Source of the DNA: Rhodovulum kholense
Lineage (GTDB): Bacteria > Pseudomonadota > Alphaproteobacteria > Rhodobacterales > Rhodobacteraceae
DNA length: 64,000 nucleotides
Direction of reading: 5' to 3'
Assembly (NCBI RefSeq): GCF_003053725.1
Contig: NZ_QAYC01000003.1
Span: 248,001-312,000, forward strand
Shown here: in pieces, positions 1 through 64,000 of the stretch
How positions within the stretch are numbered: position 1 is the stretch's first letter
Layout of the letters: each line of letters begins with the position of its first letter
Translations under genes and position numbers: made by a program
Notes under the pieces: generated by a model
Told to the model about the DNA's origin: nothing
Seen by the model: only the letters and a program-made list of their open reading frames with translations
The model's database searches: none

Positions 1-880
1 CGCGGGGGGCGGCCATGCGCCCGACATCATCAAGGTCTGCGGCGAGGAATTCGTGCTGCCCTCGTCCACCAACCCGACGCGGCCCTTCACGGTGAACACG
101 CTGGAAGAACATCTCGACATGCTGATGGTCTGCCACCATCTCGACAAGTCGATCCCCGAGGATGTGGCCTTCGCCGAAAGCCGGATCCGGCGCGAGACCA
201 TCGCCGCCGAGGACATCCTGCACGACATGGGCGCCTTCTCGATCATCGCCTCGGACAGCCAGGCCATGGGCCGGGTCGGCGAGGTCATCATCCGCACCTG
301 GCAGACCGCCCACAAGATGAAGCTCCAGCGCGGCCGTCTGGCCGAGGAACAGGGCGCGAACGACAACCTGCGCGTCCGCCGCTATGTCGCGAAATACACC
401 ATCAACCCCGCGATCGCCCACGGGATCAGCCACGAGATCGGGTCGATCGAAGAGGGCAAGCGCGCCGATCTGGTGCTGTGGACCCCCGCCTTCTTCGGGG
501 TGAAGCCGGAGATGGTGCTGATGGGCGGCACCATCGTCTGCGCGCAGATGGGCGACCCGAACGCCTCGATCCCGACGCCGCAGCCGGTCTACACGCGGCC
601 GATGTGGGGCGCCTATGGCCGCTCGGTCGAGAATTCGGCCGTGACCTTCGTGTCGGAGGCGGCCCTTGCCGACGGCATCCGCGGCAAGCTGGGCCTGGCC
701 AAGCAGACCGTCGCGGTCCGCCACACCCGCGGCATCGGCAAGCGCGACCTCAAGCTCAACGACGCGATGCCCAAGGTCGAGGTGAACCCCGAGACCTACG
801 AGGTCCGCGCCGATGGCGAGCTGCTGACCTGCGCGCCCGCCGAGGTGCTGCCGATGGCACAACGCTATTTCATGTTCTGA
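1..880 (+). CDS. ureC: Urease subunit alpha (UreC), C-terminal part; 5' end outside window
   Basis: UreC carries the dinickel site that hydrolyses urea to ammonia and carbamate in the cytoplasm. The frame is open from base 2 and ends at TGA 878-880, giving the last 292 residues of a protein usually about 570 long. Hallmarks seen are MVCHHLD, which holds the catalytic His of the mobile flap, SDSQAMGR, whose Asp is a nickel ligand in the family, and [16 protein letters not shown]. The C-terminus QRYFMF is the usual urease ending. It is followed on the same strand by ureE, ureF and ureG, so it belongs to the normal urease operon; ureD, ureA and ureB should lie upstream of the window. I see no truncation apart from the window edge. 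Confidence 0.98.
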
Positions 881-1029
881 GGCGAGAATGATCACGTTGC
901 CGGTTTGCGCTGCAATGCAGCAAAATAACGGCGCCCGGGCATTGAATGCTCTGGGGCGGGCCGTATGTAAGCCCTATTTTAAGGGAAAAGGGGGGAAACC
1001 ATGCCTGTGGACACAGACGGAGGTTTCCG

Positions 1030-1254
1030 ATGGCGACTCCATTCATGACGGTCAAGTCCGTGCCCGGCGGCATGGCGGAACGGCTGGACCTGTTCTTTGC
1101 GGGCCTCGGTCTGGGGGTGAACCCCTATGGGCTCCGGCGCGCGCGGATGCGGGAGATCCAGAACCTGAACGCCTGTTCCGACGCGCAGCTGGCCAAACTT
1201 GGCATCACCCGGGACGAGATCCCGCGCTATGTCTTCCGCGATCTCTTCAACTAG
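1030..1254 (+). CDS. DUF1127 (YjiS-like) small protein inside the urease operon
   Basis: A 74-residue basic protein. The C-terminal half, about residues 38-74 (YGLRRARMREIQNLNACSD then LAKLGITRDEIPRYVF), matches the DUF1127 pattern of a basic stretch followed by L-x-x-L-G-I-x-R-x-x-I. Start chosen at ATG 1030 because GGAGG lies at 1019-1023, a good distance upstream; an earlier in-frame ATG at 946 lacks such a site. Some short alphaproteobacterial DUF1127 proteins bind RNA and influence phosphate or carbon metabolism, but I cannot assign a role here. It sits 149 bp after ureC and 25 bp before ureE on the same strand, so it is probably co-transcribed with urease genes, which is an unusual place for it. 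Confidence 0.82.
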   Translation: MATPFMTVKSVPGGMAERLDLFFAGLGLGVNPYGLRRARMREIQNLNACSDAQLAKLGITRDEIPRYVFRDLFN

Positions 1255-1279
1255 GGGATTGCGCACCGGAGGCGGCGGC

Positions 1280-2002
1280 ATGAGCGGGCTTCCGGTGGCG
1301 CTTGAGGTCCGGCCCGGCGCAGGCGCGGGGGCGGACAGCGTGACGCTTGACTATGATGCGCGGTTTTTGCGGCGCAAGCGGCTGGTCAGCGATGGCGGGT
1401 TCGCGTTCCTGCTGGATCTGGCCCATACGACCTCGCTGGCCGAGGGCGATCTGATCGTGCTGGAAGACGGGCGCGGCATCGCCGTCAGGGCCGCGGCCGA
1501 GCCGCTTCTGGAAGTGACGGGCACCGATCTGGCCCGGCTCGCCTGGCATATCGGTAACCGCCACACGCCCTGTCAGGTCGAGGAGAGTCGGCTGTTGATC
1601 CAGCGCGATCACGTGCTTCTGGACATGCTCGACCGGATCGGCGCGACCGTGCGCGAGGTGGTCGAGCCCTTCACCCCCGAAGGCGGCGCCTATGGTCATG
1701 GCCGCACCCATGGCCATTCCCATGGCGATGCCCATGGCCACACGCATGACCATGACCATGGGCACGATCATGACCACGGGCATGGGCACCACCATCACCA
1801 CATCCACGACCATACCCACGGGGCGGCGGACCATCTGCACGCGCATGACCACGACCACGACCATGGGGCCGAAGGCTGCTGCGGCGGGTCGGGGCAGGGC
1901 GGCTGCGGCTGCGGCGGTCACGATCATGGCACCCCTGAGCCCGCGTCCGGGCGCAAGACCGGCGGGTGCGGAGGCGGGGGCTGCTGCGGGCATGGCCACT
2001 GA
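1280..2002 (+). CDS. ureE: Urease accessory protein UreE with long His/Cys-rich tail
   Basis: Nickel metallochaperone that delivers Ni to the urease activation complex. The 240-residue product has the UreE N-terminal peptide-binding domain followed by the metal-binding domain, with GNRHTPCQVEESRLLIQRDH around residues 92-111 containing the conserved GNRH. From about residue 135 it turns into a roughly 65-residue stretch made mostly of His, Asp and Gly, then a Cys/Gly tail ([26 protein letters not shown]). His-rich tails are known in UreE of Klebsiella; the extra cysteine clusters go beyond that and could bind several more metal ions. Start at ATG 1280 follows GGAGG at 1268-1272. Its end overlaps ureF by 11 bp, suggesting translational coupling. 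Confidence 0.95.
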   Translation: MSGLPVALEVRPGAGAGADSVTLDYDARFLRRKRLVSDGGFAFLLDLAHTTSLAEGDLIVLEDGRGIAVRAAAEPLLEVTGTDLARLAWHIGNRHTPCQVEESRLLIQRDHVLLDMLDRIGATVREVVEPFTPEGGAYGHGRTHGHSHGDAHGHTHDHDHGHDHDHGHGHHHHHIHDHTHGAADHLHAHDHDHDHGAEGCCGGSGQGGCGCGGHDHGTPEPASGRKTGGCGGGGCCGHGH

Positions 2003-2636
2003 CGGCCAGATCCTGCGACTGGCGCAATGGCTCTCGCCCGCCTATCCGGTGGGGGCCTTCGCCTATAGCCATGGGCTGGAATCGGCGGTCGCGACCGGCG
2101 CGGTCGCGGACGGCGCCGCGCTGACGGACTGGCTGGCCGATATCCTGCGCTTCGGCGCCGGGCGGTCCGACACCATCTTCCTCAGGGCCGCCTATGAGGC
2201 CCCGCCCGAGGATCTGCCCGACATCGACGCGTTGGCCCGCGCCTTCCAGCCCTCGGCCGAGCGGCGGACCGAGACCACGGCCCAGGGCGCGGCCTTCGCC
2301 CGGGTCACCGCTGCGGTCTGGCCGGACGATCTGCCCGACTTCACCTATCCGGTGGCGCTTGGCCGCGCCGCGCGGTTGCACGATTTGCCGCTTGGGCTGA
2401 CCGCGCGGCTGTATCTGCAGGCCTTCGTGTCGAACCTCGTCTCGGCCGGTATCCGCCTGATCCCCATCGGCCAGACCGAGGGCCAGCAGGTGCTGACCGC
2501 GCTGCAGCCGCTTTGCGAGGAGGTGGCAGAGGTCGCGCTGACCGAGACGCTCGATGACCTTGCCGGGACGAGTTTCCTGGCCGATATCGCGTCGATGACG
2601 CATGAAACCCAGTATTCGAGGCTTTTTCGAACATGA
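1992..2636 (+). CDS. ureF: Urease accessory protein UreF
   Basis: UreF joins UreD and UreG on apo-urease and acts in carbamylation and nickel insertion. The 214-residue product begins [30 protein letters not shown], with the family signature [16 protein letters not shown] near residues 14-29. [19 protein letters not shown] lies about residues 138-156, and the expected conserved tail [11 protein letters not shown] is present. Length is near the usual 220-240. Start chosen at ATG 1992, inside the last codons of ureE; a longer frame running back into the ureE His-tail is an out-of-frame extension of that repetitive sequence. The stop overlaps the ureG start by 4 bp (ATGA). Confidence 0.95.
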
Positions 2637-3256
2637 CTTCCCCGCATGGCCCCCTTCGCATCGGCATCGGCGGCCCCGTCGGCGCCGGCAAGACCACGCT
2701 GACGGCCGCCCTGGCCCGCGCCTTCTCGACCACCCATTCGATCGCGGTCGTCACCAATGACATCTACACCCAGGAAGACGCCGAGGCGCTGATGCGGATG
2801 CAGGTGCTGCCCTCGGACCGGATCAAGGGGGTCGAAACCGGCGGCTGTCCGCATACCGCGATCCGCGAGGATGCCTCGATCAACCTTGCCGCCATTGCCG
2901 AGCTGACCGCCCGGTTTCCCGATCTGGAAATCGTGCTGATCGAGTCGGGCGGCGACAATCTTTCGGCGACCTTCAGCCCCGAGCTGGCCGATGTGACGGT
3001 CTATGTGATCGACGTCGCCGCGGGCGAGGAGATCCCCCGGAAAGGCGGGCCCGCGATCACAAAGTCCGATCTGCTGGTCATCAACAAGACCGACCTTGCG
3101 CCTTATGTCGGCGCCGATCTGGGGGTGATGGATCGCGATGCCAAGCGCATGCGCGGGGCGCAGCCCACCGTCTTTGCCGCGCTGAAACAGGGCGAGGGCG
3201 TCGGGGCCATCGTCCGGCTGCTGTGCGAGATCGGCGGTCTGACCGAACCGGCCTAG
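2633..3256 (+). CDS. ureG: Urease accessory GTPase UreG
   Basis: SIMIBI-class GTPase that powers nickel delivery to urease. The 207-residue protein shows the P-loop [10 protein letters not shown] at residues 13-22, the metal-binding CPH motif in [30 protein letters not shown] as switch region, and the guanine-specificity motif NKTD. Length matches the family. Its ATG overlaps the ureF stop. The stop codon TAG shares the palindrome CTAG with the stop of the convergent nnrS gene, so the two messages overlap by 4 bp at their ends. Confidence 0.97.
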
Positions 3257-4758
3257 GCCTCGCCCGGCATCCGGAACGGCCCGGCGCGTCGGCTTGGGCC
3301 GATGCCGCAGGCGCTGCCTGCGTTTCCGTGGTCATGGCCGCCGCAGCCGCAGCCGCCCTGCCGACCGGCTTGCCCGCCATGACCGCCGCAGCCGCAGCCG
3401 CCCTGCGCCTGCCCGCCGTGACCATGACCGCCGCAGCCGCAACCGTGACCATTCCCGTGCCCATGGCCCTGCCCGTGCCCGTGCCGGTGACCATGCCCGT
3501 GGCCGCCGGCATTGAAGACCGGGTTGATGACCGGGCCGCGCAGGCTGGGGATATAGCCGAGCAGGAACAGCCCCCAGCCAGCGCAGAAGGCAACGGCCGT
3601 GGCATCGAGAAGCGGCTCGTACAGCGAGGGAACCGCAGGGGCTGCGAGCCGCAGCCAGACCGCGCCCCAGATCAGCGCAAAGCCTGCCTTGTGGACCGGA
3701 CCGATGCGCAGGAGCCCGCCCGCGCGCCGGGCCGCCGCCCGCGCCGCGATCGAGAAGGCAAGCCCCGACATCGCGCCCATCATCAGCGCGTGCACCGCGT
3801 CGGCCTCGCGCCAGGGCAGGGGCACCAGCGCCGCCAGCCCGGTCAGCGCCAGTCCCAAGGGCGCCCAGGCGAAGGCCAGCACCAGCATCAGCGCGGGCGC
3901 GTAGCCGAAGGCCGAGACGCTCCGCCAATGCCGCATCCGCCAGAGCTGCGCCGCCCCGGCCGCGATCAACAGCGCCGATCCGGCGGTCACGGCGCCGCCC
4001 AGCGTCAGCACCATCGCGGCCAGCATCAGGACAAGCCCCGCGCGGCTGGCCATCGGGTCGACCTCGGGCAGGCGGCCGCCCGTGCGCCCGACCCAGCCCG
4101 CGATGAAGGCGGGGGCCATGGTTCCCGCGATGATCGAGACCTTGATCGCGAAGAACAGCACCAGCACCCGGGTCATCGCGGCGTCGCCCGGAAAGCTCAG
4201 ATACCCCAGCGCGGTCGCAAGGAAGGCCGCATCGGCCAGCCCCAGAAAGGCGATGGCTGCCGGGATGGCCCAGCGGTCCCAGCGCCTTTGCGAGACCACC
4301 GCGCGGGTATAGACGGCCGTGAACAGCGCATAGAAGGCCAGGCCCGGCGCCAGCACCACCGCCAGCGGCAGCACCTGCCCCAGGGCGGCCGCCAGCCGCG
4401 CCAGCGCCCAGAGCCCGGCCAGCACCATCAGCCCCCGCCCGGTCACCCGCCGCGCTCCGGTCCAGTTGGGCATCGCGGTCAGGAAATAGGCCGCCATCGC
4501 CGCGCCGCCGACGCCGACGGTCATTTCATGCGCGTGCCAGAGCGTCGTCGTCCCGAGCGCCGGGACCGGCAGCCCGATCCGGTCGCCGAAGCGCCACCAG
4601 AGAACCGCCAGCACCGCCCAGAGCGCCGAGAGCGCAAAGAACGGCCGGTGCGGCGACAGCCAGACATCGCGGACAAGCCGCCCGGTGGCGATCTCGGTCA
4701 GGGACGCGCCCCGGCCGCCGCGCCTGCGGGGCCGGATCTCGGGGACGGCATCGGTCAT
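3253..4758 (-). CDS. nnrS: NnrS family haem/copper membrane protein with His/Cys-rich C-terminal tail
   Basis: NnrS proteins are polytopic inner-membrane proteins, reported to bind haem and copper, associated with nitric oxide resistance and denitrification regulons. The 501-residue product has about twelve hydrophobic segments between residues 35 and 420; conserved stretches include [20 protein letters not shown] and [13 protein letters not shown]. After about residue 425 comes a tail rich in Gly, His and Cys with repeated CGCGGHGHG-type units, resembling the UreE tail on the facing strand. No nitrite, nitric oxide or nitrous oxide reductase genes are in the window, so its physiological partner is unseen. 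It lies 81 bp after modD on the same strand and could be read through from the mod operon. Function in nitrosative stress is family-based. Confidence 0.88.
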
Positions 4759-4839
4759 GGCAGAGTCCTCGGCTGGAACAAAGATGAGTCTTGTGCTCGG
4801 GTTTACGCCCGGTACGGCGCATGGGGCAAGAGGCCCGGA

Positions 4840-5688
4840 TCAGGCCAGGTCTCGGGCCGGGGCGATGGCGACCGAAACATCGGCAGGTTTGGCGTAATAG
4901 GGCGAGGATGTAACCAGAACCTGCATGCCGGTCGCGGCATAGGCGGCGGCATTGGCGGCGGTGATGCCCCCGGCCGCGGCCAGGCAGCCGGTCCAGCCCG
5001 CCAGCGCGCGGGCGGCGGCTTCGGCCTCCTCGGGGGTGAATTTCTCAAGCTGCAGCACATGGGCCCCGGCCTCGGCGGCCGCCTCGGCCTCGGTCAGGGT
5101 CTTGACCTCGACCACCACGCGGCGCTCGGGGCAGGCGGCGCGCAGCCGGGCGATCTGGGCTCCAAGCGCGTCCGGGCCGCCGAAGGCGCGGTGTTCGGGA
5201 AACAGCAGCACCGTGTCGGACAGCCCGGTGCGGTGGATCTCGGCGCCGCCCGCCACGACGGCCTTCAGCGACAGCGCGCGGGTGCCGGGCACGGCCTTGC
5301 GGGTACAGGCGATGCCGATGCCGGGGGTCACGGCGCGGGCCGCGTCGACGAGGGCGGCGGTGGCCGATGCCACGCCCGAGGCCCATTCGGTCAGGGTCTG
5401 CGCGACCTTCCAGCCCAGAAACAGCGCCTCGGCCGGGCCGGTGGCTTCGGCCAGCAGCGTGCCCGCCGCGACCGGCGTGCCGCTTGGGGCCGCGATCTCG
5501 GCCCGGGCGCCCAGAAGGGCGAAGACCCGCGCGGCCTCTTCGCTGCCGCAGACGGTCATCGGCCCGCGTGCGCGCATCGTCAGTTTGGCCCCGGATGCGC
5601 CGAAGCCAAGGCTTCGGGTGGTCAGATCGCCATAGGGGGCGTCCTCCTTCAGAAGGCCAAGGAGCGTCGCGTCGTCGAGGGGCAGCAT
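4840..5688 (-). CDS. modD: ModD, molybdenum-associated NadC-like protein
   Basis: A 282-residue protein of the quinolinate phosphoribosyltransferase fold (NadC-like), the ModD type found at the end of mod operons in purple bacteria. Motifs seen are APYGDLTTRSLG near residue 17, EWASGVAS, CTRKAVPGTRALSLKAVVAGG and EVKTLTEAEAA, all typical of the fold. The biochemical role of ModD in molybdenum use is not established; the assignment rests on family features and on position after modABC, as in R. capsulatus mopA-modABCD. Start chosen at ATG 5688, where AAGGA lies about 10 bp upstream and the protein begins MLPLDDATLL; a 25-residue longer form from 5763 is possible but lacks family similarity there. 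Confidence 0.88.
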   Translation of the reverse strand: MLPLDDATLLGLLKEDAPYGDLTTRSLGFGASGAKLTMRARGPMTVCGSEEAARVFALLGARAEIAAPSGTPVAAGTLLAEATGPAEALFLGWKVAQTLTEWASGVASATAALVDAARAVTPGIGIACTRKAVPGTRALSLKAVVAGGAEIHRTGLSDTVLLFPEHRAFGGPDALGAQIARLRAACPERRVVVEVKTLTEAEAAAEAGAHVLQLEKFTPEEAEAAARALAGWTGCLAAAGGITAANAAAYAATGMQVLVTSSPYYAKPADVSVAIAPARDLA

Positions 5689-5893
5689 GGCAATGGTGTC
5701 CTTTCCCTGGGGGGCTGGCAGAGCGTCATGGCCCAGCGTGGCAAGGGCCGCGCCGGGCAGCAAGGGCCGGGGCCGGCCAACGGCGCGCGCGCCCGCGTCC
5801 GGTGCCTTGCCTGCCGCGTTGCGCCGGTGCGGCGGGCGTGGCGTGGGGACGCGCGACCGACGTCTGTCGAGGCGCGGTCCTCACCCCCGGCCC

Positions 5894-7018
5894 TCAGCGA
5901 AGGCGGGCGGCGGCGGCGGGGGGCGCCAGTGCGGCCGAGGGTGCGGGTTCGGCCAGCGCCACGGCCTTGAGCCGCGCGACCACCAGCTCGCCCGGTTTCA
6001 GCGCCAGCCGGTCCCAGGATTTCAGCGAGACCCGCGCCAGAAGGGCCGCCCCCCGCCCGTCGGGACCAAGGCGCAGGCGCACGGTCATCTGGTGGCCGCC
6101 CGCGGGCTCGGCGCCCTCGATCCGGGCGGGCAGGGCGTTCAGGATCGTGGTGTCGAGCGGCGCATGCCGTCCGAGGCTGACATCGCTGGCGGGAATGCGC
6201 AGCCGTCGCGTGCGGCCGGTCGGCCCCAGATCGCCGGGCACGACGACCACGCCGCCCGGCACCCGCACCTCGGAGAGGCCGTATTTCGTATCGCGGCCCA
6301 CGACCTCGCCGTCGATCACGGCGGCAGGCTGGGGCATGTGGATCAGGGGCAGCGCCGGATCGGCCAGCATCTCGGCCAGCGGTCCGGCGGCGCGGACCCG
6401 GCCCGTCTCCATCAGGACCAGCGTATCGGCCAGCCGCTCGACCTCGGCGATGTCGTGGCTGACATAAAGCACCGGGATCGACAGGGCCGCGTGCAGCCGT
6501 TCGAGATAGGGCAGGATCTCGTCCTTGGAAAACCGGTCGAGCGCCGAAAGCGGCTCGTCCATCAGCAGCAGTTCGGGTTGCGACAGCAGCGCCCGGCCGA
6601 TGGCGACGCGCTGGCGTTCGCCGCCCGACAGCATCCGGGTCGGCCGGTCGAAGAGCGGCGCGATGCCCAGCAGATCGGCCACCTCGTCCTCGCCGATCCG
6701 GATCGGTCCCTTCACCCGGGAGAGCCCGAAGGTCAGGTTGGCGCGAACCGAGAGATGCGGGAAAAGGCTCGCCTCCTGAAAGACGTAGCCGATGGCGCGG
6801 CGATGGGTCGGGCGGAACTGCCGACCGTCCTGCCAGGTTTCGCCATTCACGCTGAGGCGGCTGGCCGGCAGCCGCAGAAGCCCCGCGATGGCGCGCAGCA
6901 CGGTGGTCTTGCCACAGCCCGAGGGGCCGAACAGCGCGGTAATGCCCTCGCCCGGGGCGGTGAACTCGGCCGCCAGCGCAAAGCTGCCCAGCTGGCCGCG
7001 AAACTCGGCCTCGATCAT
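5894..7018 (-). CDS. modC: Molybdate ABC transporter ATP-binding protein ModC
   Basis: ATPase of high-affinity molybdate import. The 374-residue product carries Walker [10 protein letters not shown] near residue 32, the Q-loop in [10 protein letters not shown], the signature LSGGERQR, Walker [13 protein letters not shown] and the switch His in VSHD. About residues 285-355 form a TOBE (Mop) domain that binds oxyanion. The start ATG 7018 overlaps the modB stop by 4 bp, fixing the start and indicating coupling. Length fits ModC. About 205 bp without a gene separates it from modD downstream. Confidence 0.97.
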
Positions 7019-7698
7019 CGCCGGCCTCCGTTCAGGCGCCGCTCGATCAGCATCATCGCCAGGATCACGACGAAGGACATCGCCAGCATGCCGCCCGCCA
7101 GCACATGGGCCTTGGGCCATTGCAGCGTCTCGACATAGTCGAAGATCGTCACCGACAGCACCTTGGTCCGGCCCGGGATGCCGCCGCCGATCATCAGCAC
7201 CACGCCGAATTCGCCGACGGTATGGGCAAAGCCCAGGATCGCGCCGGTCATGATGCCGGGGCTTGCCAGCGGCAGGGCGACGCTGACGAAGGCGTCGAGC
7301 GGGGCTGCGCGCAGCGTCGCCGCGGCCTCCATCGGGCGCGGACCCATCGCCTCGAAGGCGTTGCGGATCGGGTTCACGACGAAGGGCAGGGAATAGATGA
7401 CCGAGCCCAGCACGAGCCCGGTGAAGGTGAAGGACAGCTGCCGCCCCAGCAGGGCGGTCAGCGGGCTGTGCGGCCCCATCGCGATCAGCAGATAAAAGCC
7501 CAGCACGGTCGGCGGCAGCACGATCGGCAGCGCGACCACGGTGGCGACGATCTCTTTCCAGAGCCCGCCGCCCCGCGCCAGCCACCAGGCCAGCGGCGTC
7601 CCCACCAGCAGCAGCACGACCGTCGTGATGCCCGCGAGCCGAAGCGTCAGCAGGATCGTCTCGATCATCGCCGCGTCGAAGAGGGGGGACGCCGTCAT
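7015..7698 (-). CDS. modB: Molybdate ABC transporter permease ModB
   Basis: Inner-membrane channel subunit of the molybdate transporter. The 227-residue protein has five to six hydrophobic segments and the permease EAA loop [19 protein letters not shown] followed by G-I near residues 124-146, which docks on Mod[13 protein letters not shown] and [20 protein letters not shown] are typical ModB stretches. ATG at 7698 lies 3 bp after the modA stop, and the gene overlaps modC by 4 bp, so modA, modB and modC form one transcript. Confidence 0.97.
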
Positions 7699-7701
7699 CG
7701 C

Positions 7702-8466
7702 CTAGTCCTCGGTGCCGTAGCCGTATTTCCCGATGATGGCGAGCGCCTCGGGGCTTTTCAGGAAGTCGATATAGGCCTTGGCGGCCTCGCTGTCGGCGCC
7801 CTTCGCCAGCAAGACTGCATCCTGACGGATCGGGGTGTAAAGGTCCTGCGGCACCAGCCAGCGCGACCCGGTCTCGTCGGCGATCACCTGCGACAGCGCG
7901 ACGAAGCCCACCGGCGCGTTGCCGGTCGCGACGAACTGATGGGTCTGGCTGATGCTCTTGCCCTGCACGATCTTCGGTTCCAGCGTCTCGTAAAGCCCAA
8001 GCGCCTTCATCGTCTCGACCGCCGCCGCGCCATAGGGGGCGGTTTCGGGATTGGCGATGGCGACATGGGTCAGGTCGGGATTTTCCAGCGCGGCCGGGCT
8101 GTCGTCGATGGCCTCGGGATCGGTGCTGAACAGCACGAGCTTGCCGACCGCGTAGGTGAAGCGGCTGCCGGGCACGGCAAAGCCCTCGGCCTCGGCCTTT
8201 TCGGGGCGGGCCTGGTCGGCGGCGAGGAAGACCTCGAAGGGCGCGTCCTGGGTGATCTGGGTGTAAAGCTGGCCGGTCGAGCCGAAGCTGTAGGTGACAT
8301 GATGGCCGGTTGCGGCCTCGAAGGCCGCGCCGATCTCGGTCGCGGCATCGGTGAAGTTGGCGGCAACGGCGGCAATGGTGTCGGCGGCGCGGGCCGGGGC
8401 GCTCAGGGCAAGGGCTGCCAGAAACGCCGCAGAGCCCGCGCGCAGGGCAGTCAGACGGAAGGTCAT
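7702..8466 (-). CDS. modA: Periplasmic molybdate-binding protein ModA
   Basis: Solute-binding protein that captures molybdate or tungstate in the periplasm. The product is 254 residues. Residues 1-27 form a Sec signal peptide (basic start, hydrophobic core, APARA cleavage site). The mature part begins ADTIAAVAANFTDAATEIG, then YSFGSTGQLYTQI and ANPETAPYGAAAVE, matching the oxyanion-pocket blocks of ModA. Start chosen at ATG 8466 because AAGGA is 8 bp upstream; the ATG 15 bp earlier has no such site. It lies 58 bp after modE with no Mo-box in between, consistent with a mopA-modABCD type operon. Confidence 0.96.
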   Translation of the reverse strand: MTFRLTALRAGSAAFLAALALSAPARAADTIAAVAANFTDAATEIGAAFEAATGHHVTYSFGSTGQLYTQITQDAPFEVFLAADQARPEKAEAEGFAVPGSRFTYAVGKLVLFSTDPEAIDDSPAALENPDLTHVAIANPETAPYGAAAVETMKALGLYETLEPKIVQGKSISQTHQFVATGNAPVGFVALSQVIADETGSRWLVPQDLYTPIRQDAVLLAKGADSEAAKAYIDFLKSPEALAIIGKYGYGTED

Positions 8467-8524
8467 GATGGGTCCTTTCATGGATGAAGACGGGGCCGGG
8501 TGTCGGGCTGGTTTTCGGGCCGGG

Positions 8525-9325
8525 TCACGGCATGGCGACGATCACATGACTGGCCTTGAACAGCGCGGTCGCGGTGCTGCCGACGGCGAAGTCGAGCGCA
8601 TCGGCGCTGGTGCGGGTGATGATGGCGGTGATGGTCTTGCCCTCGCCCAGATCGAGGGTGACCTCGCTGTTCACCGGACCGTCCTCGCGCGCCGAGACGG
8701 TTCCGGTCAGCCGGTTGCAGGCCGAGATGTTCGCGGGCGCCTCGCCCGCGGCCAGCATCACGAAGGTCGCCTTGATCAGCGCGAAGACCTCGGACCCTTC
8801 GGCCAGCCCCATGTCGGTGGCGCTGCGTTCGGTGATGACGGCGGTCAGCGTGTGGCCGTCGGTCAGCGCCATGTCGACCTCGGTGCTGACGGCGCCGGGC
8901 GTGATCCGGGTCACGGTGCAGCGGAACGTGTTGCGGGTACTCGTTTGCATCATCAGGCTCCAAAGTGTGTTCACCGCGCCGCCCGGCGAGGTCTTCAATC
9001 CTGTGTCGATGGCGGCCAGCGCCTTGCCGAGCGAGGCTTCCAGCATGGAAAAACAGGCGATCAGGGCATGGCCCGCGCGGGTGACGCGCGCGCCGCCGCC
9101 GGTCCGGCCGCCCGGCGCGGCCTCGACCAGGGGCCGGGCGAAGAGGTTGTTCATCGAGCCGACCGCGTCCCAGGCCGCCTTGTAGGACAGCCCCATCTCG
9201 CGCGCGGCGCCCGCGATCGAGCCATTGGCGTCGATGGCCCGCAGAAGCCGGATGCGGTCGCCGCCGATCCGGGGGTCGCCTTCGCGCTGCAGCGTCAGGG
9301 CTGCCTTCAGGGATGGGTCCGACAT
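8525..9325 (-). CDS. modE: Molybdate-responsive regulator ModE (MopA type)
   Basis: Transcription factor that senses molybdate and represses molybdate uptake. In the 266-residue product, residues 20-110 hold a winged helix (RIRLLRAIDANGSIAGAARE then LSYKAAWDAVGSMNNLF), followed by two Mop/TOBE domains at about 125-190 and 198-266 that bind the oxyanion between dimer subunits. This is the ModE/MopA architecture. It is the first gene of the run modE-modA-modB-modC-modD, the order of R. capsulatus mopA-modABCD. A Mo-box lies 28 bp upstream of its start, so the operon is probably repressed by its own product when molybdate is plentiful. Confidence 0.95.
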   Translation of the reverse strand: MSDPSLKAALTLQREGDPRIGGDRIRLLRAIDANGSIAGAAREMGLSYKAAWDAVGSMNNLFARPLVEAAPGGRTGGGARVTRAGHALIACFSMLEASLGKALAAIDTGLKTSPGGAVNTLWSLMMQTSTRNTFRCTVTRITPGAVSTEVDMALTDGHTLTAVITERSATDMGLAEGSEVFALIKATFVMLAAGEAPANISACNRLTGTVSAREDGPVNSEVTLDLGEGKTITAIITRTSADALDFAVGSTATALFKASHVIVAMP

Positions 9326-9353
9326 CTGCCGGGCTCCTGTCGTCGCTGTGTTT

Positions 9354-9378
9354 CGCTATGTATAAAAGCGACATAACG
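9354..9378 (-). promoter_or_regulatory. Predicted Mo-box (ModE operator) upstream of modE
   Basis: Imperfect inverted repeat with half-sites CGCTATGT (9354-9361) and ACATAACG (9371-9378) separated by 9 bp. Seven of eight positions are symmetric. It resembles the ModE operator core (CGNTATAT with a TAYATAACG partner) known from E. coli and Rhodobacter. It sits 28 bp before the modE start, where a bound repressor would block the promoter. Binding is inferred. Confidence 0.75.
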
Positions 9379-9639
9379 GTGACGGCCGGAGCCTCGCAAG
9401 GCTGAACATTAACAAGTCAGACTTTATAGCGGATTTGCGGGGGCAGGGGCCGGATTGGCGCGATCTGTCGCAGCCAGGCGATTGGAATCCCGTCCAATTT
9501 CTGGGCGATGGCAGCGCTGGCGCCCAAAAGGGCAGCAAGGCGACGGGCGGCGGAGCGAGTCGCAGGCGCCTCGCCCGCTCTCCGCGTGGCGATGCCGCGT
9601 CGGCCCCGGGACCGAAGGCCGGGCCGGGCGCGGCGGGGA

Positions 9640-12162
9640 TCAGAGGAACAGGAAGTCGTCGATCACGACGAGATCGCTGTCGACGCCGATCAGCTTGAGC
9701 TGGTTGCCGCCCGCGATCCGCACCACGGCATCGCCCGCGACATCCAGCACCTTCACATCGGTGGCGCTCGGCCCCTCGCCAAGCACGATCCTGTCGACCC
9801 CGACCTCGAAGTCCTGCACGCGGTCGTAGCCGGTATTGGCATCCAGCACGAAGCGATCCGCCCCGGCCCCGCCGCAGATCCGGTCGTTGCCCGGGCTGTC
9901 GCGGAAGGTGTCGTCGCCCGCGCCGCCACAAAGCTGGTCATCGCCCCAGGCGCCGTCGATCAGGTTGTTGCCGGCATTGCCGGCGATGACATTCGAGCGG
10001 CCGTTGCCGATGGCCGCCAGATCGTCGTTGCCCAGCAGGTCGAGCCGCTCGATCTCGCGCCCGAAATCGCGCAAGGCCAGATCGACCGAGGCCAGCACCC
10101 GGTCGGTGCCGCCGTCCTCGAGCTCGACGACGCGGTCACCGGGATCGTTGACGACATAGGTATCGTCGCCCGCGCCGCCGACCATCAGGTCGGCCCCCGC
10201 GCCGCCGTCGAGGAAATCGTTGCCGTCATTGCCGTAAAGCGCGTCGCGGCCGTCCTCGCCGCGCAGCGTGTCGTCGCCGGTGCCGCCCGCCAGCGTGTCG
10301 TCCCCCTCGTAGCCCGCCAGAACGTCGTTGCCCGCGCCGCCGTCGAGCACGTCTTCGCCTGCATTGCCGTGCAGCCGGTCGCGGCCCGCGTCGCCCCGCA
10401 GAGCATCGTCGCCGTCGCTGCCGAAGATCAGATCGTCGCCGTGGCCGCCAATCAGTCGGTCGTCGCCGTCCAGCCCGTTCAGCCGGTCGTCGCCGCCCCC
10501 GCCGGTCAGCAGGTCCGCCTCCGCCGAGCCGTCGCTGAAGACCGGCAGCGCCGGGCTGTAGCCCAGCGGTTCGCTCACCGCCCCGGCCCAGTCGGCGAGT
10601 GCGGGAATTGCGGCCGTGGTCCGGGCCATCACCAACCGGATCACCTGATGATCCTCGCTCAGCGTCAGCCGCAGCGTGTCGCCCGTGATCTGCGGCACCA
10701 GCGCCTGCCGCAGCCCGGTTTCGTAAAGCCGCGCCTCGGGGCTTTCGTCGGCCCCGGGCGTGTCGGGCACCCCGTAGCGCGTGCGCCAGTCGGGGGCGAG
10801 GTCCGAGGTCAGGCTTTCGGCCCAGACATGGGCGAAACCGCCCGCGATGCCGCCAAGATCGAGCTGCACCTCGACCGGCCCCCCCGCGCCAAGCGCGCCC
10901 GCCGTTAGAAAAACGACGATCCGGTCCTCGGCCTCGAAGACGTAGCTTTGCACCGCTGCCGCGTCGGCAGCCTCGTCGGCGGGGGCCGACACCAGCCGGG
11001 TGCCGATCAGGCTTTCGCTCATCATCCGCATCATGTCGGCGGCGACGAAGGTTTCGAACCGGTCCGACAGATGCCCGGCATGGCCCATGTCGATCCCGTA
11101 GACGGCGCCCCGTTCAAGCCCGAGCGCGGCGTAGCTGGCCAGCGTCTCGAGCATCAGCCGGGCCTGGGCCAACCCGTAGTCGCGTGCGGCAAGGCCCGCG
11201 TCTAGCGCCACCGCCTGCCCGTCGGGGCCGGTGACGACGCCGCTTTGCCAGAAGGTCTCGAAGCCCACGTCGCCGCGCGCGTCGAGGTCGATGGAGCCGG
11301 GGTCGATTTCCACCCCGAAAAGCCGCGCCTGGGCCGCGACATACTGATCGAGCGCCTCGCTCCGGGTCTGGCTGTCGACGGTCCAGGCCGACAGGAACAG
11401 CGTCGGCGCGGACCCGCCCGCCGCCTCGACCGCGTCGCTCCAGGCGGCCAGAGCCTCGGCCGCCGCCCCGGCGCGCTGATCGGCGCCGGCATAGTCGGGG
11501 GCAAAGCGGTGCACCACCAGCTCGTCGATCTGGGCCAGCGCAAGCGGAGTCATCCGGCCCCTGATCGCGGCGTCTTCGGCCGCCGTCCGGCCCGCCTGGA
11601 CCGCGACCGAGACATCGACGAGGCCGGGATTGATCGCGGCATCGAAGACCGCGCGCGACACCTCTTCGGCGGCGGCATTGGCGAGCTGGCCATAAAGCGC
11701 GGGGGCGTCGGCAAGGCTGTCCTGGGCGTAATATTCGTTGCCGAGTTCGAGGGTGAATTCCCGCGGCAACGGGCCGAATTCGCCGCCCAGAAGCCGCGCC
11801 ATGAACCCGGCCACCGCGGCGCGCAGCCCGGCCTCGTCCCCGGCATAGGCCGCAAGCGGCAGGATCATCGAGAAGCTGGCATCGACCGCGCTGGCATGGG
11901 CCAGCATCTCGGTCAGCCCGGCGCGATGCGCGGCGGGGGCCACGAAATCGTCGAAGGCAAAGCCGTAGCGGTCGGCCCGGGTCTCGGCGAGCGTGCCGCC
12001 GGGCCAGCGGATCGCCTGCAACCCCATGGCCTGACAGGCCGCGTCGAACCGCGCGAGATTGTTGTAGGAAAGATAAATCCCGCCGAAGGCATCGCGGTCC
12101 AGCGCGCCGGACAGAAAGCCGGTGCCGGTCTGCAGCGACAGGGAGACGGTGCGGTCGGGCAT
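9640..12162 (-). CDS. Secreted RTX protein with glycosidase-like N-terminal domain
   Basis: An 840-residue protein in two parts. Residues 1 to about 520 look like a (beta/alpha)8 glycoside hydrolase of clan GH-A: AIRWPGGTLAETRADRYGF near residue 48 and the acid/base-type FTLELGNEYYAQ near residue 135 resemble families such as GH39, GH51 and GH79. From about residue 555 come some twenty nonapeptide repeats of the GGxGxDxLx type, the calcium-binding RTX beta-roll, with a hydrophobic ending IDDFLFL. There is no Sec signal, so export by a type I secretion system recognising the C-terminus is expected; no such transporter is nearby. The start has GAGGAGG upstream. It may act on extracellular polysaccharide, but the substrate is not readable. 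The 261 bp between its stop and the Mo-box holds no gene I can see. Confidence 0.8.
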   Translation of the reverse strand: MPDRTVSLSLQTGTGFLSGALDRDAFGGIYLSYNNLARFDAACQAMGLQAIRWPGGTLAETRADRYGFAFDDFVAPAAHRAGLTEMLAHASAVDASFSMILPLAAYAGDEAGLRAAVAGFMARLLGGEFGPLPREFTLELGNEYYAQDSLADAPALYGQLANAAAEEVSRAVFDAAINPGLVDVSVAVQAGRTAAEDAAIRGRMTPLALAQIDELVVHRFAPDYAGADQRAGAAAEALAAWSDAVEAAGGSAPTLFLSAWTVDSQTRSEALDQYVAAQARLFGVEIDPGSIDLDARGDVGFETFWQSGVVTGPDGQAVALDAGLAARDYGLAQARLMLETLASYAALGLERGAVYGIDMGHAGHLSDRFETFVAADMMRMMSESLIGTRLVSAPADEAADAAAVQSYVFEAEDRIVVFLTAGALGAGGPVEVQLDLGGIAGGFAHVWAESLTSDLAPDWRTRYGVPDTPGADESPEARLYETGLRQALVPQITGDTLRLTLSEDHQVIRLVMARTTAAIPALADWAGAVSEPLGYSPALPVFSDGSAEADLLTGGGGDDRLNGLDGDDRLIGGHGDDLIFGSDGDDALRGDAGRDRLHGNAGEDVLDGGAGNDVLAGYEGDDTLAGGTGDDTLRGEDGRDALYGNDGNDFLDGGAGADLMVGGAGDDTYVVNDPGDRVVELEDGGTDRVLASVDLALRDFGREIERLDLLGNDDLAAIGNGRSNVIAGNAGNNLIDGAWGDDQLCGGAGDDTFRDSPGNDRICGGAGADRFVLDANTGYDRVQDFEVGVDRIVLGEGPSATDVKVLDVAGDAVVRIAGGNQLKLIGVDSDLVVIDDFLFL

Positions 12163-12319
12163 CGGGCGGACCTCCTCGCAGTCTTTTGCGGTCTAGCAGC
12201 GCGGGGCTGGGTTCGGATCGTGAATCGCGGAACCGCAGAGTTTCCAGTCTTGCAACAATTCCGCGGCCGGGCCGCAAGGCCGATCTTGCGGCGGCGCTCG
12301 GCCGGGCTAGACTGGGCGC

Positions 12320-13060
12320 ATGGACACGCCCTCCGATCTCTGGACCGCCCGGTCTGGCCGCGACCGCGATGACGGGCCGGTGCCGGTCGTCATCGGCTGC
12401 GATGTAACGGCGCCTGTTGGCACGGTTCTGCTGGTGCATGGCCGCAACGGCGCTCCCGATCAGCCGCAGATCGTCGAGATCGCCGAGGCCTATCTGGCGC
12501 GCGGCTGGCGCGTCGTGGCACCGGAACTGCCCAATTCCATCGCGCTGCCCGCCTCGGGGCCGGCCGACCGGCTGACCATGGACGGGCTGCGCCGGGCCGC
12601 GGCCGAGGTCATGGTCTGGACCCGCGCGCGCTGGCCGGACGCGCCGCTGGCGCTGGCGGGCCACAGTCTGGGCGGCTTCGCCATCGGCCATCTGGCCGCC
12701 GATCTGGGCGACCCGCATCATGTGCTGGGCGCCTCGCCGGTGCTGTCGGGGGCGCGGCTTCTGGCGGCGCGCGTGGCCATGGGGCCGCCTGCTGTCGCCG
12801 CGCTGGAGCGCGAGGTGCCCCTGATGCGCGCGGGCATGGAGGCCGAGGATGCCGCGCCCGCGCTGGCCCGGGTCGCGGCGCCCTTGGGCGTGATCACCGG
12901 GGCCGAGGACGGGATCGTGCCGCTGGCCGATGCGCGCGCCTATTTCAACGCGGCGCCGAACGGGCGGTTCTTCGGGGCGCTGCCCGGGCAGAACCATTGC
13001 CCGGCAGGCCCCGACGTGGCCGCGATGCTGGGCGTCGCGCTGGCCGCGCTGGGCGCGTGA
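12320..13060 (+). CDS. Alpha/beta hydrolase
   Basis: A 246-residue cytoplasmic alpha/beta-hydrolase-fold protein. The nucleophile elbow GHSLGG puts the Ser at residue 116; the likely acid is Asp in TGAEDGIVP and the likely His is in GQNHCPAG. An oxyanion-hole type segment LLVHGRNGAP is near residue 37. There is no signal peptide. It could be an esterase, for instance removing acyl groups from sugars given the adjacent glycosidases, but the substrate is unknown. It is transcribed divergently from the RTX gene with 157 bp between them. Its TGA overlaps the GTG start of the glucoamylase gene by 4 bp (GTGA), so the two are probably translated together. Confidence 0.85.
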   Translation: MDTPSDLWTARSGRDRDDGPVPVVIGCDVTAPVGTVLLVHGRNGAPDQPQIVEIAEAYLARGWRVVAPELPNSIALPASGPADRLTMDGLRRAAAEVMVWTRARWPDAPLALAGHSLGGFAIGHLAADLGDPHHVLGASPVLSGARLLAARVAMGPPAVAALEREVPLMRAGMEAEDAAPALARVAAPLGVITGAEDGIVPLADARAYFNAAPNGRFFGALPGQNHCPAGPDVAAMLGVALAALGA

Positions 13061-14337
13061 GCGCGGGGCCGGACCCGGACTGGGTCGCGGCCCGGCGCGA
13101 GGCGGCCGCGCGGGCGCTGCGCCGCGCGGTGTCGGCCACCGGGCTGTCGCGCCACCGCGCGGGCTTCGGCTGGACGGTGGTGCCCGCGCGGGGGTCGATC
13201 CTGGCCTCGACACGGGTGGCCTCATGGGACCCCGAGCCCGACTATTTCCACCACTGGACCCGCGATGCGGCCATTGCGCTTGCCGCCATTCCCGAGGCGA
13301 TGGCGGCCGAGCCCAAGGCGGCGGCGTTCTGGCGGCAGGCGGTGGCCGATCATGTCCGCTTTTCTCTGGCGATCTCGGACCCCGACCGGCGGGGACCGCC
13401 GGTCAACCCGTTGAAAGACAGCGCGACCGAGGCCTTCCGGCCCTATCTGCGCCCCGATGCCGAGCTGGCCGCCCTGACCGGCGCCGCCTGGTTGGCCGAG
13501 CCGCGCTGTGCGGCCGATGGCGGCCCCGATCTCGAACGCTGGGGGCGGCCGCAATACGATGGACCGGCGCTCAGGGCGGCGGCGCTGATGCGGCTGGGCG
13601 CGGCGATGCCCGAGGCGCGAGGTCCGGAGGCCGACCGGCTGATCGCGCGCGATCTCGACTTCACGCTGGCGATGGCCGGGGCGCCCTGCCTCGGCCCCTG
13701 GGAGGAAGAGCCCGCCCGGCGCAGCGGCTTCACGCTGATCGCGCAATGGGATGCGCTGGAGCTGGGGGCACGGCGTCTCGGGCGGGCGGATCTGGCCGGG
13801 GCGGCCGAGACGGTCGCCGATCTGATTGCCGAAGCCGCCGATCCGGTCTCGGGCGGCTGGCGCGAAAGCCTCGAGGTGGCGCCGGACACGCTCGATGCCG
13901 CGACGGTGCTGGCGCTGGTGCAGGCCGGGCGGAGCGATGGCCCCTTTGCCCTGACCGCGCCCCGGACCCGGGCCACCATGGCGGCGCTCGAGACGCTGTT
14001 TGCCGGGCTTTATCCCTTGAACCACGGCCGCGCGGCCCCCGCGCTGGGGCGCTGGGCCGAAGATGTCTTCTGCGGCGGCAACCCGTGGTTCCCGGTCACG
14101 CTGGGCTTTGCCGAGGCGCATTACCGGATCGCGGCGGCGACCGGCGACGCGGCCGAGTTCGGCCGGGCCGAGGCGTTGATGGCGGTGGTCGAAGACCTCG
14201 CGCCCGAGGGGGACGACCTGCCCGAACAGGCCGACCGCAGGACCGGCGCGCCAACCTCCTGCCTCGGGCTGACCTGGTCGGCGGCGGCCTTCCTGATGGC
14301 GGCGGCGGCCCGCGATCAGGCGCTGGCGGCCAGATAG
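13057..14337 (+). CDS. GH15 family glucoamylase-like protein
   Basis: Glycoside hydrolase family 15 (inverting exo-acting alpha-glucosidases: glucoamylase, glucodextranase, some trehalases). In the 426-residue product the family signatures are clear: DYFHHWTRDAAIAL near residue 65, KDSATEAFRPY, DVFCGGNPWFPVT near residue 345, and EQADRRTGAPTSCLGLTWS near residue 390, whose Glu corresponds to the catalytic base. The protein has no signal peptide, so it should act in the cytoplasm. Start GTG 13057 is chosen because it overlaps the previous stop and the family similarity begins shortly after; a 20-residue longer ATG form would lie deep in the upstream gene. Its last 22 bp overlap the convergent glycoamylase-like gene. 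Confidence 0.92.
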   Translation: MSAGPDPDWVAARREAAARALRRAVSATGLSRHRAGFGWTVVPARGSILASTRVASWDPEPDYFHHWTRDAAIALAAIPEAMAAEPKAAAFWRQAVADHVRFSLAISDPDRRGPPVNPLKDSATEAFRPYLRPDAELAALTGAAWLAEPRCAADGGPDLERWGRPQYDGPALRAAALMRLGAAMPEARGPEADRLIARDLDFTLAMAGAPCLGPWEEEPARRSGFTLIAQWDALELGARRLGRADLAGAAETVADLIAEAADPVSGGWRESLEVAPDTLDAATVLALVQAGRSDGPFALTAPRTRATMAALETLFAGLYPLNHGRAAPALGRWAEDVFCGGNPWFPVTLGFAEAHYRIAAATGDAAEFGRAEALMAVVEDLAPEGDDLPEQADRRTGAPTSCLGLTWSAAAFLMAAAARDQALAAR

Positions 14338-15569
14338 GGCGCGGAAAAGCCCAGCCGCAACAGGCCCCGCCGGATCTCGGGGCGGCCCGAGACCAGCCGC
14401 CAGATCAGCCCCGAGCGGTGGTTTTCCAGCCCCACGACAATCGGGCCCTGATCGATGGCCAGACGGCTTTCCGCGACCCATTCGCCGCCGGGGCAGAAGG
14501 CATCGACAAAGCCCGCCTCGCCCCAGATCCTCTCGCCCAGATCGTCGTGCAGATGGCGCAGAACCGGCATCGCCTCGGCGGGGGCGTAGGCGAAGGACGA
14601 CAGCGCCGCCGTGGGGGTGATGACGCCGGTGTCATGGGTGGGCGAATGGGCGGCATAGCCCTTGGGGTCGTCGCTGGCCGTGAGGCCCCAGCACGCGGCG
14701 CCATAGCCCGTATGGCCCCTGGGGTTCGCCAGGCAATGGGCGCGGTTGACCAGCGCATGGGCGCGGGCCTGGGCGCCGTAATCGGCATAGGCGTCGGTCA
14801 GCCCGCGCGGGTCGATCCCGAGGAAGGGATATTGCGACAGGAACAGCGGCCCGCCCCAGTCGGGACCCAGCGGCAGGACCGTGCCATCATAGCTGCGGCC
14901 GTTGAGGAAGGTGGGCGTCCGGACCCAGCTTTGGTGATAGCTTTCGGGCGGGATCGGATGGGTGTCCGACCCGGCGCCCAGGACGAAGACCGGCATCGCC
15001 TCGTTCCAGCCCCGGATCGGCAGGGCGTTCGGGGCAAAGGGCCGGTCGGGATGGCGGTGCCACATCACCGCGCCATCCTCGCGCAGATGCGCGGCCCAGT
15101 TCACCGCGTCGAAAAGCGCCTCGATCCGGGCGCCGATCCCGGGGGCCTCGGTGAAGAAGGCGGCGGCGCCCAGCAGGCCGGTCATCAGGAAGGCGGTCTC
15201 GACCAGATCGCCGCCATCGTCGCCCGCCATGAAGGGCAGGACGCGCCCGGTCGCGCCATGCAGGAAATGCGGAAAGACCCCGTCGAAGCGGTCGGCGGTC
15301 TCCAGAAACCCCACCAGCCGTTCGACGCGGTCGAGGATCTCGCGCCGGGGGCGCCAGCCGCGCTCGGCCGCGACGATCTGGGCCAGAAGCCCGAAGCCGG
15401 TGCCGCCGGTGCAGACCGTGTCTTCGATGTCATAGCCGAAGGCCCCGGCGCTGCGTTCGCGGGCCATGCCGCTGACCGGATGGCTCCAGTCGAGGAAATA
15501 CCCCGCCGTCGCCTGTGCGATGCGGTCGCGCAGCGCGGCATCGTCCAGGCCGCGGATCACGCCCGCCAT
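14316..15569 (-). CDS. Glycoamylase-domain protein (PF10091; GH144-like)
   Basis: A 417-residue (alpha/alpha)6-barrel protein of the Pfam glycoamylase family. Conserved blocks are TVCTGGTGFGLLAQIVAAER near residue 51, GGDLVETAFLMTGLLGAAAF near residue 117, GWNEAMPVFVLGAGSDTHPI near residue 188 and YFLDWSHPVSGM at the start. Characterised members include GH144 endo-beta-1,2-glucanases and sophorose-releasing enzymes, and the same domain occurs in cyclic beta-1,2-glucan synthases. No signal peptide, so probably cytoplasmic, unlike many secreted GH144 proteins. Start ATG 15569 overlaps the GH3 gene by 13 bp, making an operon of the two. Specificity for beta-1,2-glucan is an inference from family and neighbour. 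Confidence 0.87.
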   Translation of the reverse strand: MAGVIRGLDDAALRDRIAQATAGYFLDWSHPVSGMARERSAGAFGYDIEDTVCTGGTGFGLLAQIVAAERGWRPRREILDRVERLVGFLETADRFDGVFPHFLHGATGRVLPFMAGDDGGDLVETAFLMTGLLGAAAFFTEAPGIGARIEALFDAVNWAAHLREDGAVMWHRHPDRPFAPNALPIRGWNEAMPVFVLGAGSDTHPIPPESYHQSWVRTPTFLNGRSYDGTVLPLGPDWGGPLFLSQYPFLGIDPRGLTDAYADYGAQARAHALVNRAHCLANPRGHTGYGAACWGLTASDDPKGYAAHSPTHDTGVITPTAALSSFAYAPAEAMPVLRHLHDDLGERIWGEAGFVDAFCPGGEWVAESRLAIDQGPIVVGLENHRSGLIWRLVSGRPEIRRGLLRLGFSAPYLAASA

Positions 15570-17809
15570 GTCAGCTCTACCGGACGGGTGTCGCGGCTGT
15601 TCGGCCCGACATGCAGCACGATCCGGCCCGGGTCGCGGACCCAGCGCGCGGTTTCGAGCGAGGGCGCCAGCGGATAGCGCGCCAGGTCCGCCCCGATCTC
15701 GAAGACGAGCTCGCGGGCCTCGCCCGGTGCCAGATCGACCTGGCGGAACGCCACCAGATGGCGGGCTGGGCGGGTGATCCGCGCCTCGGGGTCGGACAGG
15801 TAGACCTGAACTGTCTCGGTCGCGGGGCGGGGGCCGGTATTGGTCAGGGTTACGCTGAGGCGCACCCGGTCCTCCGGCCCGGCGTCGGTCGCAGACAGGC
15901 GCGGGGGGGCGTAATCGACCTCGGTATAGGACAGCCCGAAGCCGAACGGGTAAGGCTGGCGGTCGCCCGACAGATCCAGCCAGCCGGTGCGGAACTTGAC
16001 GAAGCGGCCGGTCCAAGGGCGGCCGGTCGGGTCCTCGGCATGGCAGACCGGGGTCTGGCCGGGGGCGGCGGGCAGGGTGACGGGCAGCCGCCCCGAGGGT
16101 TCGGCGCGGCCGAAGATCAGATCGGCGACGCCCTCGGGCCCGGCGATGCCGCCATGCCAGGCATAAAGCAGCGCGCCGCAACGCCCGTCCACGCCACCCA
16201 GCGCCAGCGCCCGGCCCGCGAAGACCGCGACGACCAGCGGCGTGCCGGTGGCGGCAAGTGCGTCCAGCAGACGGCGCTGCGGCGCGGGCAGGTCGGGGCA
16301 AAGCCGCGACGAGGATTCGCCCGCATGTTCCTTGGCCTCGCCCAGCGCCACCACGACGATATCGGCCGCCTGCGCGACCGCGACCGCCTCGGCCAGCATC
16401 TCGGCCTCGGGGCGGGGGTCGCGGGTCACAGTGACGCCATGGACGTTCAGCCGGTCGATCAGCCAGTCCTCCTCGACCAGATTGCAGCCCGGGGCATGGG
16501 CGGGCGGGTGTCCGGCAATGGCGGTCATGGCCTCGAAAAGCGGCGTAACGTCGGCGGCCCGCCCCGAGACGGCCCAGGTGCCCAGCATGTTGGCCCGGTC
16601 CCGCGCCAGCGGCCCGATCAGCGCCACCCGCGCGCCCGGATCGAGCGGGAGGAGTCCGTCGTTTTTCAGAAGTACCGCCGAGCGGGCGGCGGCCTTGCGG
16701 GCCAGCGCCCGGCCCTCGGCCCGGTCGGGCGCGGCGGGCGTGCCGGTCAGCTTGCGCCAGGGATCGTCAAGCAGCCCGAGCCGCGCCTTGAAACCCAGCA
16801 CCCGGGCGCAGGCGCGGTCGATCAGGGCGCGCACCCGCTCGGCCGGGACGGACAGCCCGGCCTCGGGCGCGTCGAGCCCGGCCTCGGCCAGGGCGGGCAG
16901 ATGGGTGAGGTAATCCTCGCCCACCATGTCCATGTCGATGCCCGCGGCCAGCGCGCGCAGCACGACCGTTGCCGGGCTGCCCAGCCCGTGGGCGGTCAGC
17001 TCGCGGATGCCGGTATAGTCCGACACGACCAGCCCGTCGAAACCGGTCTGGCCGCGCAGCCAGCCCTCGATCAATGGCTCATGGGCATGCATCGGCAGCT
17101 TGTTGACGGCGTTGAAAGCGGCCATGACCGACACCGCGCCCGCCGCCACACCTTGGGCGAAGGGCGGAAGGTAGATCTCCAGCAGATCCTCCCAGGCCAG
17201 CGAGGCATTGTCGTAGTCGCGCCCCGAAAGCGGCGCCCCATAGGCCACGAAATGCTTGAGGCAGGCCGCGACCCGGCCCGGACCTGCGGGGTCGTCGCCC
17301 TGCAGGCCGCGGGTCATAGCGGCGGCGATGGCGCCCGCCAGATGCGGGTCCTCGCCCGGGCTTTCGGCCATCCGCCCCCAGCGCGCGTCGCGGGAGACGT
17401 CGATCATCGGGGCATAGACCTGATGCAGCCCCTCGGCCGAGGCCTCGGCGGCGGCGAAACCGGCGGTCGCCTCGATCAGCGCCATGTCCCAGCTCGCGGC
17501 CAGCGCGATCGGCAGCGGAAAGACGGTGCGGTGGCCGTGGATCACGTCTTCGGCGAAGAACAGCGGGATCTTGAGGCGCGAGCCCGCCAGAGCCCGGTCC
17601 TGCAGGCCCCGGGCCGAGGCCAGCGACTTGGTACCGAAGATCGCGCCGACCTGTCCCGCATCGAGCCGCTTGGCCAGCGGCGTTGCGGTGGCGGCGCCGG
17701 TCACCAGGCCTTCGCCCGCGGCCAGCAGGTTCAGCTGGCCGATCTTTTCGGCCAGCGTCATCTGCGCCATCAGCCGGTCGACGGTCTCGCCGCCGCGTCT
17801 GCGGTCCAT
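15557..17809 (-). CDS. bglX: GH3 family beta-glucosidase
   Basis: Retaining beta-glucosidase of family 3, 750 residues from the chosen start. Domain order: TIM-barrel (residues about 10-330), alpha/beta sandwich (about 370-600), and a C-terminal fibronectin-III-like domain (about 650-745). The nucleophile is Asp264 in LVVSDYTGIREL; KHFVAYG and the RDARWGRMAESPGEDPHL block are typical of the family. Unlike E. coli periplasmic BglX there is no signal peptide. ATG 17809 is preferred over ATG 17815 because AAGGGGGA sits 6 bp before it but only touches the earlier one. It overlaps the glycoamylase-like gene downstream, suggesting sequential breakdown of a beta-glucan in the cytoplasm. Confidence 0.94.
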   Translation of the reverse strand: MDRRRGGETVDRLMAQMTLAEKIGQLNLLAAGEGLVTGAATATPLAKRLDAGQVGAIFGTKSLASARGLQDRALAGSRLKIPLFFAEDVIHGHRTVFPLPIALAASWDMALIEATAGFAAAEASAEGLHQVYAPMIDVSRDARWGRMAESPGEDPHLAGAIAAAMTRGLQGDDPAGPGRVAACLKHFVAYGAPLSGRDYDNASLAWEDLLEIYLPPFAQGVAAGAVSVMAAFNAVNKLPMHAHEPLIEGWLRGQTGFDGLVVSDYTGIRELTAHGLGSPATVVLRALAAGIDMDMVGEDYLTHLPALAEAGLDAPEAGLSVPAERVRALIDRACARVLGFKARLGLLDDPWRKLTGTPAAPDRAEGRALARKAAARSAVLLKNDGLLPLDPGARVALIGPLARDRANMLGTWAVSGRAADVTPLFEAMTAIAGHPPAHAPGCNLVEEDWLIDRLNVHGVTVTRDPRPEAEMLAEAVAVAQAADIVVVALGEAKEHAGESSSRLCPDLPAPQRRLLDALAATGTPLVVAVFAGRALALGGVDGRCGALLYAWHGGIAGPEGVADLIFGRAEPSGRLPVTLPAAPGQTPVCHAEDPTGRPWTGRFVKFRTGWLDLSGDRQPYPFGFGLSYTEVDYAPPRLSATDAGPEDRVRLSVTLTNTGPRPATETVQVYLSDPEARITRPARHLVAFRQVDLAPGEARELVFEIGADLARYPLAPSLETARWVRDPGRIVLHVGPNSRDTRPVELTWRA

Positions 17810-17842
17810 GCGCATTCCCCCTTGCGCCGGTGGCCTTTCCGG

Positions 17843-19768
17843 CTACTCCGCGGCGTGGCGGGCGGCGGCCAGACCCGGCGCCAGCACCGGACGGACCTGT
17901 CCGACGCCCCCCGCAATGTCGAGCACCGCGGCATAGAAGGGGCGGCCGTCCGGGTCGTAGGGCGCGGTTTCGCCATGCAGTACCGCGATCACCGCGGTCC
18001 GTGGCAATTCCTCGCACAGCGCGTCGTGGAAATCTACCGCAGCGTTTGCGTCAAGCGCCGAGGTCGCCTCGTCCAGCAGCAGGATATCGGGGCGCGTCAG
18101 CAGGATGCGGGCCAGCACGAGGCGCTGTTTCTGCCCGCCCGACAGCACGGTGCGCCAGGTCTTGCCGTGATGCAGGTCGTGATGGAGCGAGGTGATGAAC
18201 TGCCCAAGCCCGGCCCGGTAGAGCACGCGCGCGACCACCAGATCGCCGTGCTTCTCGGGAGCTTCGGGGTAGCAGACCAGCGTCTTGAGGCTCATCCGTT
18301 CGGGCAGGTCGGGCTCTTGTCCCGCAAAGAACATCCGCGCGCCCCCGGCCAGCGAGACCCGGCCCTCGCCATAGGGCCAGAGCCCGGCCACGGCCTTGAG
18401 CAGGCTGCTTTTGCCGCAGCCATTGGCGCCGCGCAGATAGATCCGGTCGCCGCGCCCGAGCCGCAGGCGCGGCACGGTCAGGAAGGGTTCGGCATCGTGG
18501 CCGCGATGGCACAGCGCCAGATCCCGGATCTCGACCAGCGCGCCTCGGGCGTCGCGGCGCCGGTCGAAGCGGCTGATCCCGGTCTCGGCATAGAAGTCCT
18601 GGCGCGCGCGAACCCGCTCGACCGCGCGGGCCAGTTCGGTCAGCCGCCCGGCATTGGCGCGCAGCGTCGCGATTTCTGGCATCACGTTGATGAACCACGA
18701 AAGATCGCCGATCAGCCCGGCGGTCAGTTCGCTGCTGGCGGCGAAGGTCTTGAAGCTCATATGCCCGGCCATGAAGGCGGGCAGGGCGGGCAGATAGGCC
18801 AGAAGCCGGTGCGACAGGAAGTTGTAGAGATCGGTGAACAGCATCATCGCCGCGCCCAGACTGTTCTGCCGGCCCCAGGTCCGGTCGAGTGCTGCATAAA
18901 GCCGGGCATTGATCCGGCGCTGGGCCCGTTCCCCGCGCGAGGCGGCGATCTGCCCGACCCGGTGCAAAAGCCCGCCCAGCTCGCCCCGCCAGGCGCCGTC
19001 GCGGCGCTGGCGCTGCAGCTTCTGGCGTTCGAGGATGCGCCCGAGCCGCCAGGCGATCCAGGTGATCGCGGGCACGTAAAGCAGGATCAGCCCCGCGACC
19101 AGCAGGGCCGTGCCATGGGCGCCGGGCACCAGGTCGATGCGGGCGGCGAGGGCGGGGCCGACCTGGGCCTCGATCCAGGCATTGGCCGAGGCGCCCCAGC
19201 GGTCGAGCTGCGGCACCGGCTGGCTGCGTTCGAGGATTGCGGCCGAGACGAACCAGACCGAGGTGATCGCGCCCCACAGCCCCATGGTCAGCCCGATCAG
19301 CCCGCCGTAAAGCCCGATCGAGCATTCGTCGATCCGCTGGTCGATGGCATCGGGCAGGCGGGCGCCGCGCTCGGTTTCGCTGCGGTCGCTCATCAGATCG
19401 AGCGCGATGCGTTCGTCGGCCAGGATCGCCGCGTCGAAGCGGCCGACCAGCCAGGCGCGGGCACGGCGGTGAAGCGTCGTGGACAGGAAGTGGCGACAGG
19501 CGACGCCGCAAGCCCGCGCGGCGTAGATCCCGACCAGGGCCGCGGCGGCGGTCAGCAGGACCTCGGCCGGGTCGACGCCCGCCTCGGCGCGATGGAAATT
19601 GGCAAGCGCGGCGAGGAAATCGGCGCTGGAGGTCGCGACCCAGACGCTGGCCTTGCTCAGAAGCGTCGTCAGGCCGAAGACCACGATGGTCAGGACCCAG
19701 GCCTCTTTCCAGCGGGAGGAGACCCAGTAGGCTGTCACCAGCCCCCAAAACCCAGTCAGTTTACTCAC
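17843..19768 (-). CDS. ABC transporter, fused membrane and ATPase domains (SbmA/BacA-like, ABCD type)
   Basis: A 641-residue half-transporter: an N-terminal membrane domain with about six transmembrane segments of the SbmA/BacA and peroxisomal ABCD type, then an ATPase domain from about residue 425. The ATPase motifs are intact: Walker A RGANGCGKSS, signature LSGGQKQRLVLAR, Walker B ILLLDEATSALD. Relatives move peptides, very-long-chain fatty acids or cofactors; the substrate here is unknown. The start is uncertain: GTG 19768 gives VSKLTGFWGLVTAYW, a normal family start, while a TTG at 19840 with AAGGG upstream would add 24 residues. It lies 33 bp upstream of the GH3 gene on the same strand, so it may be co-transcribed with the glycosidases. 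Confidence 0.85.
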   Translation of the reverse strand: MSKLTGFWGLVTAYWVSSRWKEAWVLTIVVFGLTTLLSKASVWVATSSADFLAALANFHRAEAGVDPAEVLLTAAAALVGIYAARACGVACRHFLSTTLHRRARAWLVGRFDAAILADERIALDLMSDRSETERGARLPDAIDQRIDECSIGLYGGLIGLTMGLWGAITSVWFVSAAILERSQPVPQLDRWGASANAWIEAQVGPALAARIDLVPGAHGTALLVAGLILLYVPAITWIAWRLGRILERQKLQRQRRDGAWRGELGGLLHRVGQIAASRGERAQRRINARLYAALDRTWGRQNSLGAAMMLFTDLYNFLSHRLLAYLPALPAFMAGHMSFKTFAASSELTAGLIGDLSWFINVMPEIATLRANAGRLTELARAVERVRARQDFYAETGISRFDRRRDARGALVEIRDLALCHRGHDAEPFLTVPRLRLGRGDRIYLRGANGCGKSSLLKAVAGLWPYGEGRVSLAGGARMFFAGQEPDLPERMSLKTLVCYPEAPEKHGDLVVARVLYRAGLGQFITSLHHDLHHGKTWRTVLSGGQKQRLVLARILLTRPDILLLDEATSALDANAAVDFHDALCEELPRTAVIAVLHGETAPYDPDGRPFYAAVLDIAGGVGQVRPVLAPGLAAARHAAE

Positions 19769-19840
19769 AACCGCTCTCGCCTCGTTCGCGCGCACCTTCC
19801 CCGCGACGTGCCAGCCCCTTTCAGGCGGCCGCCCGGACAA

Positions 19841-20323
19841 GACGCCCTTGATTGTTTGTGTGACGCGAGGGGGGCCGGATGGCTCACCTTTCCGAATGCG
19901 CCGCGATAACTGTCGGCGAAAAGCCGCCGAAAGTCCAAAAAATTCTCTCTTCGAAACGTGGATAATTCCCTACCCGGGGGCAGGGTGGCCGTCGTCGCGC
20001 CCGGCCGGGGTCGCGTGGGCGCCGGGTCGGTCGGTCCCGGAGAATCTGAAATGACTTATTTGCAAGTGGTTAGATGTGGGTGATTTGAAATGGCCGGATG
20101 ATTCCAATTCGGTGAAGATGTTGCTTATTTATCGCGTTCCGGTTGTCAATGGCGATTGCCGCCGCAGTCGGGGGCTTGACGCCTTTTGCGGGCCCGGCTG
20201 GCGACCGGTCGGGCACAAAGACCCGCGGCGCGCGACCGCTGGCCAATCCTGCGCCGGTCCTGCGCCGGTCGGGAGGGACGTGGCGGGGCCGAGACGCGAC
20301 GGGCGCGTCCCGGGGCTCGGGCG
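19841..20323. other. 483-bp gap with a comparatively AT-rich core
   Basis: I see no convincing gene. The stretch 20045-20155 is much richer in A and T than anything nearby, and could hold the promoter for the ABC gene that starts leftwards. On the cytochrome side a small hairpin, GACGCG (20293-20298) with CGCGTC (20304-20309), lies just past the cytochrome stop codon but has no T-run. Confidence 0.5.
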
Positions 20324-22045
20324 TCAGATCGACTTGAGATATTCCAGCAGGGCGCGCTTGTCCGCGTCGCTCAGCGCCGTGCCGTAGTCATGGCCGCAGC
20401 GGCTGTTGCCGGAACTGATCTGGTCGCAGCCGGTGGTCTCGATCACATGATCGAAGGCGGTCTGCCCTGCGGCCATGCCGACCGCGTCGATGTCATAGGC
20501 GGGGCCGGGCGTGAAGGCGGCGGTGCGCTCGGCGGGCGGGGTCAGCAGATCGCGCAGCGTGGGGACCGAGCCGTTATGCAGATAGGGTGCGGCCGCCCAG
20601 ATCCCGTCCAGCACCCGGGATTCGTAGGCGCAGGCCGGGGCCGCCGTTTCAAGCGTGACGCCGTCCGGTCCGCTGGACGGGAAGGCGCCGCGCAGGTCGT
20701 CGAACCTGCCCATGAAGTCCGCGTCGTTGGCAAGATCGGCGCGGGCGGCCGAGGCGAGGTCGCTTGTCGGGCGAAAACCGGTGGCATGCTGGATGATCGC
20801 CCCGATCACCGACAGCCCGAGCAGGTCGAAGGCGGCGGCCTCGGCGCCGAGCGTCTTGCCCGACAGCGGCACCTTGGCGCCCTCCAGAACGCCGGTCTTG
20901 GCGGTGCGGGTCAGGATCTCGCATTCGCGTTCGTCGGTGCCCGCAGGCAGGATCGGCGTCGCCCAGGTCGAATGGAAGATCGACCGGAACGCGCCCTGTT
21001 TCTTGCCATGGCACTCGACGCAGCCGCCCTGGTCGGTCGCGCGGTCGAAGACGGTGCGGCCCTGCTCGGCCAGATCCTCGTCCAGCGCCCAGGGCCAGCG
21101 CGGCGCGCCGATCTTCCAGATCGCGTCCTCAAGCGATTTCAGCCCCTCCCAGTTCGCCGAATTGTCGGTGACATAGTCGCGGTCGAACAACAGCCCCGGT
21201 TTTGCCGTCGGGTGGAACTCGCCGAAGACGCCATAGACCTCGCCCAGATTGCGGGCGAGCCCCAGAAGGTCGTTGCCATTCTCGGCAAAGCCCGGCCATT
21301 GGGTCATGTCCTGACGCGCCGCGTTCCACAGGAACGGATAGCGCGTGGGCGCATCGGCGATCAGGATGTTCTCGGGGATCAGATAGGCGTCTTCGGGCGC
21401 CCCCAGATCGAGCCCGGTCAGCCGGTTGAAGATCATCGACACCGCATCGAGCCGGGCCGGACCCCAGGCCGGATCGGGCAGCGAGCCCGCGATGAGGGTG
21501 TGAAACCGCTTGCTCCAGATCTCGAGCTCGGCACGCAGGTCGGCGCGGTCGCCATCGCCGCCCGCCACCTTGTCGGCGAAGGCGTCGAAGGCCGCGTCAT
21601 CGGCCAGCACCGCCAGCACCGCGGCGTCGAGATCCGCGAGGAAGCTCTGGAAATCGACGATGGCCGGGCCGCCGTCGATCCGGTAGGCGGTGCCGCCGAC
21701 CTCGATCTGGCGGGTATGGCAGGCGGCGCAGGTCATGCCGATGGCGGTGCCGTCGGGGCTGTCATTGGTGGTGAAGCCGACCGGCAGGGTCGCGTCGTCG
21801 TCGCGGTCGGGCATCGGCAGATAGCCGTAGCGCGCCAGACTGTCCGCCAGGAACGGCGTCCCGTCGGGCCCGGTCAGCGCCTGCATCCAGGCCAACGGCA
21901 TGATCCGCGAGCCCTGATCCTGGGTGTAGAAGGCCGAGCGCAGCGCGCCGGTCCAGCTGTCGCCCTGATCGACATAGACGGTCTGGGCCCCGAGGGGGGC
22001 TGCGGCGGACAGAAGGAAAGCGGAAAAGACGGATCGAGCAAACAT
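20324..22045 (-). CDS. Secreted di-haem cytochrome c, peroxidase/RoxA-like
   Basis: A 573-residue exported protein. Residues 1-20 form a signal peptide ending LGA. Two c-type haem sites are visible: CAACH (residues 106-110) and CVECH (342-346). Other blocks (YLHNGSVPTLRDLLTPPAER near the C-terminus, and a LLEYLKSI ending) are shared by large di-haem cytochrome c peroxidase relatives, including rubber oxygenase RoxA. Length fits the RoxA-like group rather than the roughly 330-residue CcpA group. Start ATG 22045 has GGGAGG about 6 bp upstream. It sits alone between two SbmA/ABCD-type transporter genes on the same strand. Oxygenase, peroxidase or electron-transfer function cannot be told apart from sequence alone. 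Confidence 0.85.
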   Translation of the reverse strand: MFARSVFSAFLLSAAAPLGAQTVYVDQGDSWTGALRSAFYTQDQGSRIMPLAWMQALTGPDGTPFLADSLARYGYLPMPDRDDDATLPVGFTTNDSPDGTAIGMTCAACHTRQIEVGGTAYRIDGGPAIVDFQSFLADLDAAVLAVLADDAAFDAFADKVAGGDGDRADLRAELEIWSKRFHTLIAGSLPDPAWGPARLDAVSMIFNRLTGLDLGAPEDAYLIPENILIADAPTRYPFLWNAARQDMTQWPGFAENGNDLLGLARNLGEVYGVFGEFHPTAKPGLLFDRDYVTDNSANWEGLKSLEDAIWKIGAPRWPWALDEDLAEQGRTVFDRATDQGGCVECHGKKQGAFRSIFHSTWATPILPAGTDERECEILTRTAKTGVLEGAKVPLSGKTLGAEAAAFDLLGLSVIGAIIQHATGFRPTSDLASAARADLANDADFMGRFDDLRGAFPSSGPDGVTLETAAPACAYESRVLDGIWAAAPYLHNGSVPTLRDLLTPPAERTAAFTPGPAYDIDAVGMAAGQTAFDHVIETTGCDQISSGNSRCGHDYGTALSDADKRALLEYLKSI

Positions 22046-22149
22046 TTGGTCCTCCCAAGGTAGAATGCTTTCGATCCTCTCATTCCTTGCGTGTGGTTTC
22101 CACAAGTTTCCGCTACGTCAAGAATGGCGCCGTCGGGCCGGGCCTTGCG

Positions 22150-23934
22150 TCAGGGGGCGGCGGTCCCGGCCCCGGGCCGGGCGCTGCCCGGTTCGGCGAC
22201 GATCTGCACGACCCGGCCGAAGACCGGCAAGGGCGTGGCCCCGTCGCCGATGCCAAGCACCCCAAGCCGCGCCAGCCGCCCCTGCAACAGCGCCTCGATC
22301 CGGGTCAGGGCCTCGGGGTCGAGCTGGTCCAGCACGTCGTCCATCACCAGCCAGTCGGGACAGCGCAGCAAGGCCCGGGCGAAGACCAGACACTGCTTGT
22401 CGCTTTGGCCCAGAAGCTGGTCCCAGCGCCCCGACTCGCCCAGCGCGGCGGCCAGATGCCCAAGCCCCACCGCGTCGAGCGCCGCCACCATCTGATCATG
22501 GCCATAACGGTCGGCTGGTTTGGGGTAGCACAGCGCCAGATCGAGCCGCCCCGGCGGCACATAGGCCCGGGTCGGCAGGTACATCACCCGATCGGGCGGC
22601 GGCATCGCGATGCGCCCCTCGGCCCGGGTCCAGAGCCCGGCCAGCGTGTCGAACAGCAGCGTCTTGCCCGACCCCGAGCCGCCATGCAGCAGCACCCGCT
22701 CGCCCGGGGCGACGGTGACGTCAGGCGGATCGAGCCGAACCCCCACATGCGGGGTCACGACATGGAGCCCCGCAATCTCGATGCGGCCCGCGTCCTCGCG
22801 CCGGACGATCCGGGGGCCGTCCGCTTCGGCCGCAGCTTCGGCGCGGTCGACCGCCAGCACCGCGCGGTGAAAGCTCGTGACCCGGAAGAGCGTCGCGCGC
22901 CAGGTCGCGATCACGGTGAAATTGCTGACGAACCAGCGCAGCGACCCCTGCACCTGAGTGAAGGCGCCTGCCACCATCATCAGCTCGCCGATGCTCATGT
23001 CCGAGGTGAAATAGAAAGGCGCGGCCACCAGGATCGGGGCGACCAGCGTGAACCAGCCATAGCCCGCCGTCACCCAGGTCAGGTTGGCGGTGGCCAGGAT
23101 CACCGCCTCGACGATGCCGACGACGCCCGCGAAGCTGGTTTCGATCCGCGAGGTTTCGGCCCGCTCGCCGCGTTCGAGCGCGATCCGCCCGGCGGCCTCG
23201 CTGATCCGGACCAGATCGAAGCGCAAGACCGCCTCGCGGGCGGATTCCTCGGCCCGAAGCGCCACCAGCGGCCGGCCGACGCGCCAGCTGAGCCAGGAGG
23301 CCGCGACCGCGTAGAACAGCGCGCACCAGACCATGAAGCCCGGGATTTCATGGCTTTGGCCGCCGAAACTCAGGCTGAACCCCTCGGATTTCTGCCAAAG
23401 GACACCGATGAACGACCCCAGAAGCAGCGTCGCCTGAAACAGCCCGATCCCCAGCGCCGCGCTGAGATCGGCCAGCTGGTCGACATCGGCCTGCAACCGC
23501 TGATCGGGGTTCTCGCCGATCTTGCCCGCCCGCGACAGCCGCAGCGCGCGGCCCGGCGCCATCCAGTCGCGCACCAGCGCCCGGAAAAGCCCGCGCCTCA
23601 GCGTCAGTTTCATGGTCTGGTCCAGCCAGAGCTGGCTGACATTCAGCACCAGAAGGATGCCCGCCAGCACCGCGAAGACGCCAAGCTGGGTCACGAAGGC
23701 CGCCATGTCCTTGCGGGTGAGGGCGTCGTAGAAGGGCTCGTTCCAGGCGTTCAGCCGGATCTGCATATAGGCGGTCAGCCCGATCACGCAGACCAGCGCC
23801 GCCACCAGAAGCGCCGCCCGCCGCCCGAAGCCCGAACTGCGGAACAGACCCAGCGTGTCGCGGATCTGTGCCGACAGCCGCTCGGGCGGGGCCGCCGTCG
23901 CGGTCCGCTCAGCCAAGGTCCTGCGCCCGTCCAT
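22150..23934 (-). CDS. SbmA/YddA-like ABC transporter with unusual ATPase motifs
   Basis: A 594-residue protein: membrane domain of the SbmA/BacA type (QIRLNAWNEPFYDALTRKD near residue 58 matches the conserved N-D-W-x-F-Y-x-A-L region, then ENPDQRLQADVDQL) followed by an ATPase domain from about residue 390. Walker A GGSGSGKT is normal. The signature position reads LGQSDKQCLVFARAL instead of LSxGExQRxxFAR, and Walker B reads WLVMDDVLDQLD, with Asp where the catalytic Glu is expected. Hydrolysis may be weak or the domain regulatory. Start is uncertain: the ATG at 23934 has a poor ribosome site, and a strong one serves a 13-codon frame overlapping it. Substrate unknown. Confidence 0.82.
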   Translation of the reverse strand: MDGRRTLAERTATAAPPERLSAQIRDTLGLFRSSGFGRRAALLVAALVCVIGLTAYMQIRLNAWNEPFYDALTRKDMAAFVTQLGVFAVLAGILLVLNVSQLWLDQTMKLTLRRGLFRALVRDWMAPGRALRLSRAGKIGENPDQRLQADVDQLADLSAALGIGLFQATLLLGSFIGVLWQKSEGFSLSFGGQSHEIPGFMVWCALFYAVAASWLSWRVGRPLVALRAEESAREAVLRFDLVRISEAAGRIALERGERAETSRIETSFAGVVGIVEAVILATANLTWVTAGYGWFTLVAPILVAAPFYFTSDMSIGELMMVAGAFTQVQGSLRWFVSNFTVIATWRATLFRVTSFHRAVLAVDRAEAAAEADGPRIVRREDAGRIEIAGLHVVTPHVGVRLDPPDVTVAPGERVLLHGGSGSGKTLLFDTLAGLWTRAEGRIAMPPPDRVMYLPTRAYVPPGRLDLALCYPKPADRYGHDQMVAALDAVGLGHLAAALGESGRWDQLLGQSDKQCLVFARALLRCPDWLVMDDVLDQLDPEALTRIEALLQGRLARLGVLGIGDGATPLPVFGRVVQIVAEPGSARPGAGTAAP

Positions 23935-23950
23935 GGGGGGTCTTGCTCAC
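23909..23950 (-). CDS. Possible 13-residue leader peptide overlapping the ABC gene start
   Basis: A GTG at 23950 is preceded 7 bp upstream by AGAGGAG, the best ribosome site in this region, and opens a 13-codon frame (VSKTPHGRAQDLG) that ends at TGA 23909-23911 inside the ABC gene, in another frame. The ABC frame contains a TTG (codon 7) next to this stop, so termination could feed re-initiation there. It may equally be a chance frame, or the ribosome site may simply serve an unusual ABC start. Confidence 0.3.
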   Translation of the reverse strand: MSKTPHGRAQDLG

Positions 23951-24055
23951 CTGCGATCTCCTCTGGGTCGGGTCCGCGCGTGCCTTTTCCGATACGGGCG
24001 GCGGGCGGGGTTCGCAAGCGTCGGTCGCGTCCGGCGGGCGCCGGGCGCCGGGGGC

Positions 24056-25507
24056 TCAGCGCGCGAGCGTCAGCAGGGCGTCGAGGTCCAGATCGGCCTC
24101 GATCTCGTCGGCCAGACGGTCGAGCGCGGCCTCGACCCGGTCGGGGCCGGCCTCGGCGGCGGTCGCGCCCATCGCCGCGAGCCAGGCTGCGCGGAACCCG
24201 TCGGCGCCGAAAAGCCCGTGCACATGGCTGCCCCGGATGCGGCCATCGGCCGAGACCGCGCCTTCGGGCTGGCCGTCAAGCCGCAGCCAGGGCCGGTCGG
24301 TTCCCGGCCCCGAGACGCGCCCGGCATGGATTTCATAGCCGGTGACGCGGGCGCCGCTGATCGCATCGCGCGTGTCGACCGCAACGAGCCGCTTGTCGCC
24401 GGTCATCACCGTCTCGATGTCGAGAAGCCCGAGCCCCGGCGTCTCGCCCGGCGGTCCCTCGATGCCTTCGGGGTCGCGCACGACGCGGCCCAGCATCTGA
24501 TAGCCCGCGCAAAGCCCCAGCACATGCCCGCCCCGGCGCAGATGGGCGCGGATGTCGATGTCCCAGCCCTCGGCCCGAAGCGCCTCGAGCGCGGGCCGCG
24601 TGGTCTTCGACCCCAGCAGGATCACCGCATCCGCATCGCCCGGCACCGGCTGGCCGGATTTCAGCCAGCGCAGGTCCACGTCGGGCTCTGCCGCCAGCGG
24701 GTCGAGATCGTCGAAATTGGCGATCCGGGGCAGTTCGGGGACCGCGATCACCAGCCGGCCGGCCCGGCCGCCGCGCCGCCCGAGTCCCAGCGAATCTTCC
24801 TCGGGCAGGGCGCGCGCGGCCTCGGACCAGCGCAACAGCCCCAGCACCGGCCAGCCGGTCTCGGCGCGGATCTCGGCCGCGGCAGGGGCGAAGACGGCCG
24901 GATCGCCGCGGAATTTGGTCACGATGACGCCCGCGACCCGCGCCCGCTCGGCCTCGGTCCAGAGCCGGTGATGGCCGATGGCGGCCGCGGTCACGCCGCC
25001 GCGCGACTCGTCGCCCAGAAGGACGGCGGGCAGATCGGCGGCCTCGGCCAGCCCCATGTTCGAGATGTCCTGCGGGCGCAGATAACGTTCGGCCCCGCTG
25101 CCCGCGCCCTCGACCAGCACCAGATCATGGGCCTCGGACAACCGGTTCAGACTGGCCACGACCTCGGCCCGCAAGGTCGGTTTCAGCGCCTGATAGGCGC
25201 TGGCCGACTGCCGCCCCAGCACGCGGCCGCGCAGCACGACCTGACAGTCGATGTCTGTCTCGGGCTTCAGCAGGACCGGGTTCATGTCGACCGACAGGGC
25301 CACGCCCGCCGCGCGGGCCTGCAGCGCCTGTGCCCGGCCGATCTCGCCGCCATCGGCGGTCACGGCGGCGTTGTTCGACATGTTCTGCGCCTTGAAGGGC
25401 GCGACTTTCAGCCCGCGCCGGGCATAGGCGCGGGCCAGCCCCGCGACCAGCAGGCTTTTCCCCACGTCCGAGCCGGTGCCCAGAACCATGAGCCGCCGGG
25501 CGGTCAT
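24056..25507 (-). CDS. cobQ: Cobyric acid synthase CobQ, second copy
   Basis: Glutamine-dependent amidation of adenosyl-cobyrinic acid a,c-diamide at b, d, e and g to adenosylcobyric acid. The 483-residue product has the dethiobiotin-synthetase-like ATP-binding domain (GTGSDVGKSLLVAGLARAY near residue 10, APFKAQNMSNNAAV) and a C-terminal class I glutaminase-like domain with the nucleophile Cys in GLCAGYQMLG and His in SHVHGLFG. All expected catalytic residues are present and the length is typical. It starts at ATG 25507, overlapping the stop of an upstream cobQ by 4 bp, and both proteins end in nearly the same sequence, showing a tandem duplication. It is the downstream copy of the pair. Confidence 0.94.
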   Translation of the reverse strand: MTARRLMVLGTGSDVGKSLLVAGLARAYARRGLKVAPFKAQNMSNNAAVTADGGEIGRAQALQARAAGVALSVDMNPVLLKPETDIDCQVVLRGRVLGRQSASAYQALKPTLRAEVVASLNRLSEAHDLVLVEGAGSGAERYLRPQDISNMGLAEAADLPAVLLGDESRGGVTAAAIGHHRLWTEAERARVAGVIVTKFRGDPAVFAPAAAEIRAETGWPVLGLLRWSEAARALPEEDSLGLGRRGGRAGRLVIAVPELPRIANFDDLDPLAAEPDVDLRWLKSGQPVPGDADAVILLGSKTTRPALEALRAEGWDIDIRAHLRRGGHVLGLCAGYQMLGRVVRDPEGIEGPPGETPGLGLLDIETVMTGDKRLVAVDTRDAISGARVTGYEIHAGRVSGPGTDRPWLRLDGQPEGAVSADGRIRGSHVHGLFGADGFRAAWLAAMGATAAEAGPDRVEAALDRLADEIEADLDLDALLTLAR

Positions 25508-27102
25508 CGGGCCAGCGTCAGCAGGGCATCGAGATCGAGATCGGTCTCGAGCTGGTCGGCCAGCGCATCCAGCGTGGCCTCGATCCGCGCGGCATGGTCA
25601 AGCCCCGAGGCGCGGCCCCCCATCGCCGTCAGCCAGTGCCGCCGGAACCCGTCGGCGCCGAAGATCCCGTGCACATAGCAGCCCATCACCCGCCGGTCGG
25701 CCGACAGCGCGCCCTCGGGATGGCCGTTCAGCATCAGCCACGGCCGCTCGAGCCCCTGACCGCGGGTCACGCCCATATGCATCTCGTAGCCGGTGACCCG
25801 GGCGCCGCTGACGGTGTCGAGCGCGTCGACCTCGGCCAGCCGCTTCTCGGGGCCGATCTCGGTCTCGATGTCGAGAAGCCCCAGCCCCGGCGTCTCGCCC
25901 GGCGGGCCCTCGAGGCCCTGCGGGTCGCGGACGGTGCGCCCCAGCATCTGGAAGCCCGCGCAGATCCCCGCCACGCGCCCGCCATGGCGCAGATGCGCGA
26001 GGATGTCGATGTCCCAGCCATTGGCGCGGAGCGAGTCGAGCGCGGGCCGCGTGGTCTTGGACCCCGGCAGCAGCACGACATCGGCCTCGGCCGGGATCGG
26101 CTCGCCGGGCCGGACCCAGCGCAGATCGACGCCCGGTTCGGCCGACAGCGGATCGAGATCGTCGAAATTGGCCATCCTTGCGATCAGCGGTACCGCGATC
26201 ACCAGCCCGTGCCCGCCGCCCGAAGCGGGCCGTTCCAGCGCCAGCGCATCCTCGGCGGGCAGGCGCGAGGCCTCGTCGAACCAGCGCGCGACCCCCAGAA
26301 GCGGCCAGCCCGTGATCTCGGCGATGCTGCGGCAGGCCGGGTCGTAAAGCGAGAAATAGCCGCGGAACTTGTTCACCAGAAAGCCCGCGACGCGCGCCCG
26401 CTCGGGTTCGGTATGCAGCAGCCAGGACCCCACGACAGCGGCCATCGCGCCGCCCCGGTCGTTATCGGTGACCAGCACTACCGGCAGGTCGGCGGCCTCG
26501 GCAAAGCGCATATTGGCGATGTCGCTCTTGCGCAGATAGGTCTCGGTGCCCGAGCCCGCGCCCTCGACCAGCACCAGATCGGCTTCGGCGGCGATGCGGT
26601 TGAAACTGTCCATCACCGCGGGCAGGAGCTTCGGCTTGAGTTCGTGATAATGGCGCGCGGGCCAGTTGCCGAGCGCGCGGCCCCGCAGCACCACCTGCGA
26701 GCCGACCATGGCCTGGGGTTTCAGCAGCACCGGGTTCATGTGGATCGAGGGAGGCAGGCCCGCCGCCCGGGCCTGCAGCGCCTGGGCCCGGCCGATCTCG
26801 CCCCTCGGGGCCTCGCCGTCGGGGCCGGGGGGCAGGTCGCTGTCGGCGGCAACGGCGGCGTTGTTCGACATGTTCTGCGCCTTGAAGGGCGCCACCTTCA
26901 CGCCCCGCCGCGCATAGGCGCGGCAGAGCCCCGCGACCAGCAGGCTCTTGCCCACGTCCGAACTGGTGCCCTGGAACATCAGCGCCTTCGCCCGGCGCGG
27001 CGGGGCAGGATCGAGCATCGGCACCGAAATCTCGGGCATCGGCGGCGCGGCGTCGTCGGGGGGCAGGTCGGAAGGCGGGCTCGGGGTCCTGTGGGATGTC
27101 AT
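25504..27102 (-). CDS. cobQ: Cobyric acid synthase CobQ, first copy with N-terminal extension
   Basis: Same family and domain layout as the following gene, 532 residues. A Pro-rich leader of about 36 residues precedes MFQGTSSDVGKSLLVAGL, and a short insert DSDLPPGPDGEAPR follows AQNMSNNAAVAA. GTSSDVGKS is the commoner CobQ P-loop version. The glutaminase Cys (GICAGFQMLG) and His (GCYVHGIFG) are kept, so it should be active. Start ATG 27102 chosen for AGGAG 8 bp upstream; an earlier ATG at 27156 has no good site. It lies 61 bp after cobO. Which copy is the main cobyric acid synthase cannot be decided from sequence. Confidence 0.94.
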   Translation of the reverse strand: MTSHRTPSPPSDLPPDDAAPPMPEISVPMLDPAPPRRAKALMFQGTSSDVGKSLLVAGLCRAYARRGVKVAPFKAQNMSNNAAVAADSDLPPGPDGEAPRGEIGRAQALQARAAGLPPSIHMNPVLLKPQAMVGSQVVLRGRALGNWPARHYHELKPKLLPAVMDSFNRIAAEADLVLVEGAGSGTETYLRKSDIANMRFAEAADLPVVLVTDNDRGGAMAAVVGSWLLHTEPERARVAGFLVNKFRGYFSLYDPACRSIAEITGWPLLGVARWFDEASRLPAEDALALERPASGGGHGLVIAVPLIARMANFDDLDPLSAEPGVDLRWVRPGEPIPAEADVVLLPGSKTTRPALDSLRANGWDIDILAHLRHGGRVAGICAGFQMLGRTVRDPQGLEGPPGETPGLGLLDIETEIGPEKRLAEVDALDTVSGARVTGYEMHMGVTRGQGLERPWLMLNGHPEGALSADRRVMGCYVHGIFGADGFRRHWLTAMGGRASGLDHAARIEATLDALADQLETDLDLDALLTLAR

Positions 27103-27163
27103 CGGGGCTCCTGCGGCGTTCGGCAGGGGTGTCGGACGGGCCTTTCCGGATGTCAAGCGCGGC

Positions 27164-27793
27164 TCAGAACTCGACGCCGGGCTGGCCCTTGATGCCCGAC
27201 CGGAACGGGTGCTTGACCAGCGTCATCTCGGTGACCAGATCGGCCGCCTCGATCAGCGCCTCGGGGGCGTTGCGGCCGGTCAGCACGACATGGGTCAGGG
27301 GCGGCTTTTCGGCCTGCAGGAAGGCCACCACGCGGTCGGCATCGAGATAGCCGTAGCGCAGCGCGATGTTGATCTCGTCCAGCAGCACCATGCGGATGGC
27401 GGGATCGCGGATCAGCTCTTTCGCCTTTTCCCAGCCTTTTTCTGCGGCGGCGATGTCGCGGGCGCGGTCCTGGGTTTCCCAGGTAAAGCCCTCGCCCATG
27501 GCATGGAACTGGCAGAGATCGCCGAAATGCGAGGTCAGAAGCCGCCGCTCGCCCGTGTCCCAGGCGCCCTTGACGAACTGGACCACGGCGCAGGGCATCT
27601 GATGGGCGATGCAGCGCAGGATCATCCCGAAGCCCGAGGAAGACTTGCCCTTGCCGGTGCCGGTATGCACGAGGATCAGCCCCTTCTCGCCGGATTTCCC
27701 GGCCATGATCTTGTCGCGCGCGGCCTTCTTCCTGGCCATCTTGGCGGCATGGCGGGCGTCGTCGGCAACGGTATCGGCGGTCTCGTCGGTCAT
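27164..27793 (-). CDS. cobO: Cob(I)yrinic acid a,c-diamide adenosyltransferase CobO
   Basis: Transfers the adenosyl group of ATP to the cobalt of reduced corrinoids (CobO/BtuR/CobA type). The 209-residue product has the P-loop variant TGTGKGKSSSGFG near residue 44, VQFVKGAWDTGER, LLDEINIALRYGYLD and VVLTGRNAPEALIEAADLVTEM, all strongly conserved. ATG 27793 has AAGGAG 7 bp upstream. It heads the left-going group cobO-cobQ-cobQ and is divergent from the riboswitch-controlled transporter. No separate cobalamin riboswitch is visible in its own upstream region. Confidence 0.96.
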   Translation of the reverse strand: MTDETADTVADDARHAAKMARKKAARDKIMAGKSGEKGLILVHTGTGKGKSSSGFGMILRCIAHQMPCAVVQFVKGAWDTGERRLLTSHFGDLCQFHAMGEGFTWETQDRARDIAAAEKGWEKAKELIRDPAIRMVLLDEINIALRYGYLDADRVVAFLQAEKPPLTHVVLTGRNAPEALIEAADLVTEMTLVKHPFRSGIKGQPGVEF

Positions 27794-27874
27794 GGGGGCT
27801 CCTTGCGCGTGTCGGGGACAGCTTAGCGGGCGGGGGCCCAGCGTCAAACCCGGGCCGCGCGGCGGTCGTGCCGA

Positions 27875-27903
27875 TTGACAAGTCCCGAGCCGCTTGCAAT
27901 GAC
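27875..27903 (+). promoter_or_regulatory. Predicted promoter of the cobalt uptake operon
   Basis: A perfect -35 box TTGACA at 27875-27880, followed after 17 bp by a weak -10 region (AATGAC, 27898-27903), just before the riboswitch. The same TTGACAAG-A/T-CCCG string precedes the second riboswitch at 44948 on the other strand, which supports its being functional. Confidence 0.55.
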
Positions 27904-27913
27904 GGAGGCGTGA

Positions 27914-28092
27914 CCGGTTCGCCCGGGCCCCGAGGGTCCGGACGTGAAAAGGGAACGCGGTGCGCCCCCGCAAGGGGCAAGTCCGCGGCTGCCCCCGCAA
28001 CTGTAAGCGGCGAGCACGGCTGAGAACGCCACTGGGGATACCCCCCGGGAAGGCCAGCCAAGCTGAGACCCGCAAGCCAGGAGACCTGCCGG
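27914..28092 (+). ncRNA. Cobalamin riboswitch upstream of the cbiKMLQO-type operon
   Basis: Core consensus elements occur in order: AAAAGGGAACGCGGTG (27947-27962), CCCCGCAACTGTAAGCGG (27993-28010), GCCACTG (28028-28034), GGGAAGGC (28047-28054) and the B12 box AGCCAGGAGACCTGCC (28075-28090). P1 is closed by CCGGT (27914-27918) with GCCGG (28088-28092). Adenosylcobalamin binding should turn expression of the downstream transporter off. Confidence 0.95.
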
Positions 28093-28122
28093 CCGCCCGT
28101 TTTCCCGCAAGGGAGGCGGTTT
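28093..28122 (+). terminator. Hairpin after the riboswitch, probable expression platform
   Basis: CCGCC (28093-28097) pairs with GGCGG (28115-28119) and inside it TCCC pairs with GGGA around a GCAA tetraloop, followed by TTT. It starts next to the 3' strand of riboswitch P1, where a ligand-dependent terminator would be expected. The T-run is short, so control could instead act on translation. Confidence 0.5.
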
Positions 28123-28244
28123 CCACCGGACGCCGGGGTGCGCGTCTGGCCCGGATCGGCCGCGTTGCGACCCGTTCGAGCCTCTCATCCCCTCGTCCTT
28201 TCACCCGCGGCCTGTCCGGCCGCCCCTGTTGAAAGGCAACGACC

Positions 28245-29039
28245 TTGATCTTCCACGGCAATCTCGTAACCGCCGCGCTGGCCCTGACCCTCGTTCCCGG
28301 GGTGGCCGCCGCGCATTTCCAGCTGGCCTATACCGAAGAAAGCCTGATCGACGCGCCCGGCGACGTGCCGGTCAAGCTGATCTTCTGGCACCCGCAGGAA
28401 AGCGGCCCGGTCATGGACATGGGCGAACCGCTGGAATTCTACGCCATCCATCGCGGCGAGAAGATCGACCTCAAATCCAGCCTCAGCCAGACCGTGTTCC
28501 GCGGTCCGCTGAACGAGGCCGTCGCCTGGGACGGCAGCCTGCCGGTCAAGCGGATGGGCGACTACGTGCTGGTGACGGTGCCCGCGCCCTATTACGAGGA
28601 CTCCGAGGATATCTACATCCAGCAGATCACCAAGACCTATCTCAATCGCGGCCAGATGCCGACCGACTGGGACAGCGCGCAGGGGCTGAAGGCCGAGATC
28701 GTGCCGCTGGTCAAACCCTATAACGTGATCGCGGGCTCGACCTTCACCGGGCGGGTGCTGTCGGCGGGCCAGCCTGTCGCGGGTGCCGAGATCGAGATCG
28801 AATACATGGCGGCCGAGCCCGACATGGCCACGGGCGCGCCCAAGCCCGCGACCGCCGGGCCGCTGCCGGGTGGCGCGATCGTGGCCGTGTCGGACGAGAA
28901 CGGCTATTTCACTTTCGGCGTGCCCAAGGCAGGCTATTGGGGCTTTGCCGCGCTGGGCGTGGGCCCCGATACCGCGTTCGAGGGCAAGGAGCTCAGCCAG
29001 GATGCGGTGCTCTGGATCCGCGCCTTCGATCTGAAATAG
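28245..29039 (+). CDS. cbiK: Periplasmic DUF4198 component (NikK/CbiK-like) of an ECF metal transporter
   Basis: Accessory periplasmic protein of NikKMLQO-type nickel/cobalt ECF transporters. The 264-residue product begins at a TTG (28245) with AAAGG about 9 bp upstream; no in-frame ATG is nearby. A signal peptide ends at VAAA and the mature protein would start with His (HFQLAYTEE), a possible metal ligand. Further family features are KLIFWHP, the FYAIHRGEKIDL block and a Gly-rich late part with DENGYFTFGVPKAGYWGF. It is the first gene after the cobalamin riboswitch and is followed by CbiM-, NikL-, CbiQ- and CbiO-like genes, so cobalt rather than nickel is the likely cargo. The symbol is by analogy. 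Confidence 0.82.
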   Translation: MIFHGNLVTAALALTLVPGVAAAHFQLAYTEESLIDAPGDVPVKLIFWHPQESGPVMDMGEPLEFYAIHRGEKIDLKSSLSQTVFRGPLNEAVAWDGSLPVKRMGDYVLVTVPAPYYEDSEDIYIQQITKTYLNRGQMPTDWDSAQGLKAEIVPLVKPYNVIAGSTFTGRVLSAGQPVAGAEIEIEYMAAEPDMATGAPKPATAGPLPGGAIVAVSDENGYFTFGVPKAGYWGFAALGVGPDTAFEGKELSQDAVLWIRAFDLK

Positions 29040-29049
29040 GGGCGGGCCC

Positions 29050-29667
29050 ATGCATATCGTGGACGGGGCGCTGGCGGCGCCCGTGGTGATCGGCGGCGCG
29101 GTGCTGGCGGTGGGGGGCGTGGCGCGCGGATTGCGCGATCTGACGCTGGAAAAGATCCCCGCTGCCGGGATGCTCTCGGCCAGCTTCTTCGTGGCCTCGC
29201 TGATCCATGTGCCCATCGGCCCGTCCTCGGTGCACCTGATCCTGAACGGTCTGGCCGGGCTGGTGCTCGGCTGGGCCGCCTTTCCGGCGCTGTTCGTGGG
29301 GCTCTTGCTGCAGGCGGTCTTTTTCGGGTTCGGCGGGCTGACGGTGCTGGGGGTCAATACCCTGAACATCGCGCTGCCCGCGGTGATCGTGCATTATCTC
29401 TGCCGCCGGGGTCTTGCGCGCGGCACCCCCCGGATCGCCGCGCTTTGGGCCGGGATGGGCGGGGCGCTGGCCATCGCGCTGACGGCGCTTGGCGTCGGTC
29501 TCGCGCTGGCGCTGTCGGGCGAGGCCTTCCTGCCCGCCGCCCGGCTGGTCTTTCTGGCCCATATCCCGGTGATGGCGGTCGAGGGTCTTCTGACCGCCGC
29601 CGCCGTCTATCTTGCCGCCCAGGTGAAGCCCGACCTCTTCGCGACAGTTCAAGGACCCCAACGATGA
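29050..29667 (+). CDS. cbiM: ECF transporter substrate-binding membrane component CbiM
   Basis: Integral membrane S component that binds the metal ion. The 205-residue product starts MHIVDGAL; His2 of this conserved M-H-I-x-D-G start is a metal ligand in CbiM/NikM. About six to seven hydrophobic segments follow, with IPIGPSSVHL-like text (VPIGPSSVHLILNGLAGLVLG) and FGGLTVLGVNTLNI. Cobalt and nickel members cannot be separated reliably by eye; the cobalamin riboswitch upstream favours cobalt. The stop overlaps the next start by 4 bp (ATGA). Confidence 0.92.
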   Translation: MHIVDGALAAPVVIGGAVLAVGGVARGLRDLTLEKIPAAGMLSASFFVASLIHVPIGPSSVHLILNGLAGLVLGWAAFPALFVGLLLQAVFFGFGGLTVLGVNTLNIALPAVIVHYLCRRGLARGTPRIAALWAGMGGALAIALTALGVGLALALSGEAFLPAARLVFLAHIPVMAVEGLLTAAAVYLAAQVKPDLFATVQGPQR

Positions 29668-30329
29668 TCCGACCCCTTGCTTTGACCCTGGCGCTTGCGA
29701 TGGCGCCGCTGCCTGCGCTGGCCCACAAGGTGATCGGCGGGGCCTATGCCGACGGCGCGCTGATCGAGGGCGAGATCGGCTTTTCGAATGGCGACATGGC
29801 CGCCGATGCCCTGGTCGAGGTCTTCGACCCGGCGGGCACCCGGCTGGGCGAGACCCGGACCGATGGCGACGGCATCTTCACCTACCGCCCGACCGCCGCC
29901 GTCGCCCATGTCTTCCGCGCCGATCTGGGCGCGGGCCATGTCGCCGAATTCACCCTGAGCGCCGATGAGGTCGCCGCGATCCTCGACAGCCCCGCCGCCC
30001 GGGCCGCCGCCGAAACCGGGGCCGCCCCTGGCACGGGGGACGAAACCGGCGCGGGCAATCCCTCGACCTTCCCCCTGGATCGGGCGCCCGCCGGGGCAGC
30101 CTCCGGAGCGCTGGCGGCGGTGCCGCTGGTCGCCGCGCCGGGGCTGAGCGACACCGACAAGGCCGAGATCGCACGGATCGTCCGCGACGAGATGCGCCCG
30201 CTCCGGCGCGAGATCGCCGCCTATCGCGAACGGAACGACCTGCAGTCGATCCTGGGCGGGATCGGCTATATCGCGGGGCTCTTCGGGCTTGGCTTCTACA
30301 TCGCCGCGCGCCGGCGTCTGAAGGGATAG
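29664..30329 (+). CDS. NikL-like accessory component of ECF metal transporter
   Basis: A 221-residue protein with a signal peptide (cleavage after LPALA), a mature N-terminus beginning HKVIGGAYADGALIEGEIGFSNGD, then an Ala/Pro/Gly linker of about 60 residues, a charged helix (LSDTDKAEIARIVRDEMRPL) and a C-terminal membrane anchor near residues 195-215. This is the layout of NikL, which takes the place of CbiN in KMLQO systems. The mature N-terminal His again suggests a metal ligand. ATG 29664 overlaps the cbiM stop and the next gene begins 4 bp after its stop. Confidence 0.8.
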   Translation: MIRPLALTLALAMAPLPALAHKVIGGAYADGALIEGEIGFSNGDMAADALVEVFDPAGTRLGETRTDGDGIFTYRPTAAVAHVFRADLGAGHVAEFTLSADEVAAILDSPAARAAAETGAAPGTGDETGAGNPSTFPLDRAPAGAASGALAAVPLVAAPGLSDTDKAEIARIVRDEMRPLRREIAAYRERNDLQSILGGIGYIAGLFGLGFYIAARRRLKG

Positions 30330-30333
30330 GGGC

Positions 30334-31107
30334 ATGTCCGACATCCTGATGCAGGACCGCGCCGGGCCGGAGGGCGCCGCGCTCGACGCGATCGATCCCC
30401 GCGCGCGGCTGATCGGGGCGGCGGGCTTTGCCTGCGTGACCGTCGCCTGTTCCTGGCTGCCGCTGCTGCTGGCCGCGCTGATCCTTGCCATCGCCTTTAT
30501 GACGCTGTCGGGGCGGGCGGTCGGCCCGACGCTGCGGCGGATGGCGGCGATGGACGGGTTCATCTTCCTGCTGATCGCCATGCTGCCCTTCACCACGCCC
30601 GGCGATCCGGTCTTCACGCTTTTGGGATTTGCCGCCTCGCGCGAGGGGATCGTCCATTCGGCCGAGATCCTCTTGACCGCCAATGCCGTCGTTCTGGCGC
30701 TGCTGTCGCTGGCGGGCACGCTGGAACCGGCGGTGATGGGGCAGGCGCTGCACCGGCTGGGCACGCCCGAGAGGCTGGTGCATCTGCTGCTGTTCACCAT
30801 CCGCTATATCGAGGTGCTGCGCGCCGAACACCTGCGGCTGCGCCGGGCGATGAAGGTCCGGGGCTTCCGGCCGGGCACGTCCTGGCACAGCTATCGCAGC
30901 TTGGGCTATCTGGTCGGCATGATGCTGGTCCGCGCGGTCGAACGGTCCGAACGGGTGCTGGCGGCGATGAAATGCCGGGGCTTTTCGGGCCGGATGCCGG
31001 TCCTCGCTGCCTTCGCCTACGGGCCGCGCGACGCGGTCTTCGGCGCGGGGCTGGGGGCGATCCTCATCGCGATGCTGGTTGCCGAGGTCGCCCATGGCGC
31101 TTTTTGA
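30334..31107 (+). CDS. cbiQ: ECF transporter transmembrane coupling protein CbiQ
   Basis: T component linking the metal-binding subunits to the ATPase. The 257-residue product has about five hydrophobic segments. The two coupling-helix motifs of the A-x-x-x-R-G type are present as AMKVRGFRPGT near residue 171 and AMKCRGFSGRMP near residue 210; these dock into the ATPase grooves. IDPRARLIGA at the start is also typical. Its stop lies 11 bp inside the cbiO gene, so the two are coupled. Confidence 0.93.
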   Translation: MSDILMQDRAGPEGAALDAIDPRARLIGAAGFACVTVACSWLPLLLAALILAIAFMTLSGRAVGPTLRRMAAMDGFIFLLIAMLPFTTPGDPVFTLLGFAASREGIVHSAEILLTANAVVLALLSLAGTLEPAVMGQALHRLGTPERLVHLLLFTIRYIEVLRAEHLRLRRAMKVRGFRPGTSWHSYRSLGYLVGMMLVRAVERSERVLAAMKCRGFSGRMPVLAAFAYGPRDAVFGAGLGAILIAMLVAEVAHGAF

Positions 31108-31744
31108 CCTCGACGGGCTCGTTTTCGGCTATCCCGGCCGGCCCAGGATCCTGCAAGGCGCGAGCCTGACCCTCGAGGCGGGCCAGCGGCTGTCGATCGC
31201 GGGCGCGAACGGGTCGGGCAAGTCGACGCTTCTGCAGCTGATGGTGGGGCTTCTCGTCCCGCAATCGGGGCAGATCCGGGCCTTCGGGCAGGAGCGCCGG
31301 GCCGAGCCCGACTTCCACGAGGTGCGCCGCCGGGCGGGGCTGGTGTTTCAGGACCCCGACGATCAGCTGTTCTGCCCCACCGTGGCCGAGGACGTGGCCT
31401 TCGGGCCGCTCAATCTGGGGCTTGGGCGCGCGGCGGCGATGGAGCAGGTCGAGGCGGTTCTGACCCGGCTTGACCTCATGCATCTGAAGGACCGGGTCAC
31501 CCACCGGCTGTCGGGCGGCGAAAAGCGGCTGGTCAGCCTTGCCGCCGTGCTGGCGATGGAGCCCGAGGTGCTGCTTCTGGACGAGCCGACCAATGCGCTG
31601 GATGAAGAGAATGCCGAGCGGCTGGTCGCGATCCTGCAAGGCTTGCCGCAGGCCATCCTGCTGGTGACCCATGACGCAGAGATGCGCGCGCGCATCGCGC
31701 CCGAGGGAATGCGGCTCAGCGCCGGGCGGCTGGTTCCGGCGTAA
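31094..31744 (+). CDS. cbiO: ECF transporter ATPase CbiO
   Basis: ATP-binding subunit of the metal importer. The 216-residue product has Walker A GANGSGKST near residue 36, the Q-loop VFQDPDDQLFCPTVAEDVAFGP typical of ECF ATPases, signature LSGGEKRLVSLAAVLA, Walker B VLLLDEPTNALD and switch His VTHD. It is shorter than many CbiO proteins (about 270) because the C-terminal extension is missing. Start ATG 31094 is preferred to one 15 bp earlier by family alignment. It is the last gene of the riboswitch operon. Confidence 0.94.
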   Translation: MALFDLDGLVFGYPGRPRILQGASLTLEAGQRLSIAGANGSGKSTLLQLMVGLLVPQSGQIRAFGQERRAEPDFHEVRRRAGLVFQDPDDQLFCPTVAEDVAFGPLNLGLGRAAAMEQVEAVLTRLDLMHLKDRVTHRLSGGEKRLVSLAAVLAMEPEVLLLDEPTNALDEENAERLVAILQGLPQAILLVTHDAEMRARIAPEGMRLSAGRLVPA

Positions 31745-31838
31745 GCCCTCAGCCCCCGCATCAGCGGTCAGCCCCGGCGTCAGCCGTCAGCCCCGGCGCA
31801 AGCGGTCGGCTCCGGCGTCAGCCGTCAGCCCCGGCGGT
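31744..31838. repeat. Five tandem 19-bp repeats
   Basis: Five contiguous 19-bp units start at 31744, 31763, 31782, 31801 and 31820. The commonest form is AGCCGTCAGCCCCGGCGTC, with a few substitutions per copy, the first copy being the most divergent. They fill the gap between the convergent cbiO and cobF genes. Each unit is too short to code for anything obvious; the role is unknown. Confidence 0.9.
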
Positions 31839-31849
31839 CCGCGCCGGTC

Positions 31850-32608
31850 TCAGCCCCGCTTCTGACTTCGGCGCATCAGGTAGATGTCCATCAGCCAGCC
31901 ATGCCGGGCACGGGCCTCTTCGCGGGTTGTCAGGATCTCGGGCCCGGCCTCGGCCAGCTGCCCTGACAGGACGATTTCCTCGGCCATGCCCAGATAGGCG
32001 CCCCACCAGATCCGGATGCCCTCGGGCGCCAGCGTCTGAAAGGCGCAGCCGCCATCGAGCATCGCGACCACGGTATCGGCCCCTTCGGGCCAGCCATGGT
32101 CGCGGATCTGCCGCCCCGTGGTGATGACGACCGGCGCGCCGATCTCGTTCAGCGGAATGCGATGGGCGGCGCAGAGCGCCTGGATCGCGGTGATGCCCGG
32201 AATGACGGTGATCTTGGGCGCAGGCGACAGCCGCGCCGCGATCCTCAGCGAGCTGTCGTACAGCGAGGGATCGCCCCAGATCAGCAGCGCGACCTTGCGC
32301 GGCGCAGGGCTGGCGGCGGCGACAGTGTCGGTCCAGACCCCGGCAATGGCGTCGTGCCAGTCCAGAACGCCCGCGCGATAGTCGCCCGAGGCGTCGCGGA
32401 CGGGCAGGTCGAACTCGGCGATCCGGTCGCTTGCGTCCTCGCCCATCACGCGCGCGCAGATCTGGCGGCGCAGATCGGCGAGGTCGGCCTTGTCGGCGCC
32501 CTTGCGCGGGATCAGGATCAGATCGGCGCCGCGGATCGCCTCGGCGGCCTGAAAGGTGATGTGATCGGGGTTGCCGGTGCCGATGCCGATCAGGAACAGC
32601 TCATGCAT
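31850..32608 (-). CDS. cobF: Precorrin-6A synthase (deacetylating) CobF
   Basis: SAM-dependent C1 methyltransferase of aerobic cobalamin synthesis; it converts precorrin-5 to precorrin-6A and releases acetate. The 252-residue product shows the tetrapyrrole methylase layout: LFLIGIGTGNPDHITFQA at the N-terminus, LIWGDPSLYDSSLRI near residue 109, VIPGITAIQALCAAHRIPL near 134 and DGGCAFQTL near 182. CobF is specific to the aerobic pathway, in agreement with cobN and cobZ. It is the last gene of the long left-going cob series; its start overlaps cobA by 8 bp. Confidence 0.95.
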   Translation of the reverse strand: MHELFLIGIGTGNPDHITFQAAEAIRGADLILIPRKGADKADLADLRRQICARVMGEDASDRIAEFDLPVRDASGDYRAGVLDWHDAIAGVWTDTVAAASPAPRKVALLIWGDPSLYDSSLRIAARLSPAPKITVIPGITAIQALCAAHRIPLNEIGAPVVITTGRQIRDHGWPEGADTVVAMLDGGCAFQTLAPEGIRIWWGAYLGMAEEIVLSGQLAEAGPEILTTREEARARHGWLMDIYLMRRSQKRG

Positions 32609-33335
32609 CGGAGGCCTCCTCGACCAGCGGCCCGAACAGGATCAGACCCGGCGCGGCCGACCCCGGGGCCTCGGCCAGACGTGCCGCCAGGTCCGCGACC
32701 GTGGTCCGGGTCAGCGCCTGATCGGGCGTGCCCACGCCCTCGGCCAGCAGCGCGGGCGTGGTGCCGGGCAGGCCGCGCGCGATCAGCGCCCCGGCCAAGG
32801 CGGGGAAGGTGCGCTTGCCCATATAGACCACCGTCGTCGCATGTTCGTCGGCCAGCGCGGCCAGGTCGATGTCGCGGGGCAGGTCGCCGGTCACGTCATG
32901 GCCGGTCACGAACTGCACCCGCCGGGCGGTCAGCCGCCGGGTCAGCGGAATGCCCGCCGCCGCCGCCGCCGCGCAGGCCGAGGTGACACCGGGGATGACT
33001 TCGTAACCGATACCCGCCGCCCGCAGCGCGGTGATTTCCTCTTCGAGCCGTCCGAACAACCCGGAATCGCCCGATTTGAGACGCACCACGCGCTGACCCG
33101 AGGCGGCGTAGTCGACCAGCAGGCGGCTGACATGGTCCTGCTTGGGCGAGGCCCGGCCCGCGCGCTTGCCGACGCCGACCAGATCGGCGCCCGGCCGCAC
33201 GTGGCCCAGGATCGGCCCCGAGGACAGATCGTCGAACAGGACCGCATCGGCCTTTGACAGCCGGTCGACCGCCTTCAGGGTCAGAAGCTCGGGATCGCCG
33301 GGGCCGGAACTCACGAAGCTCACGAAACCGCTCAT
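32601..33335 (-). CDS. cobA: Uroporphyrinogen-III C-methyltransferase CobA
   Basis: Two SAM-dependent methylations of uroporphyrinogen III give precorrin-2, the entry step to corrinoids and sirohaem. The 244-residue monofunctional form has FVSSGPGDPELLTLKAVDRL at the start, VRLKSGDSGLFGR near residue 84, GYEVIPGVTSACAAAAAAGIPLTRR near residue 109-133 and TTVVYMGKRTF. The oxidase and chelatase domain of CysG is absent, as expected for a dedicated cobalamin enzyme. It overlaps cobB by 4 bp and cobF by 8 bp. Confidence 0.96.
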   Translation of the reverse strand: MSGFVSFVSSGPGDPELLTLKAVDRLSKADAVLFDDLSSGPILGHVRPGADLVGVGKRAGRASPKQDHVSRLLVDYAASGQRVVRLKSGDSGLFGRLEEEITALRAAGIGYEVIPGVTSACAAAAAAGIPLTRRLTARRVQFVTGHDVTGDLPRDIDLAALADEHATTVVYMGKRTFPALAGALIARGLPGTTPALLAEGVGTPDQALTRTTVADLAARLAEAPGSAAPGLILFGPLVEEASDA

Positions 33336-34648
33336 CTTGGGTCCTCCGCGATCAGGTGAAAGAAGCTGCCCGTGACCGGGCCGCGCCGCGATCCGGTTTC
33401 GGCCAGCTCGGCGCCATTGGCATCGGTGACGCGTGCCAAGGCCGCGTCGGGCTGGGAAAGGATCGTCGAATAATGGAATTCATGGCCCCGCAGCCTCGTG
33501 CCGGGGGCGTGGCCGGGCATCGGCGCCAGCAGTTCTGCCCGGCGATAGCCCAGATGCAGGCGGCGGCTTTCGAAGCTGGTGACAAGGCCCAGAAGCCCCG
33601 CCATTGCGTGTGCCGTGCCGTCCTTGTCGATCAGGGTCTCACCCAGCACCATGTAGCCGCCGCATTCGCCATGGACGGGGCGGGTTCCGGCATGGGCGCG
33701 GAGGCCCTTCAGAAACCGCGCGGCCCCGGCGATCCTGCCCGCATGAAGCTCGGGATAGCCGCCGGGCAGCCAGACCAGATCGGCGCCCGCGTCAGGCGCC
33801 TCGTCGGCCAGCGGCGAGAAGGGCAGGATCTCGGCGCCCGCGCGGCGCCAGCCTTCCAGAAGATGCGGATAGGCGAAGGAAAACGCCGCATCCCGCGCAA
33901 GCGCGATGCGCTGGGCCGGGGGGGCGGGCCAGTTGCCCGTGGTGCCCGAGATCCCGGGCCGGGCGGCGGCGCGGAGCGCGTCTAGCTCGACATGCTCGGC
34001 GACGAACTGGCCGATGGCGTCGATCCGCGCCTCCAGATCGGCCTGCTCGCCCGCCTGCACGAGGCCCAGATGGCGTTCGGGCAGGGTGAGGTCGGGGCGG
34101 CGGGGCAGGGCACCCAGGACCGCGATGCCGAGCCGGGCCATTTCGGGGCGGATCATCGCCTCGTGCCGCGCGCCCGCGACGCGGTTCAGGATCACGCCCG
34201 CGAGGGGCGGGGCGTCGGGATGGCTGGCAAAGCCATGGGCGACCGCCGCCGCCGATTGCGCCTGCCCCGAGACGTCGATCACGAGCACCACCGGCCAGCC
34301 GAAGCGCCGCGCCAGTTCGGCGCTTGTGCCATGGCCCGCGACGCCGCGCGTCAGGGTGCCGTCGTAAAGCCCCATCGCGCCCTCGGCGATCACCAGATCG
34401 GCGCCATGGCCCTCGGCCGCCAGCGTGGCCAGCAGACCCTCGTCCATTGCCCAGGGGTCGAGATTGTAGGAGGCCCGTCCCGAGGCACGGGCATGGAAGG
34501 CCGGGTCGATGTAATCGGGGCCGTTCTTGAAGGGCTGCACGGCAACACCCGCCGCGCGGAAGGCCCGAAGGAGCCCCAGCGTGACGGTGGTCTTGCCGCT
34601 GCCCGAGGCGGGCGCCGCGATCACCAGACCCGGCGACCTTTCAGCCAT
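33332..34648 (-). CDS. cobB: Hydrogenobyrinic acid a,c-diamide synthase CobB
   Basis: ATP- and glutamine-dependent amidation of the a and c side chains of hydrogenobyrinic acid. The 438-residue protein has the P-loop [19 protein letters not shown] near residue 12, [23 protein letters not shown], and a C-terminal glutaminase domain with Cys in [13 protein letters not shown] and His in GHEFHYS. It resembles CobQ but has its own signature. Start ATG 34648 ([16 protein letters not shown]) is chosen because it overlaps cobM by only 8 bp and gives the normal length; a 34-residue longer frame would run deep into cobM. Confidence 0.96.
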
Positions 34649-35417
34649 CGCTGCCCGCCCGGGCCGAGCGCGGCCGGAACCGCCGGTCGTAATCGGGATC
34701 GTAAAGGCAGCTTTCGTCGAAGCCCTCGGCGCCGAGGCTGCGGCCGACAAGGATCAGCGCGGTGCGCTCGATGTCCTCGGGCAGCGCCGCTTCCAGCGTC
34801 GCAAGCGTGCCGCGCAGGATCTGCTGGTCGGGCCAGCTGGCGCGGTAGACGATGGCGGCCGGGCAATCGGCGCCGTAATGCGGCACGAGATCCGCGACCA
34901 CCTTCGCGAGATTGTGGATCGAGAGATGGATGGCCAGCGTCGCGCCGGTCGCGGCGAAATTGGCCAGGCTCTCGCCCTCGGGCATCGACGAGGCGCGGCC
35001 GGGCGTCCGGGTCAGCACCACCGACTGGGCCAGGCCGGGCAGGGTCAGCTCGGTGCCGAGCGCGGCGGCGGCGGCGGCGAACGACGGCACGCCCGGGGTC
35101 ACGCTGACCGGGATGCCTTCGGCCTTCAGCCGCCGGATCTGCTCGCCCATGGCCGACCAGACCGACAGATCGCCCGAATGCAGCCGCGCCACGTCCTGCC
35201 CGGCCTCATGGGCGCGCTTGCACTCGGCGATGATGGCATCGAGATCCAGCGGCGCGGTGTTCACGATCCGCGCGCCCTCGGGGCAATGGCCGAGGATCTC
35301 TTCGGGGACCAGTGATCCGGCATAAAGACAGACCGGGCAGGCGGCGATCAGGTCGCGGCCGCGCAGGGTCAGAAGATCGGGGGCGCCGGGCCCGGCACCG
35401 ATGAAATGGACGGTCAT
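34641..35417 (-). CDS. cobM: Precorrin-4 C11-methyltransferase CobM
   Basis: Methylates C-11 of precorrin-4 to give precorrin-5. The 258-residue product begins [20 protein letters not shown] and contains [52 protein letters not shown] and [19 protein letters not shown], all diagnostic of CobM/CbiF. Start ATG 35417 overlaps the cobE stop by 4 bp; the frame extends upstream without a better start. Confidence 0.97.
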
Positions 35418-35797
35418 GGCAGGTCTTTCGTTGCGATGGCGCAGGTGGACATCCGGTCGTTCGATACCTTGCGCGGGGTCAGAAGGCGAGCCCCCTCGCC
35501 ACAGGCCGCAAGGGCCGCGGCTTCGGCGACCGATCCGGTCCCGCGACGGGCGAGGCTCTGCGCCGATCGGGTCGGCGTGGCGGGGCGGTGCAGCGCGTCG
35601 GCGGTGACCGGGCATATGGGCAGGGCCAGCCGCGCGGCCAGTGCGGTGATCGCGGCTGCGGCGGCCTTGTCGGCGGGCGCGGCCAGCGCCGTCAGCCCGG
35701 TGGGCCCGCCCGCGCGCGCGAGCGCGTCCGTCAGGCTCGCCTCGGTCGCGGCGGCCCGAAAGCCAAAGCCTGCGACCCTCACCGCCGGACGGTCCAT
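35414..35797 (-). CDS. cobE: Cobalamin biosynthesis protein CobE (CbiG C-terminal-like)
   Basis: A 127-residue protein matching the C-terminal domain of Cbi[20 protein letters not shown] at the start, [21 protein letters not shown], and [21 protein letters not shown]. Its exact step in the aerobic pathway is not settled. It is embedded between cobL and cobM with a 19-bp overlap and a 4-bp overlap, so it is certainly part of the operon. Ala-rich composition is normal for this gene. Confidence 0.9.
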
Positions 35798-36978
35798 TGC
35801 ACCACCGGGAAGGCGGCGCGCCAGCCGCGCCTGCGGCCCAGCGGGCGGGCCTCGGCCAGCTCGATCCTCAAAAGCTCACCGCCATGGGCGGCCTGCCAGA
35901 GGGCCAGCAGCGCTTCGGATTCGAGCGTGACGGCGTTGGCGACGATCCGCGTGCCGGGGGGAAGGCGCGCCCAGAGCGTCTCCAGCAGCTCTTGCGAGAG
36001 CCCGCCGCCGACAAAGACCGCATCGGGGGCGGCGAGCCCCTCGAGCGCCTCCGGCGCGCGGCCGGTGACGACACGCAGCCGCTCGACCCCGAGGGCCGCG
36101 GCATTGGCGGCGATGCGTTCGGCGCGGACGGGATCGGTCTCGATGGCGGTCGCCTGCATCCTCGGGTGACGGGCGAGCCATTCGATGGAAATCGACCCCG
36201 AACCCCCGCCGATATCCCACAGATGCTCGCCCGGCAGCGGGGCCAGCGCCGACAGCGTCAGTGCGCGGACGGGGCGCTTGGTGATCTGGCCGTCATTGTC
36301 GAAAAAGCCGTCGGGCCAGCCCGAGGCGGCGGGAATGGCGGGGCCGTCGCCCGCCGTTTCCAGCGCCACGGCCACCGGATGGGCGATACCCTCCAGGTCC
36401 ATGGCGCGGGCGGTGGTCTCGCGGATGCGCTCGCGCGGGCCGCCAAGGGCCTCGAGCACGTGAAGGCGGCTGTCGCCGAAGCCCGCTTCGGTCAGGAAGG
36501 CCGCGAACTCGGCCACCGCCGCGCCGTCCCGAAGGGTGACGATGGCAGTGAAGCCCGGCGCCAGCAGGGGGCGCAGCCGGGCGAAGGGGGCGGCATGGAG
36601 TCCGGCGCAATGGGTGGCCTCCAAGGGCCAGCCAAGCCGCGCGGCGGCCAGCGAAAAGACCGAAGGGCCGGGCAGGGCGCGCCAGTCCTCGGGCGCGAAG
36701 GTCCGTGCGATAACGCTGCCTGCGCCGAACCAGAACGGATCGCCCGAGGCCAGCACCGCGACCCGGCGCCCGCGCAGGCCCTGCAGGAGCGGCAGCCCGT
36801 CGGCGAAGGGCACGGGCCAGTCGACCTTCTCGGCCGCGAGATCCGGCAGAAGCGCCAGATGCCGGGCCGGCCCCATGACGATTTCGGCCTCTTCCAGCGC
36901 CGCACGGCTTGCAGGCGGCAGCCCGTCCGGGCCATCTTCGCCAAGCCCCACGATGGTCAGCCACGGAGTCTCAGCCAT
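35779..36978 (-). CDS. cobL: Precorrin-6Y methyltransferase/decarboxylase CobL
   Basis: Bifunctional enzyme that methylates C-5 and C-15 and removes the C-12 acetate carboxyl of dihydro-precorrin-6. In the 399-residue product, residues 1 to about 200 are a tetrapyrrole methylase ([32 protein letters not shown]) and about 220-399 are a Rossmann methyltransferase ([20 protein letters not shown] then [17 protein letters not shown]). Start ATG 36978 shares the tetranucleotide CATG with the start codon of cobK on the other strand. AGAAGG lies upstream inside cobK. It overlaps cobE by 19 bp. Confidence 0.96.
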
Positions 36979-37732
36979 GCGTCCCACCCTTCTGATCCTT
37001 GGCGGCACCACCGAGGCGACGGCGCTGGCCGCGCGGCTGGCGGGCACCGGGCTCAAGGCCACGCTGTCGCTGGCAGGCCGGGTCGAGACGCCGAAGGCCC
37101 AGCCCATTCCGATGCGGGTGGGCGGCTTTGGCGGCGTGCCGGGCCTGATCGCCTATCTGCGCGCCGAGGGCGTGACCCATGTGATCGACGCGACCCATCC
37201 CTTCGCGGCCCAGATGAGCCGCAACGCGGTCGAGGCCTGCGCGGCCCTCGGCCTGCCGCTGGTCGCGCTGACCCGTCCCGCCTGGATGGCCGGGCTGCTT
37301 GACACCTGGCGGCATGTGCCCGACATCGCATCTGCGGTCGCGGCGCTGTCCGGGCCGCCCCGGCGGGTGTTCCTGGCGGTGGGGCGGATGCATCTGGAGG
37401 CCTTCGCGGCCCAGCCCCAGCACCGCTATCTGCTGCGTCTGGTCGATGCGCCGAAGGGGCCGCTGCCCTTGCCGCAGGCCGATGTCATCGTCTCGCGCGG
37501 GCCGTTCACCGAAGCGGGCGACCGGGCGCTGATGGAGGGGCATGGCACCGAGCTTGTCGTGTCGAAGAACGCGGGCGGGACGGGCGCGCGGGCCAAGATC
37601 GATGCGGCCCGGGCGCTGGGCCTGCCGGTCCTGATGATCGACCGTCCCGTCCTGCCCGCGCGGCGGGAACTGGCGCATCCCGACGAGGTTCTGGACTGGC
37701 TCGCTCATTCCGGGGCGGATCTGGGGGTGTAG
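36977..37732 (+). CDS. cobK: Precorrin-6A reductase CobK
   Basis: NADPH-dependent reduction of precorrin-6A. The 251-residue product begins [21 protein letters not shown] and contains RVGGFGGVPGLIAYL, THVIDATHPFAAQMSRNA, RVFLAVGRMHLEAF and ELVVSKNAGGTGARAKIDAA, all typical. It is the only biosynthetic cob gene here read rightwards: its ATG overlaps the cobL start by 2 bp and its last 28 bp overlap the 3' end of cobJ. CGGAG about 10 bp upstream, inside cobL, is its ribosome site. It needs its own promoter, which must lie within cobL; I could not pick one out. Confidence 0.96.
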   Translation: MRPTLLILGGTTEATALAARLAGTGLKATLSLAGRVETPKAQPIPMRVGGFGGVPGLIAYLRAEGVTHVIDATHPFAAQMSRNAVEACAALGLPLVALTRPAWMAGLLDTWRHVPDIASAVAALSGPPRRVFLAVGRMHLEAFAAQPQHRYLLRLVDAPKGPLPLPQADVIVSRGPFTEAGDRALMEGHGTELVVSKNAGGTGARAKIDAARALGLPVLMIDRPVLPARRELAHPDEVLDWLAHSGADLGV

Positions 37733-38457
37733 ACCAGCGGCCGGTCGCCCGCGCGCAGCACCCGGGTCAGCGAGGACCCGACCAGCACCACGGTGCGCAT
37801 GTCGGCCATCTCGGGGCGGGCTTCGGTCAGGGGCACGACGGTCAGCTTTTCCTCGGGCGTCGAGACCGCGCGGGCGAAGATCACCGGGCGGTCGTCGCCG
37901 CAGGCCGCGCGCAGCACCTCCAGCACCCGGGCAAAGCCCTCGGGGCGGGCCTTGGAGCGCGGGTTGTAGAAGGCCATCGCGAAATCGGCCTCGGCCGCGA
38001 GCCGCAGGCGTTTTTCGATCAATGCCCAGGGCTTGAGATTGTCGGAAAGGTTGATCGCGCAGAAATCGTGGCCCAGCGGCGCGCCTGCCCGGGCCGAGGC
38101 GGCCAGCATCGCGGTGATGCCGGGCAGCACCCGGATCTCGAGATCGCGCCAGTCGGGCGCGCCCGCCTCCAAAGCCTCGAAGACCGCGGCGGCCATGGCG
38201 AAGACACCCGGATCGCCCGACGAGACCACGACGACGCGGCGGCCCTCGGCGGCCATCTGCAATGCATGGCGGGCGCGGTCCACCTCGACCCGGTTGTCGG
38301 AGGCATGGAGCGTCAGCCCGGGCCGCTCCGCGACCCGCGCCACATAGGGAATGTAGCCCACGACGTCGGTGGCGTCGGCGAGCGTCGCGGTGACCTCGGG
38401 CGTGACCAGCGCCTCGGCGCCCGGGCCAAGGCCTGCGATGGCGACCCAGCCGGTCAC
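37705..38457 (-). CDS. cobJ: Precorrin-3B C17-methyltransferase CobJ
   Basis: Methylates C-17 and contracts the ring to give precorrin-4. The 250-residue product has WVAIAGLGPGAEALVTPEVT at the start, VVVVSSGDPGVFAMAAAVFEAL near residue 74, LPGITAMLAASARAGAPLGHDF near residue 112 and FYNPRSKARPEGF near 162. The start is a GTG at 38457 within a GTGA overlap with the cobI stop. Its 3' end overlaps convergent cobK by 28 bp. Confidence 0.96.
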   Translation of the reverse strand: MTGWVAIAGLGPGAEALVTPEVTATLADATDVVGYIPYVARVAERPGLTLHASDNRVEVDRARHALQMAAEGRRVVVVSSGDPGVFAMAAAVFEALEAGAPDWRDLEIRVLPGITAMLAASARAGAPLGHDFCAINLSDNLKPWALIEKRLRLAAEADFAMAFYNPRSKARPEGFARVLEVLRAACGDDRPVIFARAVSTPEEKLTVVPLTEARPEMADMRTVVLVGSSLTRVLRAGDRPLVYTPRSAPE

Positions 38458-39182
38458 GGCCGCCGCCCCCGCCCGTGGATCAGGGCAATCGAGAAATAGG
38501 GCGCCGAGGTGCCGGGATAGTCCTTGAGCCGGGTCACCGTCTGCCCCTTCATCGAGGCATATTCGACGATCCAGGCCTCGTCGGCCCGGCCCGCCATCAG
38601 CAGCGCGCGGCGGAGCTTGCCCAGATGGCGCCCCATCTTCATCACCACGACCGCATCGGCGGCGCGCAGGCCCCGGATCAGGTCCTCCTCGGGCAGGGTG
38701 CCGGGCAGCACCGACAGCACGTCATCGCCCCAGGTGATCGGCGCGCCGGTCGCCGTCCAGGCCGCCGACATGCCGGTGATGCCGGGCACGACCTCGACCG
38801 GGACATCGTCCTTGAGGCGGGTATAGAGATGCATGAACGAGCCGTAGAAGAACGGGTCGCCCTCGCACAGCACGACCACGTCCTCGCCCGCCTCGGCCAG
38901 CGCCTTCAGATGCGCGGTGCAGTCCGCGTAGAAGGCCGCGAGGATCTCGTTGTAGCGCGGATCGTCGAAGGGGATTTCGGTGGTGACGGGATATTCCATC
39001 GGGTGCTCGGCGGCGCCCTCGGGGATCAGATCGGCGACGATGGACCGGGCCTGGCCCTCACAGCCCGCCTTGCGGAAGAAGGCCACATGGCGCGCGCCCC
39101 GCAGCAGGCGGTCGGCGCGGACGGTCATCAGGTCGGGGTCGCCCGGGCCGAGGCCCAGGCCGTAGACGGTTGCCATGGTCAT
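38454..39182 (-). CDS. cobI: Precorrin-2 C20-methyltransferase CobI
   Basis: Methylates C-20 of precorrin-2 to precorrin-3A. The 242-residue product has YGLGLGPGDPDLMTVRADRL at the start, VVLCEGDPFFYGSFMHLYTRL near residue 98, VVPGITGMSAAWTATGAPI near residue 129, and VVVMKMGRHLGKLRRAL. Length fits. ATG 39182 overlaps the cobH stop by 4 bp; a second ATG two codons later is an equally possible start. Confidence 0.96.
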   Translation of the reverse strand: MTMATVYGLGLGPGDPDLMTVRADRLLRGARHVAFFRKAGCEGQARSIVADLIPEGAAEHPMEYPVTTEIPFDDPRYNEILAAFYADCTAHLKALAEAGEDVVVLCEGDPFFYGSFMHLYTRLKDDVPVEVVPGITGMSAAWTATGAPITWGDDVLSVLPGTLPEEDLIRGLRAADAVVVMKMGRHLGKLRRALLMAGRADEAWIVEYASMKGQTVTRLKDYPGTSAPYFSIALIHGRGRRP

Positions 39183-39808
39183 TCCTTGCGGCTGGCGATC
39201 GCGTTGATGGCGGCGACGGCGATGGCGCTGCCGCCCAGGCGCCCCTCGACGATGCAGCAGGGCACGGGCTGGTCCGCCCAGAGCGCGTCCTTGGACTCGG
39301 CCGCGCCGACGAAGCCCACCGGGCAGCCGATGATGGCGGCGGGGCGCGGGCAGGCGGGGTCTTCCAGCATGTTCAGCAGGTGGAACAGCGCGGTCGGCGC
39401 ATTGCCGATGGCAACCAGCGCGCCCGCGAGATGCGGCCGCCAGAGTTCCAGCGCGGCGGCCGAGCGGGTGTTGCCCATGGCGGCGGCGCGTTCGGCGATG
39501 CCCTCGGCCTGCAGGGTGCAGAGCACCTCGTTATCTGCGGGCAGGCGCTTGCGGGTGATCCCTTCGGACACCATGCGCGCATCGCAGAGGATCGGCGCGC
39601 CGCCCTCGAGCGCCGCGCGGGCCTTTGTCACGAAGCCCGGTGAAAAGCGGATATGGGGCGCCAGTTCGACCATGCCTGCGGCATGGATCATCCGCACCGC
39701 CACCTGTTCCTCATCGGCGTCGAAGCGGGCCAGATCGGCCTCGGCCCGGATCGTGGCGAAGGAGTGCAGGTAGATCGCCGCGCCGTCCTTTTCGTACTCA
39801 TGGGGCAT
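39179..39808 (-). CDS. cobH: Precorrin-8X methylmutase CobH
   Basis: Moves the methyl group from C-11 to C-12, converting precorrin-8X to hydrogenobyrinic acid. The 209-residue product contains the catalytic His in MIHAAGMVE (about residue 42), ILCDARMVSEGITRKRL, GNAPTALFHLLNML and GCPVGFVGAAESK. Length is as expected. It overlaps cobN by 11 bp and cobI by 4 bp. Confidence 0.97.
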   Translation of the reverse strand: MPHEYEKDGAAIYLHSFATIRAEADLARFDADEEQVAVRMIHAAGMVELAPHIRFSPGFVTKARAALEGGAPILCDARMVSEGITRKRLPADNEVLCTLQAEGIAERAAAMGNTRSAAALELWRPHLAGALVAIGNAPTALFHLLNMLEDPACPRPAAIIGCPVGFVGAAESKDALWADQPVPCCIVEGRLGGSAIAVAAINAIASRKE

Positions 39809-42800
39809 TCGGGGTCTCCAGATCTGTCAGCGCGGCGGCGATCGAGTTCCGGCGGGTCCGCCAGAGCCCGTCCCGCGCCAGCGCCGCGAATTCGGCCCGC
39901 ATCGCCGCGAGCGCCTGCGGGTTGGCCTCTTCGAGGAAGGCCGTCAAGCCCGGATCGGCCAGCGTGGCTTCGAAATAGAGGTCGAAAAGGTGGTCGGGCA
40001 CGACCCCCGCCAGACGGGCGAAGGCCGCCATGTGGTCGAGCGTCGCAGCGATTTCGGCCGCGCCGCGAAAGCCGTGGCGCTGCATCCCTGCCAGCCAAGC
40101 CGGGTGGGTGGCCCGGGCGCGGACGACGCGTGCGATCTCTTCGCTCAGGGTCCGGGTGCGGGGTCGGGCGGGGTCGGTATTGTCCAGATGGTAAAGCGCG
40201 GCGCGGCCCCCGGTGACGCCCTGCGCAGCGGCAAAGCCCGCCTCGTGCCGGGCATAGTCGGCCGCCAGCAGCAGGTCGGTCTCGGGCAGGTCCTGGGCAT
40301 GAACGAAGGCCTCGGCCCCCGCGACCCGGTCGCGGATGCCCTCGGCGTCGCGCCGCGCCTCGGCCCCGTCCAGCGCCCAGGCACTGGCGGCGAGCCAGGC
40401 GGCGCCAGCGGCCTGACGGCCCGCCTCGGTCGGTTCGGGCGTTTCCAGGCCGATCCCGTAGATCCCCGGCGCGGGGCCGTAGACGCGCGGGGTTTCGGGC
40501 CGTCCGGCATAGGGGTTCCAGTCGGGGGCCTCGTCGCGCTGGCCGAGCGCGCGGATGGCCTGCTGATAAAGCGCAGAAAGCGACGGGAAGACGTCGCGGA
40601 AGAGCCCCGAGACGCGCAGGGTCACGTCGAGCCTCGGCCGGTCGAGCAGCGCGATGGGGAGCACCTCGATGCCCGAGACGCGGCCCGAGCCCTCGTCCCA
40701 GACCGGCTTCACGCCCAGCAGGTGCAGCGCCATGGCGAAATCTTCGCCCGCCGTGCGCATGGTGGCCGAGCCCCAGAGATCGACGACCAACTGGCGCGGC
40801 CAGTCGCCATGGTCCTGCAGGTGGCGGCGCACCAGATCCTCGGCCAGCCGCACGCCCTGGGCATGGGCGGATCGTGTCGGCACCGCGCGCGGATCGGTGG
40901 TGAAGAGGTTGCGCCCCGTCGGCAGCACGTCGCACCGCCCGCGCCAGGGCGACCCCGAGGGGCCGGGCGCGACCGGGGCGCCCTGCAGCGCGCCGAGAAG
41001 GGCAGCGCTTTCGGCCGCGACGGAGGGGGAGGTGTCGAAGCCGGAGGCGGCCTCGGGGCGGCGGCCGAAGACATGCAACCCGTCGCCGAACTGGCTTTCC
41101 TTCACGTCGCAGACGAAGCGGTCGATGCGGGTGATGGCCTCGGCGGGCGAGAGGCCCGGGTCCAGCCCCAGATCGGCCTCGACGCCCAGCGCCTGCGCCT
41201 CGGCGCGGATATCGGCCATCAGTCGGTCGCGGCGGCGCGGGTCGAGCCCGTCGGCATTGGAAAACTCGTCCAGCAGCTCCTCGAGCCGGGCCAGCCGGTC
41301 CGAGACGCCCGCCCGCCGCTGGGGCGGCGGCAGGTGGCCGAGGGTGACGGCTCCGATCCGGCGCTTGGCCTGCGCCGCCTCGCCGGGATCGTTGACGATG
41401 AAGGGATAGATCACCGGCAGATCGCCGATCAGCGCCTCGGGCCAGCAGGCCTCGGACAGCGCGACCGCCTTTCCGGGCAGCCATTCCAGCGTGCCATGCG
41501 CGCCCATATGGATCAGCGCATCGCAGCCCATGGCGCGGCGCAGCCACAGGTAGAAGGCGACATAGCCGTGGCGCGGCACCCGCGACAGGTCGTGATAATC
41601 GCCCTCGCGGCTCTCGGGCGTGCCGCGCTCGGGCTGGAGCGCGACCAGCGCCGCGCCGCGCCGGGTGGCCGCGAAATGAAAGGCGCCGTCGCGGCAGGCC
41701 GGATCGGCCCCGGGCGCGCCCCAGGCGTCCGACAGGGCGTCGCGCAAGGCGGCGGGCAGGGCGGCCAACGCGGTCTGGTAATCTGCAAGCGGCCAGCTCA
41801 GGGTCTCGCGGCCGAGGGCGCCCGCCAGGTTTTCAGCCAGATCTTTCGCCGGATCGCCCGCAAGATCCCCGGCCGGGGCGCCCGGAAGACCGGCGCGAGT
41901 CAGATCCTCCAGCACCGCCTCGGCCGAGGCCAGCGCATCGAGCCCGACGGCATGGGCCATCTGCCAGGGCCGTCCGGGATAGGTCGAGAGCACCAGCGCC
42001 GGGCGGCGGTTCGCCAGCGATGTGCGGGCAAGGCCGGTCCAGGCCATGACGCGGTCGGCGATGGCCGCGATCCGGCCCGGATGGGCGCGATGGGCGATGC
42101 GGGCGAATTGCAGGTCGGGGTCGCGGGTGCCCGCCTCCTTGAAGGACGCAACGCCCGCGAAGATCCGGCCATCGACCTCGGGCAGGACCACATGCATGGC
42201 GAGATCGGCGGGGGAAAGCCCGCGCTCGGCCTCGGCCCAGGCGGTTTCCGGCGCGGCGGACAGCGCCACCTGAAAGACCGGCACGCCCGCCGCGTCCAGC
42301 GCCGAGCTGCCATCCTCGCCCTTGCCGGAAAAAGCGGTGGCGTTGACGATGGCGGCAGGGCTCAGGGCGCGCAGCTGGTCCGCCAGCCAGCGCGCCGCCT
42401 CGGGCGCCTTCAGGGACGGCACAAAAAGCCCGGTGACGGCGCAGCCACGCGCCCGGAACGCGTCGAAAAGCGCCTCGACAGGGCCGAGATCGGCGGCGGT
42501 GACATAGGCACGGTAGAAGGTCAGGACGATCCGTGGGGCATCCGCCGGCGACAGGTCGGGCGCGGGCACGGCGCCGCCCTCGGGGCTCCAGGCGCCCATT
42601 TCGGGCACGGTCTTGGTGCCGATCACGGGCGCGGCGTAAAGCCCCGCGGCCAGCGCCAGCTGCGCCAGTGCCGCCTGCGCCGCGACCGCGCCGCCCTCGT
42701 CGCAAAGTTCGGAGAGCCGCCTGAGCGTCGAGATCGGCAGGGTCGACGCCGCGTCGAGCCGGGGGTCTGGCCGTCCGTCCGCGGGCAGCACGGCCAGCGC

Positions 42801-43136
42801 GATGCCATGCGCGCGGGCCAGCGCCCCGATCTGGGTCAGCCCGTACTCCCAGTAGGCACGTCCGCCGATCAGCCGGATCAGGATGCCCTTCGCCGCCGAA
42901 AGCGTGCGCTCGGTATAGGTATCGACCGACAGCGGATGGATCAGGGCGGCGAGATTGGCAAGCCGCAGGGTGGGCATGCGGCCTTCGGGGCCGCCGCCGC
43001 GATGCCAGCCCGCCGCGAAGGCCCCGAGATCGCTGTCTGAAAAGGACAGCACCGCCAGATCGGCCGGGTCCTGACCCAGATCCGTCGGAACGGCGGTTTC
43101 CTCGAGCCCGTGGCTTTCGCGGAAGACGACATGCAT
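39798..43136 (-). CDS. cobN: Cobaltochelatase large subunit CobN
   Basis: Large, corrin-binding subunit of the ATP-dependent aerobic cobaltochelatase, which works with CobS and CobT (not in the window) to insert cobalt into hydrogenobyrinic acid a,c-diamide. The 1112-residue product shows the CobN/BchH/ChlH core: MGAHGTLEWLPGKAVALSEA and YPFIVNDPGEAAQAKRRIGA in the middle, LVVDLWGSATMRTAGEDFA later, and GFRGAAEIAATLDHMAAFA near the end. It is somewhat shorter than the roughly 1275-residue Pseudomonas denitrificans protein. It starts 10 bp after cobW and overlaps cobH by 11 bp. Confidence 0.96.
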   Translation of the reverse strand: MHVVFRESHGLEETAVPTDLGQDPADLAVLSFSDSDLGAFAAGWHRGGGPEGRMPTLRLANLAALIHPLSVDTYTERTLSAAKGILIRLIGGRAYWEYGLTQIGALARAHGIALAVLPADGRPDPRLDAASTLPISTLRRLSELCDEGGAVAAQAALAQLALAAGLYAAPVIGTKTVPEMGAWSPEGGAVPAPDLSPADAPRIVLTFYRAYVTAADLGPVEALFDAFRARGCAVTGLFVPSLKAPEAARWLADQLRALSPAAIVNATAFSGKGEDGSSALDAAGVPVFQVALSAAPETAWAEAERGLSPADLAMHVVLPEVDGRIFAGVASFKEAGTRDPDLQFARIAHRAHPGRIAAIADRVMAWTGLARTSLANRRPALVLSTYPGRPWQMAHAVGLDALASAEAVLEDLTRAGLPGAPAGDLAGDPAKDLAENLAGALGRETLSWPLADYQTALAALPAALRDALSDAWGAPGADPACRDGAFHFAATRRGAALVALQPERGTPESREGDYHDLSRVPRHGYVAFYLWLRRAMGCDALIHMGAHGTLEWLPGKAVALSEACWPEALIGDLPVIYPFIVNDPGEAAQAKRRIGAVTLGHLPPPQRRAGVSDRLARLEELLDEFSNADGLDPRRRDRLMADIRAEAQALGVEADLGLDPGLSPAEAITRIDRFVCDVKESQFGDGLHVFGRRPEAASGFDTSPSVAAESAALLGALQGAPVAPGPSGSPWRGRCDVLPTGRNLFTTDPRAVPTRSAHAQGVRLAEDLVRRHLQDHGDWPRQLVVDLWGSATMRTAGEDFAMALHLLGVKPVWDEGSGRVSGIEVLPIALLDRPRLDVTLRVSGLFRDVFPSLSALYQQAIRALGQRDEAPDWNPYAGRPETPRVYGPAPGIYGIGLETPEPTEAGRQAAGAAWLAASAWALDGAEARRDAEGIRDRVAGAEAFVHAQDLPETDLLLAADYARHEAGFAAAQGVTGGRAALYHLDNTDPARPRTRTLSEEIARVVRARATHPAWLAGMQRHGFRGAAEIAATLDHMAAFARLAGVVPDHLFDLYFEATLADPGLTAFLEEANPQALAAMRAEFAALARDGLWRTRRNSIAAALTDLETPNAP

Positions 43137-43146
43137 GGGGGCGGCC

Positions 43147-44184
43147 TCAGGCGCTCAGGGCCGCGCGGATCGCGCCTTCGTCGATATCGTCATGCTCGGC
43201 GATCACGACAAGCCGGGTGGCGCGGGTCTCGTCGGGCCCCCAGGGCCGGTCGAACTGATGGCGCACCCGCGCGCCAACTGCCTGCACCAGAAGCCGCATC
43301 GGCTTGCCCGCGACCGCGACATGGCCCTTGACCCGCAGGATGTTCTGCGTGCGCGCCAGCGCCTCGATCCGGGCCGAGAGCGCCTCGGGGTCGTCCTGTT
43401 CGGGCAGATCGACCACCACGCTTTCGAATTCGTCATGGTCATGCTCGGCGCCGCTGTCGTGATGGCTGGGCCGGGCGTCCAGATCATCCTCGGCGGCCGC
43501 GCCGAGCCCCAGGATCACGCGCGGATCGACCGCGCCCTCGGTCACCTCGACCACGGGCAGCGGGCGCGGCGCCTCGGCCTCGATCACGGCGCGGGCGGCG
43601 GCCACGCCTTCGGGCCCGGCCAGATCGGGCTTGGTCAGCAGCACGATATCGGCGCAGGCGATCTGGTCCTCGAAGACCTCGGACAGCGGGGTTTCGTGAT
43701 CGAGGCTGTCATCGGCGGCGCGCTGGGCATCGACGGCGGCGACATTCGGCGCGAAGCGGCCCGCGGCCACGGCCTCGGCATCGGCCACCGCGATCACCCC
43801 GTCGACGGTGATGCGCGAGCGGATCGCGGGCCAGTCGAACGCCTTCAGCAGAGGTTTCGGCAGGGCCAGCCCCGAGGTCTCGATCAGGATATGGTCGGGG
43901 CGCGGGTCAAGCTGCAAAAGCGCCTCCATCGTCGGGATGAACTCGTCGGCGACGGTGCAGCAGATGCAGCCATTGGCCAGTTCCACCACGTTCTCGGCCG
44001 GGCAGTCGGGCAGGGCGCAGCCCTTCAGGATCTCGCCATCGACGCCGACATCGCCGAATTCGTTGACCAGGACGGCCAGCCGGCGGCCGCCCGCATTCTG
44101 CATCAGGTGGCGGATCAGCGTGGTCTTGCCCGAGCCCAGAAAGCCGGTGACGACGGTGACGGGAAGCTTGGCGAGATCGGTCAT
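43147..44184 (-). CDS. cobW: Cobalamin-cluster GTPase CobW
   Basis: Zn/Co-metallochaperone GTPase of the COG0523 family, thought to help cobalt delivery to CobN. The 345-residue product has Walker A TGFLGSGKTTLIRHL near residue 14, the metal-binding GCICCT motif near residue 72, VLLTKPDLA as guanine-specificity region and a His-rich segment HHDSGAEHDHDEF near residue 247. Start ATG 44184 overlaps the DUF1636 stop by 4 bp and gives the normal family start MTDLAKLPVTVVTGFLGSGKTT region. It directly precedes cobN, its usual partner. Confidence 0.95.
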   Translation of the reverse strand: MTDLAKLPVTVVTGFLGSGKTTLIRHLMQNAGGRRLAVLVNEFGDVGVDGEILKGCALPDCPAENVVELANGCICCTVADEFIPTMEALLQLDPRPDHILIETSGLALPKPLLKAFDWPAIRSRITVDGVIAVADAEAVAAGRFAPNVAAVDAQRAADDSLDHETPLSEVFEDQIACADIVLLTKPDLAGPEGVAAARAVIEAEAPRPLPVVEVTEGAVDPRVILGLGAAAEDDLDARPSHHDSGAEHDHDEFESVVVDLPEQDDPEALSARIEALARTQNILRVKGHVAVAGKPMRLLVQAVGARVRHQFDRPWGPDETRATRLVVIAEHDDIDEGAIRAALSA

Positions 44185-44564
44185 TTCAGGGCCTCCATGG
44201 GCGGGATGCGGGCAATGCAGTTCTTGCGGAAATGCTCGGGGCGTTCGCGCCAGGGCACGAGCCCGTCGGCGGCGTCGCGATAGGCACGGGCGCCCTCGGC
44301 GAGGATGGGCGCGCCGGTCGTCTCGTCGAAATTGCCATAGACATAGGTCCAGCGGCCCGGCCCCCGCAGCGCGACGGTGCAACCCGAGGCACAGGCCGAG
44401 AGGCATTCGACGGGCACAAGGCGCACGCCGTCGGGCAAGCCATGGGCGCGGACGGCCTCGTGAAGCAGGCTGCCCGGACGGGGGGTATCGGGATCGGCGG
44501 GCTGGCGGCGCTTGCAGGTCGTGCAGACCAGCAGCTCGACCGCGGCGGGCTCGGGCGCGCTCAT
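44181..44564 (-). CDS. DUF1636 metal-binding protein
   Basis: A 127-residue protein with cysteines spaced like a thioredoxin-fold 2Fe-2S ferredoxin: LLVCTTCKRR near residue 12 and VECLSACASGCTVAL near residue 55. DUF1636 genes are commonly found beside cobW and cobN, but the function is unproven; iron-sulfur or cobalt binding is a reasonable guess. Start ATG 44564 gives MSAPEPAAVELLVCTTC; a longer in-frame extension has no support. It is the first gene after the second cobalamin riboswitch and overlaps cobW by 4 bp. Confidence 0.85.
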   Translation of the reverse strand: MSAPEPAAVELLVCTTCKRRQPADPDTPRPGSLLHEAVRAHGLPDGVRLVPVECLSACASGCTVALRGPGRWTYVYGNFDETTGAPILAEGARAYRDAADGLVPWRERPEHFRKNCIARIPPMEALK

Positions 44565-44714
44565 GCCGGACAGGCCCGGCGCATGAAGGAGCGGCAGAAG
44601 GAAACGGAAACACTCATCGTCGGGCCCCACTTGGTCGGGGGACAAGGGCGAAGCGCGGGCAGAGCCGAAGCCGGACCCGACACCGGAACACCCCGTCCGG
44701 TTCACGTCGTTCGG

Positions 44715-44911
44715 GCTGGCAGGTCTCCCGGCTTGCGGATGTCAGAGGCGGGGCCTCTGGCGGCGGCCCTGCCTTCCCAGCCTCATCGGGCCAGTGGCAG
44801 CGGGCGGCCTCTCCGGTCACGGTCGCGGGGGCGGCTGCGCTTGAAGGCCCGATGCATCGACTCCGGCCTCTGGCGCATTCCCTTTTCACCCGTCCTGAGG
44901 CGGGCACCAGC
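44715..44911 (-). ncRNA. Cobalamin riboswitch upstream of the DUF1636-cobW-cobN operon
   Basis: Read on the minus strand, the core elements are AAAAGGGAATGCG (about 44887-44875), CCCCGCGACCGTGACCGG (about 44831-44814), GCCACTGGCCC, GGGAAGGC and the B12 box AGCCGGGAGACCTGCC with one change from consensus. P1 is GCTGG (44911-44907) with CCAGC (44719-44715). The leader from P1 to the DUF1636 ATG is about 150 nt and contains a CCGGA/TCCGG hairpin. It should lower expression of the cob operon when B12 is abundant. Confidence 0.94.
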
Positions 44912-44919
44912 GCCGCGTG

Positions 44920-44948
44920 TCATGCCCGCCTCGCGCGGGTCTTGTCAA
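44920..44948 (-). promoter_or_regulatory. Predicted promoter of the cob operon, overlapping the cobZ stop codon
   Basis: On the minus strand TTGACA occupies 44948-44943 and contains the TGA stop of cobZ (44947-44945). A weak -10 region (GCATGA) follows after 17 bp, just before the riboswitch. The string TTGACAAGACCCG closely matches TTGACAAGTCCCG ahead of the other riboswitch. Confidence 0.55.
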
Positions 44949-47458
44949 GCGCGATGGTCGGGGCCGGGGCGGCGGGCGGCCTCTTCGCCCGCATGGCGGA
45001 TCAGCGCGAGGCCGCGAAACCCGCCATGGCCGAGCTTGCCGAAGGGCAGCGCCAGCACCAGCCCCAGCACCGCGCCCAGATGCAGTGCCAGCATCAGCCC
45101 CATGGCGGCGCCGTCGCGCAAGGCCAGAAGCGCAAGGCCCGAGGCTGCGACGATGGCAAGCTGCGCCCGAAGCCCGCGATTGGCGGCCTGCATGCGCGCC
45201 GCGGCAGGTCGGCGGTCGGCGGTCCGGTGCCAGCGTTCGAGCCCGGCGAGCCCCCCCAGCATGGCGATGCCGCCAAGGCTGCCCAGCAGCACGGGCGCGC
45301 TGGCCAGCGGATAGGGCGCAAGCGCGCCGCCCAGATGTAGGACGGCTCCGGCAAGGGTTGCGAGCGCGGTCAGCGCGGTGCCTGTGACCAGCAGGTGATG
45401 GCTCCAGCGCCGCGCCCGCCCCACCGGGCCGTGCGCCCCATCGCAGGCGCGCGCGGCCCCGAGATTGGCGAGCGTCAGCGCATCGCGGCAGCCCCGGCCA
45501 AGGCTTGCGAGCGAGGGCCGGGCGACCGGGCCGCCGGTTGCGCGCCAGAACCGCCAGAGCCGCAGCCCGAGGCCAAGACCGGCCCCCGCGAAGGCCAGTG
45601 CCGCGCCGCCCGCCATCGCCGCGTGTGGGATCACCGCATAGAAGGCGCCGGGCCCGGTTCTTGGGGAAAAAAGAACTTCGGGCGGGAGCAGGATCAGGGC
45701 GGCCAGCGGCAGGCCGATCAGGCATATCAGGAAGATCAGGTCGGGCAGGCGCGGGGGCAGCCCTGCTGCGTGATCGGCGGCGCGCGCGGCGGCCAGCGCC
45801 GCGGGCAGGTTGACGGCCAGCGCATGGGGCGGCGCGTATTGGCAGTCGTAATGGCAGGACCGGCAGTCATGGCAGAGATGGGCCAGATGGCGCAGATCGC
45901 CCGCCGTGAGGTCCGGGCGCCGCCGGGCCGCCGGAAAGACCGCGCAAAGCCCGGTGCAGAAGCCGCAGGTATTGCAGATGTTCAGCGCGCGGGCGGCCTC
46001 GGCCCAGGGCTCCGGGTCGGTTTCGGCTGCGGGCGCTTCGGGCATGGGCCGTGGCGCGCGCGCCGCGATGCCGGCGCCTGCAAACGCGGCCGCGCCTGCC
46101 CCGGCGATGCGGCCGAAGACGCCGCCGACGGTCAGCCCGGTGCCCGAGAGATAGCCCTCGCCCAGCACCGCGCCGGTCATCGCGGCGCCCGCGGCAAAGA
46201 CCCGGTGCGCGGTGCCGCCGCCCTCAAGCCGGACCCGTGCTGTCGCGTCGACCGCGACCCCGTGGCGGGTGAAGCCGAGCCCCGGCACCAGCGGGATCGC
46301 CGCAAAGGGCGGCCGGGCGAGGGACAGGCCGCCGGGGCGGCTTCGGGGCGGGTCGAGCGGGGCGTCTTCCGTTGCTGTCTGCAGCGTCCGGGTCAACCCC
46401 TCGGCATCGATGCCGCAGAGCCGGGCGAGTTCGGTCGGGCTGTCGGCGGCAAGCGGCGGGTAGAGGAGCGGCGGCAGCCGCCGGGCGCCCTCGGCGTCGA
46501 GGATCAGCCAGGCGCGCGGATCGGCGCGCTCTGCCAGCGCCCGGCCCCAGACCGAATAGCGCGCCGATCCGGTCTCGGCGCCCTCGTCGCGGAACCGCCG
46601 CCCGTCCGCGTCGACGACAAGGCCGACCTGCATCCCGTCGGCGCGGCTGACGATGCCCGCGTCGTCCCGTGGCGCGCGCGCATCGACGGCGACCAGATGC
46701 CCGTCGCCGGGCCGCCCGGCCGTCTTTGCACCGTGCGCCATCAGCCACAGAAGCGGCGCGCCGTCCTGATGCGGCGTGCCGCGATTGGCGAACGCGTCCG
46801 CGCCGGGGCCGAGATGGCGGATCAGTTCGGCCCGGTTGGCGCCGTAGCCGCCCGAGGCGAGGATCAGCGCCCCGGCCTCGACGGCGCGGGGACCGTCGGG
46901 CGTTTCGGCGGTCAGGACCAGCGGGCGATCCTCGGCCCAGCCTTGGGGAAGCGCGTCGATCCGCCAGCCGCAAAGGATCTCTACCCCCAGCCCTTCGGCG
47001 CAACGGACAAGCGTGTTGGTCAGCGCCTGCCCGCCGCCCCGGAAGAAGGCGGTGCGGCGCGAGAAGGGCAGGTTGCCCTCGGCCCAGGGCTCGAAGGCGA
47101 CGCCCCGAGCGGCCAGCCAGGGGCCGAGCCCGGCCGAGCCCTCGGCCAGAACGGCCCCGAGGCCGGTTTCGGTCGGGGAAAGCCGCGCCAGATCGGTGGC
47201 GAACTCGGCCGCCGGATAGCCGCCGCGCTGCCACGGCGTCTCGCGGTCATGGGCCAGACGGATGTTGCGGCAATGGCGGGTATTGCCGCCCAGAAGCGTC
47301 GGCGGAGCCGGGTCGATCAGCGTCACCGCCACGCCTTGCAGACGCGCCTCGATGGCCGCGACGAGGCCCGCAAAGCCCGCGCCCGCGACCAGCACCCCGG
47401 TCGCGAGCGGGGCCGGGCGGGTGCCCGCGATCGGGGCGGCGGGGTCGGGGTCGGGCAT
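44945..47458 (-). CDS. cobZ: CobZ, flavin/iron-sulfur precorrin-3B synthase (TcuA-TcuB fusion)
   Basis: CobZ was described from R. capsulatus as the flavin-, Fe-S- and haem-containing replacement for CobG, making precorrin-3B. This 837-residue protein has that fused plan. Residues about 20-480 form an FAD-dependent TcuA-like dehydrogenase (GVLVAGAGFAGLVAAIEARL, GGNTRHCRNIR, ALILASGGYGANRAEL and GEGYLSGTGLTVGGVFG). About 490-570 hold two cysteine clusters (CNTCGFCTGLC and CHDCRSCHYDC). About 585-800 form a TcuB/CitB-like membrane domain with roughly six hydrophobic segments and His residues that could bind haem. No cobG is seen, and all other ring-modifying genes are nearby. It lies upstream of the riboswitch and so is probably not under its control. 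Confidence 0.9.
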   Translation of the reverse strand: MPDPDPAAPIAGTRPAPLATGVLVAGAGFAGLVAAIEARLQGVAVTLIDPAPPTLLGGNTRHCRNIRLAHDRETPWQRGGYPAAEFATDLARLSPTETGLGAVLAEGSAGLGPWLAARGVAFEPWAEGNLPFSRRTAFFRGGGQALTNTLVRCAEGLGVEILCGWRIDALPQGWAEDRPLVLTAETPDGPRAVEAGALILASGGYGANRAELIRHLGPGADAFANRGTPHQDGAPLLWLMAHGAKTAGRPGDGHLVAVDARAPRDDAGIVSRADGMQVGLVVDADGRRFRDEGAETGSARYSVWGRALAERADPRAWLILDAEGARRLPPLLYPPLAADSPTELARLCGIDAEGLTRTLQTATEDAPLDPPRSRPGGLSLARPPFAAIPLVPGLGFTRHGVAVDATARVRLEGGGTAHRVFAAGAAMTGAVLGEGYLSGTGLTVGGVFGRIAGAGAAAFAGAGIAARAPRPMPEAPAAETDPEPWAEAARALNICNTCGFCTGLCAVFPAARRRPDLTAGDLRHLAHLCHDCRSCHYDCQYAPPHALAVNLPAALAAARAADHAAGLPPRLPDLIFLICLIGLPLAALILLPPEVLFSPRTGPGAFYAVIPHAAMAGGAALAFAGAGLGLGLRLWRFWRATGGPVARPSLASLGRGCRDALTLANLGAARACDGAHGPVGRARRWSHHLLVTGTALTALATLAGAVLHLGGALAPYPLASAPVLLGSLGGIAMLGGLAGLERWHRTADRRPAAARMQAANRGLRAQLAIVAASGLALLALRDGAAMGLMLALHLGAVLGLVLALPFGKLGHGGFRGLALIRHAGEEAARRPGPDHRA

Positions 47459-47583
47459 CGGGGAACCTTCGCGGGGCCGGGTCGGACCCCGTTGAACCCG
47501 CCCGGGGGCGCAAGATCAAGCCGGAAGATCGGCCGCGCCCGCCGGGCGGGGCATCGTGACTGGACGCGCCGCCCGGGCCGAGG

Positions 47584-49158
47584 TCACTCGGTGGCGATGC
47601 GCCCGTCGAGACGGGGCGTATAGGGCGCCCGGGCGGCCAGATAGTCGGCCGTCACATCGGCCAGATCGGGGCCGAAATCATAGACCTCGCGCGCGTCGAG
47701 GAACATGGCATAGCCGTCGCCGCCGTTCCGGACATAGTTGTTCGACACAAGCCCGTAGGACTTTTCGGGATCGAGCGGCAGCCACTCGGCACCTTCCTGC
47801 ACCTCGACCGTGCGCAGCCGCTGGCCGGGCTCGGCCTCGGGGTCCCAGGTGAAGCGCAGCCCCGCGACCTGCGGGAAGCGGCCCGCGCCTTCCTCGACCT
47901 GGCTCAGACCGTGTTCCAGTGCCGCGCGCACCGTCGCGCCGGGGACGTGGAACGTGGACAGCGTGTTCTGGAAGGGCAGCACCGTCAGCACTTCGCCCAT
48001 GGTCACCGAACCCTCATCGATCGAGGCGCGCACGCCCCCGCCATTCTGAAGCGCGATCTGGATGCCCTGGCTGCGCACCCGGTCGAGCATCGCCTCGGCC
48101 ACCAGATTGCCCATCTGGCATTCGCCCGCGCGGCAGGAGCCGCGTTCGCCGTCGATGGGGGCGGTGGTTTCGGCCACGACCTTCTGGCGGATCTCTTCCA
48201 GCGGCTGCGCCAGTTCGGCGACCCGGGCCTTGACGCCCTCGTCCTCGGCGACCGAGGCATCGAGAAGGATCGGCGCGCCCTCGGCCGAGACCAGCTTGCC
48301 CGCATCGTCGAAGACCACGTTCAGCCGCCCGAGATACTTGCCATAGCCATAGGCCTGCACGATGGCGGTGTCGCCCACCATGGTCGGGTAGGGGCCTGCG
48401 GCGGTCTCGTCGGTATTCGACAGAAGCGTATGGCTGTGGCCACCGACGATCACATCGACGCCGCTGGTACCTGCCGCGATCCGCTTGTCGGCCTCATAGC
48501 CCGAATGGCTGAGCAGGACGATCTTGTCGATGCCCTCGGCGGTCAGGCGGTCGACCTCGGCCTGGACCGCGTCGATGGGATCGGTGAAGACGATATTGGG
48601 GCCGGGGCTGGCCAGTTCGGGGTTGTCGCGGGGGGTGAGGCCGATCACGCCGATCCGTTCGTCCGCTTCCTCGATCACGACCGATTTCCGGATCCTGTCC
48701 TTCAGCTGCGGTTCGGCCGAGAGATCGGCATTGGCCATCAGAAGCGGCATCGTCAGCCGGGCGGCGAATTCGGCCAGCACCTCGGGGCCGTCGTCGAATT
48801 CGTGGTTGCCGACGGCCATGGCGTCATAGCCCAGCCGGTTGACCATCTCGGAGGCGGCCTTGCCCTTGTAATAGGTGTAGAACAGCGTGCCCTGGAACTG
48901 ATCGCCCGCATCGAGCAGCAGGCTCGGCCCGCCCTCGGCCCGGGCCGCGGCGATGGCAGTGGCCAGCCGCGCCGACCCCCCGAAGCAGTCCCCGGCCTGG
49001 TTGTCCTCTTCGGGGCAGCCCGAATCGTATTTCGAGATCGGCTCCAGCCGGGCATGCACATCGTTGGTGTGCAGCAGGGTCAGCGCGAACTCGGCCTGTG
49101 CCGCGCCGCCGGACAGCAGCGCCAGCACCGCCGCCGAGGAGAGGATGCGCATGGTCAT
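47584..49158 (-). CDS. Periplasmic 5'-nucleotidase / UshA family phosphoesterase
   Basis: Secreted metallophosphoesterase that dephosphorylates nucleotides or nucleotide sugars. The 524-residue product has a signal peptide (residues 1-22, ending AAQA) and an N-terminal dimetal domain with LLHTNDVHARLEP, DAGDQFQGTLFY, VGNHEFDDG and VGGHSHT. Its C-terminal substrate domain includes LQNGGGVRASIDEG and SNNYVRNGGDGY. Length fits UshA-like enzymes. Start ATG 49158 has GGAG about 9 bp upstream; ATG 49152 is also possible. It is monocistronic, 125 bp upstream of cobZ on the same strand. Confidence 0.94.
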   Translation of the reverse strand: MTMRILSSAAVLALLSGGAAQAEFALTLLHTNDVHARLEPISKYDSGCPEEDNQAGDCFGGSARLATAIAAARAEGGPSLLLDAGDQFQGTLFYTYYKGKAASEMVNRLGYDAMAVGNHEFDDGPEVLAEFAARLTMPLLMANADLSAEPQLKDRIRKSVVIEEADERIGVIGLTPRDNPELASPGPNIVFTDPIDAVQAEVDRLTAEGIDKIVLLSHSGYEADKRIAAGTSGVDVIVGGHSHTLLSNTDETAAGPYPTMVGDTAIVQAYGYGKYLGRLNVVFDDAGKLVSAEGAPILLDASVAEDEGVKARVAELAQPLEEIRQKVVAETTAPIDGERGSCRAGECQMGNLVAEAMLDRVRSQGIQIALQNGGGVRASIDEGSVTMGEVLTVLPFQNTLSTFHVPGATVRAALEHGLSQVEEGAGRFPQVAGLRFTWDPEAEPGQRLRTVEVQEGAEWLPLDPEKSYGLVSNNYVRNGGDGYAMFLDAREVYDFGPDLADVTADYLAARAPYTPRLDGRIATE

Positions 49159-49267
49159 CGGTCAGGGTCTCCATCTGGGTTGACGCGGGCCAGAGTGGCG
49201 CGGTTCGATGGGGCTGTCAAAGCCCGCCGCGCTTGACCCGGGGCGCGGCAGGGGGCATGTCGGGCAC

Positions 49268-49606
49268 ATGCTGATCTACAAGATTTTCCGCCGCGCCGAA
49301 TGGGACGCGCTCCGCGAGCGGGGCGCCAGCCTTGGCGCGCCGGTCGATCTGGCCGATGGCTTCATTCACCTGTCGACCGCCGAGCAGGTGACCGGCACCG
49401 CCGAGAAGCATTTTGCGGGGGAAAGCGATCTGGTGCTGGTCGCTGTCGAGGCCGACAGGCTGGGGGCGGACCTGAAATGGGAGCCCTCGCGCGGGGGCGC
49501 GCTGTTTCCGCATCTTTACCGCGAGCTTCGGCTTGCCGATCTGGTCTGGGACAAGTCGCTGCCGCTGGGTGCCACGGGCCATATCTTTCCCGAGGGGGTG
49601 GTATGA
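49268..49606 (+). CDS. DUF952 domain protein
   Basis: A 112-residue cytoplasmic protein of the DUF952 family: [18 protein letters not shown] at the start, [12 protein letters not shown] near residue 35 and [13 protein letters not shown] near residue 78. The fold resembles ADP-ribosyltransferase-like or glutathione-transferase-like small domains in some analyses, but no activity is established. Start ATG 49268 is chosen because the family begins exactly there. Its stop overlaps the pyrD start (ATGA), so it is translationally coupled to pyrimidine synthesis. Confidence 0.86.
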
Positions 49607-50661
49607 CGCCGCTCGAACGTGCGGGTCTTGCGGTGTTTCACCGGATGGACCCCGAACGCGCCCATGCGCTGTCGCTGACGGCGCTGCAAAGCGGGCTCGT
49701 GCCGCTGCCGGGGCGGCTCACCAGCCCGCGCCTTGCAACGGATCTGGCCGGGTTGTCGCTGCCCAATCCGGTCGGTCTTGCGGCAGGCTATGACAAGAAC
49801 GCGGTGGCGCTGGGCCCGCTGATGTGCGCGGGCTTCGGCTTTCTCGAGGTCGGCGCGGCGACGCCCCGCCCGCAGCCCGGCAATCCGCGGCCGCGGCTGT
49901 TCCGGCTGATCGAGGACCGGGCGGCGATCAACCGCTTTGGCTTCAACAATGACGGCATGGAGGCGATCGGTGCCCGGCTGGCGGCGCGCCCCGCGGGCGT
50001 GCCGGTGGGGCTGAACCTCGGCGCCAACAAGGACAGCGCCGACCGTGCGGCCGATTTCGCGACGGTTTTGGCGGCGTGCGGCGCGCATGTGGATTTCGCG
50101 ACCGTGAACGTGTCCTCGCCCAATACCGAAAAGCTGCGCGATCTGCAGGGGCATGCCGCGCTGACGGCGTTGCTGGCGGGCGTGATGGCCGCGCGGGCGG
50201 AACTTTCCCGCCCGATCCCGGTTTTCCTCAAGATCGCGCCGGATCTGACCGACGCCGAGATCGACGATATCGCTCAGGTGGCGCTGGAGGCCGGGGTCTC
50301 CGGCATCGTCGCCACCAACACGACGCTGGCCCGGGCCGGGCTGAAAAGCCCGGAGGCGGGGCAGGCCGGGGGGCTTTCGGGCGCGCCGCTTTTCGCCCGG
50401 TCGACCCGGGTGCTGGCGCGGCTGTCGGCCGCCACCTGTGGCCGTCTTCCCCTGATCGGGGTGGGCGGCGTGGGCTCGGCCGAAGAGGCCTATGCCAAGA
50501 TCCGCGCGGGCGCCTCGGCGGTGCAGCTTTACACCGCGCTTGTCTATGGCGGCATGAGCCTCGTGCGCGACATCGTCGACGGGCTTGACCTGCTGCTGGC
50601 GCGGGACGGCTTTGCGCATGTCGCCGAGGCCGTGGGCACCGGACGAAAGGATTGGGAATGA
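49603..50661 (+). CDS. pyrD: Dihydroorotate dehydrogenase (quinone), class 2
   Basis: Membrane-associated flavoenzyme that oxidises dihydroorotate to orotate with quinone as acceptor. The 352-residue product has the N-terminal amphipathic helix ([21 protein letters not shown]), [27 protein letters not shown], the catalytic Ser in [15 protein letters not shown], and the FMN phosphate site [21 protein letters not shown]. This is the class 2 form. It overlaps DUF952 upstream and the ArsC-like gene downstream by 4 bp each. Confidence 0.97.
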
Positions 50662-51011
50662 CCGGCATCGTGATCTGGCACAACCCGCGCTGTTCGAAAT
50701 CGCGCGAGGCGCTGCGGCTTCTGGAAGAGAAGGGGGCCGAGCCGACCGTTCGGCGCTATCTGGACGTGCCGCCGACCGAAAAGGAACTGCGCGAGACGCT
50801 TGACATGCTGGGCGGACCCGCCATCGACATGATGCGCACGGGCGAGGATGTGTTTTCGGATCTCGACCTGACGAAGGACGCGCCCGACGAGGTGCTGATC
50901 GCCGCCATGGCCGCCCATCCCAGGCTGATCGAGCGGCCGATTGCGATGGCCGATGGCCGCGCCGTGCTGGGCCGTCCGCCCGAGCGGGTGCTGGATCTGC
51001 TGGAAAACTGA
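50658..51011 (+). CDS. ArsC family reductase
   Basis: A 117-residue glutaredoxin-like protein of the ArsC/Spx group. [20 protein letters not shown] near the N-terminus holds the active-site Cys (residue about 12). [26 protein letters not shown] at the end matches arsenate reductases with the conserved I-x-R-P. Detoxification of arsenate with glutathione/glutaredoxin is the family role, yet no ars operon is nearby and the gene is coupled to pyrD, so a housekeeping thiol role is possible. Start ATG 50658 overlaps the pyrD stop. Confidence 0.88.
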
Positions 51012-51040
51012 GCCCGGAGGCGGGCGGTGACGGGGGCCGA

Positions 51041-51080
51041 ACTGGGGACGGGGGCGGAAGCCCCCCGTGAAGCCCCCAGT
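51041..51080. terminator. Long hairpin between arsC-like gene and carA, probable bidirectional terminator
   Basis: Outer stem ACTGGGG (51041-51047) pairs with CCCCAGT (51074-51080) and inner stem ACGGGGGC (51048-51055) pairs with GCCCCCCGT (51060-51068), one base bulged, around a GGAA loop. It fills the 73 bp between two convergent genes. There is no long T-run on either side. Confidence 0.65.
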
Positions 51081-51084
51081 CCGG

Positions 51085-52242
51085 TCAGGCCTGCTGGCGC
51101 TCGGCCATGGCGTCCGCGAAGCGTTCGAACAGGTAATAGCTGTCCTGCGGACCCGGGCTCGCCTCGGGGTGATACTGCACCGAGAAGACCGGGCGGCCGG
51201 TCATCCGGATGCCGCAATTCGACCCGTCGAACAGCGACACATGGGTTTCCTTGACGCCCTCGGGCAGGGTCTGGCTGTCCACGGTGAAGCCGTGGTTCAT
51301 TGAGGTGATCTCGACCTTGCCGGTTTCCAGATCCTTGACCGGGTGGTTCGCGCCGTGATGGCCGTGGTTCATCTTGACGGTCTTGGCGCCCAGCGCCAAC
51401 GCCAGCATCTGGTGGCCGAGGCAGATTCCGAACAGCGGCACGTCCTTTTCCAGAACCTTGCGGATCATCGGCACCGCATAATCCCCGGTCGCCGCCGGAT
51501 CGCCCGGGCCGTTCGACAGGAAGACGCCTTCGGGATCCAGCGCCAGCACGTCCTCGGCGGTCGCGGTCGCGGGCAGCACGGTCACGTCGCAGCCGGCCGA
51601 GGCCAGGCAGCGCAGGATGTTGCGCTTGGCGCCATAGTCGATGGCAACGACCCGGTGGCCGGGCTCGGTCCGTTTGGCGTGACCCTCGGGCCAGGCCCAG
51701 CGCATCTCGTCCCAGCGATAGCTCTGGGCGCAGGTCACGTCCTTGGCGAGGTCAAGCCCGACAAGTCCGGACCAGCCGCGCGCCTTGGCGACCAGCTTCT
51801 CGATGTCGAACCTGCCCTCGGGGTCATGGGCGATGGCCACATGCGGCGCGCCCTGCTGGCGGATCGCCCGGGTCAGCCGCCGGGTGTCGAGCCCGCCGAT
51901 GCCGATCCGGCCGCGCCGGGCCAGCCAGGTCTTCAGCTCTTCGGCGGCGCGCCAGTTCGACGGCTCGGTCGGGTCCCATTTCACCACCATGCCCTCGGCG
52001 ACGGGCTCGGCCGTCTCGTCGTCGTCGTCATTGACGCCGACATTGCCGACATGGGGGAAGGTGAAGGTCACAACCTGACCTGCATAGGACGGATCGGTCA
52101 TGATCTCCTGATAGCCGGTCATCGCCGTGTTGAAGCACAACTCGGCCACTGTTTCGCCCACGGCGCCGAAGCCCTGGCCGTAGAAAACTGTGCCATCTGC
52201 AAGGGTCAGGCAGGCGGTCGGGCGGGGCGTGGCGGCGGGCAT
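51085..52242 (-). CDS. carA: Carbamoyl-phosphate synthase small subunit
   Basis: Glutamine amidotransferase subunit supplying ammonia to CarB for carbamoyl phosphate (pyrimidines and arginine). The 385-residue product has the N-terminal CarA domain (LADGTVFYGQGFGAVGET, FNTAMTGYQEIMTDPSYAGQ) and the class I glutaminase with nucleophile Cys in LFGICLGHQMLALALGA and the His in FSVQYHPEASPGP. Start ATG 52242 has AGGAG 8 bp upstream. Divergent from the YqeY gene; carB is not in the window. Confidence 0.97.
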   Translation of the reverse strand: MPAATPRPTACLTLADGTVFYGQGFGAVGETVAELCFNTAMTGYQEIMTDPSYAGQVVTFTFPHVGNVGVNDDDDETAEPVAEGMVVKWDPTEPSNWRAAEELKTWLARRGRIGIGGLDTRRLTRAIRQQGAPHVAIAHDPEGRFDIEKLVAKARGWSGLVGLDLAKDVTCAQSYRWDEMRWAWPEGHAKRTEPGHRVVAIDYGAKRNILRCLASAGCDVTVLPATATAEDVLALDPEGVFLSNGPGDPAATGDYAVPMIRKVLEKDVPLFGICLGHQMLALALGAKTVKMNHGHHGANHPVKDLETGKVEITSMNHGFTVDSQTLPEGVKETHVSLFDGSNCGIRMTGRPVFSVQYHPEASPGPQDSYYLFERFADAMAERQQA

Positions 52243-52424
52243 CGGGATCTCCTGGGCGCTGGTCGCGCGGACACTAGGTCGGTGCCAAGGAAGAATCAAG
52301 AGCCAGCGGCAAATTGTAGAACCACACGATTTCAAGGACTTGGCGCGGGTCTCTCCGGGTTGTCATGGCAAGATCCTGCCCTTATCTTGCCCAACTTGAT
52401 CCAAGCAAAGACACGAGGCACCCC

Positions 52425-52883
52425 ATGGACCTGCGCACCCGCATTTCGGCGGCGCTCAAGGCGGCGATGAAGGACAGGGAGGCCGACCGGCTGGGAACGC
52501 TGCGGCTGATCAATGCCGCGATCAAGGATCGCGACATCGCGGCACGGACCGAAGGTGGCGAGGACGGCGTCGGCGAGGCCGAGGTGCTGGCGATCCTCGC
52601 GCGGATGGTCAAGCAGCGTCAGGAAAGCGCGCGCGCCTATGAAGAGGGCGGGCGGCTCGACCTCGCGGAACGCGAACGCGACGAGATCGGGGTGATCGAG
52701 GACTTCCTTCCCCGCCAGCTGACCGAGGACGAGGTCGATGCGGCGATCGGCGCCGCCATCGTCGAGACCCAGGCCAATTCGATCCGCGACATGGGCCGGG
52801 TCATGGCGCTGCTGAAAGCCGAGTATGCCGGGCGGATGGATTTCGCGGCCGTGGGCCCCGCGGTGCGGCAGCGCCTGGCCTGA
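52425..52883 (+). CDS. GatB/YqeY domain protein
   Basis: A 152-residue protein consisting of a single YqeY domain, related to the tail of the GatB amidotransferase subunit. Typical text: RISAALKAAMKDREADRLGTLRLINAAIKD near the start, QRQESARAYEEGGRLDLAERERDEI in the middle, and FLPRQLTEDEV later. The function of stand-alone YqeY is not proven; a tRNA-linked role has been proposed from the domain. Start ATG 52425 chosen as in homologues. The 204 bp after it hold no gene I can support. Confidence 0.92.
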   Translation: MDLRTRISAALKAAMKDREADRLGTLRLINAAIKDRDIAARTEGGEDGVGEAEVLAILARMVKQRQESARAYEEGGRLDLAERERDEIGVIEDFLPRQLTEDEVDAAIGAAIVETQANSIRDMGRVMALLKAEYAGRMDFAAVGPAVRQRLA

Positions 52884-53086
52884 ACGCGGTGACGTGGGCG
52901 GCCCTGCGGCAACCTGTGCCCGTTTTTTCGGCGGAGCCTGTCCTGTAAGTCTTGTGTCACGCGTCTGCGGGGCCATCTGGAAAGCGATTTGGTAACGGAT
53001 CGGCGGATAGGAAGCATCTGCGGGCACTTCCTCCCGGACCCGAGGGGGGATAACGTGAACGCTTACACGGAGGCGGGGACCAGCTC

Positions 53087-53419
53087 ATGTTCACTTACCT
53101 GAAGAAAGTCAGACCGGAAGACTGGCCTGCTCTGCTGCTGCGCGTCGGGGCGCTCTTGCTGATCACGGTGCATCTGATCGTCTTCCTCTTCATCTATCAG
53201 CACCCGCTGTTCATCCTGTCCGCGCTGGTGATGGGGCTTTTGCTGGCGCGCGAGATGTATGAGGATCTGTCGCAGCGGTTCTTCCGCCTGAAGGCCGAGG
53301 AATACGAAAAGGAACTGCACGGTGCCCGGGAGGACGCTCAGCAGACCGAGCGCCACCCGCTGCTGATCGAAGGCGCGGCCTCGCTGAAAGACATCTCGAC
53401 CCGCTCGACGCGGCACTGA
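53087..53419 (+). CDS. Small membrane protein of unknown function
   Basis: A 110-residue protein with two adjacent transmembrane segments (about residues 15-37 and 42-55) and a charged, probably cytoplasmic tail with AEEYEKELHGAREDAQQ, likely helical. I do not recognise the family. GGAGGCGGGG lies 9-18 bp before the ATG. It stands alone between the YqeY gene and the convergent lipB gene. The frame has normal codon use for this genome, which supports it being real. Confidence 0.65.
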   Translation: MFTYLKKVRPEDWPALLLRVGALLLITVHLIVFLFIYQHPLFILSALVMGLLLAREMYEDLSQRFFRLKAEEYEKELHGAREDAQQTERHPLLIEGAASLKDISTRSTRH

Positions 53420-53489
53420 CCGGTCGCCGAAACAGGATATGCTGCGGAGGGGCCTCGGATCCGGGGTCCGTCCGCTTGCGAAGAGGCGG

Positions 53490-54170
53490 CTATCCCGTCG
53501 CCGTCCGGCGCGCGGGCAGCGGGCCGAAGACCCGGGCGAAGCTGCGCTTCAGCGCCACGTCGACATCGCCAATCGTCACCGGAAGCCCCAGATCGACCAG
53601 ACTGGTGACGCCATGGTCGCGGATGCCGCAGGGCACGATGCCGTCGAAATGGCCGAGATCGGGATCGACATTGATCGCCAGCCCGTGAAAGCTGACCCAG
53701 CGGCGCAGCCTCACGCCGATGGCCGCGATCTTGTCCTCGCGCGGGGCGCCGTCGGGGCCGGGGGGCAATTCGGGCCGCACCACCCAGACCCCGACCCGGC
53801 CCGGGCGCCGTTCGCCCCGGACGTTGAACTCGGCCAGGGTCGCGATCACCCACTCCTCGAGCTGCCAGACAAAGCGGCGGACGTCATGGCCGCGCTGGCC
53901 CACGTCGAGCATCGCATAGACCACCCGCTGGCCCGGCCCGTGATAGGTGTATTGCCCGCCCCGGCGCGTCTCGAAGACCGGAAACCGGCCGGGATCTGTC
54001 AGATCGGCGGGCCGGGCCGAGGTGCCCGCAGTGTAAAGCGGAGGATGTTCGATCAGCCAGATCGCCTCGCCCGCGCGGCCGGCAGCGATGGCATCGGCGC
54101 GCGTTTCCATCGCGGCAACAGTTTCCAGATACGGAGAAAGCTGTTCGAATTCAATCCATTCCGGCTCCAT
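53490..54170 (-). CDS. lipB: Lipoyl(octanoyl) transferase LipB
   Basis: Transfers octanoate from acyl carrier protein to lipoyl domains, the first step of lipoate synthesis. The 226-residue product shows [21 protein letters not shown] near residue 69, [25 protein letters not shown] with the catalytic Lys, and the acyl-accepting Cys in [16 protein letters not shown]. Start ATG 54170 is preceded by GGAAGG. The longer upstream frame would overlap the neighbouring secreted protein gene and is rejected. Confidence 0.96.
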
Positions 54171-54284
54171 CTTAAGGCCTTCCTTGCTTGACAGGTATCG
54201 CGGTGCGCCCGGACAGTGCGGGCAGTCTGGTGCCTTCCGGGTGGGGCGGGCGCCTTCACGGCATTGCAGGAGAGACATGTCGGC

Positions 54285-55628
54285 ATGAAGACGAAAGTTG
54301 CAATGGCCTGCCTCGCGGCCAGCCTCGCCCTCACCCCCGCCACCCGGGCCGCCGCCGATGGCGGCGATGTCGTCGGCGGACTGATCGCCGGGATCATCGG
54401 CGGTGCCATCCTCAACGAGGCCAGCAAGGGGCGCCAGCATCGTACCGGCCAGCACCGGACCTATGCCGACCCGGCCACGGTGGCGCAGAACCGCGAGGTC
54501 CAGACCTCGCTGAACTATTTCGGCTTCCCGGTCGGCGCCGTCGACGGCGTTCTGGGCAGCCGGTCGCGCACGGCCATTTCCGAGTATCAGGCGACCATGG
54601 GGTACCCGGTCACGGGACGGCTCCAGCCCTATGAGCGTGATTTCCTGACCGCTTCCTATCGCCGCGCCATCGCGGGCGGCCCGGCCACCGCACAGATGAT
54701 CGCCGGCGACCCGATGGGGCCGCGCGGGCTGCTGCGCACCTATCAGAAGCAGGCCGCCGGCATTGCGCCGCCGCCTGTGGCGCAGCCGGTGCCGAACACC
54801 ACCGTCGTCATCGCGCCCGCCGCGCCCGCGCCAGCCCCGGTCCCCGCGACCATCCCGGTGATGAATGCCGCGCGCGATCCGGGCGCGGGCGGCACGGGGC
54901 TGCCCAATTTCCTGAGCTCGGGCACCGGCAAGTCGCTGGCCTCGCATTGCAACAAGGTCAGCCTGCTGACCAGCACCAATGGCGGTTTCGTCACCTCGGC
55001 GGCGATGACCGACCCCTCGGTCGCGCTGAACGAACAGTTCTGCCTCGCGCGCACCTATGCCATCGCTTCGGGCGAGGACATGGCGGGCCGGGTCTCGACC
55101 CTGTCGCAGGATCAGATCGCCGCACAATGCGACCGCCTCGGGCCGTTGCTCAAGCCCTATGTCTCGGCGCTGTCCTTCCGGCCGCGTGCCGAGGTGATGT
55201 CCGATCTCGGGGGCTTCGTGCAGGGCTCGGGCATGTCGCCCGAACAGCTGGCGGGCACCGCGCGGATCTGCCTGTCGGTCGGCTATCGCACCGACAATAT
55301 GGATGTGGCTCTGGGGTCGGCGCTTTTGCTGAATGTGCTGGGCGAGGACGTTTATAGCGAACTTCTGGGCCACCATCTGAGCCAGGGATTCGGCACCGCG
55401 ACCCGGGCCGATCTGGCGCTCGACTGGTACGATGCGGGGCTCGATGCCGTGGCGCGGGGCGCCGCGCCGGTCTTTGCCCCCGGCCAGCCCGAACGGTCGG
55501 AACTGATCCGCAAGGCCGCCTACCGGATCGGCGGGCGCGGCGAAGGGACTGCGTTTGCGGCGCCCGCCCCCGCTGTCCCGGGGCGGGCGGCCATGCCTGC
55601 GCTGCCGGCGTTTTCGGTCGCGGACTAG
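54285..55628 (+). CDS. Exported peptidoglycan-binding domain protein
   Basis: A 447-residue envelope protein. Residues 1-24 form a signal peptide; then comes a short Gly-zipper segment ([21 protein letters not shown]) and a PG_binding_1 domain around residues 67-120 ([20 protein letters not shown] then [20 protein letters not shown]). A Pro/Ala linker around 165-205 leads to an all-helical C-terminal domain of about 230 residues that I do not recognise. No catalytic hydrolase domain is evident, so it probably anchors to the cell wall in the periplasm. Start ATG 54285 has AGGAGAG 10 bp upstream; a nearer ATG at 54277 gives only a three-codon frame. Divergent from lipB. Confidence 0.82.
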
Positions 55629-55762
55629 CTGTCCGCGAGGCCGGGTGTCGCACGTCTGCGGGACCCGGCCGTTGCGCCGCACCCGATGGGGCGAAAAAGG
55701 CAAGAATCCCCCTTCACATCCCCGAACCGACTCGCTATGAACCCCGGCACTACCAGACACGT

Positions 55763-55849
55763 GCGGTCGTGGCGGAATTGGTAGACGCGCAGCGTTGAGG
55801 TCGCTGTGGGGTAACTCCCGTGGAAGTTCGAGTCTTCTCGACCGCACCA
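55763..55849 (+). tRNA. tRNA-Leu (anticodon GAG)
   Basis: An 87-nt class II tRNA. Acceptor GCGGTCG pairs with CGACCGC, followed by A and an encoded CCA (55847-55849). The anticodon arm AGCG-TTGAGGT-CGCT gives anticodon GAG, reading CUC and CUU leucine codons. The D-loop (AATTGGTAGACGC), a long variable arm and the T-loop GTTCGAGTC are present. Confidence 0.97.
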
Positions 55850-56174
55850 TAGTCCAGGCAAGATCAAAGGCTTGGACCTGCGTTTGACAGTAATCCCCCC
55901 CGCCAGTCCCCCGATGCGCAGCCGGGCATCGGCGCAGCCTGACCGCAGGGGCTTCACGCTTTGGCGCGTCACGGTCCCCGGGCAATATGCCGATCCCGAC
56001 CGGGCCGATCCGGTGGTTCCGCTCGGCTCGGACCTCGCCCGGTGTCGTCCGGACCGAGATCCGCGCCACGCGGCCGCGAGGACGGTCCGTCGGCATGATT
56101 CCCGGGCGCGCCCGCGCACTTGATCCGCCGCACCCCGCCCCCTAGGCTTTGGCGGCGCAAGGACGTCGGGCGGC
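55850..56174. other. 325-bp gap after tRNA-Leu without a supported gene
   Basis: Open frames on both strands lack ribosome sites and family features. A small hairpin GATGC/GCATC around 55914-55931 is the only local structure noted. The stretch probably holds the promoter of the secreted-protein gene that follows. Confidence 0.5.
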
Positions 56175-57056
56175 ATGAGGCGGTTTCTGATCCTTCTGGC
56201 GGCAGGCCTGCTGCACGCGGCCTCGGTCGAGGCCCAGATGTGGATGCCGCTGACCGGCACCGGCGGCGAGTTCGACGGTGCCGTGGTCTGCGAGGATCAC
56301 CCCTGGGGCGAAAGCTCCTGCATCCTTTTCGGATGCCGCGCCGGGCAGCCGATCGATCTTTATGTCGTCTCCCGCACGCTCACGCGGTCCGGGCTGACCG
56401 ATGCGATGCTGACTGTCGATGGGCGCGTCATCTCCTTTGCCGCGTTCCAGCGACAGGAGGGCCATGACGATCTCTTCTTCGCTGGCGAGACCCGGCAGGG
56501 CATCGAGGCCATCGCGGAACCGCTGCGCCGGGGCAGCCGCTTCGCGCTGGAATTCGAGGGGGGCGCTGCGGGACTGACGCTTCAGGGCTCGTTGCGGGGG
56601 TCGTCCCGGGCCATCGACCATGCGCTGTCGGTCTGCCCGATGCCGCTGCCTGCGCCCGTGGCGGACCCCGCCGGGGCCGCGCTGGCGCAGGTGCAGCGCG
56701 ATTGCGCCGACATCGGCGGCACCGTCACGCTAGAGCCGCCGATGGCCCGGCCGGTCGATATCGACGGCGTCGCGCCCATGGATCTTGCCGTCGATTTCGG
56801 AGCGGTCCGGTGTTCGAGCGCGAGCTCGATGTATTGCGGCTCGGGCGGCTGTTCGCAGCAGATCTACCTGGGGGTTGCGGGCGGGGGCTATCGTCCGATC
56901 TACGGCGATACGATGTACGGGTTCGAGGTGCCAAGCCCGGGGGTGCTGCGCGTCGATGTGCATGGCAGTGCCTGCGGACGCGTCGGGGCCTCGGGGGCGT
57001 GCAGTCTGACCTTCCGGGTCGATCCCGACGGCGTGACGCTATTGTTCAAAGAATAG
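56175..57056 (+). CDS. Secreted Cys-containing protein of unknown function
   Basis: A 293-residue protein with a clear signal peptide (residues 1-20, ending SVEAQ). The mature part has about nine cysteines, mostly in pairs (VVCEDHPWGESSCILFGC; RCSSASSMYCGSGGC; SACGRVGASGAC), suggesting disulfides in the periplasm or outside. It looks mainly beta and may contain two similar halves, residues 21-150 and 175-293. I do not recognise a family. It stands alone, on the same strand as the later ABC operon but 426 bp from it. Confidence 0.7.
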   Translation: MRRFLILLAAGLLHAASVEAQMWMPLTGTGGEFDGAVVCEDHPWGESSCILFGCRAGQPIDLYVVSRTLTRSGLTDAMLTVDGRVISFAAFQRQEGHDDLFFAGETRQGIEAIAEPLRRGSRFALEFEGGAAGLTLQGSLRGSSRAIDHALSVCPMPLPAPVADPAGAALAQVQRDCADIGGTVTLEPPMARPVDIDGVAPMDLAVDFGAVRCSSASSMYCGSGGCSQQIYLGVAGGGYRPIYGDTMYGFEVPSPGVLRVDVHGSACGRVGASGACSLTFRVDPDGVTLLFKE

Positions 57057-57482
57057 GGGCGCCCGGGTTTCTGCCCGCCGTTCCGACCTGCCTTGCCAGA
57101 TCGCAGCCTTTGCGGGGAAAGGCCCGCGCGCGGGGCGGCCGTCGCCGAGGTGCGACCTCTCAGCGGCGCATCGGCTGCCCGGCCGCCGGGCAGCGACGGC
57201 CACATCTGCCCAAAGATGCGGCAGATGTCAGCGCCCCCGCGGCCGGGCGTCAGGGCGGGGATGGTGGGCTCGCGGGGCTCGGCTAAGAGAAAGGGGTCCG
57301 TCGGCCTTGGCCGGGGGGCCTGCGGACGCGGTCGGGATGGGGACGGGCCGGATCGTTTCACGCAGCCTTCAAGTTCTGCGTTGCACTTACGGGTTCAGAT
57401 GATACCTTTTTGGGCAACGGACGCAGAGCCGACAAGAAGAGCGGCCCCAAAAAGGGGGCGCCAGAACGACAGGGGATACCGG
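57057..57482 (+). other. 426-bp structured leader region before the ABC operon
   Basis: No gene found. Several inverted repeats are clustered: GCCGTCGC (57138-57145) with GCGACGGC (57193-57200), GCTGCCCGG (57174-57182) with CCGGGCAGC (57186-57194), and a perfect 9-bp stem ACATCTGCC (57202-57210) with GGCAGATGT (57220-57228). A further small hairpin GCCCC/GGGGC (57444-57459) lies just before the ribosome site. The first may end the upstream gene; together they could form a structured 5' leader. Confidence 0.45.
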
Positions 57483-58577
57483 TTGACCGGAACAAGCGAC
57501 GGTTTCGTGGTCTTCGACCGCGTGCAGAAGAGCTATGACGGGGAAACTCTCGTCGTCAAAGACCTCAATCTCTCCATCGGCAAGGGTGAGTTCCTGACCA
57601 TGCTCGGGCCCTCGGGGTCGGGCAAGACCACCTGTCTGATGATGCTGGCCGGGTTCGAGACCGCGACCCATGGCGACATCCTTCTGGACGGCAAGCCGAT
57701 CAACAACATCCCGCCGCACAAGCGCGGGATCGGCATGGTGTTCCAGAACTACGCGCTTTTCCCGCACATGACGGTGGCCGAGAACCTGGCCTTCCCGCTG
57801 GAGGTGCGCAAGATCGGCCGGGCGGACCGCGAGGCCAAGGTGCAGCGGGCGCTGGAGATGGTGCAGATGGGCGCCTTCGGCGGCCGCCGCCCGGCGCAGC
57901 TGTCGGGCGGTCAGCAACAGCGGATCGCGCTGGCCCGCGCGCTGGTCTTCGAGCCCGAGCTGGTCCTGATGGACGAGCCGCTGGGCGCGCTCGACAAGCA
58001 GCTGCGCGAGCACATGCAGTTCGAGATCACGCGGCTGGCGCATAATCTGGGGATCACCACCGTCTATGTGACCCATGACCAGACCGAGGCGCTGACCATG
58101 TCCGACCGGGTCGCGGTCTTCAACGACGGCCGCATCCAGCAGCTGGCCCGGCCCGACGAGCTTTACGAAAAGCCCGTGAACAGTTTCGTCGCCCAGTTCA
58201 TCGGCGAGAACAACACGCTGCTTGGCCGCGTCAAGGAAATCAACGGCACCGCGCTGGTCGAGCTGGACGATGGCGAGGTGATCGACGCGATCCCGGTCAA
58301 CGTCAGGAACCGCGGCGACCGCACGCTGGTCTCGATCCGGCCCGAGCGGGTCGAGATCGACCCCAAGCGGCTTACGCCCGGGGCGCATCTGATCCATGCC
58401 GAGGTGCTGGAATTCATCTATATGGGCGACATTTACCGGACCCGGCTTCGGGTCGCGGGCAACGACGATTTTGTCATCAAGACCCGCAACGCCCCCGACC
58501 AGCGTCGGCTGAGGCCCGGCGAACATATCGAGATCGGCTGGCTGCCCGAGGATTGCCGCGCGCTGGACGCGCCCTGA
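57483..58577 (+). CDS. Spermidine/putrescine-type ABC transporter ATPase (PotA-like)
   Basis: ATP-binding subunit of an importer for polyamines or similar small cations. The 364-residue product has Walker A GPSGSGKTT near residue 39, VFQNYALFPHMTV as Q-loop, signature LSGGQQQRIALARAL, Walker B LVLMDEPLGALD, switch His VTHD and a C-terminal TOBE domain (about 280-355). The start is a TTG at 57483 with AGGGGA 6 bp upstream; it gives the usual family length, whereas the upstream ATG at about 57399 has no ribosome site and adds unrelated residues. It is the first gene of ATPase, binding protein, DUF1330, permease, permease. Confidence 0.92.
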   Translation: MTGTSDGFVVFDRVQKSYDGETLVVKDLNLSIGKGEFLTMLGPSGSGKTTCLMMLAGFETATHGDILLDGKPINNIPPHKRGIGMVFQNYALFPHMTVAENLAFPLEVRKIGRADREAKVQRALEMVQMGAFGGRRPAQLSGGQQQRIALARALVFEPELVLMDEPLGALDKQLREHMQFEITRLAHNLGITTVYVTHDQTEALTMSDRVAVFNDGRIQQLARPDELYEKPVNSFVAQFIGENNTLLGRVKEINGTALVELDDGEVIDAIPVNVRNRGDRTLVSIRPERVEIDPKRLTPGAHLIHAEVLEFIYMGDIYRTRLRVAGNDDFVIKTRNAPDQRRLRPGEHIEIGWLPEDCRALDAP

Positions 58578-58654
58578 CAGCTTCCGGTCGCGCCTCGCCC
58601 GGGGGCGATGGCCGGAGCAACACGGATCCGGGCCAAGTCAGCAGGGAGATCGCA

Positions 58655-59782
58655 ATGACGATCCGACATCTTCTTTCCGCAACCGCTCTGGCGGCACTGC
58701 CCGCCGGGTTTGCCCTTGCCGAGGACCTGCCGCCCTGCGAGGGCTGTGCCGACGGCCTCACTGTCGTCTCCTGGGGCGGCGCCTACCAGACCAGCCAGCA
58801 GAAGGCCTATTCCGAGCCCTATGCCGAGATGACCGGCACCGGCTTCACCTGGGACGAAAGCTCGAACGAGGCGGTGGCCAAGCTGCGCGCCATGAACGAG
58901 GCGGGCAACATCACCTGGGATCTGGTCGATGTCGAGGGCCCCGACAGCCAGCGGCTCTGCGACGAGGGCCTGGCGATGGAAGTGGATCTCGACGAGATGC
59001 TGGCGGCCGCGCCCGACGGCACCCCGGCGACCAAGGATTTCGGCGACAGCGTCATCAATGACTGTTTCGTGCCGCAGATCGTCTTCTCGACCACCTTCGG
59101 CTACCGTACCGATGTCGCGGCCTGGAACGGCAAGGAGCCCGAGAATCTCTGCGCGCTGTTCGATACCGAGACCTTCCCCGGCAAGCGCAGCCTCGAAAAG
59201 CGCCCGAAGAAGAACCTCGAATGGGCGCTGCTGTGCGACGGCGTCGAGAAGGACGACCTGTACGATGTGCTCGACACGCCCGAGGGTGTCGATCGCGCGC
59301 TGGCCAAGCTCGACACCATCAAGGACGACGTGATCTGGTGGTCGGCGGGCGCCGAGACGCCGCAGCGCCTGGCCGATGGCGAAGTGGTGATCGGCTCGAC
59401 CTATAACGGCCGGCTCTTCAGCCTGATCGTGGAACAGAAGCAACCCGTGAAGATGCTGTGGGACTGGCAGGTCTTCGACTATGACGGCTGGATCATCCCC
59501 GCCGACCTGCCCGAGGACCGGCTGAACCGGGTGATGCACTTCCTGCATTTCGCGACCGACACCCAGCGCCTGGCCGATCAGGCCAAGTATATCTCTTACG
59601 GCCCGTCACGCGCCTCGTCGCAGCCGCTGGTGTCGACCCATGCCGAGCTGGGCATCGAGATGGCGCCGTTCATGCCCACCAACCCCGCGAACCAGAAGAA
59701 CTATCTGGTGAACAACATCGAATGGTGGGCCGACAACCAGGACGACGTCGAGGCCAAGTTCCAGGCCTGGCTCGCCCGCTAA
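58655..59782 (+). CDS. Periplasmic substrate-binding protein of the polyamine-type ABC system (PotD-like)
   Basis: Captures the substrate in the periplasm. The 375-residue product has a signal peptide (residues 1-22, ending FALA) and mature text GLTVVSWGGAYQTSQQKAY, WDLVDVEGPDSQRLCDEGLA and YNGRLFSLIVEQKQPVKMLW, matching the PotD/PotF-like family 1 binding proteins. Cysteines near the mature N-terminus (CEGC) are an odd local feature. Start ATG 58655 has AGGGAG about 7 bp upstream. Spermidine, putrescine or another amine could be the ligand; sequence alone does not say which. Confidence 0.92.
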   Translation: MTIRHLLSATALAALPAGFALAEDLPPCEGCADGLTVVSWGGAYQTSQQKAYSEPYAEMTGTGFTWDESSNEAVAKLRAMNEAGNITWDLVDVEGPDSQRLCDEGLAMEVDLDEMLAAAPDGTPATKDFGDSVINDCFVPQIVFSTTFGYRTDVAAWNGKEPENLCALFDTETFPGKRSLEKRPKKNLEWALLCDGVEKDDLYDVLDTPEGVDRALAKLDTIKDDVIWWSAGAETPQRLADGEVVIGSTYNGRLFSLIVEQKQPVKMLWDWQVFDYDGWIIPADLPEDRLNRVMHFLHFATDTQRLADQAKYISYGPSRASSQPLVSTHAELGIEMAPFMPTNPANQKNYLVNNIEWWADNQDDVEAKFQAWLAR

Positions 59783-59837
59783 GACCGCAAGGCGGCGTGC
59801 CCTTCGGGAGGCGCGCCGCCCCCGACATCCCGGCCAC

Positions 59838-59863
59838 GGCGCGCGCCCCAGGCGGCGCGCGCC
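59838..59863 (+). promoter_or_regulatory. Strong GC hairpin between binding protein and permease genes
   Basis: GGCGCGCGCC at 59838-59847 pairs perfectly with GGCGCGCGCC at 59854-59863 around a 6-base loop. A second GC stem, GGCGGCG with CGCCGCC, lies at 59791-59820. Such intercistronic hairpins often protect the binding-protein part of the message and reduce permease expression. No T-run follows, so full termination is unlikely. Confidence 0.6.
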
Positions 59864-59897
59864 TCGGCCCCAGCACAAGACCAGGGGGACGCGCGAG

Positions 59898-60188
59898 ATG
59901 CCCAAGGGGTATATCATCGCCCATATCACCGTGACCGATCCGGAGGCCTACCGCGAGTATGTCGACCGCGACACGCCGATTCTCGAAGGCTTCGGCGGGC
60001 GGTTCATCGTCCGCGGCGGCGCCTCGGAAGCGCCCGAAGGCCCGATGAAGGACCGCCATGTGGTGATCGAGTTCCCCGATTTCGAAACCGCGAAACGCGC
60101 CTTCCATTCGCCCGAATACCAGGAGGTCGCGCGCATCCGCCACGCCACCGCGTTCAGCGACATCGTTCTGGTCGAGGGCGTGGCATGA
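59898..60188 (+). CDS. DUF1330 domain protein inside the ABC operon
   Basis: A 96-residue protein made of one DUF1330 domain, a ferredoxin-like alpha+beta barrel: YIIAHITVTDPEAYREYVD at the start, GGRFIVRGGASE in the middle and HVVIEFPDFETAKRAFHSPEYQE near residue 54. Function unknown; dimeric alpha+beta barrels of this type include small enzymes acting on hydrophobic or amine compounds. AGGGGGA precedes the ATG. It overlaps the next permease gene by 4 bp (ATGA), so it is co-translated with transporter genes and may act on the imported substrate. Confidence 0.9.
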   Translation: MPKGYIIAHITVTDPEAYREYVDRDTPILEGFGGRFIVRGGASEAPEGPMKDRHVVIEFPDFETAKRAFHSPEYQEVARIRHATAFSDIVLVEGVA

Positions 60189-61873
60189 CGGAAACTGCCA
60201 CCGCCCCCGCAGGCACGGACACGGGCCCGGTCCTGGCCGCCGACGGCCTGCCGCTCAAGCGCAGCCTGCGCCGCGCGCTGAGGGCGCAGAAGCTGCGCGC
60301 GCTGATGCTGATCGCGCCGCTGCTGATCTTCATCCTGGTGACCTTCATCGCGCCCATCGCCGACATGCTGTTCCGGTCGGTCGAGAACCAGATCGTCGCC
60401 GAGACCCTGCCGCGCACCGCCCGTGCGATCCAGGATTACGACCCCGACAGCGGCACCATGCCCTCCGAGGCGGTGCTGGCGGCCTTCACCTACGACCTGA
60501 CCGCCGCCAGCGAGCGCAAGCTGCACACCCGGCTGGGGACGCGGCTGAACTATGAATATACCGGGGTTTCGTCGCTGTTCCGCAAGGCGGGCCGCCGGGT
60601 CGATGATTTCGGCGAGACCTATCGCGACCAGTTCGCCGCCGTCGATCCCGCCTGGGAAGAGCCCGCCACCTGGATCGCGCTGATGGCCGACCCGGACTGG
60701 GTCGCCGAATACCGGGCCTGGACCGCGGCGGGCGAGGCCGCCAAGGCCGCGCGGCGCGAGTTCACCCAGGCCCAGCCGCTGTTCCGGCTGCGCGACGAAG
60801 TGGCGGACGTGCTGCCCGAGACCGCCAGCGCCTATGCCGAATTCGCCCGCATCGCGCAGGTCGAGGATGGCGACGATCCGGCCGCCGAGGATCCCTGGGC
60901 GCCGGTCTATCTGGCGCTTTACCGCGATCTTCTGCACGTCGGACCGGGCGCCATCGCCCAGCTCGGTCCCGAGGCCGAGGCGATGCTGGATGCCGCCCAT
61001 GACGCGGTCGAGGGGTTCGAGACGGTCAACCTTGCCGATCTCTATCTCGAGGCCGACAAGGACTGGGGCGATCCGGGGGTCTGGGGCACCATCAAGACCT
61101 TCTCGTCTGCCTATACGCCGGGCTATTTCCTGAACGCCGTCGATCTGCAACTGACGCCGGACGGGGTCGCGGCCCAGCCCGAGGACCGGCAGATCTACAT
61201 CATGCTGTTCGAGCGGACGCTGTTCATGAGCCTGATGATCATGGGGTCCTGCGTGCTTCTGGGCTATCCGATCGCCTATCTGCTGTCGAACCTGCCGCTC
61301 AGGACCTCGAACCTGCTGATGATCCTTGTGCTCTTGCCGTTCTGGACCTCGCTTCTGGTCAGGACCTCGGCCTGGAAGGTGTTGCTGCAGCAGCAGGGCG
61401 TGATCAACGACATCCTCGTCTGGCTGGGGATCGTGTCGAACAGCGGGCGGCTGATCCTGATCAACAACCAGACCGGCACCATCATCGCGATGACGCATAT
61501 CCTGCTGCCCTTCATGATCCTGCCGCTTTACTCGGTGATGAAGACCATCCCGCCCTCCTACGTGCGGGCCGCGAAGAGCCTTGGCGCCACCAACTGGACG
61601 GCGTTCTGGCGGGTTTACTTCCCGCAATCGGTGCCGGGGATCGGCGCGGGCTGCATCCTCGTCTTCATCCTGGCCATCGGCTATTACATCACGCCGGAAC
61701 TGGTCGGCGGCACCTCGGGCACCTTCATCTCGAACCGGATCGCCTATCATATCTCCAGCTCGCTCAACTGGGGCCTCGCGGCCGCTCTGGGCTCGATCCT
61801 GCTGGCGGTCGTGCTGATCCTTTACTGGGCCTATGACAAGCTCGTGGGCATCGACAACGTGAGCCTGGGGTAA
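60185..61873 (+). CDS. Polyamine-type ABC permease (PotB-like) with a long periplasmic insertion
   Basis: First permease subunit of the importer. The 562-residue product is much longer than classical PotB (about 285). TM1 lies at residues 38-62; residues about 66-335 form a charged, mostly helical domain with no membrane segment, expected in the periplasm; the remaining five membrane segments follow from residue 338. The EAA-type loop YVRAAKSLGATNWTAFWRVYFP is present near residue 455. TPGYFLNAVDL just before TM2 is a subfamily trait. It overlaps DUF1330 upstream and ends 5 bp before the second permease. The insertion may contact the binding protein. Confidence 0.93.
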   Translation: MTETATAPAGTDTGPVLAADGLPLKRSLRRALRAQKLRALMLIAPLLIFILVTFIAPIADMLFRSVENQIVAETLPRTARAIQDYDPDSGTMPSEAVLAAFTYDLTAASERKLHTRLGTRLNYEYTGVSSLFRKAGRRVDDFGETYRDQFAAVDPAWEEPATWIALMADPDWVAEYRAWTAAGEAAKAARREFTQAQPLFRLRDEVADVLPETASAYAEFARIAQVEDGDDPAAEDPWAPVYLALYRDLLHVGPGAIAQLGPEAEAMLDAAHDAVEGFETVNLADLYLEADKDWGDPGVWGTIKTFSSAYTPGYFLNAVDLQLTPDGVAAQPEDRQIYIMLFERTLFMSLMIMGSCVLLGYPIAYLLSNLPLRTSNLLMILVLLPFWTSLLVRTSAWKVLLQQQGVINDILVWLGIVSNSGRLILINNQTGTIIAMTHILLPFMILPLYSVMKTIPPSYVRAAKSLGATNWTAFWRVYFPQSVPGIGAGCILVFILAIGYYITPELVGGTSGTFISNRIAYHISSSLNWGLAAALGSILLAVVLILYWAYDKLVGIDNVSLG

Positions 61874-61878
61874 CGCAG

Positions 61879-62739
61879 ATGTCGCAAATGGACCTTCCCC
61901 CCTATGCCACGACCGGACAGCGGATCTGGCATTATGCCTTCTACGTGATCTGCGGGCTGATCTTCTTCTTCCTGATCGCGCCGATCCTCGTGATCATCCC
62001 GCTCAGCTTCAATGCCGAGAATTTCTTCACCTTCACGCCGAAAATGCTGGCGCTCGACCCCGAGGGCTATTCGCTCAAGCACTACCAGGAGTTCTTCACC
62101 AGCAATGCCTGGCAGCATGCGCTGTGGAACTCGGTCAAGATCGCGCCCGCCGCGACGCTTCTGGCGGTCGGGCTGGGTACGCTGGCGGCGGTCGGGCTCA
62201 GTCAGGAGCATGTGCCGTTCCGGCGGGCGATCATGGCGATCATGATCTCTCCGATGATCGTGCCGCTGATCATCTCGGCGGCGGGGATGTATTTCTTCTA
62301 TTCCCGGATCGGGCTGCAGGGCACCTATCTGGGCGTGGTGCTGGCCCATGCCGCGCTGGGCATTCCCTTCGTCATCATCACCGTGACCGCGACGCTGGTG
62401 GGCTTCGACAAGTCGCTGACGCGCGCCTCGGCCAGCCTTGGCGCGAACCCGGTCACGACCTTCTTCAAGGTGCAGATGCCGCTGATCCTGCCGGGCGTCG
62501 TCTCGGGCGGGCTTTTCGCCTTCATCACCTCCTTCGACGAGGTGGTGGTGGTGCTGTTTGTCGGCTCGGCCAATCAGCAGACGCTGCCCTGGCAGATGTT
62601 CACCGGCCTGCGCGAGCAGATCAGCCCGACCATCCTCGCGGTCGCGACGATCCTCGTGGTGATCTCGATCGGGCTGCTGACCGCGGTCGAAATCCTGCGC
62701 CGCAGGTCCGAGAAGATGCGCGGCATGAGCCCGGGCTGA
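61879..62739 (+). CDS. Polyamine-type ABC permease (PotC-like)
   Basis: Second permease subunit, 286 residues with six membrane segments. The EAA-type loop SLTRASASLGANPVTTFFKV followed by MPLILPGVVSGG lies near residue 178. HYQEFFTSNAWQHALWNSVKIA and FAFITSFDEVVVVLFVGSANQQTLPW are typical PotC stretches. It starts 5 bp after the first permease and closes the operon. Confidence 0.95.
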   Translation: MSQMDLPPYATTGQRIWHYAFYVICGLIFFFLIAPILVIIPLSFNAENFFTFTPKMLALDPEGYSLKHYQEFFTSNAWQHALWNSVKIAPAATLLAVGLGTLAAVGLSQEHVPFRRAIMAIMISPMIVPLIISAAGMYFFYSRIGLQGTYLGVVLAHAALGIPFVIITVTATLVGFDKSLTRASASLGANPVTTFFKVQMPLILPGVVSGGLFAFITSFDEVVVVLFVGSANQQTLPWQMFTGLREQISPTILAVATILVVISIGLLTAVEILRRRSEKMRGMSPG

Positions 62740-62830
62740 GCGGGCGGGGCAGAGCCCCGTTCTCCGCTTGACGGAACAACCGCCGCGCCTGTCTTGTTGT
62801 AAGGATGTCTACGGCAAGGGAGGGGAGGCC

Positions 62831-63265
62831 ATGAAACCGTTCAAGACACTGGTTCTCGTCGCCAACGAGCGCGAGGCCCGACTGCTGGTCAATCTGGGTC
62901 CCGGCAAGGGGCTGAGGGAGGTCAGCCATTTCCAGAAGACGCGCGAAATCGAATATGCCGACGGGCGCGGCCGCGACCAGGGCGGACCGGCGGCCGGGCG
63001 CCATGCGCTGGAGCCGACCACAAGCCCCCGGACCCAGAACCGCGAAAGTTTCGCGACGGACGTGCTGAGCGTCACGGCCGAGGTGTGGGCGCGGGGGGAT
63101 TACGACCGCTTCGTGATGACCGCGCCGCCGCAGATGCTGGGCGAATTGCGCAACCGGATCGAGGGCCCGCTTGAGCGCGCGCTTGCCGTCGATCTGAACA
63201 AGGACATCGTGGGGGTTGCAGCGGCGGACCTGCCTCGCCATTTCGAGGAAGTGATCGTGTTCTGA
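62831..63265 (+). CDS. Host attachment protein family (AtsE-like)
   Basis: A 144-residue protein of the host-attachment protein family named after Agrobacterium attachment genes. It begins KTLVLVANEREARLLVN and has GRHALEPTTSPRTQNRESFATDV in the middle and FVMTAPPQMLGELRNRI near residue 96; the last part resembles eRF1/baeRF-like nucleic-acid folds. The name is historical; a direct role in attachment is uncertain. GGGAGG is right upstream of the ATG, and it lies 91 bp after the ABC operon and 52 bp before the DUF4389 gene. Confidence 0.88.
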   Translation: MKPFKTLVLVANEREARLLVNLGPGKGLREVSHFQKTREIEYADGRGRDQGGPAAGRHALEPTTSPRTQNRESFATDVLSVTAEVWARGDYDRFVMTAPPQMLGELRNRIEGPLERALAVDLNKDIVGVAAADLPRHFEEVIVF

Positions 63266-63317
63266 GACGGGATGCGTGGGGTATCCCGGGAATGCGGTCG
63301 CAGCGGAGGCTGGACCT

Positions 63318-63620
63318 ATGACCGATACCAACTCGACGCTCAACGACGGCGCGCGGGCATCGGGCGCCCAGGAAACGGGCTACCGTCCCGCGCTGATCCG
63401 GGGGGGCTGGATGCTGTTGATGCTGGCCCTCTTCTATGCCGCGCAGATGATCCTGATCATCGCGGCCGTGCTGCAATTCGGCTGGCTTCTCTTTGCCAAG
63501 GAAGAGAGCGAGAGGATCGCCGAATTCGGCGACAAGCTGGCCAACTGGATGGCGATTGCCGCGCGCTACCTGACGGTGACGAGCGAAGCCAAGCCCTTCC
63601 CCTGGACCGACTGGAAATAA
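63318..63620 (+). CDS. DUF4389 membrane protein
   Basis: A 100-residue protein with one strong hydrophobic stretch (about residues 30-58, possibly a hairpin of two) and an amphipathic C-terminal half containing KEESERIAEFGDKLANWMAIAARYLT and a FPWTDWK end, as in DUF4389 proteins. Function unknown. Start ATG 63318 has GGAGG 8 bp upstream; an earlier ATG at 63276 lacks a site. It is probably co-transcribed with the host-attachment-like gene. Confidence 0.82.
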   Translation: MTDTNSTLNDGARASGAQETGYRPALIRGGWMLLMLALFYAAQMILIIAAVLQFGWLLFAKEESERIAEFGDKLANWMAIAARYLTVTSEAKPFPWTDWK

Positions 63621-63641
63621 GCCGGTCCCGGGCTTGATCGG

Positions 63642-63672
63642 GCCGGGTGGCGCAGAGATTGCGCCGCCCGGC
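63642..63672. terminator. 13-bp-stem hairpin, bidirectional terminator
   Basis: GCCGGGTGGCGCA (63642-63654) pairs with TGCGCCGCCCGGC (63660-63672) with one G-T wobble, around the loop GAGAT. It lies between the convergent DUF4389 and M3 peptidase genes, 21 and 14 bp from their stops. No clear T-run, as is common in this genome. Confidence 0.75.
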
Positions 63673-63686
63673 AGTGCGGCGGGGGA

Positions 63687-64000
63687 TCAGTCCTCCATCG
63701 CCTCCAGCTCGTCGATGAAGCCCGAGATCATCGACAGGCCCTTGTCCCAGAAGGCCGGGTCCGAGGCATCGAGCCCGAAGGGCGCCAGCAGTTCCTTGTG
63801 GTGCTTGGACCCGCCCGCCTTCAGCATGTCGAAATACTTGTCCTGGAAGCCCGGACCGCTTTCCTCGTAGACCGCGTAAAGCGCGTTCACCAGCCCGTCG
63901 CCGAAGGCATAGGCATAGACGTAGAAGGGCGAATGGACGAAATGCGGGACATAGGCCCAGAAGGTCTCGTAGCCCGGCATGAACTCGAAGACCGGCCCAA
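63687..64000 (-). CDS. pepF: M3 family oligoendopeptidase (PepF-like), C-terminal part; 5' end outside window
   Basis: The last 104 residues of a zinc oligopeptidase. Visible are FEFMPGYETFWAYVPHFVHSPFYVYAYAFGDGLVNALY and KYFDMLKAGGSKHHKELLAPFGLD, which match the end of oligoendopeptidase F, including the substrate-binding Tyr/His-rich stretch. The HEXXH zinc site should lie upstream, beyond the window. The frame remains open to base 64000, so the gene is cut by the window edge. Confidence 0.92.
   Translation of the reverse strand, partial: GPVFEFMPGYETFWAYVPHFVHSPFYVYAYAFGDGLVNALYAVYEESGPGFQDKYFDMLKAGGSKHHKELLAPFGLDASDPAFWDKGLSMISGFIDELEAMED

Follow-up and report, generated by a model that had tools for sequence, protein, structure and literature searches.

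Described importers and the present locus

The structural model for this group of importers, E. coli PotABCD, lacks the domain that is the subject of this work. Its permease PotB has the six-TM core of a type I importer with an EAA loop, and shares an operon with PotA, PotC and a binding protein; its P1 loop is short and carries no periplasmic domain, and the docking of PotD onto PotABC works without one (PMC11414716). A soluble domain does occur at this place in MalF, where P2 (residues 91-271), lying between core TM1 and TM2, contacts MalE (PMC3150292). As for substrates, five polyamines have been proposed as cargo of SAR11 PotABCD, a view that its authors call untested (PMC8437039), and the potFGHI system of Ruegeria pomeroyi (SPO3466-3469) is a proven importer of cadaverine, putrescine and spermidine (PMC10130141).

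The window, i.e., the whole stretch of 64,000 nucleotides of Rhodovulum kholense DNA that was analyzed, encodes a permease of this kind together with its partners (Table 1). Like E. coli PotB, it has a six-TM type I core with an EAA loop and lies in an operon with PotA-like, PotC-like and binding-protein genes; unlike E. coli PotB, it carries a large domain in the P1 loop. R. pomeroyi is a related roseobacter, but its importer is named potFGHI, whereas the order in the window is ATPase, binding protein, permease, permease, and the two are possibly different systems.

Table 1. Features of the importer operon (positions refer to the window; residues to the PotB-like permease)
Feature	Position	Strand	Evidence
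PotA-like ATPase (start approximate)	57426..58577	+	TIGR01187 potA, 375.9 bits, above cut-off
Periplasmic solute-binding protein, SBP_bac_8	58652..59782	+	PF13416 E 1.3e-51; 8jv1 E 8e-69
DUF1330 protein, between binding protein and permease	59898..60188	+	PF07045 E 2.8e-32
PotB-like ABC importer permease, 562 aa	60185..61873	+	ORF; PF00528; phmmer to E. coli PotB
Copy 1 of the ~135-aa domain, residues 64-167	60374..60685	+	Single-form HMM positions 1-105, i-E 8e-37
Whole periplasmic insert, residues 66-335, TM1 to TM2	60380..61189	+	Hydropathy; AF2 domain model
Linker between copies, residues 168-205	60686..60799	+	No HMM coverage
Copy 2, residues 206-338, C-terminal part joins TM2	60800..61198	+	Single-form HMM positions 8-140, i-E 5e-19
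PotB core, TM2-TM6 with EAA loop, residues 337-562	61193..61870	+	Pfam, phmmer, structural alignment; conservation
PotC-like partner permease, 286 aa	61879..62739	+	PF00528; NF007047 PotC 151 bits

The permease, its operon and the likely substrate

The permease is a PotB-type subunit of a type I ABC importer of the PotB/PotH group. PF00528 matches residues 361-552 with 61.3 bits (gathering score 26.4), and phmmer aligns E. coli PotB (8y5f/8y5i) with residues 337-554 (E 6.5e-39 to 8y5i). In the structural alignment, model residues 34-560 correspond to PotB 7-279 (Z 15.2, 234 residues), so that the likeness flanks the insert on both sides. The PotB equivalog NF007044 is not reached (165.5 bits against a curated cut-off of 348), and its match begins at residue 336. 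Six TM helices are found both as hydropathy segments and as model helices, and the EAA loop, RAAKSLGATNWTAFWRVYFP, occupies residues 461-480. Among relatives the core is better conserved than the insert (mean 0.90 vs 0.61).

The order ATPase, binding protein, PotB-like and PotC-like permease is kept in nearly all of the best 80 relatives, with the optional DUF1330 gene at the same position in 44 of them; in the window the start of the permease overlaps the stop of this gene. Some operons whose permease has the domain once also hold a DUF1330 gene.

The closest solved relatives of the binding protein are 8jv1-8jv4, named spermidine/putrescine-binding (no publication on 8JV1 turned up), followed by GABA, polyamine and opine binding proteins. 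The importer probably belongs to the polyamine/opine/GABA group. Two kinds of loci whose permeases bear the domain once are of help here. The first is a PotA-PotD-PotB-PotC operon, in the same order as in the window, from a SAR11-like genome of 1.2 Mb with 31% GC; its PotB has an insert of 133 aa, its binding protein scores 599 bits against 8jv1, and genome size, GC and gene content suggest that it is SAR11 PotABCD. The second comprises loci that resemble agtABCD of Pseudomonas (GABA/5-aminovalerate uptake), where it is a putative AgtC that has the domain and the gene order is regulator, SBP, ATPase, SBP, permease, permease, rpe, trpE, with rpe-trpE as in P. aeruginosa. These loci match the agt layout described for Pseudomonas (PMC11113362), and their gene order suggests orthology to agtABCD. 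Because of binding-protein homology, of these two kinds of loci and of the 4-aminobutyrate aminotransferase gene that adjoins the Rahnella copies, polyamines and omega-amino acids are the probable substrates of the domain-bearing subfamily; the substrate of the importer in the window would likewise be a polyamine or an omega-amino acid.

A large helical domain between TM1 and TM2

The original prediction, made from the sequence alone, placed a hydrophilic, mainly helical segment at residues 66-335, between TM1 and TM2, and this proved exact. By hydropathy, TM1 lies within residues 34-67 and the next hydrophobic segment begins at 339, the best 19-residue window between them reaching 0.83. The 270 residues of the insert are soluble and almost wholly helical: the AF2 model of the domain (275 residues) is compact (mean pLDDT 93.4, pTM 0.87), and its sole beta element is a small hairpin adjoining TM2. 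The fold was judged on this domain model alone, because in the full-length model, built on a shallow alignment, the TM core was weak. In every type I permease the EAA loop faces the cytoplasm; counting back from it, the TM1-TM2 loop is therefore periplasmic.

That ordinary PotB has a short loop here, as was also predicted, holds true within the same genome, where four PotB/PotH-like paralogues have only 23-24 residues at this position (two further rows were not used owing to poor alignment or cut frames), and for E. coli-type PotB and PotH, which are without the domain.

What is this domain? Profile searches of Pfam, NCBIfam, PHROGs and PDB with the insert alone, the check proposed at the outset, gave no credible match. 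Relatives turned out to be widespread in Pseudomonadota. Neither Foldseek, run with the insert against PDB (best E 0.65) and viral models (best E 0.52), nor VIA-align (best Z 3.3) gave a match, which is no proof that the fold is new. DR2231, a PDB match at E 0.18, was set aside as helical noise. Across 74 sequences 31 alignment columns of the insert are invariant, and its best-conserved residues (RLNYE, S..FRK.GR, W, YT.GYFLNA.D) are mostly basic, aromatic or structural.

Two tandem copies of one domain

The insert consists of a domain of ~135 residues repeated in tandem, a conclusion that we hold with high confidence. The motif F-x3-D-x2-W-x2-P-x2-W and the order of helices appeared to recur within the insert, and therefore the alignment was split at residue 200/201 and its halves were compared. 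With hhalign, residues 66-200 and 201-335 match with a probability of 93.6 (E 2.1e-7), collinearly, columns 5-101 facing columns 5-101. The score of 46.1 is to be read against at most 20.2 in 200 column shuffles of one half and 14.4 for a reversed half. A profile built from 44 permeases bearing the domain once recognizes the first half with E 4e-46 (positions 3-106) and the second with E 3e-30 (6-137), and in the AF2 model the helices of the two copies follow the same order.

The single-form HMM gives two strong matches in each doubled sequence listed, and in the permease of the window it covers positions 8-105 twice. In permeases with inserts of 226-237 residues both copies are again present and the linker between them is shorter, as is clearest in the locus L139 (positions 1-103 and 7-140). 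Two-piece matches that skip a linker stretch occur in about 31 genera among the rows listed for same-family genomes. Could an unrelated helical module instead have been inserted into a single domain, the two being alike by composition? The N-terminal half of copy 2 is indeed degenerate, and there are sequences in which the HMM confidently recovers no more than the C-terminal half, but a collinear match between halves far above the shuffled controls, and HMM positions 8-105 matched twice in one protein, make this very improbable.

The novelty is thus that the insert duplicates in tandem a domain that many proteobacterial relatives carry once. This two-copy make-up had been missed in the original prediction.

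Distribution and evolution

The 80 best relatives come from genome contigs of Rhodobacterales and Stappiaceae, with Rhodovulum visakhapatnamense (93% identity) at one end and Stappia and Roseibium at the other. All of them have a large insert in frame, which therefore reflects neither chance nor a frame error; the possibility that it is peculiar to the source genome was rejected on the same count. A relative of the insert is present in 251 of 296 same-family genomes; among the rows listed ~79 are full-length, ~31 have 226-237 residues, and most others ~135. Further afield, matches were found in 85 of 385 genomes of the class and 74 of 398 of the phylum, as well as in Burkholderia, Rahnella and Rhizobium plasmids. 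Overall, the single form (131-142 residues) sits at the same site in hundreds of permeases of Pseudomonadota, and the doubled form (226-294 residues) in the Rhodobacterales lineage and some neighbours.

PotB-like permeases with a periplasmic domain make up a large subfamily that Pfam and NCBIfam do not describe, and a domain found in hundreds of importers is still without an entry there and without a solved structure. To this extent the distinct transporter subtype that had been proposed stands. It stands less well in that the domain, in one copy, belongs to operons like those of SAR11 PotABCD and AgtABCD: the presence of the insertion in characterized PotB homologues, which was said to speak against distinctness, was found halfway, as a single form of 131-142 aa in operons seemingly orthologous to studied ones.

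How did the doubling come about? A tree of the permease core was built by a quick method, with the insert left out and with long outgroup branches. Everything outside a Rhodobacterales-centred group has the single form, and within this group the forms alternate, with six changes between doubled and single. The doubling is thus most likely derived, and would since have been lost, replaced or transferred several times, a direction that so quick a tree leaves unproven. That long and short forms are separate paralogue families was considered and rejected, since they are mixed in one tree of orthologous operons.

The clearest pair is that of Phaeobacter italicus (L042), with the doubled form, and a same-family genome (L096/L130) with the single one. 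Their binding proteins are 93.9% identical, their ATPases 96.5%, their PotC-like permeases 92.6%, and their PotB-like permeases 88.5% outside the extra copy. Near-identical binding proteins serve permeases with one copy and with two, and therefore copy 2 is no strict requirement for docking: comparison of these operons marks it as an optional add-on. Such natural pairs allow the role of the domain to be tested directly, with no mutant design.

Copy 2 is also the fastest-evolving part of the protein (mean distance 0.89 vs 0.17 for the core), and the two forms differ in charge. Doubled inserts are strongly acidic (mean net charge -29.9, or -11.7 per 100 residues) and single ones nearly neutral (-4.6 and -3.4, respectively), a gap with which a tuning or electrostatic function would be compatible.

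Possible roles of the domain

We see in the permease a known pump in elaborated form and not a new kind of machine. The explanation that we prefer, with a probability of roughly 0.6, is that its P1 loop holds a helical domain of ~135 residues, widespread in Pseudomonadota, whose tandem duplication in Rhodobacterales and some neighbouring groups has given inserts of 226-294 residues. The membrane-proximal domain would offer the binding protein a docking surface at the entrance, as MalF-P2 does with an unrelated fold, and copy 2 would be no new receptor but an acidic, optional extension by which this surface is enlarged or tuned.

The docking role rests on position, since the fold search gave no structural precedent. 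MalF residues 269-505 align with residues 330-541 of the permease model, which puts the insert at the same topological place as P2; a sequence relation between the two was looked for and none was found, and MalF-P2 holds beta-sheets (PMC3150292) where the insert is nearly all helix with one small hairpin. Once core, PotC and ATPase distances are removed, insert distances vary with binding-protein distances (partial r 0.33, p 0.001); with the distances of the ATPase, taken as a control, they do not (partial r 0.035, p 0.31). This fits docking, and could also reflect a shared periplasmic environment or simply two fast-evolving proteins. A point against a docking role is that the E. coli system docks PotD without such a domain. 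With the contact judged from the site, by analogy, we lean slightly towards a docking role for the single domain, and copy 2 is probably just modulatory. The clamp on the binding protein that had been suggested at first is compatible with the MalF-P2 site and with a divergence that tracks the binding protein and not the ATPase; near-identical binding proteins work with one copy or two, however, which leaves no place for copy 2 as an essential clamp.

Perhaps copy 2 plays no part in transport at all, and is neutral or adaptive for the envelope, such as an acidic shield suited to salt, whose gain and loss would matter little. The alternation of forms on the core tree between near-identical operons, the fast divergence of copy 2 and the far more acidic character of doubled inserts all favor such a reading. 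We consider it unlikely, though by no means negligible, given that the doubled form occurs in more than one-third of the sampled family genomes, is in frame and has invariant residues, and is for these reasons probably under selection.

The insert had also been proposed as an extra receptor, and one may picture it as binding a cationic substrate and passing it to the gate, because the doubled domain is strongly acidic and the presumed substrates are cations. The model is helical, however, not of the periplasmic-binding-protein fold and without a structural match, and single forms work with the same kind of partners while lacking the charge; together these two points disfavor a receptor, and the most conserved residues, mainly basic, aromatic or structural, do not speak for one either. 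We regard this role as improbable. Equally doubtful is that the doubled domain is a two-site platform, which holds two binding proteins or keeps one near the gate; were it so, internal copy number of a domain would tune the capture rate of a type I importer, and the natural single/double pairs would be affinity variants. Least probable among these roles is that of an anchor, by which the domain would tie the importer to some other part of the envelope, such as the DUF1330 protein, a sensor, or an outer-membrane or cell-wall partner: DUF1330 genes do recur in the operons of the best relatives (44 of 80) and two-component system genes do flank the Pseudomonas-like operons, but nearly half of the doubled-form operons lack DUF1330, some single-form ones have it, its product is small and probably cytoplasmic, and a published test found no contact between AgtB and AgtS (PMC11113362).

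Other features of the operons

Two minor observations concern the surroundings of the permease. In roseobacters the PotC-like partner (e.g., L042:7578-8792, L031 and L014) often has a glycine-rich N-terminal extension of ~115 residues that resembles four TM helices, its ORF being 405-409 aa long against 286 in the window. After the operon, at 62828-63617, the window holds a baeRF_family12/Host_attach-like and a DUF4389 gene, an arrangement shared by only 2 of the 80 relatives.
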